From NCBI RefSeq assembly GCF_003258365.1, contig NZ_QHKM01000003.1, positions 62,001 through 126,000 of the forward strand: a DNA stretch of 64,000 nucleotides, given 5' to 3'. The notes beneath the pieces are model-generated. The model ran no database searches. It was not told the DNA's origin and saw only the letters and a program-made list of their open reading frames with translations. Every line of letters starts with the position of its first letter. Position 1 is the first letter of the stretch. This document shows, in pieces, positions 1-64,000 of this stretch. Source of the DNA: Hymenobacter edaphi (lineage in GTDB: Bacteria > Bacteroidota > Bacteroidia > Cytophagales > Hymenobacteraceae). Both the position numbers and the translations under genes were made by a program.

Positions 1-1776
1 AATACGTTTCCGCTGGGCACCAGCACCGTGGAAGCGCGCAACGTGGTCGACCTCTACGGCAACGTGGCCACCGGTCCGCTCACGGCCTCGTTCGTGTACA
101 ACGGCACGCCCATTCAGCCCGGGCCGAACCAGCTGCTCATCACCGAAATCCTGGCCGACGAAACTCCGCAGCTGGGGCTGCCGGCTTCGGAGTTTATCGA
201 GATTCACAACCCGTCGACCACCAGCCCGCTGGATTTGGGCGGGGTGCGGCTGACCAAGCCCGGCAACACGGCCCTGGCCGTGTTCGGCAGCGGGGCCATC
301 CTGCTGCCGGGCGAGTACGCGGTGGTGTGCGCCAGTACCCGCGTCACGCAGTTTGCCAGCTACGGCAAGGTGTTCGGCCTGAGCAACTTCCCCTCGCTGA
401 GCAACACCGGCGACCAGCTGCTGCTGCGCGCCCGCGACGGCCGCCAGATTTTCGAGGTGAACTACGCCGATACCTGGTACCGCGACAACAGCAAAAAGGA
501 CGGTGGCTGGACGCTGGAAATGATTGACACCAGCAACCCCTGCGGCGGGGCCGACAACTGGCTGGCCAGCACCGACCCGAGCGGGGGCACGCCCGGCCGC
601 GCCAACGCGGTGCGCGCCGCCAACCCCGACCGCACCGCGCCCGCCCTGCTGCGGGCCGTGGCCGCGTCGCCCACGCTGCTGCGCCTCACCTTTGGCGAGA
701 AGCTCGACAGCGCCCTCACCGCCAACCCGGCCCTTTATACCCTGGCCGGCGGCCCCGCCGTGCAGCGCGTGACGCCCGTGGCCTACGACTTCCGGGCCGT
801 GGAGCTGACCCTGGCCGCGCCGCTCACCGCCAATCAGCCCTACACGCTCACCGTCGCGCGCGCCACCGACTGCGTGGGCAACGCCTCGGGCCCGCTCAGC
901 TCGGCCACCCTGGTACTGCCCGCGGCGGCCGTGCCCGGCGACGTGGTTATCAACGAAATCCTCTTCAACCCGCGCACCGAGGGCGTGGACTTCGTGGAGC
1001 TGCTCAACCGTTCCGGTAAGTACATCGACCTGCAGGGCTGGCAGCTGGGCCGCGTCCGCCCCGACAGCATTGCCGAAAACCGCACCATCATCAGCGAGCC
1101 GTACGTGCTGGCACCCGGGCAGCTGGCGGTGCTCACCTCGCGCCCCGACGTGGTGCAGGCCCAGTACGCCAGCAGCAGCGAGCCGGCCGCCTTCCTGCCC
1201 GCCCTCACTCTGCCCTCGTACCCCGACGACGCGGGCATCGTGACCCTGCTGAACGCCCAGAACACGCGCATCGACCGGTTCGACTACTCGCAGGACCTGC
1301 ACCTGGCCCTGCTCGACACCCGCGACGGGGTATCTTTGGAGCGTCTGCGGCCCGACGGCCCGAGCCGGGGCTCAAACTTCCACTCGGCCGCGGGCAGCGT
1401 GGGCTACGCCACGCCCGGCCGGCGCAACTCGCAGTTTCTGGCCGAGTCGGCGAGCAGCCAGCAGTTCACGATGGAGCCCGAGGTCTTCACCCCCGACGAC
1501 GACGGGCAGCAGGACTTTACCACCCTCGGCTACCGTCTCGACGCGGCCGGCTACGCTGCCAGCGTGACGGTGTACGACGCGCTGGGCCGCCTCACCCGCC
1601 GCCTCGTGCGCAACGAAACGCTGCCGACCAGCGGCTTCATCCAGTGGGACGGCCTGACCGAGAGCCGCCACAAGGCCGCCGTCGGCTACTACGTGCTGCA
1701 CATCGAGCTATACAAGCCCGGCGGCGGCGCGAAAAAGGAATACAAGAAGACGGTGGTAGTAGGAGCGAGGCTGTAG
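1..1776 (+). CDS. Lamin-tail-domain surface protein with FlgD/gliding-type C-terminus (5' truncated by window edge)
   Basis: The reading frame is open from base 1, so the true start lies upstream; the GTG at 28 is only the first in-frame start-like codon. Two lamin-tail-like modules can be seen, around residues 30-170 (beginning LLITEILADE) and 310-450 (VVINEILFNP), separated by a bacterial Ig/SbsA-like module (about 200-300) that begins with DRTAPALL. The last ~90 residues (EVFTPDDDGQQDF, VTVYDALGRLTRRL, then a VGYYVLHIEL strand) match the FlgD-like/gliding-motility C-terminal fold that sends proteins to the type IX secretion system. Lamin-tail domains in bacteria occur on secreted nucleases and surface proteins, but no nuclease domain is visible here. 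Most likely an exported cell-surface protein of unknown substrate. Confidence 0.85.
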   Translation, partial: NTFPLGTSTVEARNVVDLYGNVATGPLTASFVYNGTPIQPGPNQLLITEILADETPQLGLPASEFIEIHNPSTTSPLDLGGVRLTKPGNTALAVFGSGAILLPGEYAVVCASTRVTQFASYGKVFGLSNFPSLSNTGDQLLLRARDGRQIFEVNYADTWYRDNSKKDGGWTLEMIDTSNPCGGADNWLASTDPSGGTPGRANAVRAANPDRTAPALLRAVAASPTLLRLTFGEKLDSALTANPALYTLAGGPAVQRVTPVAYDFRAVELTLAAPLTANQPYTLTVARATDCVGNASGPLSSATLVLPAAAVPGDVVINEILFNPRTEGVDFVELLNRSGKYIDLQGWQLGRVRPDSIAENRTIISEPYVLAPGQLAVLTSRPDVVQAQYASSSEPAAFLPALTLPSYPDDAGIVTLLNAQNTRIDRFDYSQDLHLALLDTRDGVSLERLRPDGPSRGSNFHSAAGSVGYATPGRRNSQFLAESASSQQFTMEPEVFTPDDDGQQDFTTLGYRLDAAGYAASVTVYDALGRLTRRLVRNETLPTSGFIQWDGLTESRHKAAVGYYVLHIELYKPGGGAKKEYKKTVVVGARL

Positions 1777-1790
1777 AAACGGGGAAATAG

Positions 1791-1985
1791 AACGTTATCC
1801 TGAGCAGAGCGAAGGACCTTCTTCAAACCTTGAACCGCTGCTAACAACAACGAGCAGACGTTTTTTTATTAACTGCACCAACTGAAAGCGCAGCCACCGA
1901 GCCCTTACGATTGGGCGTTGGTGGCTGCGCTTCTCAGTTGTTGCAGGGTTCGAGGAAGGTCCTTCGCTCTGCTCAGGCCGACGTT
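1791..1985. repeat. MITE-like dispersed repeat, copy 1, with ~30-bp terminal inverted repeats and internal hairpin
   Basis: The ends 1791-1820 and 1956-1985 are inverted repeats that match at 27 of 30 positions and share the core CCTGAGCAGAGCGAAGGACC. Inside, 1879-1898 and 1920-1940 form a ~20-bp stem with one bulged base. The element contains no gene and fills the space between two convergent genes, so it may also end transcription from both sides. A second copy, in the opposite orientation, is at 47720-47896. This looks like a non-autonomous mobile or structured-RNA repeat; no transposase is nearby. Confidence 0.8.
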
Positions 1986-1996
1986 GTAATAATTAC

Positions 1997-3013
1997 TTAC
2001 GCTGCCGCTTGCTGCCGCAGCGTGCTCATCAGCAGCTCGTAAGAGCGGAGGCGGGCGGCGTGGTCGTAGATGTGCGACACGACCAGCAGCTCGTTGACCT
2101 GAGTGGCCTGCACGAACTGCTCCACCTGCTTGCCCACTTTGGCGGCGCTGCCGATAAAGGAGTAAGCCATCATCATGCGCACGGATTCCTCTTCCATCTC
2201 GCTCCACAGGCCCTGCATGCTCGCTACGGGCGGCTGCATCGGCCGCGAGGTGCCCCGCACGATGTTGGTAGCCAGCTGGTAGAACGACGTGGCCAGCTGC
2301 TCGGCGGCCTCGTTCGTGTCGGCGGCAATGACGTTGACGCAGGCGGCGGCGTAGGGCTCAGTGAGGTACTGCGAGGGGCGGAAATTCTCGCGGTAGAGGT
2401 GCAGGGCGGCCTGCAATTGGCTGGGTGCGAAGTGGCTGGCAAAGGCGAAGGGCAGCCCCAGGTAAGCCGCCAGTTGCGCGCTGTAGGTGCTGGAACCCAG
2501 CAGCCAGACGGGCACGTCGAGCCCCTCGCCGGGAATGGCGCGCACCTTGGAAGCGCGGTTTTCGGCCGAGAGGTAGGTTAGCAGCTCCTGCACGTTCTGC
2601 GGGAAGTCGTTGACGGAGCCCTGCAGGTCGCGGCGCAGGGCCTGGGCGGTGAGCGGGTCGGTGCCGGGGGCGCGGCCCAGGCCCAGGTCGATGCGGCCGG
2701 GGTAGAGGGTGGCCAGCGTGCCGAACTGCTCGGCCACGATAAGCGGGGCATGGTTGGGCAGCATGATGCCGCCCGAGCCCACCCGGATGGTGGAGGTGCC
2801 GCCGGCAATGTGGCCGATGAGCACCGCCGTGGCCGAGCTGGCAATGCTGGCCATGTTGTGGTGCTCGGCCAGCCAGTAGCGCGTGTAGCCCCACTGCTCA
2901 GCGTGCCGGGCCAGGTCGAGGCTGCTGCGGAAGGTATCGGCGGGCGTGTGGCCCTCCAGGATGGGCGCCAGATCCAGCAGGGACAGGGGCAATTTGTGTA
3001 TGTTCGTAGGCAT
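1997..3013 (-). CDS. LLM-class flavin-dependent oxidoreductase (luciferase-like monooxygenase, group 1)
   Basis: A 338-residue protein of the bacterial luciferase-like superfamily, which uses reduced flavin (FMNH2 or F420H2) and usually oxygen. The N-terminus ([11 protein letters not shown]), the YWLAEHHN segment near residue 45, the [12 protein letters not shown] segment and the [15 protein letters not shown] loop are typical of the 'luciferase family oxidoreductase group 1' subfamily. The ATG at 3013 is chosen because the fold begins right there; the open frame extends further upstream but overlaps the divergent DUF1800 gene. The physiological substrate cannot be read from the sequence. It is a single-gene unit divergent from the DUF1800/DUF1501 pair, with 111 bp between the starts. 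Confidence 0.88.
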
Positions 3014-3124
3014 CGAAGTCGGGGAGTAGCTGCGAGAACAGCTGGCGGGAGCGGGTTGTTTCCCGGAAGGCAGACCGGCCAGACCGCCGTTAAACCCTGC
3101 GGGCCCGAATACGTCCAACCCAGC

Positions 3125-4597
3125 ATGACGACGCAACAACAGGTGCAGCACCTGCTCTGGCGCGCGGGCTTCGGGCCCCGCCCCCACGACGTGGCCGCCG
3201 GCCTGGCGCCGCGCAAGGTGCTCCGGCAGCTGCTCCACGACGCGGCCAGCTACCAGCCGCTCGACAGCCCGCAGATGCGCTACCGCGAGGCGCTGGCCCT
3301 GGCGCCCGTGCCCACGATGGATATGAAGCAGGATCCGCTGGCGCCCGCGCTGAAGAAGGGCGAGCTGACGGCCGAGCAGCGCAAGGAGCAGAACCGCCAG
3401 ATCCGCGACGCGTTCTACGCCATGAACACCGGCTGGCTGCAGCGCATGGCCACCTCGCCGGCCCAGCTGCGCGAGAAGCTCACCTTTTTCTGGCACGGCC
3501 ACTTCGCCTGCCGCGTGCGCCGCCCCGACCTCGCCCTGCAGCTCCACAACACCATCCGGCGCCTGGCCCTGGGCAAGTTTCCCGACCTGCTGCTGGCCGT
3601 GGCCAAGGAGCCGGCCATGCTGCAATTCCTCAACAACCAGCAGAACCGCAAGCAGCGCCCCAACGAAAACTTCGCCCGCGAGGTGATGGAGCTGTTTACC
3701 ATCGGCCGCGGCCACTATTCGGAGCAGGACGTGAAGGAGGCCGCCCGCGCCTTCACCGGCTGGGGCTTCGACGGGCAGGGGCAGTTCCAGTTTCGCCCCC
3801 GGCAGCACGACGACGGCCCCAAAACCTTCCTGGGCCAGACCGGCACCTTCGGCGGCGAAGACGTGCTGCGCCTGCTCACCGAGCGCCGCGAAACGGCCCT
3901 GTTTCTGACCACCAAGCTCTACCGCTTCTTCGTCAACGACCAGCCCAACCCCCAGCACATCGGGCCGCTGGCCGAGGCGTTTTACAAATCAGGGTACGAC
4001 ATTCAGGACCTCGTGGAGCGCCTGTTTTCGGCTGATTGGTTTTACGACGCGGCCAACGTGGGTACGCGCATCAAGTCGCCGGTGGAGCTGCTGGTGGGGC
4101 TGCAGCGGCAGGCCGGCCTCGCGCCCGCCGACGGGCAGAAGCTGGTGTTCTGGCAAAAAGCCCTGGGCCAGACGCTGTTTCAGCCCCCCAACGTGGCCGG
4201 CTGGCCCGGCGGCCGCAACTGGATTGATTCCTCCTCGCTCTTGCTGCGCCTGCAGCTGCCCCAGGTGCTGCTGAAGCAGGCCGAGGTCAACATCGCGCTG
4301 AAGGAGGACGAAAACGACCTGGCCCCGCAGCTGCCGCGCAGCGAACGGCTCCTGCGCAGCCGCGGCAAGGAAGCCGGCGACGCCCCCGTGAGCCTGGCCA
4401 CCGTGGCTGCTCTGGTGGCGAAAACGCCCGCCGATAAGCAAGCTGCTGCCCTGGCCGGCTTTCTGCTGCAGGCCCCGCTGCGCCCCGAAAACCTGGCGCT
4501 GATTCAGCAAACCGCGCTCGAAGATGGTGGCCCCCAGCAACGCCTGCGTCTGCAGGTCGGCGCGTTGCTGTCGTTGCCCGAATACCAGCTGATGTAA
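3125..4597 (+). CDS. DUF1800 domain-containing protein
   Basis: 490 residues covering the DUF1800 family from end to end. Family hallmarks are visible: [10 protein letters not shown] at the N-terminus, LTFFWHGHF near residue 120, [15 protein letters not shown], the [12 protein letters not shown] block, and a C-terminal [10 protein letters not shown]. No signal peptide is evident. The ATG at 3125 starts directly at the domain. Throughout bacteria DUF1800 genes sit next to DUF1501 genes, as here (the next gene starts 190 bp downstream), which suggests a joint role, but the biochemical function of the family is not established. The region between the two genes contains a degraded dispersed repeat (4617-4690). 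Confidence 0.9.
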
Positions 4598-4616
4598 AGC
4601 TGCACCGGGTTGACTG

Positions 4617-4690
4617 ACGCGAAAAGGGCGTCATGCCGAGCGAAGCTGCGGTATCTTGCGTGCTGACGTCTGATAAAGCTGTCAGTCAAT
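4617..4690. repeat. Probable fragment of a dispersed intergenic repeat
   Basis: The stretch with GTCATGCCGAGCGAAGC, followed by a TATCTTGCGTGCTGACGTC segment and a short GACGTCTGATAAAGCTGTC imperfect palindrome, resembles the common 'catgccgagcgaagc' type intergenic repeats that I associate with Hymenobacter genomes. It is non-coding. No second copy is present in this window, so assignment rests on recollection of the repeat type rather than on comparison inside the sequence. Confidence 0.4.
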
Positions 4691-4787
4691 AAATTACCCC
4701 CTGGAATAACAACTCTGTTGCGCCCGGCATGATGCAGTAAGTATCCAACGGCTGCCGATGCCCTGCCACCCCAACACCCCTTCCACC

Positions 4788-5996
4788 ATGACCTCCCGCC
4801 GCGACTTTCTGAAAACCTCTGCGCTGGCCAGCACGCTGCTGTTTGTGCCGCGCTTTCTGCACAAGCTCGACGCGCAGGCCCTGCCCGCGCTGCAGGATGC
4901 CGGCGGGCGGCGCCTGGTGGTGGTGCAGCTCGGTGGCGGCAACGACGGGCTGAACACCGTGGTGCCTTTCCGCAACGACCTGTATTACAACGCCCGGCCC
5001 ACGCTGGCCCTGCGCGAGCAAGCCGGCCTGCTGACGCTGGAAAAAGACCTCGCCCTGAACCCCGGCATGACCGCGCTCAAGGGCCTCTACGACCAGGGCC
5101 GCCTCACCGTGCTCAACAGCGTGGGCTACCCCAACCCCGACCGCTCGCACTTTCGCTCCATGGACATCTGGCACACCGGCTCGGCCGCCGACGAGTACCT
5201 GAGCACCGGCTGGCTGGGGCGTTACCTCGACGCGGCCTGCACCGGCTGCAGCACCGGCCACACCGGCATCGAAGTCGACGACACATTGAGCCTGGCCATG
5301 AAGGGCGCCCGGCGCAAGGGCCTGGCGCTGAAGAATCCGCAGAAGCTGCGCGACGTGACCCGCAACCGCCTGCTGCGCGCCGCCAGCCGTGAATCAGCCG
5401 CCACCGGCCTCGGCGAGCTGGACTACCTCTACAAGACCCTGGCCGAAACCGCGTCCTCGGCCGACTACCTGTTCGAGAAGAGCAAAGTGTACCAGTCGAA
5501 GACGACGTACCCGCAGACGGATTTCGCCAAAAGCCTCAAAACCACCGCCGAGCTCATCAATTCCGGCCTCGATACCCGCGTGTACTACACCGCCCTGTCG
5601 GGCTTCGATACGCACGTGCGGCAGCAGGAGCAGCAGGGCAAGCTGCTCAAGGACCTCTCCGACGGCCTCGCGGCCTTCGTCGACGACCTGCAGCAGGGCG
5701 GCAACCTCGATTCGACGCTCATCCTGGTTTTCTCGGAGTTTGGGCGGCGCGTGGGCCAGAACGCCAGCAACGGCACCGACCACGGCACGGCCAACAACGT
5801 GCTGCTGCTCGGCGGCAAGCTACGCCAGCCCGGCGTGGCCAACGCCGCCCCCGACCTGGCCAACCTCGACGCGGGCGACCTGCGCTACCAGGTTGACTTT
5901 CGCAGCATCTACGCCAGCATCCTGCACGACTGGCTAGGCGCCGATAATCAGCTCATTCTCAGCCGCGACGTGACCCCGCTGGCGGGCCTGGTGTAA
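4788..5996 (+). CDS. DUF1501 domain-containing protein, Tat-exported
   Basis: 402 residues. The N-terminus MTSRRDFLKTSALAST is a twin-arginine (Tat) signal, which fixes the start at 4788 rather than the upstream in-frame ATG at 4758. The mature part shows DUF1501 hallmarks: RRLVVVQLGGGNDGLNTVVP, NPDRSHFRSMDIWHTG, FSEFGRRV and TDHGTANNVLLLGG. DUF1501 belongs to the alkaline phosphatase/sulfatase-like superfamily (established for the family), but no substrate is known. The signal implies a folded, probably cofactor-bearing, periplasmic protein. It follows the DUF1800 gene on the same strand and is likely its functional partner. Confidence 0.9.
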   Translation: MTSRRDFLKTSALASTLLFVPRFLHKLDAQALPALQDAGGRRLVVVQLGGGNDGLNTVVPFRNDLYYNARPTLALREQAGLLTLEKDLALNPGMTALKGLYDQGRLTVLNSVGYPNPDRSHFRSMDIWHTGSAADEYLSTGWLGRYLDAACTGCSTGHTGIEVDDTLSLAMKGARRKGLALKNPQKLRDVTRNRLLRAASRESAATGLGELDYLYKTLAETASSADYLFEKSKVYQSKTTYPQTDFAKSLKTTAELINSGLDTRVYYTALSGFDTHVRQQEQQGKLLKDLSDGLAAFVDDLQQGGNLDSTLILVFSEFGRRVGQNASNGTDHGTANNVLLLGGKLRQPGVANAAPDLANLDAGDLRYQVDFRSIYASILHDWLGADNQLILSRDVTPLAGLV

Positions 5997-6006
5997 GAAG
6001 ATAAAA

Positions 6007-6030
6007 CGCGCGGCCCGGCCGGGTTGCGCG
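6007..6030 (-). terminator. Hairpin terminator for the receptor/outer-membrane operon
   Basis: A 10-bp stem including two G-U pairs (6007-6016 with 6021-6030) and a 4-base loop is followed, on the minus strand, by TTTTAT. It lies between two convergent genes. Confidence 0.5.
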
Positions 6031-6039
6031 GTTCGAGGC

Positions 6040-6900
6040 CTAGCGCCGGAAGGTGAAGCCGACAAAGAATTCCCGATCCGTTTCGCGGTTCAGGGCAAAA
6101 TGGGCGCCGAAATCGACCTGCAGGTTGTCGTTCAGGTTGAACATCGGGGCCACATTCACCGAGTTGCGCCAGCCGCTGTGCTGGGCATCCCAGCGGGCCA
6201 CGCCTTCCACCATAAAGGAAAACAGGTCGTTGAAATCGTGCTCCAGCGCCACCGAAGGCACCACGCCGAGGTAGTGGCCGCGCGTTTCCCGGTCGTAGCA
6301 CAGCTTGGTTTCCACCTGGCCTTCCGCGTCCCAGTGGTGGCCCAGGTTCACATCGACGGGCACGATCAGGCCGTACTCCGCCCCGCCGGCCCCGGCCAGG
6401 CCGCCGGTGGGCAGGCGCACCCAGCCCACGGCGGCCAGCGCCACGGGGCACTCTTCGTCGTCGCCGAGAAAGTTGTGCTTGAGGCGCACGGCCACATCGC
6501 CGAAGCCGCGCTGCCGCTCCCAGTTTGGGTCGTCGGACTGGCGCTGCTTTTGAGTGGCAAACACGGGTATTTCCAGCTGCAGGTCGGTGCGGCGGCTCAG
6601 GCCCAGCTTGGGCATGAGATAGGCCGCGTGCCACTCCCGTTCGCGCTGGTTGTCTTCGCGGCGGTTGATAAGGCGGAAGCCGTCGACTTCCAGCTGAAAA
6701 TGCCCCGCATCAACGGTAAACGGGCTTTCCGTCACGCCCGGGCGGTCGGGGCGCAGCTCGCGCAGCTGGTTGCGCGGCACCGGGTGAAACAGGTCGAAGT
6801 GCGCCGAATCGTAAGGACAGGTTTTGGGCCGGTCGGGCGACTGGGCCCGGGCGGCCACCGCGCCGAGCAGCGCCAGCAGCAACAGGAGTACGCGTGCCAT
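6040..6900 (-). CDS. Outer-membrane transporter-like protein (phenol_MetA_deg-like family)
   Basis: 286 residues from ATG 6900 (an in-frame ATG at 6939 would add 13 residues before the hydrophobic signal peptide; MARVLLLLLALLGAVAARAQ is a clean signal sequence, so 6900 is preferred). After the signal, alternating short beta strands with the sequence ELRPDRPGVTESPFTVDAG, and a terminal EFFVGFTFRR strand, are typical of outer-membrane proteins annotated as 'transporter' or MetA-pathway phenol degradation family. It lies 90 bp behind the TonB receptor gene on the same strand, and probably forms an operon with it under the operator at 9267. A role linked to metal uptake is inferred from context only. 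Confidence 0.72.
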   Translation of the reverse strand: MARVLLLLLALLGAVAARAQSPDRPKTCPYDSAHFDLFHPVPRNQLRELRPDRPGVTESPFTVDAGHFQLEVDGFRLINRREDNQREREWHAAYLMPKLGLSRRTDLQLEIPVFATQKQRQSDDPNWERQRGFGDVAVRLKHNFLGDDEECPVALAAVGWVRLPTGGLAGAGGAEYGLIVPVDVNLGHHWDAEGQVETKLCYDRETRGHYLGVVPSVALEHDFNDLFSFMVEGVARWDAQHSGWRNSVNVAPMFNLNDNLQVDFGAHFALNRETDREFFVGFTFRR

Positions 6901-6990
6901 GGGGAGAGTAGGGAGAAGGAGTTGCCCCCGCATACGCAACTGCCCGCCGGCGGATCTGCTTTCGGGCTTTGCCGGCGCCCGAACCCGTAT

Positions 6991-9240
6991 TTACAACGCG
7001 TAGCGCATCCCGAGAAAACTCCGCCGGCCCTGCAGCGGTGCGTAGTTGTACTCCGTGTCGAAGGTGTAGCCGTTGGGGTTGTCCTGGGTCACGTGCTTGT
7101 CGAAAGGGTCGAAAGGGCGCAGCAGCACGTGGCGGGGCAGAAAGTCCAGCAGGTTTTTCACCCCGCCGTACACCTGCAGGCGCTTGCCGAGCTGCTTGGT
7201 CAGCTGCACATTCTGCAGCGAGTACCAGGGCGAGCGGCTGGGGCGGTAGTCCAGCGGCTGCACCGGCAGGTTCATCGGGCCCGTCACCTGCCCGGTGTAG
7301 TCCACCGTGAGGCCCCAGCGGGCGGCCGTGTAGGTGGCGGCGAAAGTGCCCGAGAAGCCCGGCGTCTGCACCTGCCGCAGGCGCGTCTCGATGCCCGGCT
7401 CGCGCCGGTACACGTCGAGCACAGTTACGCCGGCCAGCAGCTTCAGTGCCGGCGTCAGCGTCCAGTCGGCGTTCAGCGTCAGCCCCCGCGACACGGCGTA
7501 GCCGCGCAGGTTGCGGTAGATGATCTGGTTGGGGTCGGCGTCGTAGTCGGGCAGGATTTTGTTGGTGAAGTAGGTCCAGAACAGGCTGCCGTCCAGCACC
7601 AGCGGCCGGGCATCGGAGCCGAGCTGCTGGGTGAAGTTCACGGTGGCGTTCCAGCTGCGCTCCGGGCGCAGCCGCTCGGCCACCACCACCTGCCGGGCCC
7701 CGGTCAGGGCCGCGTGGTCTTCGGTGAACAGGTTCACCACCCGAAAGCCGTTGCCGGCGCCCACGCGCAGCACCTGGCGGTTGTCGTCGGTGCCCCATTT
7801 ATAGTTGATGCGGCCCGAAGGCACCAGGCCGTGGCGCGGGTCGTGGTCGAGGCGCAGGCCGGTGAGCAGGGTGGAGTGGATATTCAGGTGCCACTCGTCC
7901 TGGGCAAACAGGCCCGGCAGGCGCACCACGTCGGGGCGGTTCTGCGGCTGGTCGGCGGGGGGCGCGGCCGTGGCGGGCGTGTTGTCGTCGTACCAAGTGT
8001 AGCGGTAGGCCGTGCCGAGCAGCAGCTGGTGCTGCACGCTCAGGCTGCGCAGCCACGTGAGCTGCCCGAAGCCCACGTGCTGGGTGGCCAGGTAGCGGGT
8101 GGTGCCGTACACCGAGTTCTGGTGGTGGCGGTTGTAGGAGCCGCTGAGCAGCAGCTTTTCGCCCCCCACCGGCAGCTGGTACTGGCCCAGCAGCTCGTAG
8201 CGGCTGGTGTAGATACTCTCGCCGTACACGCTGTCGGTGCCGCGGAAAGCTGGCCGCCAGCCCAGCTGCCCGCCAAACCGGTCTTCGTAGTAGTAGCGCG
8301 CCGCCAGGTTGGCCACGCGGTCCTCGGGCCGGGTTAGGCTCCATTTGTTGAACACCGAGGCCCGTTTCTGGGTCGGCACGTCCGTGAAGCCGTCGTGGTT
8401 CACGTCGCGGCGCCGGTCGTAGCCAAACACGTTGGCCGTCAGCAGCGAGGTGGCTTTGCCCACGCGGCCGGCCGTGCCCGCGTCCACGTTCAGCTCGCCG
8501 AAGCTGGTGCCGAACACGTCCAGTGCCAGCGGCGGGGCCTTGTGCGGGGCTTTGGTGATGACGTTGATGAGCCCGCCCACGGCCTCCGAGCCGTACAGCG
8601 TGGAGGCTGGCCCTTTCACCACTTCCACCCGCTCCACCATGCTGTTGGGAATGCCGCTCAGCCCGTACACCGTGCTCAACGACGACACGATGGGCATCCC
8701 GTCGATGAGCACCATCGTGTAGGGCCCCTCCAGCCCGTTGATGTGAATGTCACCGGTGTTGCACACGCTGCAGTTCAGCTGGGGCCGCACGCCGTTGACC
8801 ATCGTCAGGTTTTCGAACAGACTGGGCGCCGGGTTCTTCTGGAAAAACTTCGGCGTGTACAGCTCCACCGGCACCGGCGACTCGCTCTTGACCACCTCGC
8901 CCAGCGTGCCGCTGATGACTACTTCCGCCGTTTCGGTGCTGGCCGGCACCAGCAGCACGGTGTACGGCAGCGCGGCCTGCGCCCGCACTTCCACCGCCCG
9001 TTCCGCCGGCTGGTAGCCCAGCGCCGTCACGGCCAGCTGGTAGCGGCCCAGGGGCACTTTGTGCAGCGCGAAGCCGCCGTGCTCGTCGGCCGTGGTGCCG
9101 TGAGTGGTGCCCTTCAGCCCCACGCTGGCAAACGGCACCGCCTGCCCCGCCGCCCGCACCACGCCGTGTACCGAGCCGGTTTGGCCCGCCCCGGGCCGGG
9201 CCAGCACCAGCAGCAGCCAGAAAAGTAGCAGGTGTTTCAT
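6991..9240 (-). CDS. TonB-dependent receptor, probable metal (Mn/Fe) uptake
   Basis: 749 residues: signal peptide (1-20), carboxypeptidase-regulatory-like domain (22-100), plug domain (about 115-230, with VLIDGMPI and VERVEVVKGPASTLYGSEA), and a C-terminal 22-strand-type barrel ending FLGMRYAL. A cysteine pair (Cys157, Cys160 in LNCSVCNTGDIHINGLEG) sits in the plug, consistent with metal-related receptors. The gene has its own palindromic operator 26 bp upstream of the start, nearly identical to the one before mntH, so both are probably controlled by the same metalloregulator. The mntH transcript is terminated between the two genes (9297-9330). The substrate (metal chelate) is inferred from context. 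Confidence 0.88.
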   Translation of the reverse strand: MKHLLLFWLLLVLARPGAGQTGSVHGVVRAAGQAVPFASVGLKGTTHGTTADEHGGFALHKVPLGRYQLAVTALGYQPAERAVEVRAQAALPYTVLLVPASTETAEVVISGTLGEVVKSESPVPVELYTPKFFQKNPAPSLFENLTMVNGVRPQLNCSVCNTGDIHINGLEGPYTMVLIDGMPIVSSLSTVYGLSGIPNSMVERVEVVKGPASTLYGSEAVGGLINVITKAPHKAPPLALDVFGTSFGELNVDAGTAGRVGKATSLLTANVFGYDRRRDVNHDGFTDVPTQKRASVFNKWSLTRPEDRVANLAARYYYEDRFGGQLGWRPAFRGTDSVYGESIYTSRYELLGQYQLPVGGEKLLLSGSYNRHHQNSVYGTTRYLATQHVGFGQLTWLRSLSVQHQLLLGTAYRYTWYDDNTPATAAPPADQPQNRPDVVRLPGLFAQDEWHLNIHSTLLTGLRLDHDPRHGLVPSGRINYKWGTDDNRQVLRVGAGNGFRVVNLFTEDHAALTGARQVVVAERLRPERSWNATVNFTQQLGSDARPLVLDGSLFWTYFTNKILPDYDADPNQIIYRNLRGYAVSRGLTLNADWTLTPALKLLAGVTVLDVYRREPGIETRLRQVQTPGFSGTFAATYTAARWGLTVDYTGQVTGPMNLPVQPLDYRPSRSPWYSLQNVQLTKQLGKRLQVYGGVKNLLDFLPRHVLLRPFDPFDKHVTQDNPNGYTFDTEYNYAPLQGRRSFLGMRYAL

Positions 9241-9266
9241 GGTTTTAGTGGGGGCTTTTGAATTTA

Positions 9267-9282
9267 TTTAGACGAGTCTAAA
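9267..9282 (-). promoter_or_regulatory. Palindromic operator, DtxR/MntR-like
   Basis: TTTAGACGAGTCTAAA is a perfect 7-2-7 palindrome, 26 bp upstream of the receptor start. The same sequence with one changed base occurs at 10749-10764 before mntH. In the minus-strand orientation it lies just downstream of a TTG that could serve as a -33 element, where a bound repressor would block transcription. The regulator itself is not in the window. Confidence 0.75.
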
Positions 9283-9296
9283 CCCGAAATCAAGCG

Positions 9297-9330
9297 TAAA
9301 AAAGCGGAATCAGGCCGCGCCCGATTCCGC
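9297..9330 (-). terminator. Intrinsic terminator of mntH
   Basis: GCGGAATC (9304-9311) pairs with GATTCCGC (9323-9330) and, read on the minus strand, is followed by a run of T. It lies 6 bp past the mntH stop and separates mntH from the receptor gene. Confidence 0.82.
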
Positions 9331-9336
9331 GTGGTT

Positions 9337-10716
9337 TTAGCCGGTGAAAGTCTGAATCAGCAGGTGGGCATTCAGCAGGATGATAACCACCGATACCGCC
9401 CAGGCCGTGTATTTCACCCACGGCCGGTTCACGAACGTGCCCATCTTCTGGCGGTCCGAGGTGAAGAGCACCAGTGGCACCACCGCAAAGCTGAGCTGCA
9501 GCGACAAAATCACCTGGCTGAGCACCAGCAGCTCGCCCGTGCCCTTTTCGCCCGCAATCAGCGTGACGATAAAGGCGGGCACCACCGCAATCAGGCGGGT
9601 AATCAGGCGTCGCAGCCAGGGCTTGAGCTTCAGGTTCAGGAATCCCTCCATCACGATTTGCCCGGCCAGCGTGCCGGTTAGCGTAGAATTCTGACCCGAG
9701 GCCAGCAGCGCAATGGCAAACATTACGCTGGCCGCCCCGGCGCCCAGCACCGGCGTCAGCAGCTCGTAGGCGGCGTTGATGTCGGCCACGCCGTGGTGGC
9801 CGTTGCGGTGAAAGGCCGCCGCCGCCAGCACCAGGATGGCCGCATTGACGAAAAACGCCAGAAACAAAGCCAGCGTCGAGTCGATGGTCGCAAACTTGAC
9901 GGCCATGCGCTTGCCTTCCTCGTTGCGCTCAAACGCGCGCGTCTGCACGATGCTCGAGTGCAGGTACAGGTTGTGCGGCATCACCGTCGCGCCCAGAATA
10001 CCGATGGCCACGTACAGCATCTGCGGGTTTGTCACCACTTCGCGCCGTGGTATCAGGCCGCCCGCCAGGGCCACCCAGTCGGGCCGCGACACCACGATTT
10101 CGTAGGCAAAGCAGCCGAAAATGATGAAGATCAGTCCCGCCACCAGCGCTTCGATAACCCGAAACCCGCGGTTCTGAAAGTACAGCACCACCAGCACGTC
10201 CAGAATCGTCAGCAGCACGCCCACGCTCAGCGGAATGCCAAACAGCAGGTTCAGGGCAATGGCCGAGCCGATAACCTCAGCCAGGTCGCAGGCGGCAATG
10301 GCCACTTCGCAGAGCACCCACAGCACCATGGCCACGGGCTTGGAGTAATGGTCGCGGCAGGCCTGCGCCAGGTCACGCCCCGTCACGATGCCCAGCTTGG
10401 CCGCCAAGTGCTGCAACAGCATGGCAAACAGGTTCGAGAGCAGAATGACGGACAGCAGGGTGTAGCCGTAGCGGGCCCCGCCGGCAATGTCGGTGGCCCA
10501 GTTGCCCGGGTCCATGTAGCCCACGGCCACCATCAGGCCCGGTCCCCAGAACGCCAGCAGCTTCCGCCAGAACGAAGCCTGCAGCCCGGGCACCCGCACC
10601 GAGGCGTACACGTCGCTCAGCGAAGGCGCCTGCCGGCGCTTGCGCCAGCCGGCTTCCGGCTTTTCTTCGGTAACCAGCGGGGCTTCCGCCGCCGATGAAG
10701 TATCAGTAGGTAGCAT
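9337..10716 (-). CDS. mntH: NRAMP-family divalent metal (Mn2+/Fe2+) transporter
   Basis: 459 residues, proton-coupled inner-membrane importer of Mn2+ (and Fe2+). The metal-binding signature of transmembrane helix 1 is present (DPGN, Asp69-Asn72), as is the helix 6 MPH motif (residues 246-248, followed by [12 protein letters not shown]). About eleven hydrophobic helices are visible and the length matches the family. The ATG at 10716 is used; a TTG at 10737 would add seven residues but puts the start closer to the operator. The operator lies 33 bp upstream. Together with the co-regulated TonB receptor this predicts a two-membrane import route: receptor across the outer membrane, MntH across the inner one. 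Confidence 0.93.
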
Positions 10717-10748
10717 TAAATCAGATTCTTGACGCAAAGAAACGAAAA

Positions 10749-10764
10749 TTTAGGCTGGTCTAAA
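10749..10764 (-). promoter_or_regulatory. Palindromic operator, DtxR/MntR-like, before mntH
   Basis: TTTAGGCTGGTCTAAA differs by one base within the half-sites from the perfect palindrome at 9267-9282. It sits 33 bp before the mntH start in an A/T-rich promoter region (minus-strand TTTCTTTG can serve as the -7 box). Matching operators imply a shared metal-sensing repressor. Confidence 0.75.
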
Positions 10765-10798
10765 CTTTTTTTTAAACCCACTTAATACTGGTTTTCGC

Positions 10799-10875
10799 TT
10801 AAAAGAGTTGCTGTCGGTAGGCATTGGCCAGCTCTTCGGCGCTCAAAAGGGCAACTTCGGCAGCCGTGTAGCCGA
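10799..10875 (-). pseudogene. Possible 3' remnant of a decayed gene
   Basis: On the minus strand, bases ~10875-10799 encode the peptide YTAAEVALLSAEELANAYRQ followed by QLF and a stop. It has a helical, protein-like composition but no start codon, being cut off upstream by a stop. It could be the tail of a lost gene between mntH and the T9SS protein gene. It could also be chance coding potential; it is too short to identify. Confidence 0.25.
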
Positions 10876-10916
10876 ATTACCAGGCCGCATGGCTGCTGTT
10901 CGGTAGCGTAAGGACA

Positions 10917-10950
10917 ACAAAAAAGGCGCTGCGGAAGCAGCGCCTTTTTT
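10917..10950 (-). terminator. Intrinsic terminator of the type B T9SS protein gene
   Basis: AAAAAAGGCGCTGC pairs with GCAGCGCCTTTTTT around a GGAA loop. On the minus strand it ends in a T run 18 bp past the stop codon at 10968. The symmetry would also terminate plus-strand transcripts. Confidence 0.87.
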
Positions 10951-10967
10951 GTGGAAGCGGAAGAAAA

Positions 10968-13277
10968 CTAGCGAACCAGCTCCACCCAGCCTTTGGTCAC
11001 CGACCCGTCGCGGGCCGTAATCTGGTAGTAGTACACACCCGACGGCTGCGTGTCGCCGTCCCACTCGTTGTTGTAGGTGGCGTACTCTTTCACCTTGCGG
11101 CCCCAGCGGTTGAAGATTTCCACTTTGCTGCCGACCATTTCCGTCTGCACGATGAAGGTATCGTTCAGGCCGTCTTTGTTCGGGGTGAATACGTTCGGCA
11201 TGTTCTGCTCGGGCACCGTCACGGTCTGGCGCTTAGTCGACTCGGGGCAGGTAACGCCGGGAGTGCGGTTTGCCACGCTCAGGGTGATAACGTAGACACC
11301 GGGCTTGGAAAGCGTCAGTGCGGGCGGCTGGGTCGAACGGCCCCAGAAGCGTACGGGGGCTTCGGTAACGGCTTCGCCCTTGCTGTTTTTCACGCGCTGG
11401 TAGGTCCAGCGGATCGAGTCCAGGCCAACCGTCGTAATCACGTTGTTAACCAGCGACTGGTTGGTGAAGGTGAACACGCGCGGCGGGCGGTTGAAGCGGC
11501 TGCCGGCCACGGCGGCCGAGTCCGTTTTGAAGGCCGCCACTACCTGCGGAGCTACGCGCACCCGGATCGAGGTCGTGTCGCCGCAACCCTGCGAGTAGCC
11601 GATGGTCGGGGCGATGGTCAGGCGGTAGCGGGTGGTCTGCGTCGGGTTGACGGTGATGCTCTGGCTGTTTTGCTGAGCTGCCGGCAGGCCCGGGGCTGCT
11701 GCCCAGCGGAAGGAGTACTGCTGCAGGCCGTTGCGAACCGAGTCGGGGCGCGTCACCGAGCCGCGGATGTTAAGCGAGGTGCCGTAGCAGATAACCGGGT
11801 CGGTGCTGCTCTGGCCGGGAGCCGTAGCGGCGGCCACGGCCGTGGCAAACTGGCCCTGCTTCACCCGGATGACGATAATACGGTTCTGCACCCCTTTGAT
11901 GGGGCAGGCGTTGTCTTCGATTCGTACCGGAATGCGGATGGTGGTGCCCACCAGCTGCGGCGAGGGTTGGAAGTAGAACGTCATCACCGGGGTGGTGGTG
12001 CCGTTGCCCGACAGAACGTAGCCGTTCGGAACGATGATGTCGTCCAGCGGGGTCAGCGAGCCGGCCGGAACCGTTACCGTCAGCTGCTGGCCGGGGTTCG
12101 GGTCAGAGAAGCGCACCTTGATCTGCGAGTAGTTGCAGGTGAATACGTCAACTACGGTCGAGTCCGTCAGGTTGATCGGGTTGGGGTTGCCGGGCGTCAC
12201 GCCGGTAGCAACCGGGGGGTTCGGCACGGTGTTGCCGCCGCAGTCGATAACCACGACCAGCATGTCGCGGCGGACCGAGCCCACCTGATAGTAGCGGCCG
12301 TTGATCTTGCGGAACTCGGTTACTTTACCCACCACCACGTACTTGTTGTTGGCCGGTACGTTGGCATCGAAGAAGTAAGGCGTGAAGGTAACGCTACCGG
12401 TAGTGGCGTTGAAGAGGAACGAGGGCGTGCCCGTCTGCACGGGGCAGGAGCCGGACAGGCTGAACGAGGGAATCGGGAACGTGGGCGAGTAGCTGCCGCC
12501 GCTGCCGGTGTTCAAGGACAGTACGCAGGGCGGGTTCGTCGAAATAACCGTGATGCCCGAGCCGGGCAGGGCCTTGTAGTTCATCGGCTGGTTGCAGCCT
12601 TCGAGGGCCCGGTCCAGGCTGTATACCAGCGAGTCACCGTCGGGCTCGAACGTGGAGAAGGTCAGCGTGGTGCGCTGCTCCTTGCACACGAACGGTATCG
12701 GAATATCCTGATCGAGGTACTGGGGCGAGGTGTTGTTGATGTTCAGCTGCGAGCCCGAAGCCAGGGTCAGCTGGTTGTTCAGCACAGCCTCGAAGTACAT
12801 ATCACCGATCGAGCTCGGCGTTACGTTGGCCAGCGTCGGGCGGGCGTTTTCCGATACGCTCAGCGTCCACGACGGAGCAGGTACCAGCGTTACGATGGCC
12901 TCGTACTTGGCCGTTTCGTAGTTGGTGCGGCCAGTCGTGCCGCAGGGGTTGCCGGCGCTGGTGCAGTAAGGCGTGCCGGTGGTGAGCAGGCCGCGCACGA
13001 GCGTAGCCTGGAAGTTACGCGAGTCGTTGCCGCTGCACGACGTGGTGGGCGTACCGATGCGGCAGTTCAGCGTCAGCTGGGTGGGCGCATCGATACCGCT
13101 GCAGTCGCGGAAGAAGCGACAGGTTACCCGGTAGCGGTTCGGCTGGGCCGGCGTACCGATGTACTCGTAAGTCAGCTGCCCGCCTTGGGCATGCGAGGCG
13201 TACGCCTGCTGCACCCCGGATAGTGCAAGGCACCAGGCAGTGAGCAGCAGGAGAGAAGCGCGTAGGAGGTGCTTCAT
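10968..13277 (-). CDS. Large secreted protein with gliding-motility-associated C-terminal domain (T9SS type B sorting)
   Basis: 769 residues. A signal peptide (about 1-28, ending AYAS) is followed by a ~600-residue extracellular part with several Ig/PKD-like segments and many cysteines (e.g. RFFRDCSGIDAPTQLTLNC). The last ~85 residues begin NVFTPNKDGLNDTF, continue with KVEIFNRWGRKVKEY and end with the GVYYYQITARDGS strand: this is the gliding motility-associated C-terminal domain (type B T9SS signal). Such proteins are attached to or released from the cell surface in gliding and adhesive Bacteroidota. The ATG at 13277 gives the signal peptide. It is divergent from the giant secreted protein gene across a 277-bp A/T-rich gap. 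Confidence 0.9.
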   Translation of the reverse strand: MKHLLRASLLLLTAWCLALSGVQQAYASHAQGGQLTYEYIGTPAQPNRYRVTCRFFRDCSGIDAPTQLTLNCRIGTPTTSCSGNDSRNFQATLVRGLLTTGTPYCTSAGNPCGTTGRTNYETAKYEAIVTLVPAPSWTLSVSENARPTLANVTPSSIGDMYFEAVLNNQLTLASGSQLNINNTSPQYLDQDIPIPFVCKEQRTTLTFSTFEPDGDSLVYSLDRALEGCNQPMNYKALPGSGITVISTNPPCVLSLNTGSGGSYSPTFPIPSFSLSGSCPVQTGTPSFLFNATTGSVTFTPYFFDANVPANNKYVVVGKVTEFRKINGRYYQVGSVRRDMLVVVIDCGGNTVPNPPVATGVTPGNPNPINLTDSTVVDVFTCNYSQIKVRFSDPNPGQQLTVTVPAGSLTPLDDIIVPNGYVLSGNGTTTPVMTFYFQPSPQLVGTTIRIPVRIEDNACPIKGVQNRIIVIRVKQGQFATAVAAATAPGQSSTDPVICYGTSLNIRGSVTRPDSVRNGLQQYSFRWAAAPGLPAAQQNSQSITVNPTQTTRYRLTIAPTIGYSQGCGDTTSIRVRVAPQVVAAFKTDSAAVAGSRFNRPPRVFTFTNQSLVNNVITTVGLDSIRWTYQRVKNSKGEAVTEAPVRFWGRSTQPPALTLSKPGVYVITLSVANRTPGVTCPESTKRQTVTVPEQNMPNVFTPNKDGLNDTFIVQTEMVGSKVEIFNRWGRKVKEYATYNNEWDGDTQPSGVYYYQITARDGSVTKGWVELVR

Positions 13278-13554
13278 GTGATAAGGTGGTTGAAGGGAAA
13301 CGATGGACCTGGGTGGGTGACCGATTTGCTGCGTAAGATAGGAACAAAAGTGCCTAACGGTGCAAACCCTGCGTCAAACCAATGTTGCACGGAGCAAATA
13401 TTTTACCAGTTTTTGTCAATTTGCCTTTAAACCAGAAAAAAAGTTCCGTTAGTTTTTTCTTTTTTATATCCAGTTGATCGAATTAGCTTTAAGGGCCCCT
13501 TAATCATGCGCGGCATGAACGGTGCACCATCAACCACCCTTTAACCCCTTTTTC
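13278..13554. promoter_or_regulatory. A/T-rich divergent promoter region between two secreted-protein genes
   Basis: This gap is strikingly rich in A and T (especially 13375-13495) compared with the surrounding GC-rich DNA. It must hold the promoters of both flanking genes. A plus-strand TAGCTTTA at 13484-13491 resembles the Bacteroidota -7 box. No open frame is convincing. Confidence 0.6.
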
Positions 13555-16500
13555 ATGCGAACAACTCTACGCATGTGGTCTGCGCCTGCACCCCGGCGCG
13601 GTCTGCGTTCGTGGTGGCTGCCCATGTTGCTATGGCTAGCTTCCGCCAGCGCCTGGGCCCAGACGGTCACCATCGGCTCTGCGACCGTTCCGGTCGTTTC
13701 GCCCGCGACCAGTAGCTACCTCTACGGACCCATCTACCGCTCCGGCAACGATGCGGGCTCGACGTTCAACTACTCCCGGTACGCGCACCTCTACACGGCT
13801 GCCGAACTGGGCATCCCGACGGGAGCCGTAGTGACCGAGCTGGCCTGGCTGAAGTCGGACGCCGGTACGGTAACGGGTAACAACACCTATACTGTATGGC
13901 TGGAGAATTCGACGAGCACGACGCTGGGCACCACCCAGACCTGGAGCGCCATCAGCGCTACGCCCACGCAAGTCTATACCTCCACCACGCAGCAGGTCAC
14001 GGGCGTTGCCGGTGACTATTTCGCCGTCACGCTCAGCCAGCCGTTCACCTACAACGGGGGCAACTTGCTGGTGCTGACGGATTGGGTGAAGCAGGGCACG
14101 GCTTCGGCGGCCGTCAACTTCGTGACCAACGCCGCCACCGGTTTCGGCCTGGGCGCGGCCAACAGCGCGGCGCTGACCGGCACCACGGCCCTGACGACCA
14201 CCTACGGCAACCGCCGCCCGACCCTGCGCGTGACCTACACGCCCGGCGGGCCCTGCACCGCGCCGCCCACGGCGGGCACGGTACAGGCTTCCAGCGCCAG
14301 TGTGTGCGCCGGTACGCCGGTTAACTTCTCGCTGCAGGGCGCTTCCTATGGCACGGGCATGACCTACCAGTGGCAGAGCTCGACCAACGGCACGACCTAC
14401 ACCAACATCACCGGCGCGACCAGCACCTCGTACTCCGTCAGCACCCTGGCGGCTTCGACGTATTTCCGCGCCGTGCTGACCTGCTCGGGCCAATCGGCCA
14501 CGACGCCGGGCGTGCAGGTGACGGTAAATACGCCGACCTACGCCACGCTGCCGGTAGCCGAGAGCTTTGAAAACGCGTGGACCAGCGCCTGCGCCACCCG
14601 CGACGTGCCGACCAATACCTGGCGCAACACGCCCATCAGCGGCGACAACTCCTGGCGTCGTAGCGACGACGGCACGGCGGCCAACTGGTCCTCGACCTCG
14701 GGCGCTTACACGCCGGCGGCCAGCGCGGGCACCACTTCGGCCCGCTTCCACACCTACAACTCGGCTTCGGGCACGGTTGGCACGCTGGACCTGTACGTCA
14801 ACCTGAGCGCGGCGGGCACGAAAGTGCTCAGCTTCGACCACATCAACACCACCGGCTCGGATACGCTGACGGTGCACCTTTCCACCGACGGCGGGGCGAC
14901 CTTCGGCCCGGCCCTGCTGCGCCGGACCACGTCGGCCACCTGGTCGCCGCTGAATGTGAGCACCACGGCCACCTCGGCCACGGCGGTTATCCGCTTCCGC
15001 GTCCGCTCGGACTTCGGTACCACCGACGTGGGCATCGACAACGTGGCGCTGGACGTGCTGAGCGGCGTGCCGAACTGCGCTACCAACTTCCTGCCGGCCA
15101 ACAACGCCACGGGTGTGCTGCGCTCGACCACCATCACGTGGAGCGGCAACGGGGGCGTACCGACGGGCTACGATGTGTACTTCGGTACCACCGCCACGCC
15201 GCCGCTGGTTAGCTCCAACCAATCGGGCACCAGCTACACGCCCACCGCGACGCTGGCCGCCAACACGCTGTACTACTACCAGATTGTCCCGCGCAACTCC
15301 ATCGGCCCCGCCACGGGCTGCGTGGTCAACCAGTTCACCACCGGCAGCCTGCAGACCTACTGCAACTCCAACCTGGGCGCGTACTGCGGCGCGGGCAACG
15401 CCAATATCTCGGGCGTAGCCATCAGCAACACCACGCTGAACAACCCGAACACGACCTGCAACACCGCCAACGGCAGCGGCTACACGCTGTGGCCGGCTGC
15501 CGGCACCACGACGGGCACGCTGAACCCGGGCGGTACCTACTCGGTCAGCGTAACCACGGCCGAGGCGGGTATCATCTCGGTGTGGTTCGACTGGAACCAG
15601 AACGGCACCCACGAAGCCTCGGAGTGGACCCAGGTGACGACGGCCTCGACGGCCAATACCGCTTCGTCGGTTAACATCACCGTTCCCGGCACCGCCGTAT
15701 CGGGCCAGACGGTAATGCGCGTGCGCACCCGCCTGACCGGCAACACCAACGGGGCCGGCGACGCCTGCGCCAACTTCGGCTCGGGTGAAACCGAGGACTA
15801 CGTGGTGACCATCGCTCCGGCGGCGGCCTGCACGGCTCCGCCCACGGCGGGCACGACCACGGCCAGCGCCACGAGCATCTGCTCGCCGCGCGTCATCACG
15901 CTGGGGCTGCAGGGCGCTTCGTTCGGCTCGGGCCTGACCTACCAGTGGCAGAGCTCGACCAACGGCACGACCTACACCAACATTGCCGGTGCCACCAGCT
16001 CGACTTACACCACCGCCGGGGCCGTAGCAACGACGACCTACTTCCGCGCCGTGCTGACCTGCTCGGGCCAGTCGGCCAACTCGACGCCGGTGACGGTGAC
16101 GGTGACGGCGCCGACCTACGCCGCGCTGCCCGTGGCCGAAGGCTTCGACAACGCCTGGGTTGACGTGTGCGCCACCCGCGACGCGCCGAGCAACAGCTGG
16201 CGTACGACGGCGGCGGCAACGGACCCCGACGCCTCGTGGCGCCGCGACGACGACGGTGCCTCGGCCAGCTGGACCAGCCCGACCTACGGCATTTACTCGC
16301 CGACCTTCACCAACGGCACCAACTCGGCCCGCTTCCACAGCGGCTACGCTTCGGCGGGTACCATTGGTCTGATGGACCTGTACGTCAACATGAGCGCTGC
16401 AGGCACGAAAGTGCTCAGCTTCGACTACATCAACCTGTCGGGTGCCGACTCGCTGACGGTGCACCTCTCCACCGACGGCGGGGCGACCTTCGGCCCGGCC

Positions 16501-19170
16501 CTGCTGCGCCGGAACACGACTTCGGCGTGGGCTGCGCAGAGCATCAGCACCACGGCCACCTCGGCCACGGCGGTGTTCCGCTTCCGGGCCCGCGGCGACT
16601 TCGGCTCGACCGACATCGGCGTGGATAACCTGAACCTGCGCGTGCTGCCCGTGTGCTCGGGCACCCCCACGGCCGGTACGACCACGGCTAACGTGACGAG
16701 CATCTGCTCGCCCACGGCCATCACGCTGGGGCTGCAGGGCACTTCGTTTGCCTCGGGCCTGACCTTCCAGTGGCAGAGCTCGACCAACGGCACGACCTAC
16801 ACCAACATTGCCGGCGCGACCAACCAGACCTACGTAACGGCGCCGGTAACGGCAACGACCTACTTCCGGGCGGTGGTAACCTGCTCGGGTCAGTCGGCCA
16901 ACTCGACGCCGGTAACGGTGACGCTGAACGCGCCGACCTACGCCACGCTGCCCGCGCTGGAGAACTTCGACAACACGTGGATTGACGCCTGCGCCACCCG
17001 CGACGTGCCGAGCAACAACTGGCGCATGACGCCTTCGTCGACCGACCCCGACGCCTCGTGGCGCCGCGACGACGACGGGGCCGCCGCTGGCTGGACCAGC
17101 CCGACCGGTGGGGCTTACGCTCCGCTGTTCAGCCAAGGCACCAACTCGGCCCGCTTCCACAGCTACTACGCTACGGCGGGTACCGTGGGCACGCTGGACT
17201 ACTACGTGAACATGAGCCAGGCCGGCAACAAGCGCCTGACGTTCGACTTCATTAACCCCACCGGGGCGGACTCGCTGACGGTACACCTCTCCACCGACGG
17301 TGGGGCGACCTTCGGCCCGGCCCTGCTGCGCCTGAACGTGGCTACGGCCTGGACCAACCAGGCGCTGCCGATTACGACGACGTCGGCTACGGCAGTTATC
17401 CGCTTCCGCGGCCGCGGCGACTTCGGCCTCAACGACATCGGTCTGGACAACGTGCGCGTGGAGTCGGCTACCGGCTGCTTGTCGCCGGCTGGCCTGACGG
17501 TGGGCACCACCACCTCGACCACGGCGGTGCTGAACTGGGTGAACAGCGGCTCGGGCACGTACACGGTTGAGTACGGCCCCATCGGCTTCACGCTCGGCAG
17601 CGGTACGCAGGTAACCGGCATTACCGGCACGACCACGACCCTGACCGGCCTGACGCCCGGCACGCCCTACCAGTTCTACGTTATCCAGAACTGCGGCACG
17701 ACCACTTCCGCCGCCGGCGGCCCGGTGGTTTTCAACACGCAAATCACCAACGACGACCCGACCGGTGCCATCACGCTGACGGTGGGCACGGCCTGCACGC
17801 CGGTGAGCGGTACCAACGTAGGTGCCACCACGACCACGGCTAACGGCTACGTCAACCCGGGCACCGGCGCCAACGCCTGCGGTACGGGTACGGCTCCCAA
17901 AGATGTATGGTACCGGTTCACGACGGCCGCCAGCGGCCCGACCAGCACGGCGGTGCGCATCACCGTGACGGGCGTACCGGCCAGCCAGCTGCGCGCCTTC
18001 TCGGCCACCAGCGCGGCCGGTCCGTTCACGCAGATTGGCTGTTCGGCCAACAGCAGCACGTCGGTAGCACCGAACCTGGACCTGACGAACCTGACGCCCT
18101 CGACGACCTACTACGTGCGCGTTTCGGGCTACGGTAGCACCGACACGCAGGGGCCCTTCACCATCTGCGCGGCCCTGCTGCCGAACTGCCAAGACCCGGT
18201 AGTGCCGACGGTACAGAGCGTGACCAGCACCACGGCTTCGCTGAACTGGGGCGGGGTGCAGACGAGCGGCTCGACCTACGAGATTCAGTACGGCCTGCAG
18301 GGCTTCGCGCTCGGCAGCGGTACCACCATCACGGGTATTGCCGGCCAGACGGCTACGCTCAGCACGCTGACCGCCAGCTCGAACTACTGCTTCTACGTGC
18401 GGCAGAACTGCGGCTCGGTGAACGGCTTCAGTGCCTGGGTCGGCCCGACCTGCTTCACCACGGACGCGGCTTCGGCTACCAACGACGAGCCGTGCAACGC
18501 CATCACGGCCAACGTGAACTCGACGGGTGGCCTCACCCTCGTGGGCACCACGCTGGGCGCTACGACTACCGTGCTGCCGGGTATCAACCTGCCGGCGGCC
18601 TGCTCGCCGGCCAATGCACCGAAAGACGTGTGGTTCCGCGTGACGCTGCCCGCTGGGGTTACCTCCATCCAAGGCAGCTTCCTGGAAACGACGGCCGGCA
18701 TGGTGCGCCTCTACACGGCGGCTACCTGCTCGACGGGCTTCGTGGCCGTGGCCTGCCAGGCTTCGACCGGTAACAACCAAGCCGTAGGCCGGGTGAACTT
18801 TACGGGCCTGACGGCCGGCGCTACCTACTACATGGCGGTATCGGGCTACGGCTCGAACGACACGCGTGGGCAGTTCTCGTCGATTGTGCTGGCGCAGAAA
18901 GGCCAGTTTGCCGGCGGCAACGTCAACATCTTCCCGAACCCGGTAGCGGGCGGTGCTGAGCTGAACATTCAGATCAGCGGTGCCAAGTCGGGGGCGCTGC
19001 ACTGCGAAGTGCTGAACGCGCTGGGCCAGGTGGTACAGACGCGCACCGCCGAAGTGCGCAACGGTAATCTGCAGCAAACCCTCACCACCACTGGGCTGGC
19101 CAAAGGCCTGTACCAGGTCCGCCTGCGCATCGGCAACGATGTAATGGTGCAGAAAGTGATGGTTGATTAA
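13555..19170 (+). CDS. Giant modular secreted protein, T9SS type A sorting
   Basis: 1871 residues from ATG 13555, which gives a signal peptide ending SASAWAQ at about residue 36. Modules, in order: an N-terminal beta domain (40-230); three copies of a ~272-residue unit made of an Ig-like domain (with TYQWQSSTNGTTYTNI) plus a jelly-roll/MAM-like domain (with LTVHLSTDGGATFGPALLR), at nt 14254-15066, 15829-16650 and 16654-17475; a fibronectin-III-like and a GEVED domain between copies 1 and 2 (VWFDWNQNGTHEASEW, GSGETEDYVV); two more fibronectin III domains alternating with NDEPC...APKDVWFRVT domains; and a C-terminal type A sorting domain (NIFPNPVAGG ... GLYQVRLRIG). No catalytic domain is seen; probably an adhesin or surface-layer protein. 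Confidence 0.92.
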   Translation: MRTTLRMWSAPAPRRGLRSWWLPMLLWLASASAWAQTVTIGSATVPVVSPATSSYLYGPIYRSGNDAGSTFNYSRYAHLYTAAELGIPTGAVVTELAWLKSDAGTVTGNNTYTVWLENSTSTTLGTTQTWSAISATPTQVYTSTTQQVTGVAGDYFAVTLSQPFTYNGGNLLVLTDWVKQGTASAAVNFVTNAATGFGLGAANSAALTGTTALTTTYGNRRPTLRVTYTPGGPCTAPPTAGTVQASSASVCAGTPVNFSLQGASYGTGMTYQWQSSTNGTTYTNITGATSTSYSVSTLAASTYFRAVLTCSGQSATTPGVQVTVNTPTYATLPVAESFENAWTSACATRDVPTNTWRNTPISGDNSWRRSDDGTAANWSSTSGAYTPAASAGTTSARFHTYNSASGTVGTLDLYVNLSAAGTKVLSFDHINTTGSDTLTVHLSTDGGATFGPALLRRTTSATWSPLNVSTTATSATAVIRFRVRSDFGTTDVGIDNVALDVLSGVPNCATNFLPANNATGVLRSTTITWSGNGGVPTGYDVYFGTTATPPLVSSNQSGTSYTPTATLAANTLYYYQIVPRNSIGPATGCVVNQFTTGSLQTYCNSNLGAYCGAGNANISGVAISNTTLNNPNTTCNTANGSGYTLWPAAGTTTGTLNPGGTYSVSVTTAEAGIISVWFDWNQNGTHEASEWTQVTTASTANTASSVNITVPGTAVSGQTVMRVRTRLTGNTNGAGDACANFGSGETEDYVVTIAPAAACTAPPTAGTTTASATSICSPRVITLGLQGASFGSGLTYQWQSSTNGTTYTNIAGATSSTYTTAGAVATTTYFRAVLTCSGQSANSTPVTVTVTAPTYAALPVAEGFDNAWVDVCATRDAPSNSWRTTAAATDPDASWRRDDDGASASWTSPTYGIYSPTFTNGTNSARFHSGYASAGTIGLMDLYVNMSAAGTKVLSFDYINLSGADSLTVHLSTDGGATFGPALLRRNTTSAWAAQSISTTATSATAVFRFRARGDFGSTDIGVDNLNLRVLPVCSGTPTAGTTTANVTSICSPTAITLGLQGTSFASGLTFQWQSSTNGTTYTNIAGATNQTYVTAPVTATTYFRAVVTCSGQSANSTPVTVTLNAPTYATLPALENFDNTWIDACATRDVPSNNWRMTPSSTDPDASWRRDDDGAAAGWTSPTGGAYAPLFSQGTNSARFHSYYATAGTVGTLDYYVNMSQAGNKRLTFDFINPTGADSLTVHLSTDGGATFGPALLRLNVATAWTNQALPITTTSATAVIRFRGRGDFGLNDIGLDNVRVESATGCLSPAGLTVGTTTSTTAVLNWVNSGSGTYTVEYGPIGFTLGSGTQVTGITGTTTTLTGLTPGTPYQFYVIQNCGTTTSAAGGPVVFNTQITNDDPTGAITLTVGTACTPVSGTNVGATTTTANGYVNPGTGANACGTGTAPKDVWYRFTTAASGPTSTAVRITVTGVPASQLRAFSATSAAGPFTQIGCSANSSTSVAPNLDLTNLTPSTTYYVRVSGYGSTDTQGPFTICAALLPNCQDPVVPTVQSVTSTTASLNWGGVQTSGSTYEIQYGLQGFALGSGTTITGIAGQTATLSTLTASSNYCFYVRQNCGSVNGFSAWVGPTCFTTDAASATNDEPCNAITANVNSTGGLTLVGTTLGATTTVLPGINLPAACSPANAPKDVWFRVTLPAGVTSIQGSFLETTAGMVRLYTAATCSTGFVAVACQASTGNNQAVGRVNFTGLTAGATYYMAVSGYGSNDTRGQFSSIVLAQKGQFAGGNVNIFPNPVAGGAELNIQISGAKSGALHCEVLNALGQVVQTRTAEVRNGNLQQTLTTTGLAKGLYQVRLRIGNDVMVQKVMVD
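14254..17475 (+). repeat. Three ~0.82-kb in-frame repeats inside the giant secreted protein gene
   Basis: Units 14254-15066, 15829-16650 and 16654-17475 encode the same Ig-like plus jelly-roll module. Copies 2 and 3 are adjacent; copy 1 is separated by a fibronectin/GEVED insertion. Long stretches are identical at the DNA level, for example around CAGTGGCAGAGCTCGACCAA (near 14370, 15943 and 16768), which suggests recent duplication or ongoing gene conversion. Confidence 0.85.
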
Positions 19171-19191
19171 GAAAACCGGATATTTATTGAA

Positions 19192-19226
19192 AAGACAGCA
19201 ACGGCCTCCGTTGCTGTCTTTTTTTT
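19192..19226 (+). terminator. Intrinsic terminator of the giant secreted protein gene
   Basis: AAGACAGCAACGG pairs with CCGTTGCTGTCTT around a 3-base loop and is followed by a run of T; it starts 21 bp past the stop. Confidence 0.92.
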
Positions 19227-19282
19227 GTGTTTATTGACCAGCCCACCTCCCGCGCTCATTCAACCCTAACCACCTAATCTCA

Positions 19283-21706
19283 ATGGGAAAACGTTTACTC
19301 ACGGAGTTTCTGCACACCAGCTGGCGCCGCGCTTTAGCCGTGACGGCAGCGGCTCTGCTGGGCGCCACTGCGGCCCACGCCCAAGTCGATGCCTACACGA
19401 TGACGCCGAGCCAGGGCACTTTCACTCCCATCACCGGCGGCACCACCGTGGCCGACATTCAGGACGACGACGAAGTCTCTACGGCTATTCCGCTGGGCTT
19501 TACCTTTCAATTCGATGGGGTGAGCTACACCCAGGCCGTGGCCTCGTCGAACGGCTGGCTGTCCTTCAACGCGACGACGACCAACAACTACCGCTTCAAC
19601 GAGCTGAACGTCGCGCCGGTGGACATCCGGCCGCTCGTGGCGCCGCTCTGGGATGACATCGACGGGGAAACCGGCGTGGCTTCGTACCTGACGACGGGCA
19701 CGGCGCCCAACCGGGTGTTCACGATGCAGTGGCTGGACTGGCAATGGAATTACTCGGCCACGGGCTCCACCATCAGCTTTCAGGTCAAGCTCTACGAGGG
19801 CACCAACAGAGTGGAGTTTATCTACCGGCCCGAAAACGGCACGATAAACTCGGCTTCGGCGTCCATCGGCTTGGCCGGGGCCACCATCGGCTCGTTTCTG
19901 TCGCTGAACAATACGTCGGCGACGCCGGCCGTCAGCTCCAGCACGGAAACCAGCAACATTGCCACCCGTCCGGTGTCGGGCCAGGTGTACGCCTTCCTGC
20001 CGCCGGTGTCGACGGGCTGCTCCACGCCCCGCGGCCTGAGCGCCACCAACCTGAGCCTGACCACAGCTACGCTGAACTGGACGGCCCTGAGTGGCAACGG
20101 CACGTTTACCGTGGAATACGGTCCGCGCGGCTTCGTGCCCGGCTCGGGGGCGCCCGGCGTGGTCACACGCACCGGTATTACCGGCAATTCGCTGGCTATT
20201 ACCGGGTTGTCGGGGCTGACTACGTACCAGTTCTACGTGACGCAGAACTGCGGCGGCACGCTGGGCAACAGCGGCCGCTCCAACGCCGGCACGTTCACGA
20301 CCATCAACGACGAATGCACGACCGCGGTACCGCTGACGGCCAGCATCAGCACCAGCTGCACGACGCGCACCCGCGCCACGCTGACGGGGGCCACCGGCTC
20401 GACGGGCGCCCCGGCCCCCGGCTGCGCCAGCTACCAGGGCGGCGACGTGTGGTTTAGCGTAGTGGTGCCGGCCAGCGGCACGCTGACCATCCAGACCGAC
20501 TCGGTGGGCAACTCGCCCATCACCGATACGGGCGTAGCCCTGTACTCCGGCACCTGCTCCGGCTTGTCCCTGGTAGGCTGCGACGATGACGGCGGCAACA
20601 ACGCCTTCTCCTTGCTCACCAGCACCAGCCTGGTGCCCGGCAGCACGGTGTACGTGCGCCTGTGGCAGTACAACAACGCCACCCCCACGGGGGATGTCTA
20701 CATCTGCGCCCGCACCACCAGCAACTGCGCTACGCCCACGGCGCCGGTTGTGACGCCCACGGCCGGTGGCGGCGTGCTGAGCTGGGGCGGCACGCTCGCG
20801 GCGGGCGAAACCTTCTCCGTGCAGTACCGCCAGCTGGCCACGCCCACCTTCACCTCGATCAATAACATCACCAGCACCAGCACCACGCTGACGGGGCTGA
20901 ATTCCAACACGGACTACTGCTTCACCGTCACGAAGAACTGCGGCGGGCAGCAGGGCGCTAGCGTCCCCTCGGTGGAGGTGTGCTTCCGCACCCTGATTGC
21001 CATTCCGACCAACGACGAGCCCTGCGGGGCGGTAGCCCTGGCCGTGAACGGCAGCGGCCAACTGACGCAGACGGTCAGCACCAACGCCGGCGCCACGACC
21101 AGCGTGCAGACGGGCATTACGCTGCCGGCCTGCTCGCCTTCGCAGGCACCGAAGGACGTGTGGTTCCGCGTGACGCTGCCCGCCGGCCAGACCAGCCTGG
21201 AGGTGGCCATGAGCGGTAACCCCGGCGGCATGCTCCGCCTCTTCACGGCCTCCACCTGCTCGACGTCCTTCACGCAGGTGGCCTGCCGGGCCGCGGCCGC
21301 GGCCAACCAGAGTGTGGGCAACCAGACGTTTACCGGCCTGACGGCGGGCGCCACGTACTACGTTGCCGTTTCGGGCTACGGCTCCAACGACACGCAGGGC
21401 GCCTTCACCATCGGTTCGGTGATTACGGGCAGCCGTAACGCTCTGGCAGGCAGCCAGCTGGCCGTGTTCCCCAACCCGGTGCACAACGGCGCGCTGACGC
21501 TGCGCCTGGACGGGGCCGGCAAGGCCTCGGCCGGCCAAGCCGTGCTGATCAACTCGCTGGGGCAGGTGGTGCGCACGCAGGCCGTGAGCATCCGCAACGG
21601 CGCCGCCGAGCAGCAACTGTCGGTGGATGGGCTGAGCCGCGGGCTGTACACACTGCGCCTGCAGGTTGACGGGGCCGCCGTAACGCGTCCCGTAGTGGTG
21701 GAGTAG
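19283..21706 (+). CDS. Modular secreted protein, T9SS type A sorting
   Basis: 807 residues. The signal peptide ends near residue 34 (TAAHAQ). An N-terminal beta-sandwich (residues 40-235, with TAIPLGFTFQFDGVSYTQAV and VEFIYRPENG) is followed by fibronectin III modules (TATLNWTALSGNGTFTVEYG; GGGVLSWGGTLAAGETFSVQ) and domains that start NDE(P)C and contain APKDVWFRVTLPAG. A type A sorting domain closes the protein (VFPNPVHNGALTLRL ... GLYTLRLQVDG). The C-terminal third is closely related to that of the preceding giant protein, so the two genes share modules through duplication. Likely a surface or secreted adhesin. The gene follows a terminator and has its own promoter region. Confidence 0.9.
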   Translation: MGKRLLTEFLHTSWRRALAVTAAALLGATAAHAQVDAYTMTPSQGTFTPITGGTTVADIQDDDEVSTAIPLGFTFQFDGVSYTQAVASSNGWLSFNATTTNNYRFNELNVAPVDIRPLVAPLWDDIDGETGVASYLTTGTAPNRVFTMQWLDWQWNYSATGSTISFQVKLYEGTNRVEFIYRPENGTINSASASIGLAGATIGSFLSLNNTSATPAVSSSTETSNIATRPVSGQVYAFLPPVSTGCSTPRGLSATNLSLTTATLNWTALSGNGTFTVEYGPRGFVPGSGAPGVVTRTGITGNSLAITGLSGLTTYQFYVTQNCGGTLGNSGRSNAGTFTTINDECTTAVPLTASISTSCTTRTRATLTGATGSTGAPAPGCASYQGGDVWFSVVVPASGTLTIQTDSVGNSPITDTGVALYSGTCSGLSLVGCDDDGGNNAFSLLTSTSLVPGSTVYVRLWQYNNATPTGDVYICARTTSNCATPTAPVVTPTAGGGVLSWGGTLAAGETFSVQYRQLATPTFTSINNITSTSTTLTGLNSNTDYCFTVTKNCGGQQGASVPSVEVCFRTLIAIPTNDEPCGAVALAVNGSGQLTQTVSTNAGATTSVQTGITLPACSPSQAPKDVWFRVTLPAGQTSLEVAMSGNPGGMLRLFTASTCSTSFTQVACRAAAAANQSVGNQTFTGLTAGATYYVAVSGYGSNDTQGAFTIGSVITGSRNALAGSQLAVFPNPVHNGALTLRLDGAGKASAGQAVLINSLGQVVRTQAVSIRNGAAEQQLSVDGLSRGLYTLRLQVDGAAVTRPVVVE

Positions 21707-21713
21707 GTTCTCC

Positions 21714-21777
21714 GCCCGCCCCAACGCAAAAGCGCGGCGCTCCTTTCGGGGCGCCGCGCTTTTGCGTTGGGGCGGGC
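21714..21777. terminator. Bidirectional terminator: perfect 27-bp stem
   Basis: 21714-21740 is the exact reverse complement of 21751-21777, with a 10-base loop. It fills the 71-bp gap between two convergent genes and carries A/T-rich segments inside each arm, so it should stop transcription from both sides. Confidence 0.82.
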
Positions 21778-23187
21778 TTAGCGCCGAAGCAGGCGGGCGT
21801 ACTGCTCCTGGCCGTCGGGGGTGCGCAGGCGCAGCAGGTACAGGCCGGGGGCGGAGGCCGGCAGCCGCACCGATTGCTGCCGGGCGGCCAGGGTTTCGTG
21901 CCAGAGGCGGCGGCCCTGGCCGTCGGTCAGCTCCAGGGTGGCCGTGGTGGACAGGGGCGGCAGGTTCAGCTCGGCCGGCAGGTCCGCAGCGGCCGGATTG
22001 GGGTACAGCTGCCAGGTGGCGGCGCGGGCGGCCTGGGTGGCGGTGGGGGAGTAGGCGCGGTTTTCGAGCACGAAGATTCGGTCGTCGGTGGCGGCGGGGG
22101 CGCCGCGGCCGTCGCGGTTGGAGGTGCTCAGGTACACGCGGCCCTGCGGCGACACGCAGATGGCGCGCAGCCGGCCGTAAGTGCCCGCCCACAGGTCGGC
22201 CGGTGTGCCGAGCTGGTCCCCGCTGGCGTTGAGCGGCAGGGTGGTCAGGGCGCCGGCTTTCAGGCTGACGAGCAACAGCGTATTGGCCCACTGCGGAATG
22301 GCCGGGTGGTTGTAGTAGGTCAGCCCGGCCACGGCGCGGGTGGGCGTCCAGGCCGTCAGGGGCTCCCGCACGTTGTTGGCCTGGCAGAAGGCTTGTTCGG
22401 CCGGCAGGTTGCAGAAGCCCTCCACGGTAGGCCAGCCGTAATTGCGGCCGGGCTCGATCAGGTTCAGCTCGTCGTCGTTGTTGGCGCCGTGCTCCGAGCT
22501 GTAGATGCGGCCCGTGGCGGCCACTCGCGCGATGCCTTGCGGGTTACGATGCCCCAGCGTATACACCAGGCTGCCGGCGGTGGGGTTGTTGGTCGGCACC
22601 GTGCCGTCGGGGTTCAGGCGCAGAACCTTGCCGTTCAGCGCCTGCGGGTTCTGGGCCAGGCTGGTGTTGCTGGCGTCGCCGGTGGTCATCAGCAGGGTGC
22701 GGTCGGCCAGGATCAGCAGGCGGGAGCCGCTGTGGATGTTGGTGGCCGGGAGGTTGTCCAGCACAACCACCGGGTTGATCATGCCCAGCAGCTCATCGTA
22801 GTAGTAGCGCACCAGCTTTTCCTTGAGCGTGCCGTTGTTGGTGTAGGTGTACACCACGAACACGCTGTACTGGGGAATGGCAGGCAGGGTGAGTGAGGGC
22901 AAGATGGCCATGCCCAGCAGTCCGCTCTCGCCGGCCTGGGTGACGTCGGCAATGGTGAGCAGCGGCGTGAGCTGCCCGGTGGTGGGGTTGATGCGGCTGA
23001 TGCGGCCGCCGCGCTCGGTCATCCACAGGAAGTTGTCGGGGCCCCAGAGCAGTTCCCAGGGCGTATTCAGCCCGGTGGTGAGCGTGCTTAGCGTCAGGGT
23101 GGTCGTACCAACCTGGTAGGTAGGGTTCTGGGCCTGCGCCTGGCCGGCGGCCAAAAGCAGGAGCAACGAAGCGGCAAAACGTTTCAT
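21778..23187 (-). CDS. PQQ-dependent sugar dehydrogenase (GSDH family), T9SS-sorted
   Basis: 469 residues: signal peptide (1-19, ending AGQAQA), a six-bladed beta-propeller of the glucose/sorbosone dehydrogenase family (LNTPWELLWGPDNFLWMTER near residue 40, AGESGLLGMAILP, GKVLRLNPDGTVP, GHRNPQGIAR, YSSEHGANNDDELN), and a C-terminal type A sorting domain (LYPNPAAADLP ... GLYLLRLRTPDG). The family oxidises sugars with PQQ and Ca2+, although many members are of unknown substrate. No PQQ biosynthesis genes are in the window. The sorting domain places this enzyme on the cell surface or outside. A second family member, as a lipoprotein, is at 46339. Confidence 0.87.
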   Translation of the reverse strand: MKRFAASLLLLLAAGQAQAQNPTYQVGTTTLTLSTLTTGLNTPWELLWGPDNFLWMTERGGRISRINPTTGQLTPLLTIADVTQAGESGLLGMAILPSLTLPAIPQYSVFVVYTYTNNGTLKEKLVRYYYDELLGMINPVVVLDNLPATNIHSGSRLLILADRTLLMTTGDASNTSLAQNPQALNGKVLRLNPDGTVPTNNPTAGSLVYTLGHRNPQGIARVAATGRIYSSEHGANNDDELNLIEPGRNYGWPTVEGFCNLPAEQAFCQANNVREPLTAWTPTRAVAGLTYYNHPAIPQWANTLLLVSLKAGALTTLPLNASGDQLGTPADLWAGTYGRLRAICVSPQGRVYLSTSNRDGRGAPAATDDRIFVLENRAYSPTATQAARAATWQLYPNPAAADLPAELNLPPLSTTATLELTDGQGRRLWHETLAARQQSVRLPASAPGLYLLRLRTPDGQEQYARLLRR

Positions 23188-23318
23188 AGGCAGCTAATTA
23201 AGGTTGGAACGGTGGATCTGATTGCTGTACGGCGCCGGGGGGAGTTGGGTGAGGCCGGCAGAATGCGGATATTTCTGGGCGGGCGGCGCGCCACTGCGGC
23301 CCGCACCCAACAAACATC

Positions 23319-24998
23319 ATGCAACCATTGTATTCGTATCTGCTTAGCGGCGCGGCGTGCTTTGCGCTGGGCGCCCTCACCATGCGCGCCGCCGACGGGC
23401 CCGCCCCCATTACCATTCCCGGCCTGCGCGCCGCCCAGGAAGTGCTGGGCCTGCGCTTTACCGATGCCCAGCTCGACTCGGCCCGCCGCGACGTGGCCGA
23501 AAACCGCGACAGTTACGAAGCCCTGCGCAAGCTGCCGCTGCCCAACGGCCTGGCCCCGGTGCTCGTCTTCGACCCCGTGCCGCTGCGCCTGCGCAATACC
23601 TTCGTCAAGCGCCGCATCGACGACAAGCTGCCCCACATCGGCAAGATGGTGCTGCCGGCCAGCCGCGACGACCTCGCTTACTACTCGGTGCGGCAGCTCG
23701 GGGAGTTGCTTCGCACCCGGCAAATCAGCTCCGAGGAACTGACGACCTTCTTCCTGGCCCGCCTGAAAAAGTACGACCCCAAGCTGCTGTGCGTCACCAC
23801 GCTCACCGAGGAGCTGGCGTTGCGCCAGGCCCGGCAGGCCGACGCCGACCTCAAGGCCGGGCGCTACAAGGGGCCGCTGCACGGCGTCCCATTCGGGGTG
23901 AAGGATTTGTTTAGCACCAAGGGCTACCGCACCACCTGGGGCTCGGTGCCCTACAAGGAGCAGACCCTCGACGAGGACGCGGCCGTGGTGACGCGCTTGC
24001 GCGAGGCGGGCGCGGTGCTGGTGGCCAAGTTCACCCTCGGCGAGCTGGCCATGGGCGACGTGTGGTACGGCGGCATGACGCGCAGCCCTTGGGACCTGAC
24101 CAAGGGCAGCAGCGGCTCGTCGGCGGGCTCGGCTTCGGCGGTGGCGGCGGGGCTGGTGCCCTTCGCCATCGGCACCGAAACGCTGGGCTCCATCGTCAGC
24201 CCGAGCACGGCCTGCGGCACCACCGGGCTGCGGCCCACCTTCGGGCGGGTGAGCCGGGCCGGGGCCATGGCCCTGAGCTGGTCGATGGACAAGGCCGGGC
24301 CCATTGCCCGCTCGGCCGAGGACTGCGCGCTGGTACTTGATGCGCTGGTGGGCCGCGACCCGCGCGACCCGGCCACGCTGCTGGCCCGCACCGACGAGTT
24401 CTACTACGAGTTCAATACCGACCTGAAAAAGCTGCGCGTGGGCTACGTGAAGGCCGATTTCGACCGCAACTACCCCAGCAAGGCCAACGACCAGGCCAGC
24501 CTGGAGGTGCTGCGCAAGCTGGGCGTGCAGCTGGTGGCGCTGGAGCTGCCCAAGCTGCCCGCCTCGGACATGACCTTCCTGCTCACCGCCGAAGGCGCCG
24601 CCGCCTTCGACGACCTGACCCGCTCGGGCCGCGACGCGCTGCTGGTGAAGCAGGACCGCAACGCCTGGCCCAGCTTGTTCCGGGCCTCGCGCTTCGTGCC
24701 GGCGGTGGAGTACCTGCAGGCGCAGCGGGCCCGGCGCCTGCTCATCGAGGAGCTGGATGCCCGCATCAAGGACCTCGACGCCTACGTGGCGCCCTCGTTC
24801 GGCGGCCCCAACCTGGTAATGACCAACCTCACCGGGCACCCGGCCGTGGTGCTGCCCAACGGCATGCGGCCCAACGGGCTGCCGAGCACCATCACCTTCA
24901 CCGGGCAGCTCTACGAGGAAGCCCGGCTGCTGGCCCTGGCCAAGGCCTTTCAGGATGCCACCGATTTCGATGAAAAGCACCCGCCGTTGAATTTTTAA
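23319..24998 (+). CDS. Amidase-signature family protein
   Basis: 559 residues. The Ser-cisSer-Lys triad of the amidase signature family is complete: Lys195 (GVPFGVKDLF), cis-Ser267 (GSSAGSASAVAAG) and nucleophile Ser291 (GTETLGSIVSP). The family hydrolyses amide bonds (GatA, fatty acid amide hydrolase and others). The N-terminus has a weak signal-like stretch (YLLSGAACFALGALTMRA) and a ~110-residue extension before the catalytic core, typical of Bacteroidota exported amidases. GatB/GatC partners are not adjacent and the protein is longer than GatA, so a role in tRNA amidation is unlikely. Divergent from the sugar dehydrogenase gene. Substrate unknown. Confidence 0.9.
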   Translation: MQPLYSYLLSGAACFALGALTMRAADGPAPITIPGLRAAQEVLGLRFTDAQLDSARRDVAENRDSYEALRKLPLPNGLAPVLVFDPVPLRLRNTFVKRRIDDKLPHIGKMVLPASRDDLAYYSVRQLGELLRTRQISSEELTTFFLARLKKYDPKLLCVTTLTEELALRQARQADADLKAGRYKGPLHGVPFGVKDLFSTKGYRTTWGSVPYKEQTLDEDAAVVTRLREAGAVLVAKFTLGELAMGDVWYGGMTRSPWDLTKGSSGSSAGSASAVAAGLVPFAIGTETLGSIVSPSTACGTTGLRPTFGRVSRAGAMALSWSMDKAGPIARSAEDCALVLDALVGRDPRDPATLLARTDEFYYEFNTDLKKLRVGYVKADFDRNYPSKANDQASLEVLRKLGVQLVALELPKLPASDMTFLLTAEGAAAFDDLTRSGRDALLVKQDRNAWPSLFRASRFVPAVEYLQAQRARRLLIEELDARIKDLDAYVAPSFGGPNLVMTNLTGHPAVVLPNGMRPNGLPSTITFTGQLYEEARLLALAKAFQDATDFDEKHPPLNF

Positions 24999-25082
24999 GC
25001 CGTTAGCCCGTTCTACCAAGTATACCCGGTGACGCGGGGCCTGCCCGGGCCCCGCCGTCCGCCGCCTTATCCGTTTGATTGC

Positions 25083-25727
25083 ATGACCCTGACCCTGGAA
25101 GCGCGCTGGCAACAGCTGCTGACGCCGCTCACCCCCGATGCCGACCTGCGCCGCCGCGGCTACCAGCAGCTGCACGACGCCTACTCGCAGTCGGGCCGCC
25201 ACTACCACGCGCTGCCGCACATTCGCCAGATGCTCGAAGCCCTCGACGGCCGCCTGGCCACCCTGCAGGATGCCGTGGTGGTGCAGCTGGCCGTGTGGTT
25301 TCACGACGCGGTGTACAGCCCCTTGCGCTCCGACAACGAAGCCCGCAGCGCCGAGCTGGCCCGGCAGTTTCTGGCCCAGACTTCGCTGTCGGCCGCGCGC
25401 CGCGAGCGGGTGGCTTTCCTGATCGAGCGCACCAAGGACCACACCCAGCCCCAGCCCGCCGCCGATACCGACCTGCACCTGCTGCTCGACGCGGACCTGC
25501 AGGTGCTGGGCGCGCCCGAGGCCGACTACTGGCGCTACGCCCGGCAGGTGCGCCAGGAATACGCCCTGGTGCCCGATATCCTGTACCGCCGCGGCCGGCA
25601 GGAGGTGCTGCAGAAATTTCTGGCCCTGCCCCGCGTGTACCAGACGGCCGAGTTCCAGCGACTGGAAGCGCCGGCCCGCCGCAACCTGGGCGCGGAGCTG
25701 GCGGCCTGGCAGCAGAACCGGTTCTAA
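25083..25727 (+). CDS. HD-domain predicted metal-dependent phosphohydrolase
   Basis: 214 residues from ATG 25083, chosen because the family N-terminus (LEARWQQLLTPL) starts there. HD-type metal ligands are visible: His in RHYHALPHIRQML (about residue 40), then WFHDAVYSP (His-Asp near residues 76-77), with a later RTKDHTQP. This corresponds to the COG4339-like family of predicted HD hydrolases, often found without a defined substrate. It lies 84 bp behind the amidase and could be cotranscribed with it. The 3' flank contains the 21-bp tandem array. Confidence 0.8.
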   Translation: MTLTLEARWQQLLTPLTPDADLRRRGYQQLHDAYSQSGRHYHALPHIRQMLEALDGRLATLQDAVVVQLAVWFHDAVYSPLRSDNEARSAELARQFLAQTSLSAARRERVAFLIERTKDHTQPQPAADTDLHLLLDADLQVLGAPEADYWRYARQVRQEYALVPDILYRRGRQEVLQKFLALPRVYQTAEFQRLEAPARRNLGAELAAWQQNRF

Positions 25728-25776
25728 TGACTGGGAATTATGAATTGAGCGTTTGAACCTCATTCACCATTCCGCA

Positions 25777-26028
25777 GCTTGCCCGTGCTTAGCCGCTGTT
25801 GATCTGCTCTAAATCGTTGCTGGCGTGGGCTTGGGACGTACTGCCGTGCTCTAACTATGTGCTGATGTAGGCTTAGTGCGTGCTGACCAGGTCTACATCG
25901 CCGCTGACGTGCTCTACACTGGCGCTGACTAGGTCTAACCATGGGCTGCCGTGGTCTAAATGGTAGCTGGCGGCTGCTCAGGCGGAGCCGACCAGGGGGA
26001 AACCTGCGCTGACGGGTGCCAACGGCCG
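25777..26028. repeat. Degenerate 21-bp tandem array, 12 units
   Basis: Twelve units start at 25777, 25798, 25819, 25840, 25861, 25882, 25903, 25924, 25945, 25966, 25987 and 26008, always 21 bp apart. The rough consensus is GCTGACGTGGTCTAA followed by six variable bases; the best-preserved units are 25882-25965 and the outer units are worn. The minus-strand reading gives a 7-residue periodic Arg/Gln-rich peptide, which I regard as a shadow. The array fills the gap between the HD gene and the S9 peptidase gene. Confidence 0.85.
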
Positions 26029-26141
26029 TATGGCGGGCGCTGAAGATGGGAAAGCGGCTGCGCAACGCGGCGGGTGGTGGGTGTGTCGTTGCGGGCCGGG
26101 CGCGCTACCTTGTGCGTCGGCTCCCTTGCTCATTCCCGTTC

Positions 26142-28625
26142 ATGCGTTTTTCCTCCGTTTTCCGCCTGCTGCCGTGCCTGTTGCCGGCAGCCGCCGTAGC
26201 CCAGAACCCGGCCGCGCCCGCCGCGCTGGCCCCGCTCACCGTCGATAAAATCATGCGCGAGCCGGCGCAGTGGCTCGGCGGGCTGCCCTCCAGCCCGTAT
26301 TGGAGCGAGGACGGCAAGCAGATATACTTCCAGTGGAACCCCGACAAAGCCCGCCGCGACTCGTTGTACGTGACCACGCCCGCCGGCGGCACCCCGCGCA
26401 AGGTAAGCCTCGCGGCCCAGCGCCAGCTGCCCGCCCCGCGCGGCGAGTACGACGAGGCCCGCGCCCGCAAGGTGTACGCCCAGGACGGCGACATTTACCT
26501 GCTCGACCTGAAATCGGGCCGGGTCCGGCGGGTGACCAACACGGCCGAGCGCGAAACCGAGCCGGCCTTTGCCCTGCAGGACCGCGTACTGAGCTACGCC
26601 CGCGGCGGCAACCTCTTTACCTGGGACCCGGCCACCGGCGAAACCGTGCAGCGCACCGATTTCCGGCGCGGTCAGCCGCTGCCCGGGCCGTCGGTGGATA
26701 AGTCGGAGAAGTACCTGCGCGCCCAGCAGCTGGCCCTGTTTCAGGTGCTGCGCGGGCGCGAGCAGGACCGCCTGGCCCGGGAACGGCAGCAGAAAGCCCT
26801 GGCCCGGCTGCGGCCCAAGGCCATCTACCTCGGCACGCAGACGGTGGAAAACCTGCAGCTCTCGCCCGATGGCCGCTACGTGACCTACTCGCTGGTGCAG
26901 GCCCCGGCCGCCGACAAGCAGGCCATGGTACCGAGCTTCGTTACCGCTTCGGGCTTCACCGAGGAGCTGAACACGCGCAACAAAGTGGGCGCCCCGCAGA
27001 CGGCCTACCAGCTGGGCATCTACGACATCGGCCGCGACACCACCTTCGTGCTCGGCTACAAGGAGCTGAAGGGCCTCGACGAGCAGCCCGCCTACCGGCA
27101 GGAATATGCCCTGAAGGCCAAAGCACCCACGCCCGCCCCCGACGCCAAGCCGGCCGACGGCAAAACCGCCAAGGACAAGCCGGCTAATGAGCTGCGCCGC
27201 GTGGTGCCCTACGGCCCCTACTGGAACCGCACGGGCGAGCGGGCCTTCCTCGTCATCCGCTCATCTGACAACAAGGACCGGTGGATTGTGTCGCTGGACC
27301 CGACCACCCAGAAAATCGGCCTGCTCGACCGGCAGCGCGACGAGGCCTGGATCAACGGGCCCGGCATCGGCTACGAGGCTGGCAACGTGGGCTGGCTGCC
27401 CGATGGCAGGCGCATCTGGTTTCAGAGCGAGGAAACCGGCTACTCCCACCTCTACACGGTGGACGTGCTGAGCGGGCAGAAAAAGGCCCTCACCAGCGGC
27501 AATTTCGAGGTGCAGCAGGCGCAGCTCTCGAAGGACAAGAAAACCTGGTTTATCAGTGCCAACAAAACTCACCCCGGCGAGCAGCACTTCTACCGCCTGC
27601 CGGTAGAGGGCGGCCCGCTCACGCAGATTACCACGCGCCCCGGGGCCCACGAAGTAGTGGTGTCGCCCGATGAAAAGACCCTGCTGCTGCGCTACAGCTA
27701 CGCCAACAAGCCCTGGGAGCTGTTCGTCATGGACAACAAGCCCGGTGCCAACTACCGGCAGCTCACGCACTCGACCACCAAGGAGTTTGAAAGCTACCCC
27801 TGGCGCGACCCGGAGGTAGTGACGTTCCAGGCCCAGGACGGGGCCACCGTCTACGCCCGCCTCTACCGCCCGCAGCAGCCCGACCCGAGCCGCCCGGCCG
27901 TCATCTTCGTGCACGGCGCGGGCTACCTGCAGAACGCGCACAAGTGGTGGAGCCAGTACTTCCGCGAGTACATGTTCCACAACCTGCTGGCCGACCGCGG
28001 CTACACCGTGCTCGACGTAGATTACCGCGGCTCGGCCGGCTACGGCCGCGCCTGGCGCACCGGCATCTACCGCTACATGGGCGGCAAGGACCTCACGGAC
28101 CAGGTCGACGGGGCGAAGCTGCTGGTGGATAAGTACGGCGTCGACCCGCAGCGCATCGGCATCTACGGCGGCTCCTACGGCGGCTTTATCACCCTGATGG
28201 CCATGTTCACCCAGCCCGACGCCTTCCGGGCCGGCGCCGCCCTGCGCAGCGTCACCGACTGGGCGCACTACAACCACGGCTACACCGACAACATCCTCAA
28301 CGAGCCCTACAACGACTCCGTGGCCTACGCCCGCTCGTCGCCCATCAACTACGCCGAGGGCCTGAAGGGGGCCCTGCTCATGTGCCACGGCATGGTCGAT
28401 ACCAACGTGCACTTCCAGGACATCGTGCGCCTCTCGCAGCGGCTGATCGAGCTGAAAAAGGAAAACTGGGAGCTGGCCGTGTACCCCGTCGAAGACCACG
28501 GCTTCGTGGAGCCCGCCTCCTGGACCGACGAGTACCGGCGCATCCTGAAACTGTTCGAAACCAACCTGCGCGGGCAGGCCGCCGGGCCGGTCGGCGGGGC
28601 GGCCACGGGCGCCGGCGGCCGCTGA
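26142..28625 (+). CDS. S9-family (prolyl oligopeptidase-like) serine peptidase
   Basis: 827 residues from ATG 26142, which yields a signal peptide ending AAAVAQ near residue 21. An N-terminal seven-bladed beta-propeller region (25-560) is followed by the alpha/beta-hydrolase catalytic domain. The triad is readable: Ser678 in YGGSYGGF, Asp753 in GMVDTNVHF and His786 in EDHGF. Members of S9B/S9C cleave dipeptides or acylated residues from peptides and, in Bacteroidota, work in the periplasm in peptide use. The gene stands alone and is convergent with the next gene, with an 18-bp gap. The upstream 21-bp array may contain its regulatory region. Confidence 0.92.
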   Translation: MRFSSVFRLLPCLLPAAAVAQNPAAPAALAPLTVDKIMREPAQWLGGLPSSPYWSEDGKQIYFQWNPDKARRDSLYVTTPAGGTPRKVSLAAQRQLPAPRGEYDEARARKVYAQDGDIYLLDLKSGRVRRVTNTAERETEPAFALQDRVLSYARGGNLFTWDPATGETVQRTDFRRGQPLPGPSVDKSEKYLRAQQLALFQVLRGREQDRLARERQQKALARLRPKAIYLGTQTVENLQLSPDGRYVTYSLVQAPAADKQAMVPSFVTASGFTEELNTRNKVGAPQTAYQLGIYDIGRDTTFVLGYKELKGLDEQPAYRQEYALKAKAPTPAPDAKPADGKTAKDKPANELRRVVPYGPYWNRTGERAFLVIRSSDNKDRWIVSLDPTTQKIGLLDRQRDEAWINGPGIGYEAGNVGWLPDGRRIWFQSEETGYSHLYTVDVLSGQKKALTSGNFEVQQAQLSKDKKTWFISANKTHPGEQHFYRLPVEGGPLTQITTRPGAHEVVVSPDEKTLLLRYSYANKPWELFVMDNKPGANYRQLTHSTTKEFESYPWRDPEVVTFQAQDGATVYARLYRPQQPDPSRPAVIFVHGAGYLQNAHKWWSQYFREYMFHNLLADRGYTVLDVDYRGSAGYGRAWRTGIYRYMGGKDLTDQVDGAKLLVDKYGVDPQRIGIYGGSYGGFITLMAMFTQPDAFRAGAALRSVTDWAHYNHGYTDNILNEPYNDSVAYARSSPINYAEGLKGALLMCHGMVDTNVHFQDIVRLSQRLIELKKENWELAVYPVEDHGFVEPASWTDEYRRILKLFETNLRGQAAGPVGGAATGAGGR

Positions 28626-28643
28626 CTAGGCGCGGCCGCCGGG

Positions 28644-30041
28644 CTACTTCCGCTGGTCGGTGTCGCGGTTGAGCTGGTAGCTGAGGACCAGCGCGGCGCT
28701 GAGGGTGCGGGCCGTATAGCTGTGCCCGAGGCTGTAAACCTGGCCGGCTGGGTTCTGCAGCGCGGCCACCACCAGCGGGTCGTAGTAATGCTGCTTGCCG
28801 TAGATGCGACCGGTGAGCAGGGCCGTCAGCCGCTGGCGCCGGATGCCGACTTCCAGGTACGGCATTTTGGTGCGGGCAAAGCCCAGCTGGAAGGGCTGCT
28901 CGGTAAGCACCGCCACGCCCCCGGTGGCCAAACGCGTGGTGGCGGTGCCGGTGCCGTAGCGCAGCCGGGCGGCTTGCGCCCAGTACTGCGCAATTTCCGC
29001 CCCCGCCCCCGCCAGCAGCGTGTAGTGCGGGCCCACCGGCAACAGGCCGCGCAGGCCCACCTGCCACACGGCGGCGGTGGCCCGCCAATCCAGCGTTCCG
29101 CGCCACTGCGCCGAGCCGTCGGGCGCGGCCACTTCCACCTGGCGCCCGACCCGGTAGGCGTACAGCGCCGTGTGCGCGGCCAGGCGGCGGCCGCCGTCCA
29201 GCAAGTCGAAATACAGGCCCGGCTGCAGGTGCAGGCGCCCGTCGAGCTGCTGGCCGGCGAGGGTCTGGGCCTCCAGCCCCGGCGCACCCGCTGCCCGCAG
29301 ACGCATGGACGTGTAGCGCACGCCCAGCAGCGGCCCCACCTGCAGCTTCACGCGGCTGGCTTTGGGGGCTTCCACCTCGATGCGCCGGCCCGGCTGCCGA
29401 ACGGCCGAGCACTGCTGGTTGTAGGTCTGCACCACCCCGATGAGGTCGGTGGCGGTAAATTTTGCCTGGTTGGTGGCCGCTACGGCGGCGGCACAGTCGC
29501 CGAAATACAGCCCCAGTTGGCCCTGGTAGTTGTTGCCGTCGCGCAGGCTCACGACCCCGCCGTTGTTGTCGAGGTAGCGGCGCTCGGTCATTTCCAGGTA
29601 AGGCTGCTGCTCCCGCCGCACGAAGAAGTGCTGCACCTGCCCCCACACCACGCTCAGCAGCGTGGCCGGGCCCTCCACCAGCACATCCGCCAGCAGCGAG
29701 TCGGGCCGCTGCCGGATGACCAGGCCGTAGAACATCTGATTCGGGTTCTTGCTGGCCGAATAGTCGATGGGCAGCAGCTCGCGCCGCAGCAGGCGGCCCG
29801 AGGCCAGCTGCACGGCCCGCAGCTGCACCGCCCGGTACGAAACCACCGGGGCCGTGGCCGCCGGGCGGAAGCGCACCGCCTTGGGCGGGTCCGTCCAGAA
29901 GGCGTTTTCCACTTCGCCGCGCAGCGTATCGCCGCGGCCGAGCACCAGGTAGCCCGGTTCAAACACCTGGGCGCCGCACCTGCGGCCCAGCGGGGCCAGC
30001 AGCACCATCAATAACAATACGCGGGCGTACAAACCTGGCAT
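28644..30041 (-). CDS. Hypothetical exported protein, probable outer-membrane beta-barrel
   Basis: 465 residues from ATG 30041 (a TTG at 30050 would add three). The signal peptide ends RRCGAQ near residue 25. Residues 30-110 (GYLVLGRGDTLRGEVENAFW, PVVSYRAVQLRAVQL) form a short beta domain that is common at the N-terminus of Hymenobacter/Cytophagales hypothetical outer-membrane proteins. The C-terminal half is rich in alternating strands with GPLLGVRYTSMRLR and GLRGLLPVGPHYTLLAGAGAEI and ends near SAALVLSYQLNRDTDQRK. No enzyme motif is recognised. It is on the same strand as the PAP2 gene, 75 bp downstream of it, and may share its transcript. Confidence 0.65.
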   Translation of the reverse strand: MPGLYARVLLLMVLLAPLGRRCGAQVFEPGYLVLGRGDTLRGEVENAFWTDPPKAVRFRPAATAPVVSYRAVQLRAVQLASGRLLRRELLPIDYSASKNPNQMFYGLVIRQRPDSLLADVLVEGPATLLSVVWGQVQHFFVRREQQPYLEMTERRYLDNNGGVVSLRDGNNYQGQLGLYFGDCAAAVAATNQAKFTATDLIGVVQTYNQQCSAVRQPGRRIEVEAPKASRVKLQVGPLLGVRYTSMRLRAAGAPGLEAQTLAGQQLDGRLHLQPGLYFDLLDGGRRLAAHTALYAYRVGRQVEVAAPDGSAQWRGTLDWRATAAVWQVGLRGLLPVGPHYTLLAGAGAEIAQYWAQAARLRYGTGTATTRLATGGVAVLTEQPFQLGFARTKMPYLEVGIRRQRLTALLTGRIYGKQHYYDPLVVAALQNPAGQVYSLGHSYTARTLSAALVLSYQLNRDTDQRK

Positions 30042-30116
30042 AAACGACAACGGTAGCGGAATTAAAGAGCTCCAAATGTAGCATCTCGCTCCGCCAAGGC
30101 CGCCGTTTCGGGCCGG

Positions 30117-30947
30117 CTACAGCTGCTTGCTCAGCAGAAAGCCGCTGTACGCGTAGCCGTTCGCGTTCAGGCCCTGCAGCGGCACCACCGACATGCTGCC
30201 GCCCTTGGTCTTGTGCAGCTGCGGCACCAGAATGCCCGACAGCGCCCCGACGGAGTAGCCCACGATGTTGTCGGAGAGGAAGTGCTTGCCGGCCTGTATG
30301 CGGTTGTAGGCCACGGCTGCCGGCACCAGCGCGGCGGCCGTCCACACGTAGGGCTGGGCCGGCGAGTCGGGGTTGAAGTCGTGGAACACCTTGGCCGCGA
30401 AGAACGTGGCCGCGGCCGTGTGCCCGGTGTGCCCGGCGAAAAACGAGTTGGTGGCAATCTTGCTGCCGCGCTTATTGGCCGGCCCTTTGTCGCCGTACAC
30501 GAACGGGCGGTAGCGGTAGACGCTGCCCGCCGTCAGGGTAAACCCCGCGTCCGACAGGGCCAGCGTCTGCACGTACAGGCCGAGCACCTGCCCGTAGCGC
30601 CCGCGCACGTTGTCGTTCAGCGCCAGCAGGCCCGGCGCGATGAGCAGGGTGGGGTAGCACAGCAGGTCGCTGGCCAGCTGGGCGTTGTCGCTGTACTTGC
30701 CCGCCGCCCACCGGTCAAATTTGGGAATGTCGTTTTTGTCGAGGGCGGCCAGCTCGGTTTCGCTCAGCCCGCTCTTCTGCTGAATCAGGTACAGCCCGGT
30801 GCCCGCCCCGGCGCCGAGGGCCAGGGTAATGGGGAAGTCGACGGCAAAACGGGTGCGGTAGGGCGAAGGGGCCTGCTGGGCCTGGGCCGCGGGAGCCAGC
30901 GTGGTCAGCAGCGTACCGGCGAAAAGGAGGGCGGAGGTGTGGTTCAT
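30117..30947 (-). CDS. PAP2-superfamily phosphatase, exported
   Basis: 276 residues. Signal peptide 1-23 (ending AAQA). The PAP2 (type 2 phosphatidic acid phosphatase) signature is seen as GHTGHTAAATFFAAKV (domain 2, with the first catalytic His) and AYNRIQAGKHFLSDNIVGY (domain 3, with RxxxGxHxxxD). An earlier KRGSKIATNSFF segment precedes domain 2. The family dephosphorylates lipid phosphates such as undecaprenyl pyrophosphate or phosphatidic acid at the periplasmic face. The protein is rather periplasmic than a classic six-helix membrane enzyme, as is common in Bacteroidota. Substrate not determinable. Confidence 0.85.
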   Translation of the reverse strand: MNHTSALLFAGTLLTTLAPAAQAQQAPSPYRTRFAVDFPITLALGAGAGTGLYLIQQKSGLSETELAALDKNDIPKFDRWAAGKYSDNAQLASDLLCYPTLLIAPGLLALNDNVRGRYGQVLGLYVQTLALSDAGFTLTAGSVYRYRPFVYGDKGPANKRGSKIATNSFFAGHTGHTAAATFFAAKVFHDFNPDSPAQPYVWTAAALVPAAVAYNRIQAGKHFLSDNIVGYSVGALSGILVPQLHKTKGGSMSVVPLQGLNANGYAYSGFLLSKQL

Positions 30948-31111
30948 GGCAAAATCCTAAGGCTCCTACAACGGCAGAGCTTGCGTGCGGGTTGACGTCG
31001 GCCGGCCGACGCGCGCGGCTGCGGTTGGTAAGCAGCCAAATTCCGGGCCGGCAGGACGCGGAAAACCCGCTGCAAGCCTTGGGCAAAACAGACAACTGAT
31101 AAGTAAAATCG

Positions 31112-31119
31112 TAGCTTTG
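31112..31119 (+). promoter_or_regulatory. Probable -7 box of the metK promoter
   Basis: TAGCTTTG matches the Bacteroidota -7 consensus TAnnTTTG, 76 bp before the metK start. No good TTTG lies at the usual 19-base spacing, so the -33 element is weak. Confidence 0.5.
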
Positions 31120-31194
31120 TGCCCTATCCGCCACCGCTCTGCCGGGGCGTTCGGCGGGTACTGGGTTTCCGTAAACCGGCCCTAATTCAGCGCA

Positions 31195-32460
31195 ATGCCC
31201 TATCTGTTTACTTCCGAATCGGTTTCGGAAGGCCACCCCGACAAAGTCGCCGACCAGATTTCCGACGCCATCCTCGACGAGTACCTGCGTCAGGACCCCG
31301 CGGCGAAGGTCGCCTGCGAAACCCTGGTAACCACCGACTTCGCTATGGTCGCCGGGGAAATCAAATCGACGGCCCACGTCGAGGCCGAGCCCATCATCCG
31401 CGAGGTTATCCGCCGCATCGGCTACAACAAGCCCGAATACCTCTTCAACGCCGACACCTGCGAGGTGATGAACCGCCTGCACGAGCAGTCGGCCGACATC
31501 AACCAGGGCGTGGAGCGCGCCAAGCCCGAGGAGCAGGGCGCCGGCGACCAGGGCATGATGTTCGGTTACGCCACCCGCGAAACCGAAAACTACATGCCCC
31601 TGGCCCTCGACCTCTCGCACCGCCTGCTGCGCGAGCTGGCCGTCATCCGCCGCGAAGGCAAGGAAATGACCTACCTGCGCCCCGACGCCAAAAGCCAGGT
31701 CACCATCCGCTACGCCGACGACAACACGCCCGAGGCCATCGAAACCATCGTCGTCAGCACCCAGCACGACGACTTCGATGAGAACGAGCAGGTGATGCTC
31801 AAGCAGATCGAGCAGGACGTGAAGAACATCCTGATTCCGCGCGTGAAGGCCCAGCTCAGCCCCGAGGTGCAGCAGCTCTTCACCGACGACATCAAGTACC
31901 ACATCAACCCCACCGGCAAGTTCGTCATCGGCGGCCCCCACGGCGACTCCGGCCTCACCGGCCGCAAAATCATCGTGGATACCTACGGCGGCAAGGGTGC
32001 CCACGGCGGCGGCGCTTTCTCGGGCAAAGACTCTTCGAAAGTGGACCGCTCGGCCGCCTACGCCGCCCGCCACATTGCCAAAAACCTGGTAGCCGCCGGC
32101 GTGGCCGATCAGGCCCTGGTGCAAGTGGCCTACGCCATCGGCGTGGCCGAGCCCGTGGGCTTGTTCGTGACGACCTATGGCACCACCCACGTGAGCAACG
32201 GCAACGGCCAGAAGCTCACCGACGGCCAGATTGCCGAGAAAGTACAGGGCCTGTTCGACCTGCGCCCTTACGCCATCGTGAAGCGCCTGGGCCTGCAGAA
32301 TCCCATCTTCGCCGAATCGGCCGCCTACGGCCACATGGGCCGCCAGCCCGGCCAGAAGGAAGTGAAAGGTGCCGACGGCTCGACCCGCACCGTCGAAACC
32401 TTCACCTGGGAAAAGCTCGACTACGTCGACCAGATCAAAAAGGCGTTCGGCCTGAACTAG
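31195..32460 (+). CDS. metK: S-adenosylmethionine synthase
   Basis: 421 residues, with full-length family architecture. It makes S-adenosylmethionine from ATP and methionine in the cytoplasm. Diagnostic motifs are the N-terminal LFTSESVSEGHPDKVADQIS, the GAGDQGMMFGYATRET loop (signature 1), and GGGAFSGKDSSKVDRSAAY (signature 2), with GPHGDSGLTGRKIIVDTYGG between them. The start MPYLFTSESV is right at the domain. The gene stands alone, followed by two palindromes and then the convergent hpf gene. Confidence 0.97.
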   Translation: MPYLFTSESVSEGHPDKVADQISDAILDEYLRQDPAAKVACETLVTTDFAMVAGEIKSTAHVEAEPIIREVIRRIGYNKPEYLFNADTCEVMNRLHEQSADINQGVERAKPEEQGAGDQGMMFGYATRETENYMPLALDLSHRLLRELAVIRREGKEMTYLRPDAKSQVTIRYADDNTPEAIETIVVSTQHDDFDENEQVMLKQIEQDVKNILIPRVKAQLSPEVQQLFTDDIKYHINPTGKFVIGGPHGDSGLTGRKIIVDTYGGKGAHGGGAFSGKDSSKVDRSAAYAARHIAKNLVAAGVADQALVQVAYAIGVAEPVGLFVTTYGTTHVSNGNGQKLTDGQIAEKVQGLFDLRPYAIVKRLGLQNPIFAESAAYGHMGRQPGQKEVKGADGSTRTVETFTWEKLDYVDQIKKAFGLN

Positions 32461-32465
32461 CCGAG

Positions 32466-32539
32466 TGGTGCCACGACTCAAAGTCGTGGCACCATCAAAT
32501 GCCAAACGGCGCCCGTTCCAGCTGGAACGGGCGCCGTTT
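32466..32539. terminator. Two hairpins between metK and hpf
   Basis: A 13-bp stem with a 3-base loop (32466-32478 with 32482-32494) is followed by an 18-bp perfect palindrome (32504-32539, centred on AGCT). They separate two convergent genes. T runs are short (TTT), so termination is inferred mainly from position. Confidence 0.65.
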
Positions 32540-32563
32540 GCGTTATCGGGAAGTCAGCGGGCC

Positions 32564-32863
32564 TCAGTGCGCTACCTGCTTTTCCTTATGACGGATGATT
32601 TGCTTTTTGAGCTGGTCGGCGGCCGCGTCGGCGGCGGCTTCGAAGCTGGCGGCGTCTTCCTGGCTGAACAGGGTGGTGCCCGGGACGAAGAGTTTGATTT
32701 CTACGGTTTTATTGTCAACGCCGTCGTTGTTGTTCAGGCGCATGATTACTTCGCCTTCCGTCACGCGGTCGTAAAACGTTTCCAATTTATCGAGGCGCTT
32801 CTGGATGAAGTCGAGCAACTTTTGATCGGCGGTGAAGTGCACCGATTGCATCTGTACTTTCAT
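32564..32863 (-). CDS. hpf: Ribosome hibernation-promoting factor / RaiA family
   Basis: 99 residues, the short form of the HPF/RaiA (S30AE) family, which binds the 30S decoding region and inactivates or dimerises ribosomes in stationary phase. Visible family features are the start MKVQMQSVHFTADQKLLDFI, the charged helix KRLDKLETFYDRVTEGEV, and a second helix AADAAADQLKKQIIRHKEK. ATG 32863 is used because the family begins with a beta strand right there. It lies 37 bp behind the tyrosine recombinase gene. The order rpsU - recombinase - hpf is conserved in Bacteroidota and links translation regulators. Confidence 0.92.
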   Translation of the reverse strand: MKVQMQSVHFTADQKLLDFIQKRLDKLETFYDRVTEGEVIMRLNNNDGVDNKTVEIKLFVPGTTLFSQEDAASFEAAADAAADQLKKQIIRHKEKQVAH

Positions 32864-32900
32864 CGGTCGTAGGGGTTTTGGAGTAAGACAAAAATGGAAC

Positions 32901-33788
32901 CTAGGCCTTTGGGTGGGCCTTTTCAAACACTGCTTTCAATTTGTCGATGCTCAGGTGCGTGTACACCTGCGTAGCCGCCAGATTCGCGTGGCCCAGCAGT
33001 TCCTTGATGGCGTTCAGATCGGCGCCCTTGCCCAGCAAATGCGTGGCGAAGGAATGGCGCAGCACGTGGGGGTGCTGCTGCCCGGGCGCCGAAGTAATCT
33101 GCCCGAGGTAATGCTTGACGGTGCGGTACACCAGCTGCGGATAAAGCGGCTTACCCTTATCCGTAACGAGCAGCGGCGCCGCGGCGTTGTCGGGCGCGCC
33201 GAACTCCTTGGCTTTCCGCTGCATATAGTTGTCGAGTACCCCGATCAGCGAGGGATTCAGCGGCACGATGCGCTGCTTGTTGCCCTTGCCCGTCACGCGC
33301 ACGGTGCGCCCGGGCAGGCTCACGTCCTGGTGCCCGATGCCGATAAGCTCCGAGAGGCGGATGCCGGTGCCGTAGAGCATTTCCAGCATCAGCTGGTCGC
33401 GCCCGCCCGCGAAGTCCGGCGTGAATTCAAACGAGTCGAGCAGGTGGTTCAGCGGCTCCTCGGGCACGAAGTCGGGCAGCTTCTTGCTGGTCTTGGGCGC
33501 GGTGATGCGCAGCATGGGGTTGCGCGTCACCTGGCCGGTGTGCAGCAAAAACTTGTAGTAGGAGCGCAGGCAGGCAATCTTGCGGTTCACGGTGCGTGGG
33601 TCGCGCTTTTGCTCCATCAACGTCACAATCCACGAGCGGATGAGCGTGTGGTCGGCCTCGGCCGGGTTGCTTAGCTCGTAGGTGGCCAATAGGTAGTCGC
33701 CGAACTGCCGCAGATCGGTTTCATACGAGAGAATGGTGTGCGGGGAGTAGCGGCGCTCGAAGCGCAGGTAGTCGATGAAAGCTTCCAT
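32901..33788 (-). CDS. Tyrosine recombinase, XerC/XerD type
   Basis: 295 residues, with a SAM-like N-terminal DNA-binding domain (1-85) and a C-terminal catalytic domain. All catalytic residues are present: Arg144 (GTGIRLSEL), Lys168 (VTGKGNKQR), His241 and Arg244 (HPHVLRHSFATHLL), His267 (LLGHANL) and the nucleophile Tyr276 (TQVYTH). The length and position between rpsU and hpf identify it as the chromosomal Xer recombinase that resolves chromosome dimers, and not a mobile-element integrase. Whether it is the XerC or the XerD homologue cannot be told here. ATG 33788 starts the domain. Confidence 0.93.
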   Translation of the reverse strand: MEAFIDYLRFERRYSPHTILSYETDLRQFGDYLLATYELSNPAEADHTLIRSWIVTLMEQKRDPRTVNRKIACLRSYYKFLLHTGQVTRNPMLRITAPKTSKKLPDFVPEEPLNHLLDSFEFTPDFAGGRDQLMLEMLYGTGIRLSELIGIGHQDVSLPGRTVRVTGKGNKQRIVPLNPSLIGVLDNYMQRKAKEFGAPDNAAAPLLVTDKGKPLYPQLVYRTVKHYLGQITSAPGQQHPHVLRHSFATHLLGKGADLNAIKELLGHANLAATQVYTHLSIDKLKAVFEKAHPKA

Positions 33789-33855
33789 GCAAGGGAAGCC
33801 GCGGTGGCGGCGGGTGGATAGCCAATGTAGGAAACCCCGCCGACAATCAAAACAT

Positions 33856-33901
33856 AAAAAAAACGACCAGCCAGCCCATACGAAATGGGCTGGCTGGTCG
33901 T
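33856..33901 (-). terminator. Intrinsic terminator downstream of rpsU
   Basis: ACGACCAGCCAGCCCAT (33863-33879) pairs with 33885-33901 around a 5-base loop and is followed on the minus strand by eight T. It lies 53 bp past rpsU and would partly separate rpsU from the recombinase gene. Confidence 0.87.
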
Positions 33902-33953
33902 GAAGCTGGTAGCGGGCTGAGCCTAAGCTCGCTCGCCTATCGGCGGGGCAGAA

Positions 33954-34145
33954 CTAGTCCTGCTGGCCGTACATCGCCTGCTTGTAGGCAGCCTTGATCT
34001 TCTGCTTGCGCTTCGTAATCGAAGGCTTCTGGAAGAACGTGCGGCGGCGCAGCTCTTTCAGCACGCCCGTGCGCTCGAATTTCTTTTTGAAACGTTTCAG
34101 CGCGCGGTCAACCGACTCGTTCTCCTTGATTTGGACGATGAGCAT
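33954..34145 (-). CDS. rpsU: 30S ribosomal protein S21
   Basis: 63 residues, a full-length S21 (family 58-70 residues) of the small ribosomal subunit. It begins MLIVQIKENESVDRALKRFKKKFER, with the typical basic helix continuing to RRRTFFQKPSITKRKQKIKAA. ATG 34145 is the first methionine of the S21 domain; longer in-frame starts would add non-homologous residues. A strong -7 box (34183-34190) lies 38 bp upstream. First gene of the rpsU - recombinase - hpf cluster. Confidence 0.96.
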   Translation of the reverse strand: MLIVQIKENESVDRALKRFKKKFERTGVLKELRRRTFFQKPSITKRKQKIKAAYKQAMYGQQD

Positions 34146-34182
34146 AAAAAAGAAAGCGTGAGTTTCTGAGTTTTGAGGGCCG

Positions 34183-34190
34183 CAAAGATA
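34183..34190 (-). promoter_or_regulatory. -7 box of the rpsU promoter
   Basis: On the minus strand TATCTTTG is an exact match to the Bacteroidota -7 consensus TAnnTTTG. The leader would be about 30-35 bases. The -33 element is less clear. Confidence 0.7.
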
Positions 34191-34304
34191 GCCAGAGATT
34201 TTGACGAATGCACGGCTTGCGTCGTTTTTTTCGCTGCAACCACTTGGCAACCTGCCCAAAATGGCGTACGCGGCCGGGTAGCCGGGCTTTGGCCCGCGCC
34301 ATTG

Positions 34305-34347
34305 GCGGGCGGCTGAGGCAGCGGCAATGGCCGCCTCAGCCGCCCGC
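34305..34347 (-). terminator. Hairpin after the acyl-CoA dehydrogenase gene
   Basis: GCGGGCGGCTGAGGC (34305-34319) pairs perfectly with 34333-34347. It is 9 bp past the stop at 34356. No clear T run follows, so it may be a Rho-independent terminator of the strong-stem type. Confidence 0.6.
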
Positions 34348-34355
34348 CGGGAGCA

Positions 34356-35495
34356 TTATTTCAGAATGGTGCGGGCAATAACCAGCTTCTGAATCTCCGA
34401 GGTGCCCTCGCCGATGGTGCACAGCTTGGAGTCGCGGTAGAACTTCTCGGCCGGGTAGTCCTTGGTGTAGCCGTAGCCGCCGAAGATCTGCACGCCCTCG
34501 TTGGCCACGCGCACGCACACTTCCGAGGCGTAGAGCTTGGCCATGGCCGACTCGCGGTTCACGTTCAGGCCCTGGTCCTTCATATCGGCGGCGCGGTAGG
34601 TCAGCAGCGAGGCGGCTTCGATTTCGGTAGCCATGTCGGCCAGCTTGAAGCTGATGCCCTGGAAGTTGCTGATGGGCTGATTGAATTGGTGCCGCTCCTT
34701 GGAATACTGCAGCGCCGCCTCGAAAGCCCCCTGCGCAATGCCCAGCGACAGCGCCGCGATGCTGATGCGGCCGCCGTCGAGCACCTTCAGCGCCTGCACG
34801 AACCCGTCGCCGACCTGGCCGATAACGTTTTCCTTGGGCACGCGGCAGTCGGTGAAAATCAGCTCGGTGGTTTCCGAGGCGCGCATGCCTAGCTTGTCTT
34901 CCTTGCGGCCGGCCGCGAAGCCCGGCGTGCCGCGCTCGATAATAAAGGCCGTCATGGCGCGGGAGTCGCCGACTTCGCCGGTGCGGGCAATGACCACGGC
35001 CACGTTGCCCGACTTGCCGTGGGTGATAAAGTTCTTGGCGCCGTTGAGCACGTAATGGTCGCCGTCGAGCACGGCGGTGGTGCGCATGTTGCCCGCGTCG
35101 GAGCCGGTGTTGGGCTCGGTCAGGCCCCAGGCGCCGATCCACTCGCCCGAAGCCAGCTTGGGCAGGTACTTGGCTTTCTGCTCCTCGGAGGCGTGTTGCA
35201 GAATGTGCCCGGTGCACAGCGAGTTGTGGGCCGCCATCGAGAGGCCGATGCTCGGATCAATTTTCGACAGCTCGGCAATGGCCGTGACGTATTCCACGTA
35301 GCCAAACCCGGCGCCGCCGTATTCGGCCGGCACCAGCACGCCCATCAGGCCCAGCTCACCCAGCTTGTGAAACACCTCGGCCGGAAATTCCTGGGTGTCG
35401 TCCCATTCCCGCATGCGGGGCTTGATGTGGGCGGCACCGAAGTCGCGCACCATCTGGGCAATCATCGTCTGATTTTCAGTAGCTACCAGTTCCAT
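34356..35495 (-). CDS. Acyl-CoA dehydrogenase
   Basis: 379 residues, full length for the family. FAD-dependent alpha,beta-dehydrogenation of acyl-CoA in fatty-acid or branched-chain amino-acid breakdown. Motifs: [12 protein letters not shown] (signature 1, residues ~130), [11 protein letters not shown], the [10 protein letters not shown] strand, and the C-terminal [19 protein letters not shown] (signature 2). The catalytic glutamate is most likely Glu363 in [10 protein letters not shown], the position of Glu376 in medium-chain enzyme. Closest in layout to short-chain/isovaleryl/butyryl-CoA types. ATG 35495 is the start of the conserved N-terminus; the frame runs further upstream only as non-conserved sequence. 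Confidence 0.95.
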
Positions 35496-35616
35496 GGCAG
35501 TAAAAGGGGTTGGTGGGAATGAGGGGAAGAGCAGAACGAGAAAAACAAACGCTCGTTTGGGTTCGGCTAAGGTACGGATTTTGGCGGCTGCCCGGCACTG
35601 CCCGACCAGACCCAAT

Positions 35617-35647
35617 TTTGAAAGCGCCCACGGATTGAGTTACTTTG
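35617..35647 (+). promoter_or_regulatory. Promoter of the polysaccharide export cluster
   Basis: TTTG (35617-35620), 19 bases, then TTACTTTG (35640-35647), close to the Bacteroidota consensus TTTG-N19-TAnnTTTG. Predicted start of transcription is about 80 bp before the export lipoprotein gene. Confidence 0.7.
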
Positions 35648-35730
35648 AAGGTTTTTTAAGCGTTCTGACCTTGCCGAACCGTACTCCGTTGCGGTCCGTT
35701 TCTCCTTTCTTTCGGCTTATTCTAGCCTGC

Positions 35731-36648
35731 ATGCACCCATCCGCTTCCCATTGCCTGCGTCAGCTCTGGCTCCCGTGCCTATTCCTCGTTTTGGGCTTTT
35801 CCTCCTGCACCAATCGGGTTTACAACCAGCGGGTTATGTTTCGAACGGGCGAGGATGGGCAAATGGATACGACCAAGGTGCGCCGGGCCGTAAACCGGGC
35901 GAACCGGAACTATACCATCCAGAACAACGATTTACTGGCCGTGCGGGTGTATACCAATAACGGTGAGCGAATTATCGATCCAAACGGGGAGCTGCGCTTC
36001 GGCAGTCCGGCCGGGCTGCTCTCCACCGGTGCCAACGGCAGCCGGACGCTGAGCAATGTGGGCGGGCAGGGCGGTGGTGGCGGCACGACCTCCTCGTCGG
36101 CCGGCGAATCGGAGTTTCTGGTGCAGACCGACGGGTACGTGAAGCTGCCGCTCGTCAGCCGCGTGCGGCTGCAGGGCCTGACGCTGCTCCAGGCCGACAG
36201 CCTCTTGCAGGTGCGCTACAGCGAATTTTACAAGGGTGTATTCGTGGCCACGCGGGTGACGAATAACCGCGTCATCGTGCTGGGCTCGCCCGGCGGCAAA
36301 ATCGTGCCGCTCGTCAACGACAACATGAACCTGCTGGAAGTGCTGGCCGCCGCCGGTGGGGTCGACGGAGCCGCTGGTGGAACACTGTACCGCTCGGGTG
36401 GCAAGGTGTCCAACATTCGTATTATCCGGGGCGACCTGAAAAATCCGCAGGTGGAGCAGGTGGACCTAACCACCATTGCCGGGATGCGCCGCGCCAACCT
36501 GCAGATGGAGCCCAACGACATCGTCTACATCGAACCCGTGCGCCGTCCGTTCTACGACGCCCTTACCGACGCTGCCCCCGTATTGGGTTTAGCAGGCTTG
36601 GTACTGAATACAGCTGCCATTCTCATTACCATCTTCCGCTTCAACTAG
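35731..36648 (+). CDS. Polysaccharide export lipoprotein (Wza/OPX-like)
   Basis: 305 residues from ATG 35731. A lipoprotein signal with lipobox cysteine (LFLVLGFSSC, Cys about residue 29) precedes a polysaccharide export (Poly_export, PES) domain (about residues 65-150; YTIQNNDLLAVRVYTNN, then VQTDGYVKLPLVSRVRLQG) and SLBB-like repeats (VIVLGSPGGKIVPLVNDNMNLLEVLAAAGG). The C-terminus has one transmembrane stretch (VLGLAGLVLNTAAILITIFRF). This outer-membrane channel family works with the tyrosine autokinase encoded 48 bp downstream to export capsule or exopolysaccharide. A Gly/Ser-rich insert (about 110-125) is unusual. Confidence 0.9.
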   Translation: MHPSASHCLRQLWLPCLFLVLGFSSCTNRVYNQRVMFRTGEDGQMDTTKVRRAVNRANRNYTIQNNDLLAVRVYTNNGERIIDPNGELRFGSPAGLLSTGANGSRTLSNVGGQGGGGGTTSSSAGESEFLVQTDGYVKLPLVSRVRLQGLTLLQADSLLQVRYSEFYKGVFVATRVTNNRVIVLGSPGGKIVPLVNDNMNLLEVLAAAGGVDGAAGGTLYRSGGKVSNIRIIRGDLKNPQVEQVDLTTIAGMRRANLQMEPNDIVYIEPVRRPFYDALTDAAPVLGLAGLVLNTAAILITIFRFN

Positions 36649-36696
36649 CTGAGCCGCGCGGAAGCATTCCTCTCTTGCATCGCATACCTGACCTAA

Positions 36697-39189
36697 ATGG
36701 CCGTTAACGAAAACGCCGAACTCGAAGAACTCATTCGGAACGCCACCAGTGGCGGCGCGGCGCCGACGGCGCCGGCGGCCGAATCCGAAGACGACTCCGT
36801 GGGCGGCGGGCTGGACCTGCCCTTGCTGCTCTCCGTGGCGCGGCGCAGCCTGCCGTGGATGATTCTGCTGGTGCTGATTGGGCTGGCGGCCAGCTGGAGC
36901 TACCTGCGCTACACCAAGCCGCTGTACCGCTCCTCTTCCACCATCAAGATTGACGAAAAGCAGCAGGCCGGCGACCTGGGTTTGCTGGCCGCGGGTGCCC
37001 AGGCCGGGCAGCAGGGCATGAGCAAGCTGTCGGGCGAAGTCGAGTTGATCCAATCGGATCTGATTTACACTCGGTTGCGCGATTCGCTGGAGCTGGACGT
37101 GAATTACTATACCGAAGGCACGGTGCTGGAAACGGAGCTGTACCGTACCGCGCCGTTCCGGGTGGAGTACGCAGTGCGCGAGCCGCTGCAGTTTGGGCAG
37201 AAGTTCAGCGTGGAGGTGCTCGACCAGAACCGCTTCCGGCTAAGCTATGCCCAGGGCCAGGCCGAACAGGGCGGCGAGTACAGCTTCGGGGAAACCCTCA
37301 CAACGCCCGGCTTCACGCTGACGCTGGTGCGCACCCGTTTCTTCAACGAGCAAACCCCGGAAACGAAGTTTTTCTTCGTCATTAATACCCCCGAGGCCAT
37401 CAACGGCTACCTGGCGCAAAACCTGACCGTAAGCGTTATCAATCCCGACGCCAACACCATCGGAATTTCCTTTACCGACTATAACCCGGCCAAGGCGCGC
37501 GACATCGTCAACAAAATTGACTCGGTGTATCAGCAGGTGAAGCTGGCGCGCAACTACCAGAGCACCCAGCAGTCGATGGCCTTCCTCGACAGCCAGCTCA
37601 ACGGCAACCGGGATTCGCTGCAAAAGGCGGAAAACGCCCTGCAGGCCGCCGTGAAGCGCAACCGCACCTACGACGCCAAGGGCGACCTGGCCACCATCAC
37701 CACGCAGATGCAGGAGCTGGCCAAGCAGCGCGAGCAGATTCTGCGGCGGCAGGGCGTGCTCCAGGAACTGTCGCGGGTGGTGGAAACGGAGCGCTTGATA
37801 GGCAGCGACGAACTGACCGTGGAAGAAAGCATTCCGGGGCTGGCCGTGCTGCAGGACCCGCAGATCAGCCAGCAGCTGACCGTGCTCAACGAGCAGCAGC
37901 GGGAATTGCGCCAGGTGCTGCAGTCGTATCAGCCAACCACCACCGCGGTGCAGATTCGGCAGAGCCAGCTGGCCTTCACCAAGCGCAGCATCCGCCGCCT
38001 GCTGCAGCAGACGCTCAAGCTCACCAACGACGAGCTGAACGCGCTGACGCGGCAGCAGCAGCAGCTCGGCGGTGAGCTGCAGTCCTTACCGGGCAAGGAA
38101 ACCGAGCTGGCCCGCCTGCGCCGGCCGGTGGAGCTGTACGTGAGTTCCTACATGCTGCTGATGCAGAAGAAAGTGGACTTTGGCATTCAGAAAGCCGGCA
38201 CCACGGCCGACTTCCAGATTCTGTCGCCGGCCAGCCTGCCGAGCGAGCCTATTTCGCCGCAGAAGATGATGGTGTACGCCATCGGGCTGGCCGTGGGCGC
38301 GCTGCTGGGCCTGGGCCTGGTGGCCGGGCGCTACCTGCTGCACAACACCGTGACGAGCATCCGGGAGCTGGAGCGCAACACCGTGGCTCCGGTGCTGGGC
38401 GTGGTGCCTTCCTACGACAAGGAAAAGCTGGCCGTGTCGAAGCTGATTGTGGACAAGAATCCCAAATCCGCCATATCGGAGGCCATCCGTTCCATCCGGA
38501 CCAACCTGGAATTTGTGGCTAACTCCCGGCAGAAGCGGCTGATTTCGGTGACGTCGACGATTTCGGGCGAAGGCAAAACCTTCGTGGCGGTAAACCTGGG
38601 CGGTATCATTGCCCTCTCGGAGCAGCGCGTCATCATCATCGACCTGGATATGCGCAAGCCGAAGGTGAACCTGGCCTTCGACGCGGAAAACACCAAGGGC
38701 GTCAGCACCATTCTCATCGACCGCCACACGGTGCAGGAGTGCATTCAGCGCACCAGCATTCCGTCGCTGGACTTTATTTCGGCCGGTCCCACGCCGCCCA
38801 ACCCCTCGGAGCTGATTCTGCACCCGCAGTTCGACCAGATGCTGGAAGAGCTCAAGCGTACCTACGACGTTATCATCATCGACACCCCGCCGGTGGGCCT
38901 GGTGACCGATGGTGTGCTGATCATGCGCAAGGTCGACGTGCCGATTTACATCGTGCGCGCTGGCTACTCGAAGAAGGCCTTCCTCAAGAACATCAACAAG
39001 CTGGTGCGCGGCAGCGGCTTCAGCAAGCTGACCACCATCCTCAACGACGCCCAGGCCGGCGGCATGTACGGCTACGGGTACGGCTACGGGTATGGCTACG
39101 GCTACGGCTACGGCACGGGCTACGGCTACTACGAAGAAACCCAGGCCCCCACGGGGCTGCTGGCCCGCCTGCGCCGCCGCTTTTCGTAA
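36697..39189 (+). CDS. Polysaccharide co-polymerase / tyrosine autokinase (Wzc-like)
   Basis: 830 residues: Wzz-type domain with two transmembrane helices (about 48-66 and 525-548), a long periplasmic coiled coil between them (residues ~270-480, Gln/Leu-rich), and a cytoplasmic BY-kinase domain with Walker A (Lys627 in SGEGKT), Walker A' (IIIDLDMRKPK) and Walker B (VIIIDTPPVG). The C-terminus is the tyrosine cluster: GGMYGYGYGYGYGYGYGYGT then GYGYYEE, which holds more than ten tyrosines and is the expected autophosphorylation site. BY-kinases control chain length and export of capsule or exopolysaccharide; the adjacent phosphatase reverses this. Confidence 0.94.
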   Translation: MAVNENAELEELIRNATSGGAAPTAPAAESEDDSVGGGLDLPLLLSVARRSLPWMILLVLIGLAASWSYLRYTKPLYRSSSTIKIDEKQQAGDLGLLAAGAQAGQQGMSKLSGEVELIQSDLIYTRLRDSLELDVNYYTEGTVLETELYRTAPFRVEYAVREPLQFGQKFSVEVLDQNRFRLSYAQGQAEQGGEYSFGETLTTPGFTLTLVRTRFFNEQTPETKFFFVINTPEAINGYLAQNLTVSVINPDANTIGISFTDYNPAKARDIVNKIDSVYQQVKLARNYQSTQQSMAFLDSQLNGNRDSLQKAENALQAAVKRNRTYDAKGDLATITTQMQELAKQREQILRRQGVLQELSRVVETERLIGSDELTVEESIPGLAVLQDPQISQQLTVLNEQQRELRQVLQSYQPTTTAVQIRQSQLAFTKRSIRRLLQQTLKLTNDELNALTRQQQQLGGELQSLPGKETELARLRRPVELYVSSYMLLMQKKVDFGIQKAGTTADFQILSPASLPSEPISPQKMMVYAIGLAVGALLGLGLVAGRYLLHNTVTSIRELERNTVAPVLGVVPSYDKEKLAVSKLIVDKNPKSAISEAIRSIRTNLEFVANSRQKRLISVTSTISGEGKTFVAVNLGGIIALSEQRVIIIDLDMRKPKVNLAFDAENTKGVSTILIDRHTVQECIQRTSIPSLDFISAGPTPPNPSELILHPQFDQMLEELKRTYDVIIIDTPPVGLVTDGVLIMRKVDVPIYIVRAGYSKKAFLKNINKLVRGSGFSKLTTILNDAQAGGMYGYGYGYGYGYGYGYGTGYGYYEETQAPTGLLARLRRRFS
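39061..39132 (+). repeat. Short GGCTAC/GGGTAC tandem repeat encoding the tyrosine tail
   Basis: About nine near-identical six-base units (GGCTAC, GGGTAC, GGGTAT) encode a Tyr-Gly run in the autokinase tail. Repeat-length changes here would alter the number of phosphorylatable tyrosines without shifting the frame. Confidence 0.75.
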
Positions 39190-39201
39190 GTTGCCGCCTC
39201 T

Positions 39202-39957
39202 ATGGCTTCTTTTTTCCAAAAGCTTTTCGGTCGGAGTGCGGCTGTAGTGCCGGCTACGCTGGCCTCGCTGGGCACCGACATGCACTCCCACCTGCTGCCC
39301 GGCCTCGACGATGGGGCCGAAACGCTGGAGCAGTCGGTGGAGTTGCTGCGCCTGATGCAGGGCCTGGGCTACCGCAAGCTGGTGATGACGCCCCACATCA
39401 TGGGCGACTTTTACCGCAACACCCCCGAGGGGGTGCGCGGCGCGCTGGCCAGCCTGCGGCAGGCCGCCGCCGCCGCGGGCATAGCGGTGGAGCTGGACTG
39501 CGCGGCGGAATACTACCTCGACGAGTTCTTCATGCGGCGCCTGGAAACCCGGGATGAGCTGCTCAGCTTCGGCGGCGACAAGCGGTACTTGCTCTTCGAG
39601 ACGTCGTACATCAACGAGCCGTTCAACCTGCAGGAAGCGGTGTTCGGGCTGAAGTCGGCCGGCTACCAGCCGGTGCTGGCCCACCCGGAGCGCTACACGT
39701 ACCTGTACGGCCGCTTCGGGGAGCTGGAAAAAATCCGCGAAAACGGCGCCCTGCTGCAGCTCAACCTCAACTCCCTGGTGGGCTACTACTCCAGCGGCGC
39801 CAAGCGCGTGGCCGAAAAGCTCATCGACGCGGGCCTGGTCGACTTCGTGGGTACCGACGCGCACAACCTCAAACACATGTCGGCCCTGAACCGGGTGCTG
39901 GAAAGCGAGTACCTGCCCAAGCTGCTGCGCTTGCCGCTGCGCAACGCGGAACTGTAA
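39202..39957 (+). CDS. PHP-type protein tyrosine phosphatase (CpsB/YwqE-like)
   Basis: 251 residues of the CpsB/CapC family. Metal ligands of the PHP fold are visible: DMHSHLLPGLDDGA (about residue 30), MTPHIMGDFY, and the later LAHPERYTYLYG and VGTDAHNLKHM. These bind Mn2+ or Fe2+ and dephosphorylate the tyrosine tail of the autokinase encoded just upstream (12-bp gap). The set export lipoprotein - autokinase - phosphatase is the usual core of a capsule or exopolysaccharide cluster; here no glycosyltransferases follow, so the biosynthetic genes must be elsewhere. Confidence 0.92.
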   Translation: MASFFQKLFGRSAAVVPATLASLGTDMHSHLLPGLDDGAETLEQSVELLRLMQGLGYRKLVMTPHIMGDFYRNTPEGVRGALASLRQAAAAAGIAVELDCAAEYYLDEFFMRRLETRDELLSFGGDKRYLLFETSYINEPFNLQEAVFGLKSAGYQPVLAHPERYTYLYGRFGELEKIRENGALLQLNLNSLVGYYSSGAKRVAEKLIDAGLVDFVGTDAHNLKHMSALNRVLESEYLPKLLRLPLRNAEL

Positions 39958-39960
39958 ATC

Positions 39961-40050
39961 AATGAGTGAATAAGCAAGTGAGCGAATGAGTGATTCTCGT
40001 ATGAACGTCCCTTTAACTCACTCATTCGCCCATTTACTCATTCACGCATT
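39961..40050. repeat. Intergenic palindrome with tandem-repeat arms (locus 1)
   Basis: The left arm 39961-39993 and right arm 40018-40050 match at 28 of 33 positions as inverted repeats with no gaps. Each arm itself is built of tandem variants of GAATGAGTGA. The palindrome fills the gap between the phosphatase gene and the epimerase gene. Confidence 0.75.
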
Positions 40051-40056
40051 GAACCT

Positions 40057-41070
40057 ATGATTTTCGTTACCGGCGGCAGCGGCCTTGTGGGTTCCTACCT
40101 GATTCCGGCTTTGCTGGCGCGAGGCCTGAGCGTGCGGGCGCTGTACCGCCGGGCCGTGCCCCGGCACGTGCCCGGCCACGAGCGGGTGGAGTGGGTGGAA
40201 GGCGAGCTGCGCGACTCCGGCGTGCTGCGCGACGCGCTGGCCGGCGTTACGCACGTGTTTCATTGCGCGGGCCTCGTGTCGTACGCCCCGCAGGATGCCG
40301 AGCTGCTGCGGCAGGTAAACGTGGAAGGCACCGCGGCCGTGGTCGATGCCTGCCTGGCGCGGCCGGGCGTGCGGCTGTGCTACGTGTCGTCGGTGGCGGC
40401 GCTGGGCGGGCTGCCCGAAACGGCCACCGGGCCCGAGCTGGACGAATCGGCCAAATGGGACCTGGGCGCGGCTCACGGCCACTACGCTACCAGCAAGTAT
40501 CTGGGCGAGACGGAGGTGTGGCGCGGCGTGGCCGAAGGGCTGTCGGCCGTCATCGTGAATCCCTCGGTTATCCTGGGCGCCACCGACTGGAAGCGGAGCA
40601 GTACCCGACTATTTCGCTACGCTCACCAGCAGCATTCGTTTTACACGCCGGGAAGCGTTAATTTTGTAGATGTACGCGACGTGGTGACGGCCATGCTGCG
40701 GCTGACCTTAGACCTTGCGGTGACGGGCGAACGGTACATCCTGAGTGCCGGCGCGCTGCCGCTGGGGGAGTTTTTCCGGCAGGCGGCTGCCTGCTTCGGC
40801 AAGAAGCCGCCCACGGTGGAAGTGCCCGACTGGGCGGCCGAGGCCATCTGGCGGCTGGAACACCTGCGCAGCCTGGCCACCGGCTCCCGGCCGCTGATTA
40901 CCAAGGACACCGCCCGCGCCGGGCGGCGGCCGGTGGTGTACCAGGCCGGGAAGGCGGAGCAGGCTGTGGGCCTGCGCTTCCGGCCGGTGGCGGAAACCAT
41001 CCGCTGGGCCTGCGCGGCCCTGGCGGCCGGGCCGAACTCGCAGCCGGTTCCGGGGGTTATAGTTCCCTAG
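40057..41070 (+). CDS. NAD-dependent epimerase/dehydratase (extended SDR)
   Basis: 337 residues. N-terminal Rossmann motif TGGSGLVGSYL (GxxGxxG), then VTHVFHCAGLVSY and the catalytic YxxxK (YATSKYLGE, about residues 146-150) with Ser in SSVAALGG. The C-terminal half (SVNFVDVRDVVTAML, then YILSAG) is typical of NAD-dependent sugar-nucleotide or dihydroflavonol-type reductases. Probably an oxidoreductase or epimerase acting on a sugar nucleotide or lipid intermediate; the exact substrate is unclear. It follows the exopolysaccharide genes and could take part in their pathway, but a palindrome separates them. Confidence 0.82.
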   Translation: MIFVTGGSGLVGSYLIPALLARGLSVRALYRRAVPRHVPGHERVEWVEGELRDSGVLRDALAGVTHVFHCAGLVSYAPQDAELLRQVNVEGTAAVVDACLARPGVRLCYVSSVAALGGLPETATGPELDESAKWDLGAAHGHYATSKYLGETEVWRGVAEGLSAVIVNPSVILGATDWKRSSTRLFRYAHQQHSFYTPGSVNFVDVRDVVTAMLRLTLDLAVTGERYILSAGALPLGEFFRQAAACFGKKPPTVEVPDWAAEAIWRLEHLRSLATGSRPLITKDTARAGRRPVVYQAGKAEQAVGLRFRPVAETIRWACAALAAGPNSQPVPGVIVP

Positions 41071-41151
41071 GAGCCGCGCGCCGAAACGGGCAGCGCCGTA
41101 CAGAGAAAGGACGCGGAAGCCGACCCCGGCCGCCGCGGCCGTTGCTGATTA

Positions 41152-42555
41152 ATGAGAATGAACGAACAGTCTGAGGAACGGGATGAGGTGTTGGCCACGG
41201 TGCGCCGCTTTGAGCGCATGCTGGCCGATGGCGAACCGGCGTTTTTTGATCTGGCCGATTTTGAAAGCATTATCGACCACTATACCCAATCCGCGCAATT
41301 TGATAAAGCCCTGCAGGCCTGCGAGGCGGCCGTGGCCCAGTACCCGTTCAGCACCGAGCTGCTGATCGACCGGGCGCAGGTGCTGGCCATGCGCGGGCAG
41401 TACCCCGAGGCGCTCAAGCAGATCGACGAGGTAGCCGAGCGCGACCCGGACAACGCCGACGTGGCCGTGACCCGGGGCATCGTCTCGACGCAGCAGGGCG
41501 ACTACCCGGCGGCCGTGGCGTACTTTCTGCAGGGCGCCGAGCGGGCCCCCGACCGCGACGACATCTACTTCAACCTCGGCCTGGCCTACCAGCAGTGGCA
41601 GAAGTTTAAGAGCGCGGCCCGCAACTACAAGCAAAGCCTGAAGCTCAACCCCGACAACGACGCGGCGGTGCAGGAGCTGCTCTACTGCCTGGAAGTATCG
41701 GGGCGCCTGGACAGCAACCTGGAGTTTTTCCGCCGCTTCACCGACGAGGACCCGTACTCGACCATTGCCTGGTACAACCTCGGGCAGGCCTACTACAAGG
41801 CCGTGCAGTACGGCAACGCGGCCCAGGCCTTCGACTACGCCATCGTCATCGACCCGAAGTTCTACGAGGCGCACGCCTACCTGGCCAGCTGCTTCGTGAG
41901 CATGGAGGAGTACCAGCGCGCCATCGAGGAGTTTCAGCTCAGCTACGAGGAGGGGGAGCCTACCGCAGAGGCGCTGTGCAACATCGGGGAGTGCTACGAG
42001 AAGCTGCGCCAGTGGGACCTTTCGCGGCGGCACTACCAGAAAGCCCTGGACCTCGACCCGGAAATGGACGAGGCCTGGTTTGGCATCGGGGTGATTCTGG
42101 ATGCGCAGGAGCACTGGTTTCAGGCCCTGCATTACTACCGCAAGGCCGTGGGCCTGTACGCCGACAGCGGCGAGTACTGGGTGGCCCTGGCCGGGGCCGA
42201 GTACCAGGTGGGCAACATCGTGTCGGCGCTGGAAGCCTACGAAAAGGCCACCGAGGTGCAGCCCGACATGCCCGAGGGCTGGATCAACTGGAGCGCCATC
42301 CTTTACGAGCAGGGCAACTACGACGCGGCCATCGACCTGATGAAGACGGCCACCGAGCTGCTGCCCGAAGATGCGGAGCTGCTGTACCGCCTCTGCGCCT
42401 ACCAGCTGGCCGCCGGCCGCTACCGCCAGGCTTACGACGTACTCGAAAATGCCTTACTTTTGGACTTCGACAAGCACCGCCTGCTCTTCGAGTTCTTCCC
42501 GGAGCTGGAGCAGCAGCGCGCCCTCACCCGCCTGATCGAGCAATACCGGAAGTAA
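41152..42555 (+). CDS. Tetratricopeptide-repeat protein
   Basis: 467 residues, all helical, with about ten TPR units (for example DIYFNLGLAYQQWQKFKSAA, TIAWYNLGQAYYKAVQYGNA, EAWFGIGVILDAQEHWFQAL). No signal peptide, transmembrane helix or enzymatic domain is visible, so it is a cytoplasmic scaffold. The ATG at 41152 is used; a second methionine at 41158 is possible. It is followed by an intrinsic terminator at 42594. Function unknown. Confidence 0.88.
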   Translation: MRMNEQSEERDEVLATVRRFERMLADGEPAFFDLADFESIIDHYTQSAQFDKALQACEAAVAQYPFSTELLIDRAQVLAMRGQYPEALKQIDEVAERDPDNADVAVTRGIVSTQQGDYPAAVAYFLQGAERAPDRDDIYFNLGLAYQQWQKFKSAARNYKQSLKLNPDNDAAVQELLYCLEVSGRLDSNLEFFRRFTDEDPYSTIAWYNLGQAYYKAVQYGNAAQAFDYAIVIDPKFYEAHAYLASCFVSMEEYQRAIEEFQLSYEEGEPTAEALCNIGECYEKLRQWDLSRRHYQKALDLDPEMDEAWFGIGVILDAQEHWFQALHYYRKAVGLYADSGEYWVALAGAEYQVGNIVSALEAYEKATEVQPDMPEGWINWSAILYEQGNYDAAIDLMKTATELLPEDAELLYRLCAYQLAAGRYRQAYDVLENALLLDFDKHRLLFEFFPELEQQRALTRLIEQYRK

Positions 42556-42689
42556 ATGGCTGAATGGCTGACTTGTTAAAGGGCTGATACCAGGAATGGC
42601 TGTTTGGGCTACGGCGCCAAACGGCCATTCTTTTTTGTGTCATTGCCTGCACAAGCAGCCATTTAGCCATTTAGCCATTTGACCCCTCC
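42555..42689. repeat. Intergenic palindrome with tandem-repeat arms (locus 2)
   Basis: The left part (from AAATGGCTGAATGGCTG at ~42554) is complementary to a right part rich in AGCCATTTAGCCATTTAG (42657-42680). As at 39961 and 50303, each arm is a short tandem repeat. A separate hairpin terminator (42594-42637) lies inside. Confidence 0.65.
42594..42637 (+). terminator. Intrinsic terminator of the TPR gene
   Basis: GAATGGCTGTTTGG (42594-42607) pairs with CCAAACGGCCATTC (42617-42630), followed by TTTTTT. Confidence 0.86.
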
Positions 42690-42696
42690 AAACCAG

Positions 42697-43530
42697 ATGA
42701 ACTACACCCTCTCGCAAATCCCCGAACGCACCCAGAAACCGCGCGAACAAGGCTTTACCATGGTCATGGACAAGGGCCTGAGCGTGCGCGAAGTCGAAGA
42801 CTTCCTGGAAGTCGGGGCCGACTACACCGACATCGTGAAGCTGGGCTGGGCCACCTCCTACGTGACCAGCAACCTGCAGCGCAAGCTCGACGCCTACAAG
42901 GAGGCCGGCATTCCGGTGTACTTCGGCGGCACCTTGTTCGAAGCCTTCATCATCCGCAACCAGTTCGACGACTACCGCCGCCTGCTCGACCAGTTCGGCA
43001 TGGAGTACGCCGAGGTGTCGGACGGCTCCATCGAGCTGGACCACGACCGGAAGCTGGATTTTATCCGCCAGCTGGCGGGGCAGGTGAAAGTGCTGTCGGA
43101 GGTGGGCTCGAAGGACGCGGAGAAAATCATTCCGCCCTACAAGTGGATTGCCCAGATGCGCACCGAGCTGGAAGCCGGCGCCATCAAGGTTATCGGTGAG
43201 GCTCGCGAGGCCGGCAACGTGGGCTTGTTCCGCTCGACGGGCGAGGTGCGCTCGGGCTTGGTGGAAGAAATTCTGACCCAGATTCCCTTCGAAAAAATCC
43301 TCTGGGAAGCCCCGCAGAAAGCCCAGCAGGTGTGGTTTATCAAGATGCTGGGGGCCAACGTGAACCTGGGCAACATCGCCCCGAACGAGGTCATTTCGCT
43401 GGAAACCATTCGCCTCGGTTTGCGCGGCGACACGTTCTCGCACTTCCTCGACATGGACGCGGTGGACCCGATGTTCAAGCCCGTGGAAAAGCCGGGCAAC
43501 AAGCCGGGTACTTCGATGCCGCGCGGGTAA
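42697..43530 (+). CDS. Phosphosulfolactate synthase-like protein (ComA family)
   Basis: 277 residues. The family (phosphosulfolactate synthase, ComA) adds sulfite to phosphoenolpyruvate to give phosphosulfolactate, the first step of coenzyme M synthesis in methanogens, and has homologues in bacteria. Typical features: the N-terminal PREQGFTMVMDKGLS, DYTDIVKLGWATSYV, YFGGTLFEAFIIRNQFDDY and KVLSEVGSKD near residue 130, a TIM-barrel layout, and the C-terminal IAPNEVISLETIRLGLRGD. ATG 42697 is chosen over the upstream TTG at 42679, which would add six residues. In a bacterium without coenzyme M the product probably feeds cysteate or sulfonolipid synthesis, but this is inferred. Confidence 0.85.
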   Translation: MNYTLSQIPERTQKPREQGFTMVMDKGLSVREVEDFLEVGADYTDIVKLGWATSYVTSNLQRKLDAYKEAGIPVYFGGTLFEAFIIRNQFDDYRRLLDQFGMEYAEVSDGSIELDHDRKLDFIRQLAGQVKVLSEVGSKDAEKIIPPYKWIAQMRTELEAGAIKVIGEAREAGNVGLFRSTGEVRSGLVEEILTQIPFEKILWEAPQKAQQVWFIKMLGANVNLGNIAPNEVISLETIRLGLRGDTFSHFLDMDAVDPMFKPVEKPGNKPGTSMPRG

Positions 43531-43553
43531 GGCACCCGCTCGCTTTACAGCTC

Positions 43554-43592
43554 ACAAGCTCTGGCCGTGCCGGTCAGAGCTTGTTGGTTTTC
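43554..43592 (+). terminator. Intrinsic terminator after the phosphosulfolactate synthase gene
   Basis: ACAAGCTCTG (43554-43563) pairs with CAGAGCTTGT (43575-43584), followed by TGGTTTTCC. Confidence 0.75.
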
Positions 43593-43646
43593 CAGCCCAG
43601 GCGTTCCGGAAATACTTTATCTTCAGCCCGTTCAACGACCATTGCC

Positions 43647-44447
43647 ATGCGCTGTCATTACTTCGCTTCCGCCTGGCTGCTGCTGCCGACCCTGGCCGTC
43701 GGGCAGACGGTACAGCCCACCGGCGCCCCGACTACGCCCGTGAATTGGCAGTCCCCCGCGTCGGGTGGGGCCTCCTTTTCGGACGCGTACGGCCTGGATT
43801 TGAACGGCGACGGCACGGCGGACCTGGGATTCACCAACGTTTATACCGCGCCGGCCGGGCCGGGCTCCCCCACCATGCGCACGTTTGTGGTGGGCGCCCG
43901 CCATGCCGCGGTGGAGCTGGCCACGGATTCGGTGGAATTTGACAGCGCGAAACGCCTGCAGGCCGGGCAGCTCATCCGCCACGGCATCCGCTGGGGCAAC
44001 ACGGGCTACATCGACTACGAACTGGTCGGCAACGGTGGCGTCGGGGGGCGAGGCTTCTTCCGCGACGGTGCCCCGGGCTTCGTGGTGGCGCGCATGGCGG
44101 TGGCCGGCAGGTGGCAGTATTGGTGGATTCAGGTGGAGTCGCGCAGCGGCGGCAACCGGCGCGTCAATTACTACGGCGTGTCGCCGGAACGGCCGCTGCG
44201 GGTGGCCAGTCCGGTCGGCCGCGTGGCGCTGCAAGCGTACCCGAACCCGGCCACAACGGCCTGGCAGGTGCAGACCAGCTACCAGGGGCCGTACCGCCTG
44301 CTCGACCAGGTGGGCCGCGTAGTGCGCCGCGGGCAGCTTGGCCCGGGCGAAGCCCAGCTGCCCGCCGCTGAGCTGCCGGCCGGCCTTTACCGGCTGGAGC
44401 TGAGCAACGCGCTGAATGCCCGGCTGACGCTGGTCAAACAGCAGTAA
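43647..44447 (+). CDS. Secreted protein with T9SS type A sorting domain
   Basis: 266 residues from ATG 43647. A signal peptide (MRCHYFASAWLLLPTLAVGQ) is followed by a compact beta domain (residues 30-180) with WQSPASGGASFSDAYGLDLN and a Ca-binding-like DLNGDGTADLGF loop, typical of Hymenobacter extracellular proteins. The C-terminus is a type A sorting domain (LQAYPNPATTAWQVQ ... LPAGLYRLELSNALNARLTL). The sorting domain predicts secretion and attachment to the surface through A-LPS. No catalytic motif. It stands alone after a terminator. Confidence 0.82.
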   Translation: MRCHYFASAWLLLPTLAVGQTVQPTGAPTTPVNWQSPASGGASFSDAYGLDLNGDGTADLGFTNVYTAPAGPGSPTMRTFVVGARHAAVELATDSVEFDSAKRLQAGQLIRHGIRWGNTGYIDYELVGNGGVGGRGFFRDGAPGFVVARMAVAGRWQYWWIQVESRSGGNRRVNYYGVSPERPLRVASPVGRVALQAYPNPATTAWQVQTSYQGPYRLLDQVGRVVRRGQLGPGEAQLPAAELPAGLYRLELSNALNARLTLVKQQ

Positions 44448-44687
44448 CCGGAACCCGGTCCGGCCTTATTCAGCGCCCGGCGGTGGATTTTTAGTGATAC
44501 AACGCGCGTTGGCCGCGCACAAGTAAGCCGCCAGCTGCGGCTGCCGGCGCGCCAGGCCCCGCTGGCAGTGCTCCGCCCGCGGCAACGCGCGGCTGCCGAC
44601 GGGATACTGGCGGCTGGCCGCTACCGCCCGCCGGCAGCACCCGGGCTGCGGGGCAAGTTTTACCTTGCGCACCAATTTCGTCCGCCT

Positions 44688-45245
44688 ATGCTCACCGTTC
44701 AGCTACTGCCCTTTCCGGAGCTGCGCACGCCGCGCCTGCTGCTGCGCCGCCTCACCGCCGCCGATGCACCCGCCATCCTGCGTCTGCGCTCCGATGCCCG
44801 CGTGATGCGCTACCTCGACCGCGACCCCGCCAGCGGCCTGCCCGACGCGCTGGAGCTGCTCGGGCGCATCGACGCGGCGCTGGCTGACAACTCGGGCCTC
44901 AACTGGGGCGTGGCGCGGGCCGAGGCGCCCGAGGCCCTGCTGGGCACCTGCGGCGCCTGGCGTCTGGATCTGGCCCATCACCGCGGCGAAATCGGCTACA
45001 GCCTGCTGCCCGAAGCCTGGGGGCAGGGGCTGATGAGCGAGGCCCTGGCCGAGGTGTGCCGCTACTGCTTCGACGGGCTGCACCTGCACAGCCTGGAAGC
45101 CAACGTGAATCCGCAGAACGAGGCTTCCATCCGGCTGCTGGAGCGGCAGGGCTTCGTGCGCGAGGCCTACTTCCGCGAGAACTACTACTACCGCGGGCAG
45201 TTTCTGGACTCGGCTATATACTCGCTGCTGGCGCCGAAGCCGTAA
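44688..45245 (+). CDS. GNAT-family N-acetyltransferase (RimJ/RimL type)
   Basis: 185 residues from ATG 44688. N-terminal LRTPRLLLRRLTAADAPAI is the hallmark of the RimJ/RimL subfamily; the acetyl-CoA loop is in EIGYSLLPEAWGQGLMSEAL (about residues 105-120, QGxG/A) and the final SIRLLERQGFVREAYFRENY strand-helix is also typical. Members acetylate protein N-termini (ribosomal proteins) or small molecules. Longer in-frame starts before 44688 would add a non-conserved, GC-rich segment. Substrate unknown. Confidence 0.88.
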   Translation: MLTVQLLPFPELRTPRLLLRRLTAADAPAILRLRSDARVMRYLDRDPASGLPDALELLGRIDAALADNSGLNWGVARAEAPEALLGTCGAWRLDLAHHRGEIGYSLLPEAWGQGLMSEALAEVCRYCFDGLHLHSLEANVNPQNEASIRLLERQGFVREAYFRENYYYRGQFLDSAIYSLLAPKP

Positions 45246-45319
45246 GTCGGCCCGGGGCGCAGCCACGTTGTATCAGCGCCCCGGGCCCTGTCGTAGTAGC
45301 GTTTCTTTGCCGTTAGTCC

Positions 45320-46261
45320 ATGCTTTTTCGCCTGCCTTTCCGCCTGCGCCGTGCCCCCCTGGGGCTGGCCGTGGTCCTGAGCCTGGCCGCCTTCCGCGCC
45401 GACGACCCGCGCGACCCGGGCCGGGTGGAGCACCTGGCCGATTTTCCGTCGAAGTTCGTCAAGCCCCGGCACGTGGACGTGTGGCTGCCCGCCGATTATC
45501 CCCGGCCCGGCCGCCGCTACGCCGTGCTTTACATGCACGACGGGCAGAACCTGTTTCACCCGGCTAGCAGCTACGGCGGCGTGGCCTGGGAAGTCGACAG
45601 CACGCTGGCCCGGCTGCAGCTGCGCGGGGCGGTGCGCCCCGACGTTATCGTGGTGGGCGTGTGGAATACCGACCGGCGCTTCCGCGAGTATTGCCCGGCC
45701 AGGCCCTATCAGCTGCTGAGCGCCGCCCGCCGGGCGCAACTGGCCCAGGAAGGCCTGCTGCCCGGCCCGCCGCAGTCCGACGAGTACCTGCGCTTCCTGG
45801 TGCAAGAGCTGAAGCCCTACGTCGACGGGCACTACCAGACCGATAAGCGCCGGCAGAGCACGTTTATCGGCGGCAGCAGCATGGGCGGGCTGATTTCGCT
45901 CTACGCCGCCGTGGAATACCCGCAGGTGTTCGGCGGGGCCGCCTGCCTTTCCACGCACTGGCCGCTGAGCTTGCAGGACAACCCCTCGGATTTCACCTCT
46001 GCCTGCCTGCGCTACCTCGGCCAGCGCCTGCCCGCTAAGGGCCGCCGCCCGCGCCTGTACTTCGACTTCGGCACCGCCACGCTCGATGCGCGCTACGAGC
46101 CGCACCAGCTGCGCATCGACAGCCTGCTGCGCGCCAAGGGCTACACCGGGCGGGACTGGCTGACGCGCAAATACGAGGGCGCGGCGCACAGCGAGGCCAG
46201 CTGGAAAAAGCGCTTTGAGGTGCCGACGCGCTTCCTGCTGAGCCCGGCAGCGGGCAAGTGA
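45320..46261 (+). CDS. Esterase-D/enterochelin-esterase-like alpha/beta hydrolase
   Basis: 313 residues with a weak signal sequence (LGLAVVLSLAAFRA). The PF00756 (putative esterase) family is indicated by the RHVDVWLPADYPRPGRRYAVLYMHDGQNLF segment (split here: YAVLYMHDGQNLF), the nucleophile elbow GGSSMGGLISLYAA (Ser about residue 197), and a late EGAAHSEASWKKRF region with the catalytic His. Family members hydrolyse esters such as carbohydrate acetates, S-formylglutathione or enterochelin. Exported in the periplasm. The substrate cannot be read from the sequence. Confidence 0.87.
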   Translation: MLFRLPFRLRRAPLGLAVVLSLAAFRADDPRDPGRVEHLADFPSKFVKPRHVDVWLPADYPRPGRRYAVLYMHDGQNLFHPASSYGGVAWEVDSTLARLQLRGAVRPDVIVVGVWNTDRRFREYCPARPYQLLSAARRAQLAQEGLLPGPPQSDEYLRFLVQELKPYVDGHYQTDKRRQSTFIGGSSMGGLISLYAAVEYPQVFGGAACLSTHWPLSLQDNPSDFTSACLRYLGQRLPAKGRRPRLYFDFGTATLDARYEPHQLRIDSLLRAKGYTGRDWLTRKYEGAAHSEASWKKRFEVPTRFLLSPAAGK

Positions 46262-46338
46262 GGGGCGTTGGCAGGGGCCGAAGCAACCCTGCGGCCGCCG
46301 GGCAGTAAGAAGGTAGGTACATTCGTTAGCTACCGTCC

Positions 46339-47703
46339 ATGAAAAAACTGCCGCTGCTGCTGCCCGCCGCCCTGTTGCTGCTGGCTGCGTGCAATCAGAA
46401 CGCCAAAACCGCCGAAACTTCCACGCCCGCCCCGCCGCCCGCCACCGCCGATACCGCAGCCACGGCCCAAACGCTGGAACTGCCCCCGCCCAACGCCACC
46501 AAGTCCGTCACCAAGCGCGTCGACATCATTGACTGGCCCGCCGGCAAGACGCCCGTGGCCCCGGCCGGCTTCACCGTCACCAAGTACGCCGACGGCTTCG
46601 AAGGCCCGCGCTGGCTGTACGTGCTGCCCAACGGCGACGTGCTGGTGGCCGAAGCCAGCACCATCCCGACGACTACCAAGAAGAAAATTGCCGCCGAGCT
46701 GAACCTGGACAAGTCGCGGAGCCTGCGCGAGAGCAGCGCCAACCGCATTACCCTGCTGCGCGACGCGAACAAGGACGGCCGACCCGAGGTGCGCCAAACT
46801 TTCCTGACCGCGGCCAACGGCCTCAGCCAGCCCTTCGGCATGCTCCTGCTCGGCGACTATTTCTACGTGGCCAACACCGACGGCGTGCTCCGCTTTCCCT
46901 ACCAAGCCGGCCAGACCACGCTCAGCGGCGCGGGTCAGAAAATCATGACCCTGCCCAAGGGCGGCTACAACAACCACTGGACCCGCAACCTGCTGGCCGG
47001 AGCCGATGGCAAGAAGATTTACGTGTCGGTGGGCTCGGGCTCCAACGTGCAGGAGCACGGCGAGGCCAACGAAATCCGGCGGGCCAGCATCCTGCAGATC
47101 AACCCCGACGGCTCGGGGGAAAAGGTGTACGCCAGCGGCCTGCGCAACCCCGTGGGCATGGCCTGGAACCCCGTCACCAAGCAGCTGTGGACGGCCGTGA
47201 ACGAGCGCGACGAGCTGGGCGACGACCTGGTGCCCGACTACCTGACCAGCGTGCGCGAAGGCGGCTTCTACGGCTGGCCCTACGCCTATTTCGGCCCGCA
47301 CGAAGACCCGCGCCGCCAGGGCGAGCGGCCCGATCTGGTGCAGAAAACCATCGTGCCCGAGGTGCCGCTGGGCCCGCACACGGCCTCGCTCGGCCTCGCG
47401 TTCTACGACGCCAAGGCCTTCCCCGCCAAGTACCAGGGCGGCGCCTTCATCGGCCAGCACGGCTCCTGGAACCGCTCGGCCTACTCGGGCTACAAGGTGG
47501 TATTCGTGCCCTTCCGGGGCGGCAAGCCCAGCGGCCCGCCCGAAGACTTCCTGACCGGCTTCCTGGCCGGCGGCGAAAAAGCCTACGGCCGCCCCGTCGG
47601 CACCTTCGTGGCGCCCGACGGGAGCCTGCTCGTGACCGACGACGCGGCCAACACCATCTGGCGCGTGGCCGCCAGCGGCGGCACGGCGGCCGGCAGCCGG
47701 TAG
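46339..47703 (+). CDS. PQQ-dependent sugar/sorbosone dehydrogenase-like lipoprotein
   Basis: 454 residues with a lipoprotein signal peptide (LLPAALLLLAACNQ, lipobox Cys at about residue 18). After an Ala/Pro/Thr-rich linker (20-50) there is a beta-propeller of the glucose/sorbosone dehydrogenase family, with FEGPRWLYVLPNGDVLVAEA, GGYNNHWTRNLL, YVSVGSGSNVQEHGEANE, ILQINPDGSGEKVYASGLRN, GMAWNPVTKQLWTAVNERD and GGAFIGQHGSWNRS. PQQ ligand positions are plausible but cannot be proved by reading. It is a membrane-anchored relative of the T9SS-sorted enzyme at 21778. Just downstream lies a MITE-like repeat. Confidence 0.88.
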   Translation: MKKLPLLLPAALLLLAACNQNAKTAETSTPAPPPATADTAATAQTLELPPPNATKSVTKRVDIIDWPAGKTPVAPAGFTVTKYADGFEGPRWLYVLPNGDVLVAEASTIPTTTKKKIAAELNLDKSRSLRESSANRITLLRDANKDGRPEVRQTFLTAANGLSQPFGMLLLGDYFYVANTDGVLRFPYQAGQTTLSGAGQKIMTLPKGGYNNHWTRNLLAGADGKKIYVSVGSGSNVQEHGEANEIRRASILQINPDGSGEKVYASGLRNPVGMAWNPVTKQLWTAVNERDELGDDLVPDYLTSVREGGFYGWPYAYFGPHEDPRRQGERPDLVQKTIVPEVPLGPHTASLGLAFYDAKAFPAKYQGGAFIGQHGSWNRSAYSGYKVVFVPFRGGKPSGPPEDFLTGFLAGGEKAYGRPVGTFVAPDGSLLVTDDAANTIWRVAASGGTAAGSR

Positions 47704-47719
47704 GGAAACCAGGCCGGCC

Positions 47720-47896
47720 TCCTGAGGCGTGGCCGAAGGACCTTCCTCGCACCCTGCACCAACTGAGAAGCGCAGCCACCATGCCCAATCGTCCGGGCAA
47801 AGTGGCTGCGCTTCCGTGTTTCCGGAAAAGCGCCGGCGCTTCGTAGGCAGCGGCAGTGCAGGTTACAAGCACGGTCCGGCGCTGCGTTCAGGATGA
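47720..47896. repeat. MITE-like dispersed repeat, copy 2
   Basis: Bases 47722-47816 match, in the opposite orientation, the reverse complement of 1889-1985 over most of the length, sharing GAAGGACCTTCCTCG, AACTGAGAAGCGCAGCCACC and GTGGCTGCGCTT. The right end (GCGCTGCGTTCAGGATGACA, 47879-47898) matches the inverted terminus of copy 1. The middle (47820-47870) is not conserved. It lies between the sugar dehydrogenase gene and the promoter of the riboswitch. Confidence 0.72.
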
Positions 47897-47906
47897 CAAA
47901 CAATGA

Positions 47907-47936
47907 TTGCAGAGCGTCAACTTCGGCCTACCTTGC
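47907..47936 (+). promoter_or_regulatory. Promoter of the riboswitch transcript
   Basis: TTG (47907-47909), 19 bases, then TACCTTGC (47929-47936): a close fit to the Bacteroidota TTTG-N19-TAnnTTTG promoter. The first base of RNA would be near 47945, just before the aptamer. Confidence 0.65.
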
Positions 47937-47963
47937 GGCCAGTTCTTTGCCATTCCGCAATTG

Positions 47964-48140
47964 CCGTAGAAAGGTGCCGGGCTCCCGAGTCCGGCTGAAA
48001 AAGGAACCGTGTGTGATTCACGGGCTGACGCGCAACTGTAAGTAACACCCCGCGGGCGGCCCCCGCCGGCCATTGCTCCGCTTGCCGGAGTGAGAAGGCC
48101 GGCCGCCCCGTTACAAGCCAGGAGACTTGCCTACCTACGA
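47964..48140 (+). promoter_or_regulatory. Cobalamin (B12) riboswitch aptamer
   Basis: The conserved core can be aligned base by base with known cobalamin riboswitches: GGAACCGTGTGTGATTCACG (48003-48022; P3 stem CCGTG/CACGG), then GCTGACGCGCAACTGTAAGT (48024-48043), then CCATTGCTCCG ... CGGAGTGAGAAGG (48070-48098), and AAGCCAGGAGACTTGCC (48115-48131), which matches the conserved AAGCCnGGAGACCTGCC. Adenosylcobalamin or related corrinoids bind and usually switch off downstream expression. The downstream gene, 170 bp away, is an acyl-CoA thioesterase, which is not a standard target. Confidence 0.88.
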
Positions 48141-48265
48141 CGTGACGCGCGCTTCCGCGACCTGAAGCTGCCGTCGGGCCAATTGATGCCGCCCTGCTGC
48201 GGCCGGGGCTGGTGTGCCCGGGCCGGGGCGGGCGCGCGTCCGTGCGGGCCCGGGGCAGAGCAGCA

Positions 48266-48304
48266 GGGGAGGGGCGCGGCCGTTGCGGCTTCCCCCCATT
48301 TTTA
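48266..48304 (+). terminator. Possible expression platform: hairpin plus ATTTTTA
   Basis: GGGGAG (48266-48271) can pair with CTTCCCC (48289-48295), with an inner GGCCG/CGGC stem, then ATTTTTA follows. It lies only 5-40 bp before the thioesterase start, so it could switch by termination or by hiding the ribosome-binding site. The fold is approximate. Confidence 0.45.
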
Positions 48305-48309
48305 CCTGC

Positions 48310-48699
48310 ATGACTCCGGACCTCGCCCCGCGCATTGCCGCCGCCGAAACCCGCCTGTTCAAGGCCGTTTTTCCCAACACCACCAACCACTACGACACGC
48401 TCTTCGGCGGTACGGCCATGCAGCTCATGGACGAAGTGGCCTTCATTGCCGCCACCCGCTTCAGCCGCAAGCGCATGGTCACCGTCTCCTCCGACCGCAT
48501 CAACTTTCGCATGCCCATTCCGGCCGGCACCATCGTCGAGCTGATCGGCCGCATTGCGCGCATCGGCACCAAAAGCCTCGACGTGGCGGTGGACATTCAC
48601 ATCGAGGAAATGTACTCCGACGTGCGCCTGCACGCCGTGTCGGGCACGTTCACCTTCGTGGCCGTCGACGAGCACAAGGTGCCCGTCAGCGTGCTGTAG
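48310..48699 (+). CDS. Acyl-CoA thioesterase (hotdog fold, YciA/BACH-like)
   Basis: 129 residues from ATG 48310. The hotdog thioesterase of the BACH/YciA type is identified by NTTNHYDTLFGGTAMQLMDE (nucleophile/general-base Asp at about residue 40, family motif N...YGTLFGG...MDE), the VSSDRINFRMPIPAGTIVEL strand and FTFVAVDE. It releases CoA from medium- or short-chain acyl-CoA. Length is normal for a single-domain family member. It is the only gene downstream of the cobalamin riboswitch. A longer open frame from 48214 is GC-rich and unlike a protein, so it is not used. Confidence 0.9.
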   Translation: MTPDLAPRIAAAETRLFKAVFPNTTNHYDTLFGGTAMQLMDEVAFIAATRFSRKRMVTVSSDRINFRMPIPAGTIVELIGRIARIGTKSLDVAVDIHIEEMYSDVRLHAVSGTFTFVAVDEHKVPVSVL

Positions 48700-48780
48700 A
48701 CCGGCCAGGGCGAGGCGGCCTGCCGTGCTACTTTTCGCGGGCCGGGCCGGCTGGCTACGTGTGCTTTGGCGCCTAGGCCG

Positions 48781-48788
48781 TAGCTTTG
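48781..48788 (+). promoter_or_regulatory. Probable -7 box of the dedA promoter
   Basis: TAGCTTTG is an exact TAnnTTTG match, 23 bp before the DedA start. The -33 element at the expected spacing is not clear. Confidence 0.5.
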
Positions 48789-48810
48789 CGGGCTAATCCC
48801 TCACGCCGGT

Positions 48811-49461
48811 ATGGAAATCCTCAAGGACTTCGTCGACATCGTTCTTCACCTCGATAAGCACCTCAACGAGCTGGTGCAGCAGTACGGCATCTGGACGTAC
48901 GCCATTCTGTTCCTGATCATCTTCGTGGAAACCGGCGTGGTGGTGCTGCCCTTCCTGCCCGGCGACTCACTGCTCTTCGCCGCCGGCTCGCTGGCAGCCC
49001 TCAACGGCAGCCCCCTGAACGTGGGCCTGCTCATGCTGCTGCTCATCGTGGCGGCCGTGCTCGGCGACGCGCTCAACTACCACATCGGCGACTTTATCGG
49101 GCCGCGGGTGTTTCGGCGCGACTACCGCTTCCTGAAGCGGGAGCACCTGCTGCGCACCCAGCAGTTCTACGAGAAGCACGGCGCCAAAACCATCATCCTG
49201 GCCCGCTTCATTCCCATTATCCGCACCTTCGCGCCGTTCATCGCGGGCGTGGGCACCATGAGCTACACCAAGTTTCTCTCCTACAACCTGGCGGGCGCCG
49301 TGCTGTGGGTGGTGCTGCTGACCGGGGCCGGCTACTTCTTCGGGCAGATTCCCATCGTGCAGAAGAACTTCTCGCTGGTGGTGCTGGCCATCATCGTGCT
49401 GTCGTTGCTGCCGGCCGTGTTCGAGTTCATCAAGCAGCGCCGCACGCCGGCCACGCGCTAA
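48811..49461 (+). CDS. DedA-family (VTT-domain) membrane protein
   Basis: 216 residues with five to six hydrophobic helices. Family hallmarks are FVETGVVVLPFLPGDSLLFA (residues ~38-57, the conserved E-x-G/P...PGE/D), GDALNYHIGDFIGPRVF, and FYEKHGAKTIILARFIPIIR then TFAPFIAGVGTM. DedA proteins are lipid (undecaprenyl phosphate, phosphatidylethanolamine) transporters or scramblases in the inner membrane. The start at 48811 is right at the first helix. It has its own terminator at 49489. Confidence 0.93.
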   Translation: MEILKDFVDIVLHLDKHLNELVQQYGIWTYAILFLIIFVETGVVVLPFLPGDSLLFAAGSLAALNGSPLNVGLLMLLLIVAAVLGDALNYHIGDFIGPRVFRRDYRFLKREHLLRTQQFYEKHGAKTIILARFIPIIRTFAPFIAGVGTMSYTKFLSYNLAGAVLWVVLLTGAGYFFGQIPIVQKNFSLVVLAIIVLSLLPAVFEFIKQRRTPATR

Positions 49462-49488
49462 CTGGATTTGGACAATAGAAAGTTGCAG

Positions 49489-49526
49489 TCCGCCCCGAGC
49501 CGCTTTGGCCGGGGCGGATTTTTTTG
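49489..49526 (+). terminator. Intrinsic terminator of the dedA gene
   Basis: TCCGCCCCG (49489-49497) pairs with CGGGGCGGA (49510-49518), followed by seven T. Confidence 0.88.
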
Positions 49527-49560
49527 TTTGTTCGACTCCGAAACCAACCAGCAAGGGCGC

Positions 49561-50304
49561 ATGAACCGGGAATTTGGCCTGATCGGGCGGACACTGACGC
49601 ACTCCTTTTCGCCCACCTACTTCCAGCGCAAGTTCGAGCACCTCGGGCTGGACGATTGTACTTACGATGCCTTCGAGCTGGCCGACATTCAGCAGCTGCC
49701 CCAGCTGCTGGCCGCCCACCCGCAGCTGCGCGGCCTGAACGTGACCATTCCCTACAAGGAGCAGATCATTCCCTACCTCGACGAGCTGGCGCCCTCGGCC
49801 GGCCGCGTGGGCGCCGTCAACACCGTGCAGTTCGGGCCCGAGGGGCGGCTGATTGGCCACAACACCGACTACGCCGGCTTCCGCGACTCGCTGCGGCGCT
49901 TTTACCCGCTGCGCGGGGCGGCGGCCGGGGCCCTGGTGCTCGGCACCGGTGGCGCGGCCAAGGCCGTGGAAGTGGCCCTGCGCGAGCTGGACATCCGCTA
50001 CTGGCTCGTGTCTCGCGACCCGCTCAGCCGCGGCCTCACCTACGCCGACCTCACCCCGCCGCTGCTGGCCGAGCACACGCTCATCATCAACACCACGCCG
50101 CTGGGCACCTACCCGCAGGTGGAAGCCTGCCCCGATATTCCGTACCACCTGCTCACCCCGCAGCACTACCTCTTCGACCTGGTGTATAACCCGCGCGAAA
50201 CTGAGTTTCTGCGCCGTGGCCGGGAGCTGGGCGCCCACACCCAGAACGGCTTCGAAATGCTGTGCCTGCAGGCCGAGGCTGCCTGGGTTATCTGGAATCA
50301 GTGA
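49561..50304 (+). CDS. aroE: Shikimate dehydrogenase
   Basis: 247 residues, a short AroE (Bacteroidota type). It reduces 3-dehydroshikimate to shikimate with NADPH in aromatic amino-acid synthesis. The catalytic Lys66 (GLNVTIPYKEQI) and Asp103 (IGHNTDYAGF) are present, as is the nucleotide-binding ALVLGTGGAAKAV loop (about residues 125-135). SFSPTYFQRKF near the N-terminus is also typical. ATG 49561 is chosen; an in-frame ATG at 49468 lies inside the preceding terminator. The following palindrome and hairpin end the transcript. Confidence 0.94.
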   Translation: MNREFGLIGRTLTHSFSPTYFQRKFEHLGLDDCTYDAFELADIQQLPQLLAAHPQLRGLNVTIPYKEQIIPYLDELAPSAGRVGAVNTVQFGPEGRLIGHNTDYAGFRDSLRRFYPLRGAAAGALVLGTGGAAKAVEVALRELDIRYWLVSRDPLSRGLTYADLTPPLLAEHTLIINTTPLGTYPQVEACPDIPYHLLTPQHYLFDLVYNPRETEFLRRGRELGAHTQNGFEMLCLQAEAAWVIWNQ

Positions 50305-50367
50305 GGTGGTGAGATGGTGAGTTTGCGCCATTGGATCATCAAACTCACCACTCACCATCTCACCAAT
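50303..50367. repeat. Intergenic palindrome with tandem-repeat arms (locus 3)
   Basis: GGTGAGATGGTGAGTTT-type left arm (50305-50324) is complementary to AAACTCACCACTCACCATCT-type right arm (50341-50367). Both arms are made of tandem GGTGAG units. Same design as 39961-40050 and 42555-42689 but a different sequence. Confidence 0.7.
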
Positions 50368-50370
50368 GAA

Positions 50371-50408
50371 AAAAGCCCACCGGCGGTGTGTCAGACCGGT
50401 GAGCTTTT
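50371..50408. terminator. Bidirectional terminator between aroE and the small secreted gene
   Basis: AAAAGCCCACCGG (50371-50383) pairs, with one mismatch, with CCGGTGAGCTTTT (50396-50408); A runs on the left and T on the right make it bidirectional. Confidence 0.75.
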
Positions 50409-50457
50409 CAATCAGGTGTGGTAGTAAGCGCAGCGGATAGCTGCGGCGGCGCGGAAA

Positions 50458-50637
50458 TTATTTCTGAAAGATCCAGCGGCAGCCGGGCTGGTACTTCTTG
50501 TATACCGGGCGGTGCATCCCCGTCTTGCCGCGGCGGCCGAAATTGGCCGGGCGGGCCGCGGCAGCCTCCAACGAAGGCAGCAGCAGGGCAACAACCAGGA
50601 AGAACGAAGCGAGGCGGGCGAGGACGGTGGCTTTCAT
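50458..50637 (-). CDS. Small secreted basic protein, unknown
   Basis: 59 residues from ATG 50637. The N-terminus MKATVLARLASFFLVVALLL is a signal peptide (ending near AAAA at residue 28), leaving a mature part of about 31 residues rich in Arg/Lys with one Cys (FGRRGKTGMHRPVYKKYQP). Hydrophobic core and length suggest a small exported or periplasmic peptide. I do not recognise a family. The in-frame upstream extension (to 50862) is GC-rich and not protein-like. A terminator lies at its 3' end (50371-50408). Confidence 0.55.
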   Translation of the reverse strand: MKATVLARLASFFLVVALLLPSLEAAAARPANFGRRGKTGMHRPVYKKYQPGCRWIFQK

Positions 50638-50845
50638 AATCTTGAGAAAGAAAGGTTTCGGGAGGAGCGGGCGGGCCGTTGTGCCCGTTCGACATGACAA
50701 AGGTGCAGCAGCCCGCCCCCTGCCCGCCGGGAGTTTCGCCCAGCACCGCCCACCGCTATGCGAACGGCGCCCCGGCCGCGCCGAGGGTATCGGCGCGGCT
50801 GCGGGCTGTTTGTCGCTGCCCACGAACCCACCGCCCTGGCCCATC

Positions 50846-50881
50846 AAAAAAACGGCCGGCACTTCCGCAGAAATGCCGGCC
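50846..50881 (-). terminator. Intrinsic terminator downstream of the receptor gene
   Basis: GGCCGGCA (50854-50861) pairs with TGCCGGCC (50874-50881), and the minus strand continues with a run of seven T. Confidence 0.8.
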
Positions 50882-50914
50882 GCCCTGATACCCCAGGGAC
50901 TCAGCCAAGTATGC

Positions 50915-50949
50915 CCTAACTCCTAACTCCTAACTCCTAACTCCTAACT
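50915..50949. repeat. Five exact CCTAACT heptamers
   Basis: Five perfect tandem copies of the 7-base unit, with a degraded sixth (CCTCAG) that overlaps the receptor stop codon at 50952-50954. It lies in the 3' untranslated region of the receptor transcript. Confidence 0.9.
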
Positions 50950-50951
50950 CC

Positions 50952-53444
50952 TCAGTTTCCCCCGCCCTTGCTGCCGCCGCCTTTCTGGTCGTCGTTGCTG
51001 ATGCTGCGGCGCTGGCGCTGCGGGGCATTCCCGTCGACTTTACCGAAGCGGTAGCTCAGCGAAAGGCGCACCGAGCTTTGGGCGTTGTAGTAGGCGCTGC
51101 GGCTCTCGAACTGCGGCGTGAGGGTACTGGCGCGGAACACGCGGTAGGTCTGCAGGAAGTTGGAGGCGTTGACGGTCAGGTCCAGCTTTTCCTTGAGGAT
51201 AGTGCGCTTCAGGCCCAGCGAGTAGTAGCCACCGCCGCCGTAGCGCGTCTGCAGGCCCACGCCGCCCGTCCAGAACCCGCCGTAGCCCTGCACCGTGTAG
51301 CCCTTGCCGAAGCGCCACGACGAGTTCAGGTTGCCGTTGAACTGCAGGCGGGTGGTGGTGCGGCCCAGGGCCACGCTGCGCAGCTGCGAGTACGAGCCGT
51401 CGAGATTCAGCCCGATTTGCCATTTGGGCACGGGCTTCACCGAGGTGTAGAGGCTCAGGCCGTAGTTGCTGTTGCGGGCAATGTTGCGGAAGGTGGTTTC
51501 GGCCCGGGCCAGCGCCTCGTTGTAGAAGTTGATTTCCTCGATGGCGTTGCCCGTGCGGCGGGTGTAGGCCGAGGCATTCAGCGAGCCGGCCTTGCCGAAG
51601 GTGCTGTACGTCAGCTCGTAGTTGTCGGTGACTTCCGGGGCCAGCGTGGGGTTGCCGTAGCTGATGTTGCGCGGGTCGGTCTGCTGGATGAAGGGGTTGA
51701 GGTAGTAGATATTGGGCCGCTGAATGCGCCGCGAGTAGCTCAGGCGCAGCGTCTGGCCGGGCTGCTTGAGGTTGCGCGTGGCGCTCAGGCTGGGCAGCAG
51801 GTTGGTGTAGTCGTTGGCGAAGCGGCCATTTTCGCCCTGAAACTCCCCGTCGATGCGGGTGTACTCCAGGCGCGTGCCCAGGCTGAAGGTGTACTTCTTG
51901 CCCAGCCCGAAATTGTAGGTGCCGTAGGCCGCCGCCACGTCCTGCTGGTAGTCAAAGGCGTTGGAGCGAGCGGGGCTGCGGGCAAACTCGGCCTGCCGGC
52001 TCACCAGCAGCGTGTCGATGCGGTAGTCGCTCGTCACCAGGCGGCGGATGGCCTTGGCCCCCGTTTCCAGCGACACGCCCTCCTTGAACGGGTGCGCGTA
52101 GTCGGTTTGCAGGGTTGTTTCGCGGTTCAGCGAGAGGTTGCGGCTCTGCTCGCGGTACTCAATCGGACCCTGGTACAGGTCGGCCGCGTCGTATTGGTCG
52201 AGGGCGTAGCGCTGGTTGCCCTGGCTGCGCGAGTGTTGGGCCAGCAGGCTCCACTCGCGGCCTTCGTGCTCCTTGAAGGTGCGGGTGTAGCCCCCGCTCA
52301 CGTCGACGTTCTGGCCCAGGTAGCGCTGGCGGTTGTCGCGGGCGTAGAGCGTGTCGCGCTGGGGGCCGCCGCCGCTGTATTGGTTGTAGAACTTCTGCGG
52401 CTGCTCGCTGTGGTAGGCGTTGCCGTTGAAGGTCAGCTGAAAGCCGTGTTCGGGCGAAGGATCAAACGTCAGACCGGCCTCGCCCCAGCCGCTGCGGCCC
52501 TGGGCGTTGCTTTCCATGCGCTGATTGAGCCGCCCCACCTGCCCGTCGGGCAGGAAGTCGGTGCGGGTCACGGTGCTGCGGTAGGGGTAGCGGTTGCGGT
52601 TCACGCTCAGGCTGGCGTTAGCCCCCAGCTTGCCGCGCCGGGCGTTGAGGGCCCCGTTCAGGCCCTGGTTGCGGTTGCCCACGCCGCCGCCCAGGTTGCC
52701 GTTGACGCCCTGCAGGCTGTTTTTCTTCAGCACGATGTTGATAACCCCGCCCGACCCTTCGCCGTCGTACTTGGCCGAGGGCGCCGTCAGCACCTCTACG
52801 GCTTTGATCTGGTCGGCCGGAATCTGCTTGAGCGCGTCGGCCAGGTTGCCCGAGAGCAGGGCCGAGGGCTTGTTGTTGATCAAAATGCGCGGGTTGGAGG
52901 AGCCGCGCAGCTGCACGTTGCCATCGGCGTCCACGTTCAGCAGCGGGGTTTTGCGCAGCACGTCGGCCGCGGTACCGCCGGTGTTGGTCACGTCGCGCTC
53001 GGCGTTGTACACCAGCCGGTCGGGCTTGTTTTCCACGATTTCCCGCTCGCCGGTCACCGTCACCTCGCCCAGCTGCTTGGTGGCGGCCGTCAGCTCCAGG
53101 GTGCCCAGGTCCTGGGCTTCACCGGTCACCGTCACGGGCAGGGTGCGCGGAGCGTAACCCACAAAGCTCAGGGTGAGCCGGTAGGTGCCCGGCGGCAGAT
53201 CGGTGAGGCGGAAGCGGCCCTGCGCGTCGGCGGCGGTGCCGGTCAGCGGCTTGTCGCCGGCAGTGGGCAGCAGGGCCACCGTGGCAAACTCCACCGGCTT
53301 GTTGGTGGCCGCATCCACCACCACGCCGCTCAGGCGGCCGGTGCCGCGCGGGGCCGGAGCGGTTTGGGCGGGCGCGGCGGTTTGGGCCAGGGCAGCCGTA
53401 GTCGATAGGCAGGCCCACAGGAGCAGGGGTACACGGTAGGTCAT
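50952..53444 (-). CDS. TonB-dependent/outer-membrane beta-barrel receptor, paralogue 1
   Basis: 830 residues from ATG 53444 with a signal peptide (MTYRVPLLLWACLSTTAALA). Domains: carboxypeptidase-regulatory-like (about 35-120, GVVVDAATNKPVEFATVALL), plug (about 125-240, GGTAADVLRKTPLLNVDADG and ILINNKPSALLSG), and an OMP_b-brl_3-type barrel (240-800). After the predicted final strand (VRLSLSYRFGKVDG) there is a 25-residue extension ending in a Gly-rich tail (KGGGSKGGGN), which is unusual because barrels normally end with an aromatic residue. It is paralogous to the next gene. The ligand is unknown. Confidence 0.9.
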   Translation of the reverse strand: MTYRVPLLLWACLSTTAALAQTAAPAQTAPAPRGTGRLSGVVVDAATNKPVEFATVALLPTAGDKPLTGTAADAQGRFRLTDLPPGTYRLTLSFVGYAPRTLPVTVTGEAQDLGTLELTAATKQLGEVTVTGEREIVENKPDRLVYNAERDVTNTGGTAADVLRKTPLLNVDADGNVQLRGSSNPRILINNKPSALLSGNLADALKQIPADQIKAVEVLTAPSAKYDGEGSGGVINIVLKKNSLQGVNGNLGGGVGNRNQGLNGALNARRGKLGANASLSVNRNRYPYRSTVTRTDFLPDGQVGRLNQRMESNAQGRSGWGEAGLTFDPSPEHGFQLTFNGNAYHSEQPQKFYNQYSGGGPQRDTLYARDNRQRYLGQNVDVSGGYTRTFKEHEGREWSLLAQHSRSQGNQRYALDQYDAADLYQGPIEYREQSRNLSLNRETTLQTDYAHPFKEGVSLETGAKAIRRLVTSDYRIDTLLVSRQAEFARSPARSNAFDYQQDVAAAYGTYNFGLGKKYTFSLGTRLEYTRIDGEFQGENGRFANDYTNLLPSLSATRNLKQPGQTLRLSYSRRIQRPNIYYLNPFIQQTDPRNISYGNPTLAPEVTDNYELTYSTFGKAGSLNASAYTRRTGNAIEEINFYNEALARAETTFRNIARNSNYGLSLYTSVKPVPKWQIGLNLDGSYSQLRSVALGRTTTRLQFNGNLNSSWRFGKGYTVQGYGGFWTGGVGLQTRYGGGGYYSLGLKRTILKEKLDLTVNASNFLQTYRVFRASTLTPQFESRSAYYNAQSSVRLSLSYRFGKVDGNAPQRQRRSISNDDQKGGGSKGGGN

Positions 53445-53602
53445 TGGGCGAAACGGGTAAGTCGAAAGCAATAATGCCGGGGCGGTGATTCCTCGGGTAA
53501 ACTGGTATGCTAATGCGGTAGCCGGGCCAACCGGCTGCAAACTAACGCAACTGCCCGCTGCCGATTGCAGGGCCGGCGGACATTTATCGGCCGGGGGCCG
53601 TA

Positions 53603-53641
53603 ACAAAAACAGCAGGCGCCTCCCGAAGGAAACGCCTGCTG
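53603..53641 (-). terminator. Intrinsic terminator of receptor paralogue 2
   Basis: CAGCAGGCG (53610-53618) pairs with CGCCTGCTG (53633-53641) and the minus strand continues with TTTTTG. Confidence 0.8.
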
Positions 53642-53703
53642 CCTGCAAAAACGAGCGGCGAAAAAATACTCACTCACCAAGATGCCCCGCCGCCCGGATT
53701 GGG

Positions 53704-56310
53704 TTAGTTGCCCTGGCCGCCACCGTCGCCGCCCTTCTGGTCGTCGTTGCGGATGCTGCGGCTGGGACGGCGCGGCTTGTTTTCCAGCTTGCCGAAGCGG
53801 TAGTTGAAGGCCACGCGCACGCCGCGGTTGAACACCAGCGTGGTGTTGCGCGAGTCGGAGCGGCCGTTGTCGAAGTCGTTGTAGAGACGGATGTTGCGCG
53901 AGAAGGGGTTGTCGGCGTTCAGAGTCAGGTCGGCTTTGCCCTTGAGCAGGTCTTTGCGCAGGCCAAGGGAGTACATCTGCCAGGGCGAGTTGCGGCCCTG
54001 CAGCTGAATGCGCGGCGAGTTCAGCATGCCGAAGAACTGCAGGCTCCAGCCCTTGTCGAACTTGTAGCCCGAGTTCAGGTTGGCCGAGTACACCACGCCC
54101 GAGTTGCGGCCCTTCTGGCCCATCTGCTCCAGCGTCTTGCTGTACAGGTCCACGTAGAACACGCTCAGGTTGCCGCTCACGTCCCACTTGGGCAGGGGCT
54201 TCACCGAGCCGAACAGGTTCAGGCCGTAGGTCTGGTTGCGGGCCACGTTGCCGAAGGTCGACACCACCCGGCCCTGCTCGTCGGTGCGGTACACCCGCTC
54301 GATGGCGTTGTTGGTCTGGCGCGAGTACAGCGACACGTTAATCACCGAGGTCTTCACGAAGGTGTTCCAGTTCAGCTCGTAGTTGTCGGTGAATTCGGCG
54401 TCCAGCTCCGGGTTGCCCTGCGAGATGTTGCGCGGGTCCGTTTCGTTGCGGTAGGGGTTCAGGTAGAAAATGCTCGGGCGCTGAATGCGGCGCGAGTAGC
54501 TCAGGCGCAGCGAGGAGCCGGGCTGCTTGAGGTTGCGCGTCAGGGCCACGTTGGGCAGCACGTTGGTGAAGTCCAGCCGGAAGGGCTGGTCCTGGGTTTC
54601 GAAGTTGCCCTCCAGATCGGTGCGCTCCACGCGGGCGCCGAGGCGCACGTTGTACTTCTTGCCCAGGCTGGTGGCGTAGGTGCCGTAGCCGGCCAGCACG
54701 CGCTGGGTGTAGTCGTAGTTGTTGGTCAGCTGCGGAATCAGGCGCAGGCCCTGGCGGCCGGTGGAGTCGCGCTGCACGCTGTACTCGCTTTCCACCTGCC
54801 GGTCAATCAGCTTCACGCCCACTTCCACCGTCTGCTTGTCCGAGAGCGGGTGCACGTAGTCGGTCTGCAGGGTGGTTTCCAGGTTGCGCGAAAGGTTGGG
54901 GCTGAACTCGCGGAACACCACGTTCTGCTGCCCGGGGTCGTTCAGGCCGAACTGATCCACCTCGTACTCGCGGTTGTTGCGGTTGCGGTTGTGCTGGGCC
55001 AGCACCGTCCACTCCTTGCGGCTGTTCTGCCCGAAGTTGCGGGTGTAGGTGCCGGTCAGGTCGTAGCTCTGGGTGCGGAACTGCTGCTCAAAGTCGCGGG
55101 TGTAGTTGCCGAACAGCGGGTTGTTGGTGTTTACCTGCCCCTGGTCCAGGGTGTAGGTGTTGTAGATGTCGGCCCGGTTGCGGTTGCGGAACATGTTGCC
55201 GTTCACCGAGAGGCTGAAGGTGTGCAGCGGCGAGGGCTCGAACTCCAGCCCGATGCGGCCGTTGCCGCCGCCGCCGAGGGTGCGGCCCTCGTTGCGCTGC
55301 ATCAGCCGGCCCGTGGTGGTGAGGCCGTCGGCACTGAGCACGTTGCGGTCGGTACGGTCGACGCGCTGCTCCCCGGGCGAGTAGAACACCCAGCCGTTGA
55401 GGGCCGACGACAGCCCGAACTTGCCCTTGCGGGCGTTCAGGGCCACGTTGCCGTTGGAGTTGCGGGTGCCCGCGGCCAGGCCCACGTTGCCGTTCACGCC
55501 CTGCAGGTTGTTTTCCTTCAGCACGATGTTGATGATGCCCGCCGAACCCTCCGCGTCGTACTTGGCCGAGGGCGAGGTAATCACCTCCACGTTCTTGATC
55601 TGGTCGGCCGGCAGCTGCTTCAGGGCCTCGGCAATGTCGCCGGCCACCACGGCCGAGGGCTTGCCGTTGATGAGCACGCGCACGTTGCCCGAGCCGCGCA
55701 GCTGCAGGTTGCCGTCGGGGTCCACGCTCACCATCGGGGCCTTGCGCAGCACGTCGGCGGCGGTGCCGCCCTTGTTGGTCGCGTCCTGGGCGGCGTTGTA
55801 CACCAGGCGGTCGGGCTTGCTTTCCACCACCGGCCGCTCGCCGGTCACCTGCACCTCGCCCAGCTGCTTGGCCTGGCTCTGCAGCGCGATGGTGCCCAGG
55901 TCGGCGCTCATGCTGCCCTCGGCCAGCGTGACGGGCTGCACCGAGGCGCCGTAGCCGATAAAGCTGACGGAAAGGCGGTAGGAGCCGGGGGCGAGGCCCT
56001 TCAGCACGAAGCGGCCCTTGTCGTCGGCCACGGCGCCGTCCAGCGGCTGCTCGCCGGTGGCGGGCAGCAGGGCCACGGTGGCAAACTCCACGGGCTGTTT
56101 GGTGGCGGCGTCGAGCACGGTGCCCGAGATGCGGCCGTTGCCGCGCGGGGCGGCGGGCAGAATGGCGGCTTTGGGGCTGGCGCCGCCCGGCGCACCGGTG
56201 GGCGCGCCGCTGGCCGGGGCGCCGGCAGGGCGGGTGGCCGGGGCCTGAGCGGCCGCTTTGGTGGCAAGCAAGCCCGCGGAAGCGAGCAGCAGGAGTAAGG
56301 AGTTCTTCAT
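53704..56310 (-). CDS. TonB-dependent/outer-membrane beta-barrel receptor, paralogue 2
   Basis: 868 residues from ATG 56310, with a signal peptide (MKNSLLLLLASAGLLATKAA). A Pro/Ala/Gly-rich linker (25-55) leads to the carboxypeptidase-regulatory-like domain (GTVLDAATKQPVEFATVALL), the plug (GGTAADVLRKAPMVSVDPDG, VLINGKPSAVVAG) and an OMP_b-brl_3-type barrel. The C-terminus again adds a basic and Gly-rich tail (RSIRNDDQKGGDGGGQGN). The two receptor genes share the whole layout and many segments, showing a tandem duplication. The intervening terminator suggests separate transcripts. Ligand unknown. Confidence 0.9.
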   Translation of the reverse strand: MKNSLLLLLASAGLLATKAAAQAPATRPAGAPASGAPTGAPGGASPKAAILPAAPRGNGRISGTVLDAATKQPVEFATVALLPATGEQPLDGAVADDKGRFVLKGLAPGSYRLSVSFIGYGASVQPVTLAEGSMSADLGTIALQSQAKQLGEVQVTGERPVVESKPDRLVYNAAQDATNKGGTAADVLRKAPMVSVDPDGNLQLRGSGNVRVLINGKPSAVVAGDIAEALKQLPADQIKNVEVITSPSAKYDAEGSAGIINIVLKENNLQGVNGNVGLAAGTRNSNGNVALNARKGKFGLSSALNGWVFYSPGEQRVDRTDRNVLSADGLTTTGRLMQRNEGRTLGGGGNGRIGLEFEPSPLHTFSLSVNGNMFRNRNRADIYNTYTLDQGQVNTNNPLFGNYTRDFEQQFRTQSYDLTGTYTRNFGQNSRKEWTVLAQHNRNRNNREYEVDQFGLNDPGQQNVVFREFSPNLSRNLETTLQTDYVHPLSDKQTVEVGVKLIDRQVESEYSVQRDSTGRQGLRLIPQLTNNYDYTQRVLAGYGTYATSLGKKYNVRLGARVERTDLEGNFETQDQPFRLDFTNVLPNVALTRNLKQPGSSLRLSYSRRIQRPSIFYLNPYRNETDPRNISQGNPELDAEFTDNYELNWNTFVKTSVINVSLYSRQTNNAIERVYRTDEQGRVVSTFGNVARNQTYGLNLFGSVKPLPKWDVSGNLSVFYVDLYSKTLEQMGQKGRNSGVVYSANLNSGYKFDKGWSLQFFGMLNSPRIQLQGRNSPWQMYSLGLRKDLLKGKADLTLNADNPFSRNIRLYNDFDNGRSDSRNTTLVFNRGVRVAFNYRFGKLENKPRRPSRSIRNDDQKGGDGGGQGN

Positions 56311-56665
56311 GGGTAAAGGGAGGGCGGAGGGAGGACGCTGATACAGCAAGGCTGCGGGAGTAGCCGCTTCGCGGGGCGCCGGAGAGGGCTCCGGCGAGGC
56401 AGCGCCGTGGACTGCAAGCGGAAAAAATCAGGCGGCGGGCAGCGGGCGCCCGCGGCGCGCAAGCGGCAAGGGGTGGCCGCTGGTAAGCAGGTCTATTTCA
56501 GGGCAAAGGACCGGCGGAATTGGTCGTCAGACAATCACTCAATTATGTGATAAGCGGTAGCACGGGTGGGCCTTTGGGTAGCATATGGGACAAGGGTCGG
56601 GGCGACTCGGGGCGGGGTTGCATTTCCGCCAGACAAAATTGTGGCTGAACTATGTTCGGCGGCGG
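56311..56665. other. Intergenic region between receptor paralogue 2 and the ABC permease gene
   Basis: About 355 bp. No convincing gene. It must contain the promoter of receptor paralogue 2 on the minus strand; a minus-strand TCCTTTG near 56502 is a candidate -7 box with an upstream TTG about 21 bp away. The permease 3' end adjoins it. Confidence 0.5.
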
Positions 56666-57484
56666 TCAGCGGGCCGCGCCTTCGTGGCGGAAGCCCAGCA
56701 GCACGTAGCCCAGCAGCAGCGTCGCGGCGGCCCAGCCCAGGGCCAGCAGCCCCGAAGTCGACAGCGCCCAGCCCACGGCCAGGCCCTTGCCCACGGCCTT
56801 CAGGCTGAGCAGCGGCGCGGCGTAGGGCACCCAGTCGATGTAGTCCCAGCGCATCAGGGTGAGGGCCGCAATGGTGCAGGCCATGCCCACGGCCACCGGC
56901 GCCGCGAAGCTGCGCCACCACAAGGCCGCCACGTACTGCAGGGCCAGAATGCCGAGCGTGGCCACGAAGGTGTGCCAGAGCAGGGGCACAACGGCCCCCA
57001 GCGGGGCGGCGAAGTCGGCGAAGTGCAGCGCGGGGCGCAGCAGGCCCAGCAGCCAGCCCGAGGCCACGAGCAGCACCGCGTACGCCACCTGGGCCAGCAG
57101 ATTCAGGCCCAGCAGCACCAGCAGCTTGCTGCCAAATACCGCGGCGCGGCTCAGCGGCTGGGCGTAGAGGTGTTTCCAGGCCATGGCTTTGTTTTCGGTG
57201 TGGAGCACCAGGCTGCTGAGCAGCACCACGAACAGCGGCAGCAGCAGGCCGGTGGCCGTCTGCCAGCTCTGCAGGATGTAGGCCGGCCAGGGGTTTTCGC
57301 CGGGCTTGAGCAGAAACTGGCCCTTGAAAAAGAAAATCAGGCCGAAGAGCAGCACCGGCAGCGCGCCGCTGCCCAGGGTCAGCCACAGGGCCGGGGTGTG
57401 CTTGAGCTTGAGCACGTCGGCCGCGAGGCAGCGGCGTAGCTGCGTGAGCGGGCCCGGCTGGGCGAAAGTGAGGGTGGTTTCCAT
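56666..57484 (-). CDS. ABC-2 type transporter permease
   Basis: 272 residues with about six transmembrane segments (33-53, 75-97, 113-145, 155-175, 180-205, 240-262). The N-terminal cytoplasmic segment (LTQLRRCLAADVLKLKHTPA) and the ENKAMAWKHLYAQPLSRAA region are typical of ABC-2 permeases that export drugs, peptides or lipids. Its start overlaps the stop of the ATPase gene by one base (TAATG on the minus strand), so the two are translationally coupled. The next upstream unit is a divergent LytS/LytTR regulator pair, so this exporter is probably its target. Confidence 0.87.
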   Translation of the reverse strand: METTLTFAQPGPLTQLRRCLAADVLKLKHTPALWLTLGSGALPVLLFGLIFFFKGQFLLKPGENPWPAYILQSWQTATGLLLPLFVVLLSSLVLHTENKAMAWKHLYAQPLSRAAVFGSKLLVLLGLNLLAQVAYAVLLVASGWLLGLLRPALHFADFAAPLGAVVPLLWHTFVATLGILALQYVAALWWRSFAAPVAVGMACTIAALTLMRWDYIDWVPYAAPLLSLKAVGKGLAVGWALSTSGLLALGWAAATLLLGYVLLGFRHEGAAR

Positions 57485-58410
57485 TAGGCTAGGGCGGGTT
57501 CGGTCAGGTGCAGGAAGGCTTGCTCCAGGCTGGGCTGCTGGCAGTGCAGGGCGTAGACGGGCTGCCCGGCCAGCACCAGCTGCTGGGCCAGGTAGGCCAT
57601 CTGCTCGGGCGAGTGGTAAGGCAGCCCCAGCCGCCCCGGGCCCAGCACGGCGGCGCCGCCCAGGTCCACCGGCAGCAGCAGTTGGCAGCGGGCCGCGTCT
57701 TCGGTATCGATGACCACCTGAGCGTGGCCCTGCTGCCGGCGCTGCAGCTCGGCCACGCTGCCCTGGAAAGCCAGCCGGCCCTGCTGCAGCACGCCCACGT
57801 GGGTGGCCACGCGCTCAATCTCGCTGATGAGGTGGCTGGAGAGCAGAATGGTTTTGCCGTGCTGCCGCTGCAGCGTCTGCAGCAGCGCGCGCATCTCGAT
57901 GATGCCCGTCGGATCGAGGCCGTTGGTGGGCTCGTCGAGGATGAGCAGCTGCGGGTCGGGCAGCAGGGCCAGGGCCAGGCCGAGGCGCTGGCGCATGCCC
58001 AAAGAATACTCGCGGGCGGGGCGGTGGGCGTCGGCGCTCAGGCCCACGGTGGCCAGCACGTCGGCGGTGCGCCCGGCCGGCAGCCCGCGCAGGCGGCGCG
58101 TTGCTTCCAGGTTTTCGCGGCCGCTGAGGTGGTCGTAGAGCGAGGGCATTTCGATGAGCGCGCCCACCTGCCCGAGCACGGCGCGGCGGTGCCGGGCCAG
58201 GTCGTGGCCGAAGAGGTGCACCGTGCCGGCCGGGGCGGGCAGCAGGCCCAGCAGCAGGCGCAGGGTGGTGCTCTTGCCGGCCCCGTTCGGGCCCAGAAAG
58301 CCGAAGATGCTGCCCGCGGGCACCTGCAGATCCAGCTGCTGCAGCACCGGCCGCGGCCCGAAGCCGAACGAGAGGGCCCGCGTTTCGACGAGTAAGGAGT
58401 TGGTTTTCAT
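57484..58410 (-). CDS. ABC transporter ATP-binding protein
   Basis: 308 residues. Walker A GPNGAGKS (Lys46), Q-loop region GQVGALIEMPSLYDHLSG, signature REYSLGMRQRLGLALAL (a variant of LSGGQ), Walker B LLILDEPTNGLDP, and the H-loop TILLSSHL are all present. The C-terminal extension (about 230-308) is typical of lantibiotic/bacteriocin-immunity and BcrA-like exporters. Forms an exporter with the adjacent permease. It is transcribed divergently from the sensor kinase gene, with a 256-bp gap. Confidence 0.93.
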   Translation of the reverse strand: MKTNSLLVETRALSFGFGPRPVLQQLDLQVPAGSIFGFLGPNGAGKSTTLRLLLGLLPAPAGTVHLFGHDLARHRRAVLGQVGALIEMPSLYDHLSGRENLEATRRLRGLPAGRTADVLATVGLSADAHRPAREYSLGMRQRLGLALALLPDPQLLILDEPTNGLDPTGIIEMRALLQTLQRQHGKTILLSSHLISEIERVATHVGVLQQGRLAFQGSVAELQRRQQGHAQVVIDTEDAARCQLLLPVDLGGAAVLGPGRLGLPYHSPEQMAYLAQQLVLAGQPVYALHCQQPSLEQAFLHLTEPALA

Positions 58411-58666
58411 AGGTCAGAAGGCGTCAGTGCTGGCAAACGTATCGGCTCCTTCCGACTCCGTGCCGGCAAATCCACCAAACCCTATGTACCTGGGCCGAAC
58501 GCCGCTTTTGCCGTGGCGAATTGCCGCGTTTCAGTTCTCCAACGGGCTGCCCGACGATTGGCGGCGGCCGGCGGGCGGTTGGGGGCCGGTCCGGGCGGGT
58601 TCGTTGAAAAAAAGCGGCCGCGGCTCGTTCACCGCCCTAGCTTGCCGGGGCTTTCATCCTGAACCC

Positions 58667-59812
58667 ATGCCCACCTTGCTCGCCCGCGCCGTTTCGCCCC
58701 TATTTGGCTCCGCCCCCTGGCCGGCGGCCGAGCCCGTTACCTCGCGCCGGGTGCCGCTGTGGGCCCACGCGGTGCTCTGGGGCGTGCTGCTGCTCACCGA
58801 CGGGCTGCAAATCCGGCAGATGCTCAGCACCCTCGACCAGGCCGAAGTTCAATCCTGGGCGCTGTGGCAGAACGTGCTCCTGCGCAGCTTCAGCACCGAT
58901 GCGCTATACGCCGCCCTCTTCTACCTGAACTGGCGCGAGCTGATTCCGCGGCTGCTGGCCCGCGGCCGGGTAGCCGGGTACGCGCTGGGCGTGCTCTTGC
59001 TGCTGACGGTATTCGTGGGGCTGCGGGTAGGAGCCTCGCGTTGGGTTTACAACACGCCCGCGGATATGCCGCCGCCCGAACTGGAGCGGCAGGCCATTCC
59101 CTACGCGCTGACGGGCCTGATGCTGATTTTCCTCAGCTCGGCCCTGAAAGTCACCGGCGACTACCTGCAGGAACGGCGCAACCGCCGCGAGCTGGAGCGC
59201 CGGCAGCTGCTCACCGAGCTGTCGTTGCTGAAAATGCAGGTCAACCCGCATTTCCTCTTCAACACGCTCAACAATATCTACGCCCTGGCCAGCCAGAAAT
59301 CCGACCGCGCCCCCGAAGCCGTGCTGCGCCTGGCCGAAATCATGCGCTACATGCTCTACGAGTCGGGGGCCGACACCGTGCCGCTCAGCCAGGAGCTGCA
59401 GCACCTGCGCAGCTTTCTGGCCCTGCAGCAGCTGCGCCTGCCCGCCACCGGCGCGGCCGCCATCGTGTTCGACGACGCCGGCCTGCCCGCCGCGGCCGAG
59501 TGGCCGGTGGCACCCATGCTGCTGCTGCCCCTGGTCGAAAACGCCTTCAAGCACGGCGACCTGACCGCCCGCCCTGCCGTGCAGATCCGGCTCGGGCTGA
59601 CGGCCGCCGGCGCCCTGCAGCTGATTGTCGACAACGCCGTGGCGCCCGAGCCCGGCGGAGCGGCGCTGGAGGCTTCCGGGGGCGTGGGCCTGGTGAACCT
59701 GCGCCGCCGCCTGCAGCTGCTCTACCCCGGCCGGCACGAGCTGCTGCTCGAAACGCCGCCCGGCCATTACCGCGCCTCCCTCACGCTGCTGCCCGGTCCC
59801 GCGCTAGGTTGA
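58667..59812 (+). CDS. LytS/YehU-type sensor histidine kinase
   Basis: 381 residues from ATG 58667. Four transmembrane helices (about 30-48, 75-90, 104-122 and 143-161) without an extracytoplasmic sensor domain, then the His_kinase (PF06580) domain with the phosphoacceptor His195 in NPHFLFNTLNN, and the HATPase_c region (LLLPLVENAFKHG, N box; GGVGLVNLRRRLQLLYPG, G box). Such kinases sense membrane or cell-wall signals through the helices and pair with LytTR regulators, as here with the gene 125 bp downstream. The frame extends upstream to 58154 only as antisense of the ABC gene. Confidence 0.92.
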   Translation: MPTLLARAVSPLFGSAPWPAAEPVTSRRVPLWAHAVLWGVLLLTDGLQIRQMLSTLDQAEVQSWALWQNVLLRSFSTDALYAALFYLNWRELIPRLLARGRVAGYALGVLLLLTVFVGLRVGASRWVYNTPADMPPPELERQAIPYALTGLMLIFLSSALKVTGDYLQERRNRRELERRQLLTELSLLKMQVNPHFLFNTLNNIYALASQKSDRAPEAVLRLAEIMRYMLYESGADTVPLSQELQHLRSFLALQQLRLPATGAAAIVFDDAGLPAAAEWPVAPMLLLPLVENAFKHGDLTARPAVQIRLGLTAAGALQLIVDNAVAPEPGGAALEASGGVGLVNLRRRLQLLYPGRHELLLETPPGHYRASLTLLPGPALG

Positions 59813-59937
59813 GACGCCGGACTGGGGCAACCCGCAGAAGGAGCAGGAACCGTCCGCTCTTCCGGCGCCGGCTTGCCGAAGCTCAGCGTAGCAGCTTCAC
59901 TGATAGTAATCCAGGATTGATCTGACTACTTTCCCGC

Positions 59938-60681
59938 ATGGAAGTTCTTCCCGGCCGCCGGCTCCGCTGCGTACTCATCGACGACGAGCCGCTGGCCCTC
60001 GATGTGCTGGCCGGCTACTGCGCGCAGGTGCCATTTCTGGAGCTGTGCGGGCAGTTTCACGACGCGCTGCAGGCCCTGGCCTTCGTGCAGGACCACCCCG
60101 TCGACGTCATTTTTCTCGACATCCACATGCCGCGCATCACCGGGCTGCAGTTCGTGCAGCTGCTGCCGCAGCCGGCCCCGCGCGTGGTTTTCACCACGGC
60201 TTACGCCCAATACGCGGTGCAGAGCTACGAGCTTTCGGCCACCGACTACCTGCTCAAGCCCATTGCCTTTGAGCGGTTTCTGCAGGCCGTCGGCAAGCTG
60301 CGCGCCCCGGCTCTGCCGGCTCCGTTACCGGCCGCCGCGGCCCCTGCGCCCGTAGCGGCCGACGCCATGTTCGTCAAAAACGAGCACCGGCTGCAGCGCG
60401 TAGCCTTCGACGACATCCTTTACATCGAAGGCATGAAGGAGTACCTGATGATTTACACCGCCGAAAGCGGCAAAATCCTCACTCTGCAGTCGTTTCGCCG
60501 CGTCGAGGAGGTGCTGCCGCCGCAGCGCTTCGCCCGCATTCACAAGTCCTTCCTGGTGGCGCTGAACCGCATCGAGCACGTGGAGCGCGGCAAGGTGCAG
60601 CTTGCCGGCCGCCTGCTCCCCGTCGGCGACAGTTACCGCGACGCCTTCATGGGCCTGATCCGGACGCACAACCAGCTGTAG
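59938..60681 (+). CDS. LytTR-family response regulator
   Basis: 247 residues: receiver domain (8-120) with Asp15/Asp16, the phosphoacceptor Asp61 in FLDIHMP, the Thr in FTTAYAQYAV and Lys in YLLKPIAF, then an Ala/Pro-rich linker (125-142), and the LytTR DNA-binding domain (146-247; VAFDDILYIEGMKEYLMIYT, FARIHKSFLVALNRIEHVE). LytTR regulators bind direct repeats about 9 bp long. It is encoded with the LytS-type kinase and probably controls the divergent ABC exporter. Confidence 0.94.
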   Translation: MEVLPGRRLRCVLIDDEPLALDVLAGYCAQVPFLELCGQFHDALQALAFVQDHPVDVIFLDIHMPRITGLQFVQLLPQPAPRVVFTTAYAQYAVQSYELSATDYLLKPIAFERFLQAVGKLRAPALPAPLPAAAAPAPVAADAMFVKNEHRLQRVAFDDILYIEGMKEYLMIYTAESGKILTLQSFRRVEEVLPPQRFARIHKSFLVALNRIEHVERGKVQLAGRLLPVGDSYRDAFMGLIRTHNQL

Positions 60682-60690
60682 AAAGGCAAC

Positions 60691-60728
60691 AAAAAGCCCT
60701 GCCGGACGCGCGTTCAGCAGGGCTTTTT
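60691..60728. terminator. Bidirectional terminator between the response regulator and wrbA
   Basis: AAAAAGCCCTGC (60691-60702) pairs with GCAGGGCTTTTT (60717-60728). A run on one side and T run on the other make it work in both directions. Confidence 0.87.
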
Positions 60729-60743
60729 CGGAAAACGGGCCTG

Positions 60744-61358
60744 CTACTTGGCTGCCAGCTTGCTGGCAATTTCGGCCGTGTGCTTGCCTTGGTAGCGGGC
60801 CCCGGCCAGCTCGTTCTCGCTGGGCTGCCGCTCGCCCTTGCCGCCGGCAATGGTGCTGGCGCCGTAGGGCGAGCCACCCGTTATTTCGTCGATGCGCATC
60901 TGGCCCTGCCAGGCGTAGGGCAGTCCCACGATGACCATGCCGTGGTGCAGCAGCGCCGTGTGGGCCGTGCGGATGGTCGTTTCCTGCCCGCCGTGCTGGG
61001 TGGCCGTGCTCACGAAGGCCCCCCCGACTTTACCCACCAGCGCGCCCTTGGCCCACAGCGGCCCGGTGCCGTCCAGAAAGGTCTGGATTTGTCCGCACAG
61101 GCTGCCGTAGCGCGTGGGCACGCCCAGGATGATGGCGTCGTAGTCGGCCAGCTCTTCCACTGTGGCCACCGGGACGTGGGCAAAGGCCTTCTGCGCTTCG
61201 GTGGCCCCGGTCTGGTCGAGCAGCTCCTTGGGCAGGGTTTCGGGTACGCGCTTGACGCTGACCTCGTTGCCGCCGACTTCGCGGGCGCCTTCGGCTACGG
61301 CTTCGGCCATTTTCCAGACGTGGCCATAGGTGGAGTAAAACAGAATCAGGGTTTTCAT
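60744..61358 (-). CDS. wrbA: NAD(P)H:quinone oxidoreductase, WrbA type
   Basis: 204 residues from ATG 61358, the normal WrbA length. FMN-dependent, reduces quinones with two electrons to protect against oxidative stress. Flavodoxin-like features: phosphate-binding [21 protein letters not shown] (split: FYSTYGHV), the [20 protein letters not shown] loop, [19 protein letters not shown] and the C-terminal [12 protein letters not shown]. The family uses a tetramer. Longer in-frame starts before 61358 would add a non-conserved extension. Confidence 0.95.
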
Positions 61359-61644
61359 GGGCGCAGAACAGGAGTAAAACAGCATCGGCCTGCGTGGCTC
61401 GACCCGGGTAGGTACCCCAAATGCCGCGGTAAGGTTGAGCCGGCTTCGGCACAAAAAAATATCCGAGCTTGCAACCAAGTGGCCCCGCTGCTACTCATCC
61501 TCATACCGCCGCCGAATGGCCGGCTTCGTTTTGTTCGTTCGTGGCCCTTTAGCCCATGAGACATCCGCTACCTGTTACCAACAGCTCCCGCCGCGCCGCC
61601 GCGCCGGGCAATGGCGCCCCCGGCCGCACCCGCCGGGCCCGGAT

Positions 61645-62322
61645 ATGAGCGCGCTGGCCGCTGCCTTTGGCGGCAGCCTCGGTCGTTTGGTCGGGGGAAT
61701 GTCGGCGCCGGCCGAAAGCGCGGAGGTGGCCCCGCCCGCCGCGACGCGCCCGCTCACGCCGGCCAGCCGCTGGAGCGAAGCCGAGCTGATCGACGCCTGC
61801 CTCGACGGCAGCCGCGTGGCCCAGAAAGAGCTGTACGTGCGCTACGCCGGCCGCATGCTGGCCGTGTGCTCGCGCTACTCCCAAACGACTTTCGAGGCCG
61901 AGGACGTGCTGCAGGAAGGCTTCGTGACGGTGTTCAGCAACCTGCGCCTGTTTCGGCGCGAGTGTCCGCTGGAGTTCTGGATTCGGCGCATCATGATCAA
62001 CGCCGCCCTGCGCCAGCACCGCCGCAACGCGCCCATGCTGGCCGTGACGGAAAATGAATACCCCGAAGCCGTGGCCGACGAGGAGCTGATCCTCTCGAAC
62101 TACAACTTCACCGAATTACTCAAGATGGTTCAGGACCTGGCCCCGCGCTACCGCATGGTGTTCAACCTGTTTGCCATCGAAGGCTACGGCCACAAAGAAA
62201 TTGGCGAGATGCTCGGCATTTCGGAGGGTACCAGCAAGTCGCAGTACTCCCGCGCCCGCGCAATTCTGAAAGCCAAGCTTGAAAGACTCGACCAGCATTA
62301 CAATGACACCCGTTTCCAATAA
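61645..62322 (+). CDS. ECF-type RNA polymerase sigma factor
   Basis: 225 residues from ATG 61645 (ATG 61699 is an alternative; the first 40 residues are low-complexity and not conserved). Sigma region 2 is seen in VAQKELYVRYAGRMLAVCSR then FEAEDVLQEGFVTVFSNL, and region 4 in RYRMVFNLFAIEGYGHKEIG then EMLGISEGTSKSQYSRAR. The ECF family responds to envelope signals. The next gene starts inside its last codons (20-bp overlap), which shows translational coupling to a membrane protein, probably its regulator. Confidence 0.9.
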   Translation: MSALAAAFGGSLGRLVGGMSAPAESAEVAPPAATRPLTPASRWSEAELIDACLDGSRVAQKELYVRYAGRMLAVCSRYSQTTFEAEDVLQEGFVTVFSNLRLFRRECPLEFWIRRIMINAALRQHRRNAPMLAVTENEYPEAVADEELILSNYNFTELLKMVQDLAPRYRMVFNLFAIEGYGHKEIGEMLGISEGTSKSQYSRARAILKAKLERLDQHYNDTRFQ

Positions 62323-63931
62323 CCATAACGACCACCGGCCACCCACCGGCAATCTGGAGGAGCTGTTCCGCCAGAAGATGGCCGAGGCCGAGCTGACGCC
62401 CCGCGCCGACGTGTGGGACCGGCTCGACCACGAGCTGCTGCTGCGCGAAAACCAGGGCTACCGGCGCCGGCTGGTGGGCTACCGCCGCGCCGCCGCCGCG
62501 GCTGTGGCCGTGGCCACGTTGGGCATCGGGGGCTGGCTCACGCAGCGTACCCTGGTGCCCGCGCCCGGCACCGAAGTAGCCGTGGTCGACAGCAGCGCGG
62601 CCACCCGCCGCGCCGCCCGTCTGGCGCAGGCCGCGCAGCCCTCGGCAGCTGGCACTGCTCGGAGCACCGCTACTGCCCGCGCCGCCAGCCCGGCGGCCAG
62701 CACCGCTCGTCCGGGCTTCTCGAATGAGGATGCCTCGGCTGCCGGCGCCGTCTCGCAACCCGAAACCGGGCTGCTGGCCGGCACCACTGCCGCCCCGACC
62801 ACGACTCCGGTGGATAACCTGCGGGAGTCATTTGGCGCCCGGCGCCGGGTGGCCGCCGGCCGGGCCGACCAACCCAGCCTGATCAACCGCGCCGTAGCCG
62901 CTATTCGACAGACCTTCGGCGGCGGGGCCGCTTCGCCCGCCGGGCGCAGTGGCTCGCTGCTGCCGGCCAGCCCGGCCCTGGCGCCGCGCGGCAATGCTGG
63001 CGCCACCCTGCTGGCCAGCACCGCGCCCACGGGTGTTCGGAGCACGGGCGTTGCTGCCGCGTTGGCCGCGGCCGAAAGCGAGGCAGAGGCCATGCCGTTC
63101 ATTGCCAGCCGGCTGCGCCGCGCCGGGCTGGGCAGCAACGTGCCCGACTCGCTGAAGCCCGCCCTGCTGAGCACGCCGGTGCTGCTGGCGGCTCAGGCCC
63201 CCGCTGCTGAGGAGCAGGACAATCAAAAAGCGTCGGCCAGCAGCCATTGGCGCTGGCGGGGGAGCTTCGGGGCCCAGCGCTTCGCCCCGAACGTGAGCAG
63301 CGTGGTGGGCAGCGGCATTGCCTTCAGCGCCATGCCCACGCCGACGGTGGCCCAGCGCGCCCCGCTCCCCGAAGAGCCCACCCGGTTGCAGACCGGGCTG
63401 GCCCAGCGCGGTATGTTTGGGGTAGCCGTGCCGCTCAGCAAAAAGCACTGGACGCTGCTGACCGGCGCCGAAGTGGCCGTTATATCGGGCCGCACGGGCC
63501 GGGAGGTGCCCCAAACCCTGCTGAATAACAACGCCGACGAGAAATTCCAGACCGGCCGCTACCACCTCACCACCGTGGGCGTGCCCGTGCAGGTGCGCTA
63601 CGAAAGCCGCAAGCAGGGCTGGGGCGTGTACGCCGCCGTGGGCGCCGCCGTCAACGTGATTCTGCGCAACCGCACCGCCGTCGGCACGCAGGCCACCACC
63701 GACGACTCCTCGTACCGCCGCATGCTGGCTACCACCCGCGGCAGCGCCGGGGTACGGTTTTCGCCCGCCAGCGGCAACTGGCAGCTCAACGTGGGCCCCG
63801 AAGCCGAAGCCGGCCTGACCACGCTCAACGCCAACCCCTCCGAAACCTGGAGCCAGCGCACCCGGCCCTACGCCCTCGGGCTGTCGGCCAGCGTGGAGTT
63901 TGGCGGCGGCAAAGCCGAGCCCGCGCGCTGA
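62303..63931 (+). CDS. Anti-sigma-like N-terminus fused to a beta-barrel-like C-terminus
   Basis: 542 residues from ATG 62303; it overlaps the sigma-factor gene by 20 bp. Residues 1-60 (LEELFRQKMAEAELTPRADVWDRLDHELLL) resemble the cytoplasmic helix of Bacteroidota anti-sigma proteins, followed by one transmembrane helix (about 66-84, AAAAVAVATLGIGGWL), a long Ala/Pro/Thr/Ser-rich linker (90-310) and a ~220-residue C-terminal outer-membrane-barrel-like region (GSFGAQRFAPNVSSVVGSGI ... RPYALGLSASVEFGGG). It would span the envelope and pass a signal from the outside to the sigma factor. The fusion is inferred from reading. Confidence 0.75.
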   Translation: MTPVSNNHNDHRPPTGNLEELFRQKMAEAELTPRADVWDRLDHELLLRENQGYRRRLVGYRRAAAAAVAVATLGIGGWLTQRTLVPAPGTEVAVVDSSAATRRAARLAQAAQPSAAGTARSTATARAASPAASTARPGFSNEDASAAGAVSQPETGLLAGTTAAPTTTPVDNLRESFGARRRVAAGRADQPSLINRAVAAIRQTFGGGAASPAGRSGSLLPASPALAPRGNAGATLLASTAPTGVRSTGVAAALAAAESEAEAMPFIASRLRRAGLGSNVPDSLKPALLSTPVLLAAQAPAAEEQDNQKASASSHWRWRGSFGAQRFAPNVSSVVGSGIAFSAMPTPTVAQRAPLPEEPTRLQTGLAQRGMFGVAVPLSKKHWTLLTGAEVAVISGRTGREVPQTLLNNNADEKFQTGRYHLTTVGVPVQVRYESRKQGWGVYAAVGAAVNVILRNRTAVGTQATTDDSSYRRMLATTRGSAGVRFSPASGNWQLNVGPEAEAGLTTLNANPSETWSQRTRPYALGLSASVEFGGGKAEPAR

Positions 63932-64000
63932 TAAAAGTCGGTCAAACGAAGTATAACCCATTCACTCACCTGGGTCGAACCCCGCGGCTGGTTTCCGGTC

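Follow-up and report, generated by a model that had tools for sequence, protein, structure and literature searches.

A cobalamin riboswitch ahead of an acyl-CoA thioesterase gene in Hymenobacter edaphi: a possible third response to B12 shortage

Why should a cobalamin riboswitch stand directly ahead of a gene for an acyl-CoA thioesterase? The question is raised by a locus in a 64-kb stretch of the Hymenobacter edaphi genome (the window; positions at the locus are counted from its first letter). According to a cobalamin-regulon survey, in which Bacteroidaceae were the only Bacteroidota sampled, the targets of these switches fall into four classes: B12 synthesis, B12 transport, cobalt transport, and isozymes (PMC3766115). 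An earlier note on this DNA had called the target unusual, and a thioesterase indeed belongs to none of the four as given there; its associations, described below, are with the isozyme class. The features of the locus are as follows.

46339-47703: sorbosone-dehydrogenase-like gene, upstream of the riboswitch
47722-47814: palindromic dispersed repeat with 13-bp arms (GAAGCGCAGCCAC/GTGGCTGCGCTTC)
47929-47936, + strand: Bacteroidota-type -7 promoter element, TACCTTGC, recognized by sequence 5' of the aptamer
47955-48148, + strand: cobalamin riboswitch aptamer RF00174 (cmscan match to model positions 1-189 of 189)
about 48115-48131, + strand: conserved B12 box, AAGCCAGGAGACTTGCC, within the aptamer
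48151-48168, + strand: hairpin GCUUC-CGCGACCU-GAAGC directly 3' of the aptamer, with a covarying stem, candidate P13/L13
48169-48309, + strand: G+C-rich remainder of the leader, poorly conserved in a genus alignment, containing the hairpin and ATTTTTA claimed earlier
48310-48699, + strand: hotdog acyl-CoA thioesterase gene (4HBT, PF03061), 129 aa
from 48811: DedA-family gene, about 110 bp downstream of the thioesterase gene

The well-conserved aptamer proposed in the earlier note was borne out by the Rfam covariance model, which matches at full length with 92.7 bits (gathering score 31.5) and an E value of 9.9e-22; cmscan gave no other Rfam match in the 64-kb window. The promoter proposed there is likewise credible. 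The element TACCTTGC matches the -7 consensus of Bacteroidota, and TAnnTTTG-like elements recur in relatives at equal spacing ahead of the aptamer. A weak -33-like TTG lies at 47907-47909, a part that relatives do not conserve. A generic sigma-70 scan of the leader region called no promoter, as is expected for Bacteroidota. The aptamer is predicted to bind B12, and B12 would repress the thioesterase gene.

That gene is the next open reading frame after the riboswitch (ATG at 48310, stop at 48699), and its assignment as an acyl-CoA thioesterase agrees with a PF03061 match at E 2.4e-16 (60.3 bits against a cut-off of 20.6). The product, predicted to hydrolyse acyl-CoA, carries the motif TNHYDTLFGG...MDEVAF of a cobalamin-linked subfamily, in which the GG corresponds to G33 and G34 and the Asp at the catalytic position to D41. 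This Asp is kept in 36 of the 42 domains of the clade and is missing from the other six. Relatives in the PDB, found by sequence search, include 2GVH, 2EIS, BACH/ACOT, and YciA, with 2EIS (Thermus TTHB207) as the top single-domain match (E 8e-38). The YciA equivalog NF007970 scores 48.1 bits and does not reach its curated cut-off of 162. Double-hotdog versions, as in PDB 2GVH, occur in alpha- and betaproteobacteria (L269:5989-6780, L272, L277:4941-5747).

It is plausible that the thioesterase is the only gene of the riboswitch transcript, given that DedA has a -7-like element of its own (TAGCTTTG-like) in the roughly 110 bp that separate the two genes. On the upstream side, the palindromic repeat has 42 matches at roughly 30 genome sites and a further copy at 1886-1966 of the window, and it may also end the transcript of the upstream gene. 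The suggestion that this repeat had deleted the switch's own gene did not hold up, because nothing ties an element dispersed over about 30 sites to the riboswitch-thioesterase unit, and we rejected it as a cause of the arrangement.

Downstream of the aptamer lies a candidate expression platform that differs from the one first proposed. Just 3' of the aptamer, all family leaders examined have a short hairpin capped by a CGCG loop. In 58 family leaders (37 distinct hairpins) the loop is invariant and the stem covaries, changing on both arms (GCUUC/GAAGC, GCUUU/AAAGC, GCCUU/AAGGC, GCCCC/GGGGC). Over the 37 distinct hairpins, mean pairing is 4.81 of 5, compared with 3.92 ± 0.11 when arms are shuffled between genomes and with a maximum of 4.35 in 2000 arm swaps, a difference inflated by the kinship of the genomes and further by picking the stem with the best pairing in each leader. 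The hairpin at 48151-48168 is a candidate P13/L13 of the expression platform. Its CGCG loop could pair with UGUG of aptamer loop L5 (4 bp, wobbles included), and its likely role would be a kissing loop with L5, as described for known cobalamin riboswitches (PMC2258182). The hairpin plus ATTTTTA just before the start codon, by contrast, finds no support as an intrinsic terminator. No terminator was called on the + strand at the leader, 48230-48309 shows no folding beyond that of shuffled sequence (z = 0.12), and the T-rich stretch ahead of the ATG shows no hairpin and T-run shared by relatives, in which the end of the leader is rich in pyrimidines or in A+T and has no hairpin in common.

Is the pairing of switch and gene more than an accident? 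Hotdog thioesterases are common, and a different contig of H. edaphi encodes one more, so a general enzyme with a riboswitch nearby by chance has to be considered. No more than two cobalamin riboswitches occur in the 6 Mb of this genome, and we therefore estimate a chance match within a few hundred bases upstream at about 1 in 10,000 per genome. (The second, at 143731-143953, 34 kb away, precedes a TonB receptor gene, G000:C28:141620-143614, - strand; L003:15620-17614.) Among 150 Hymenobacteraceae-like genomes, a close thioesterase is present in 73, and RF00174 lies directly upstream in 62 of these (riboswitch and thioesterase coordinates were matched and the loci scanned), although the genomes are related and the 62 pairings are not 62 events. 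One further genome (G137) has the order riboswitch-metE-thioesterase, and in 10 of the 73 no riboswitch was found near the thioesterase. This synteny, the check the earlier note had called for, led us to reject chance, which has next to no probability. Other cobalamin riboswitches in the family stand ahead of a TonB receptor gene, of btuFCD or cbi genes, or of metE.

Comparison beyond the family shows the company that the gene keeps. In a sample across the Bacteroidota, RF00174 scored above its cut-off in 19 of 40 thioesterase-bearing genomes, on the same strand and within about 6 kb upstream of the thioesterase (three more scored below the cut-off), and these genomes span nine family groups. 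Operons were compared in this sample and in a set of named genomes. A subset of the Bacteroidota operon riboswitches was checked with Rfam and the others were recognized by a B12-box pattern. The order riboswitch-metE-thioesterase occurs in Pedobacter, Mucilaginibacter, Spirosoma, Thermoflexibacter, and Muricauda, and the direct pair in Pontibacter, Chryseobacterium, and Tenacibaculum. Deep relatives have riboswitch-nrdB-nrdA-thioesterase, in one case with metE first; in two examples of this order (group f36) the riboswitch scores just below the cut-off. Mixed operons include genes for proteins of the PP-loop, BtuF-like, TonB, or Cys-rich kind. One Cys-rich product, small and with the pattern CPRC...CQC, is often encoded behind the riboswitch or metE and ahead of the thioesterase (L157, L166, L178, L179, L190), and in Flavobacterium a PP-loop ATPase-like gene lies between riboswitch and thioesterase (L181:5188-5970, L247). 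The locus in CP034120.1 (L157) is named Glaciecola amylolytica but looks like Bacteroidota, and the label is probably wrong.

Loci from other phyla were drawn from annotated plasmids. Thermus has riboswitch (RF01482/RF00174)-thioesterase-nrdB-nrdA, Azospira riboswitch-thioesterase-nrd, and Shinella riboswitch-metE-thioesterase-riboswitch-nrdHIEF. In Sphingomonas, riboswitch-thioesterase lies opposite a riboswitch-DUF1852-methionine synthase pair, and Novosphingobium has riboswitch-DUF1852-methionine synthase (MesX/MesD)-thioesterase-acnD-prpF-prpC-prpB; DUF1852 and its partner form a B12-independent methionine synthase (PMC7857596). Paracoccus has thioesterase-prpD-prpC-prpB, where the riboswitch scan found none, and Deinococcus has thioesterase-nrdI-nrdE-nrdF, where the Rfam scan gave no riboswitch. 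At the last arrangement, as seen in Deinococcus radiodurans MP1 (L266:6950-11138), a diverged switch or another regulator may act. As shown by this comparison of gene order, the thioesterase belongs to one set with metE and class I nrdAB, which encode B12-independent replacements. The recurrence of the pairing in several phyla, often with B12-replacing enzymes, suggests an unrecognized third response to B12 shortage.

Trees bear on how the H. edaphi unit arose. The operon thioesterases form one group in the protein tree (42 rows; 81/80 support on a branch of 0.61) that excludes the ordinary thioesterase paralogs of the same genomes, with the reservation that this support is moderate and that some branches in the outgroup are long. 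In the leader tree, the H. edaphi leader is sister to those of metE within its family (91/89), and no metE was found in the H. edaphi genome. Most simply, then, the unit probably descends from riboswitch-metE-thioesterase by loss of the metE between switch and thioesterase. Thioesterase leaders of another genus (g5) cluster with the btuFCD leader type (99/99); with two leader types in one family, the thioesterase has gained control by a B12 switch there at least twice.

This history settles the idea of an orphan switch only in part. The own gene of the switch was probably lost, as had been suggested, and it was probably metE; a deleted btuB was rejected, since the leader branches with metE leaders and no relative was found that keeps, after this aptamer, a btuB-type gene deleted only in H. 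edaphi. What fails is the notion of decay: that the thioesterase is an old member of the cobalamin-riboswitch regulon is strongly supported by the operon and tree comparisons, and with direct pairing in 62 genomes the unit is no decaying orphan. A related possibility is that deletion of metE simply left the thioesterase under the remaining switch, with no selection for its control by B12. The branching with metE leaders and the absence of metE would fit. However, the thioesterase itself sits in riboswitch-metE-thioesterase operons, the direct pair and the covarying hairpin have been kept across those 62 of 73 family genomes, and another lineage of the family shows a different leader type. We consider such a leftover very improbable.

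What, then, would the enzyme do when B12 is short? H. edaphi encodes methylmalonyl-CoA mutase and MetH. In none of the 150 family genomes, H. edaphi included, did PrpD score above cut-off, so disposal of propionyl-CoA through the methylcitrate cycle is probably missing. When B12 is short, propionyl-CoA and methylmalonyl-CoA should accumulate. We propose, with a probability of about 0.6, that the thioesterase is one arm of a B12-shortage module that relieves failure of the mutase by hydrolysing these two compounds. With adenosylcobalamin plentiful, the ligand would bind the aptamer, the hairpin at 48151-48168 would lock onto it, and the thioesterase would be off; with B12 short, the gene would be on. 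With the mutase lacking its cofactor, the breakdown of odd-chain substrates, valine, isoleucine, methionine, and threonine would leave propionyl-CoA and methylmalonyl-CoA to accumulate and sequester CoA; by hydrolysing them, the thioesterase would return free CoA and an exportable acid. In the full module, MetE would stand in for MetH and class I ribonucleotide reductase (RNR) for class II RNR; easing the loss of the mutase would fall to the thioesterase. The loss of metE in H. edaphi would leave the two-part riboswitch-thioesterase unit. That the same holds more widely, with cobalamin riboswitches of at least three phyla controlling a dedicated thioesterase subfamily that guards the CoA pool when the mutase lacks B12, we would put at even odds.

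The operon partners fit, since they include replacements for two other B12 enzymes and, in two alphaproteobacteria, a B12-free route for propionyl-CoA. The role under B12 shortage and mutase stall suggested in the earlier note thus gains support from recurrent operons with metE, class I RNR, and methylcitrate genes. Propionyl-CoA or methylmalonyl-CoA as substrate, suggested by this gene context, has points against it as well. Relatives of the hotdog fold are often broad in substrate. Of 80 genomes tested, thioesterase-bearing or not, 78 encode methylmalonyl-CoA mutase, and an enzyme so nearly universal in the sample makes co-occurrence uninformative on substrate. The two genomes without mutase (G506, G151) retain the thioesterase, not behind a riboswitch, so the enzyme can have another use; and half of the family has no thioesterase despite the absence of PrpD, so the relief is dispensable.

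Two other functions should be weighed here. The thioesterase might serve B12 uptake or salvage, or act on an acyl thioester linked to methionine or deoxyribonucleotides rather than on propionyl-CoA. Some Bacteroidota thioesterases adjoin TonB receptor, BtuF-like, PP-loop, or CobT genes and most loci include metE or nrdAB, yet the two alphaproteobacterial operons link the enzyme to methylcitrate-cycle genes, and we know of no step in B12 uptake or salvage, or in methionine or deoxyribonucleotide synthesis, that needs an acyl-CoA thioesterase; we regard this as rather unlikely. Alternatively, the enzyme might belong to the B12-shortage regulon and yet not serve CoA rescue: an idle mutase might send propionyl-CoA into fatty-acid synthesis, with FabH and the thioesterase tuning the primer pool. 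A FabH (KAS III) gene does separate metE from the thioesterase gene in Pedobacter and in one Mucilaginibacter, but most operons, that of H. edaphi included, have none, and partnership with metE, nrdAB, and prp genes indicates replacement of the cofactor, which makes such lipid remodelling distinctly unlikely.

The thioesterase as a target of cobalamin riboswitches is provisionally new. Full-text literature searches turned up no naming of it, and none appears in the available parts of PMC3766115, PMC2258182, PMC9600662, PMC9723704, PMC8620254, and PMC7857596; Vitreschak 2003 and Rodionov 2003 lay outside this scope, and an earlier mention is possible. If true, a thioesterase conserved as a target would extend the roles of cobalamin riboswitches to metabolite detoxification, and would give a function and a testable substrate to a subfamily whose solved structure, 2EIS, is labelled a hypothetical protein. 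Methylmalonyl-CoA and propionyl-CoA also accumulate in human B12 deficiency, to which the control proposed here would be a bacterial parallel.

Among the closest known systems are the nrdAB riboswitches, such as the one ahead of Streptomyces nrdABS that Borovok reportedly described in 2006 (cited in PMC8620254). There too the switch fronts a B12-independent replacement enzyme, and the thioesterase shares nrdAB operons in several phyla; unlike nrdAB, it cannot catalyse the reaction of the B12 enzyme concerned, the mutase, and would relieve that enzyme rather than replace it. The metE riboswitches (e.g., of Priestia megaterium; PMC9600662) are of the same RNA family and likewise have a target that is needed when B12 is short, whereas the H. 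edaphi target is an acyl-CoA thioesterase in a genome without metE. The mutA riboswitch of Veillonella parvula (PMC9600662) also ties this riboswitch family to methylmalonyl-CoA chemistry, although there the B12-dependent mutase gene itself lies behind the switch. With YciA- and BACH-type thioesterases (2EIS, 2GVH, 1YLI), finally, the H. edaphi protein shares the fold family and the positions of the GG and the catalytic Asp, and it differs from them in the motif TNHYDTLFGG, in its separate clade, and in a score below the cut-off of the YciA equivalog.
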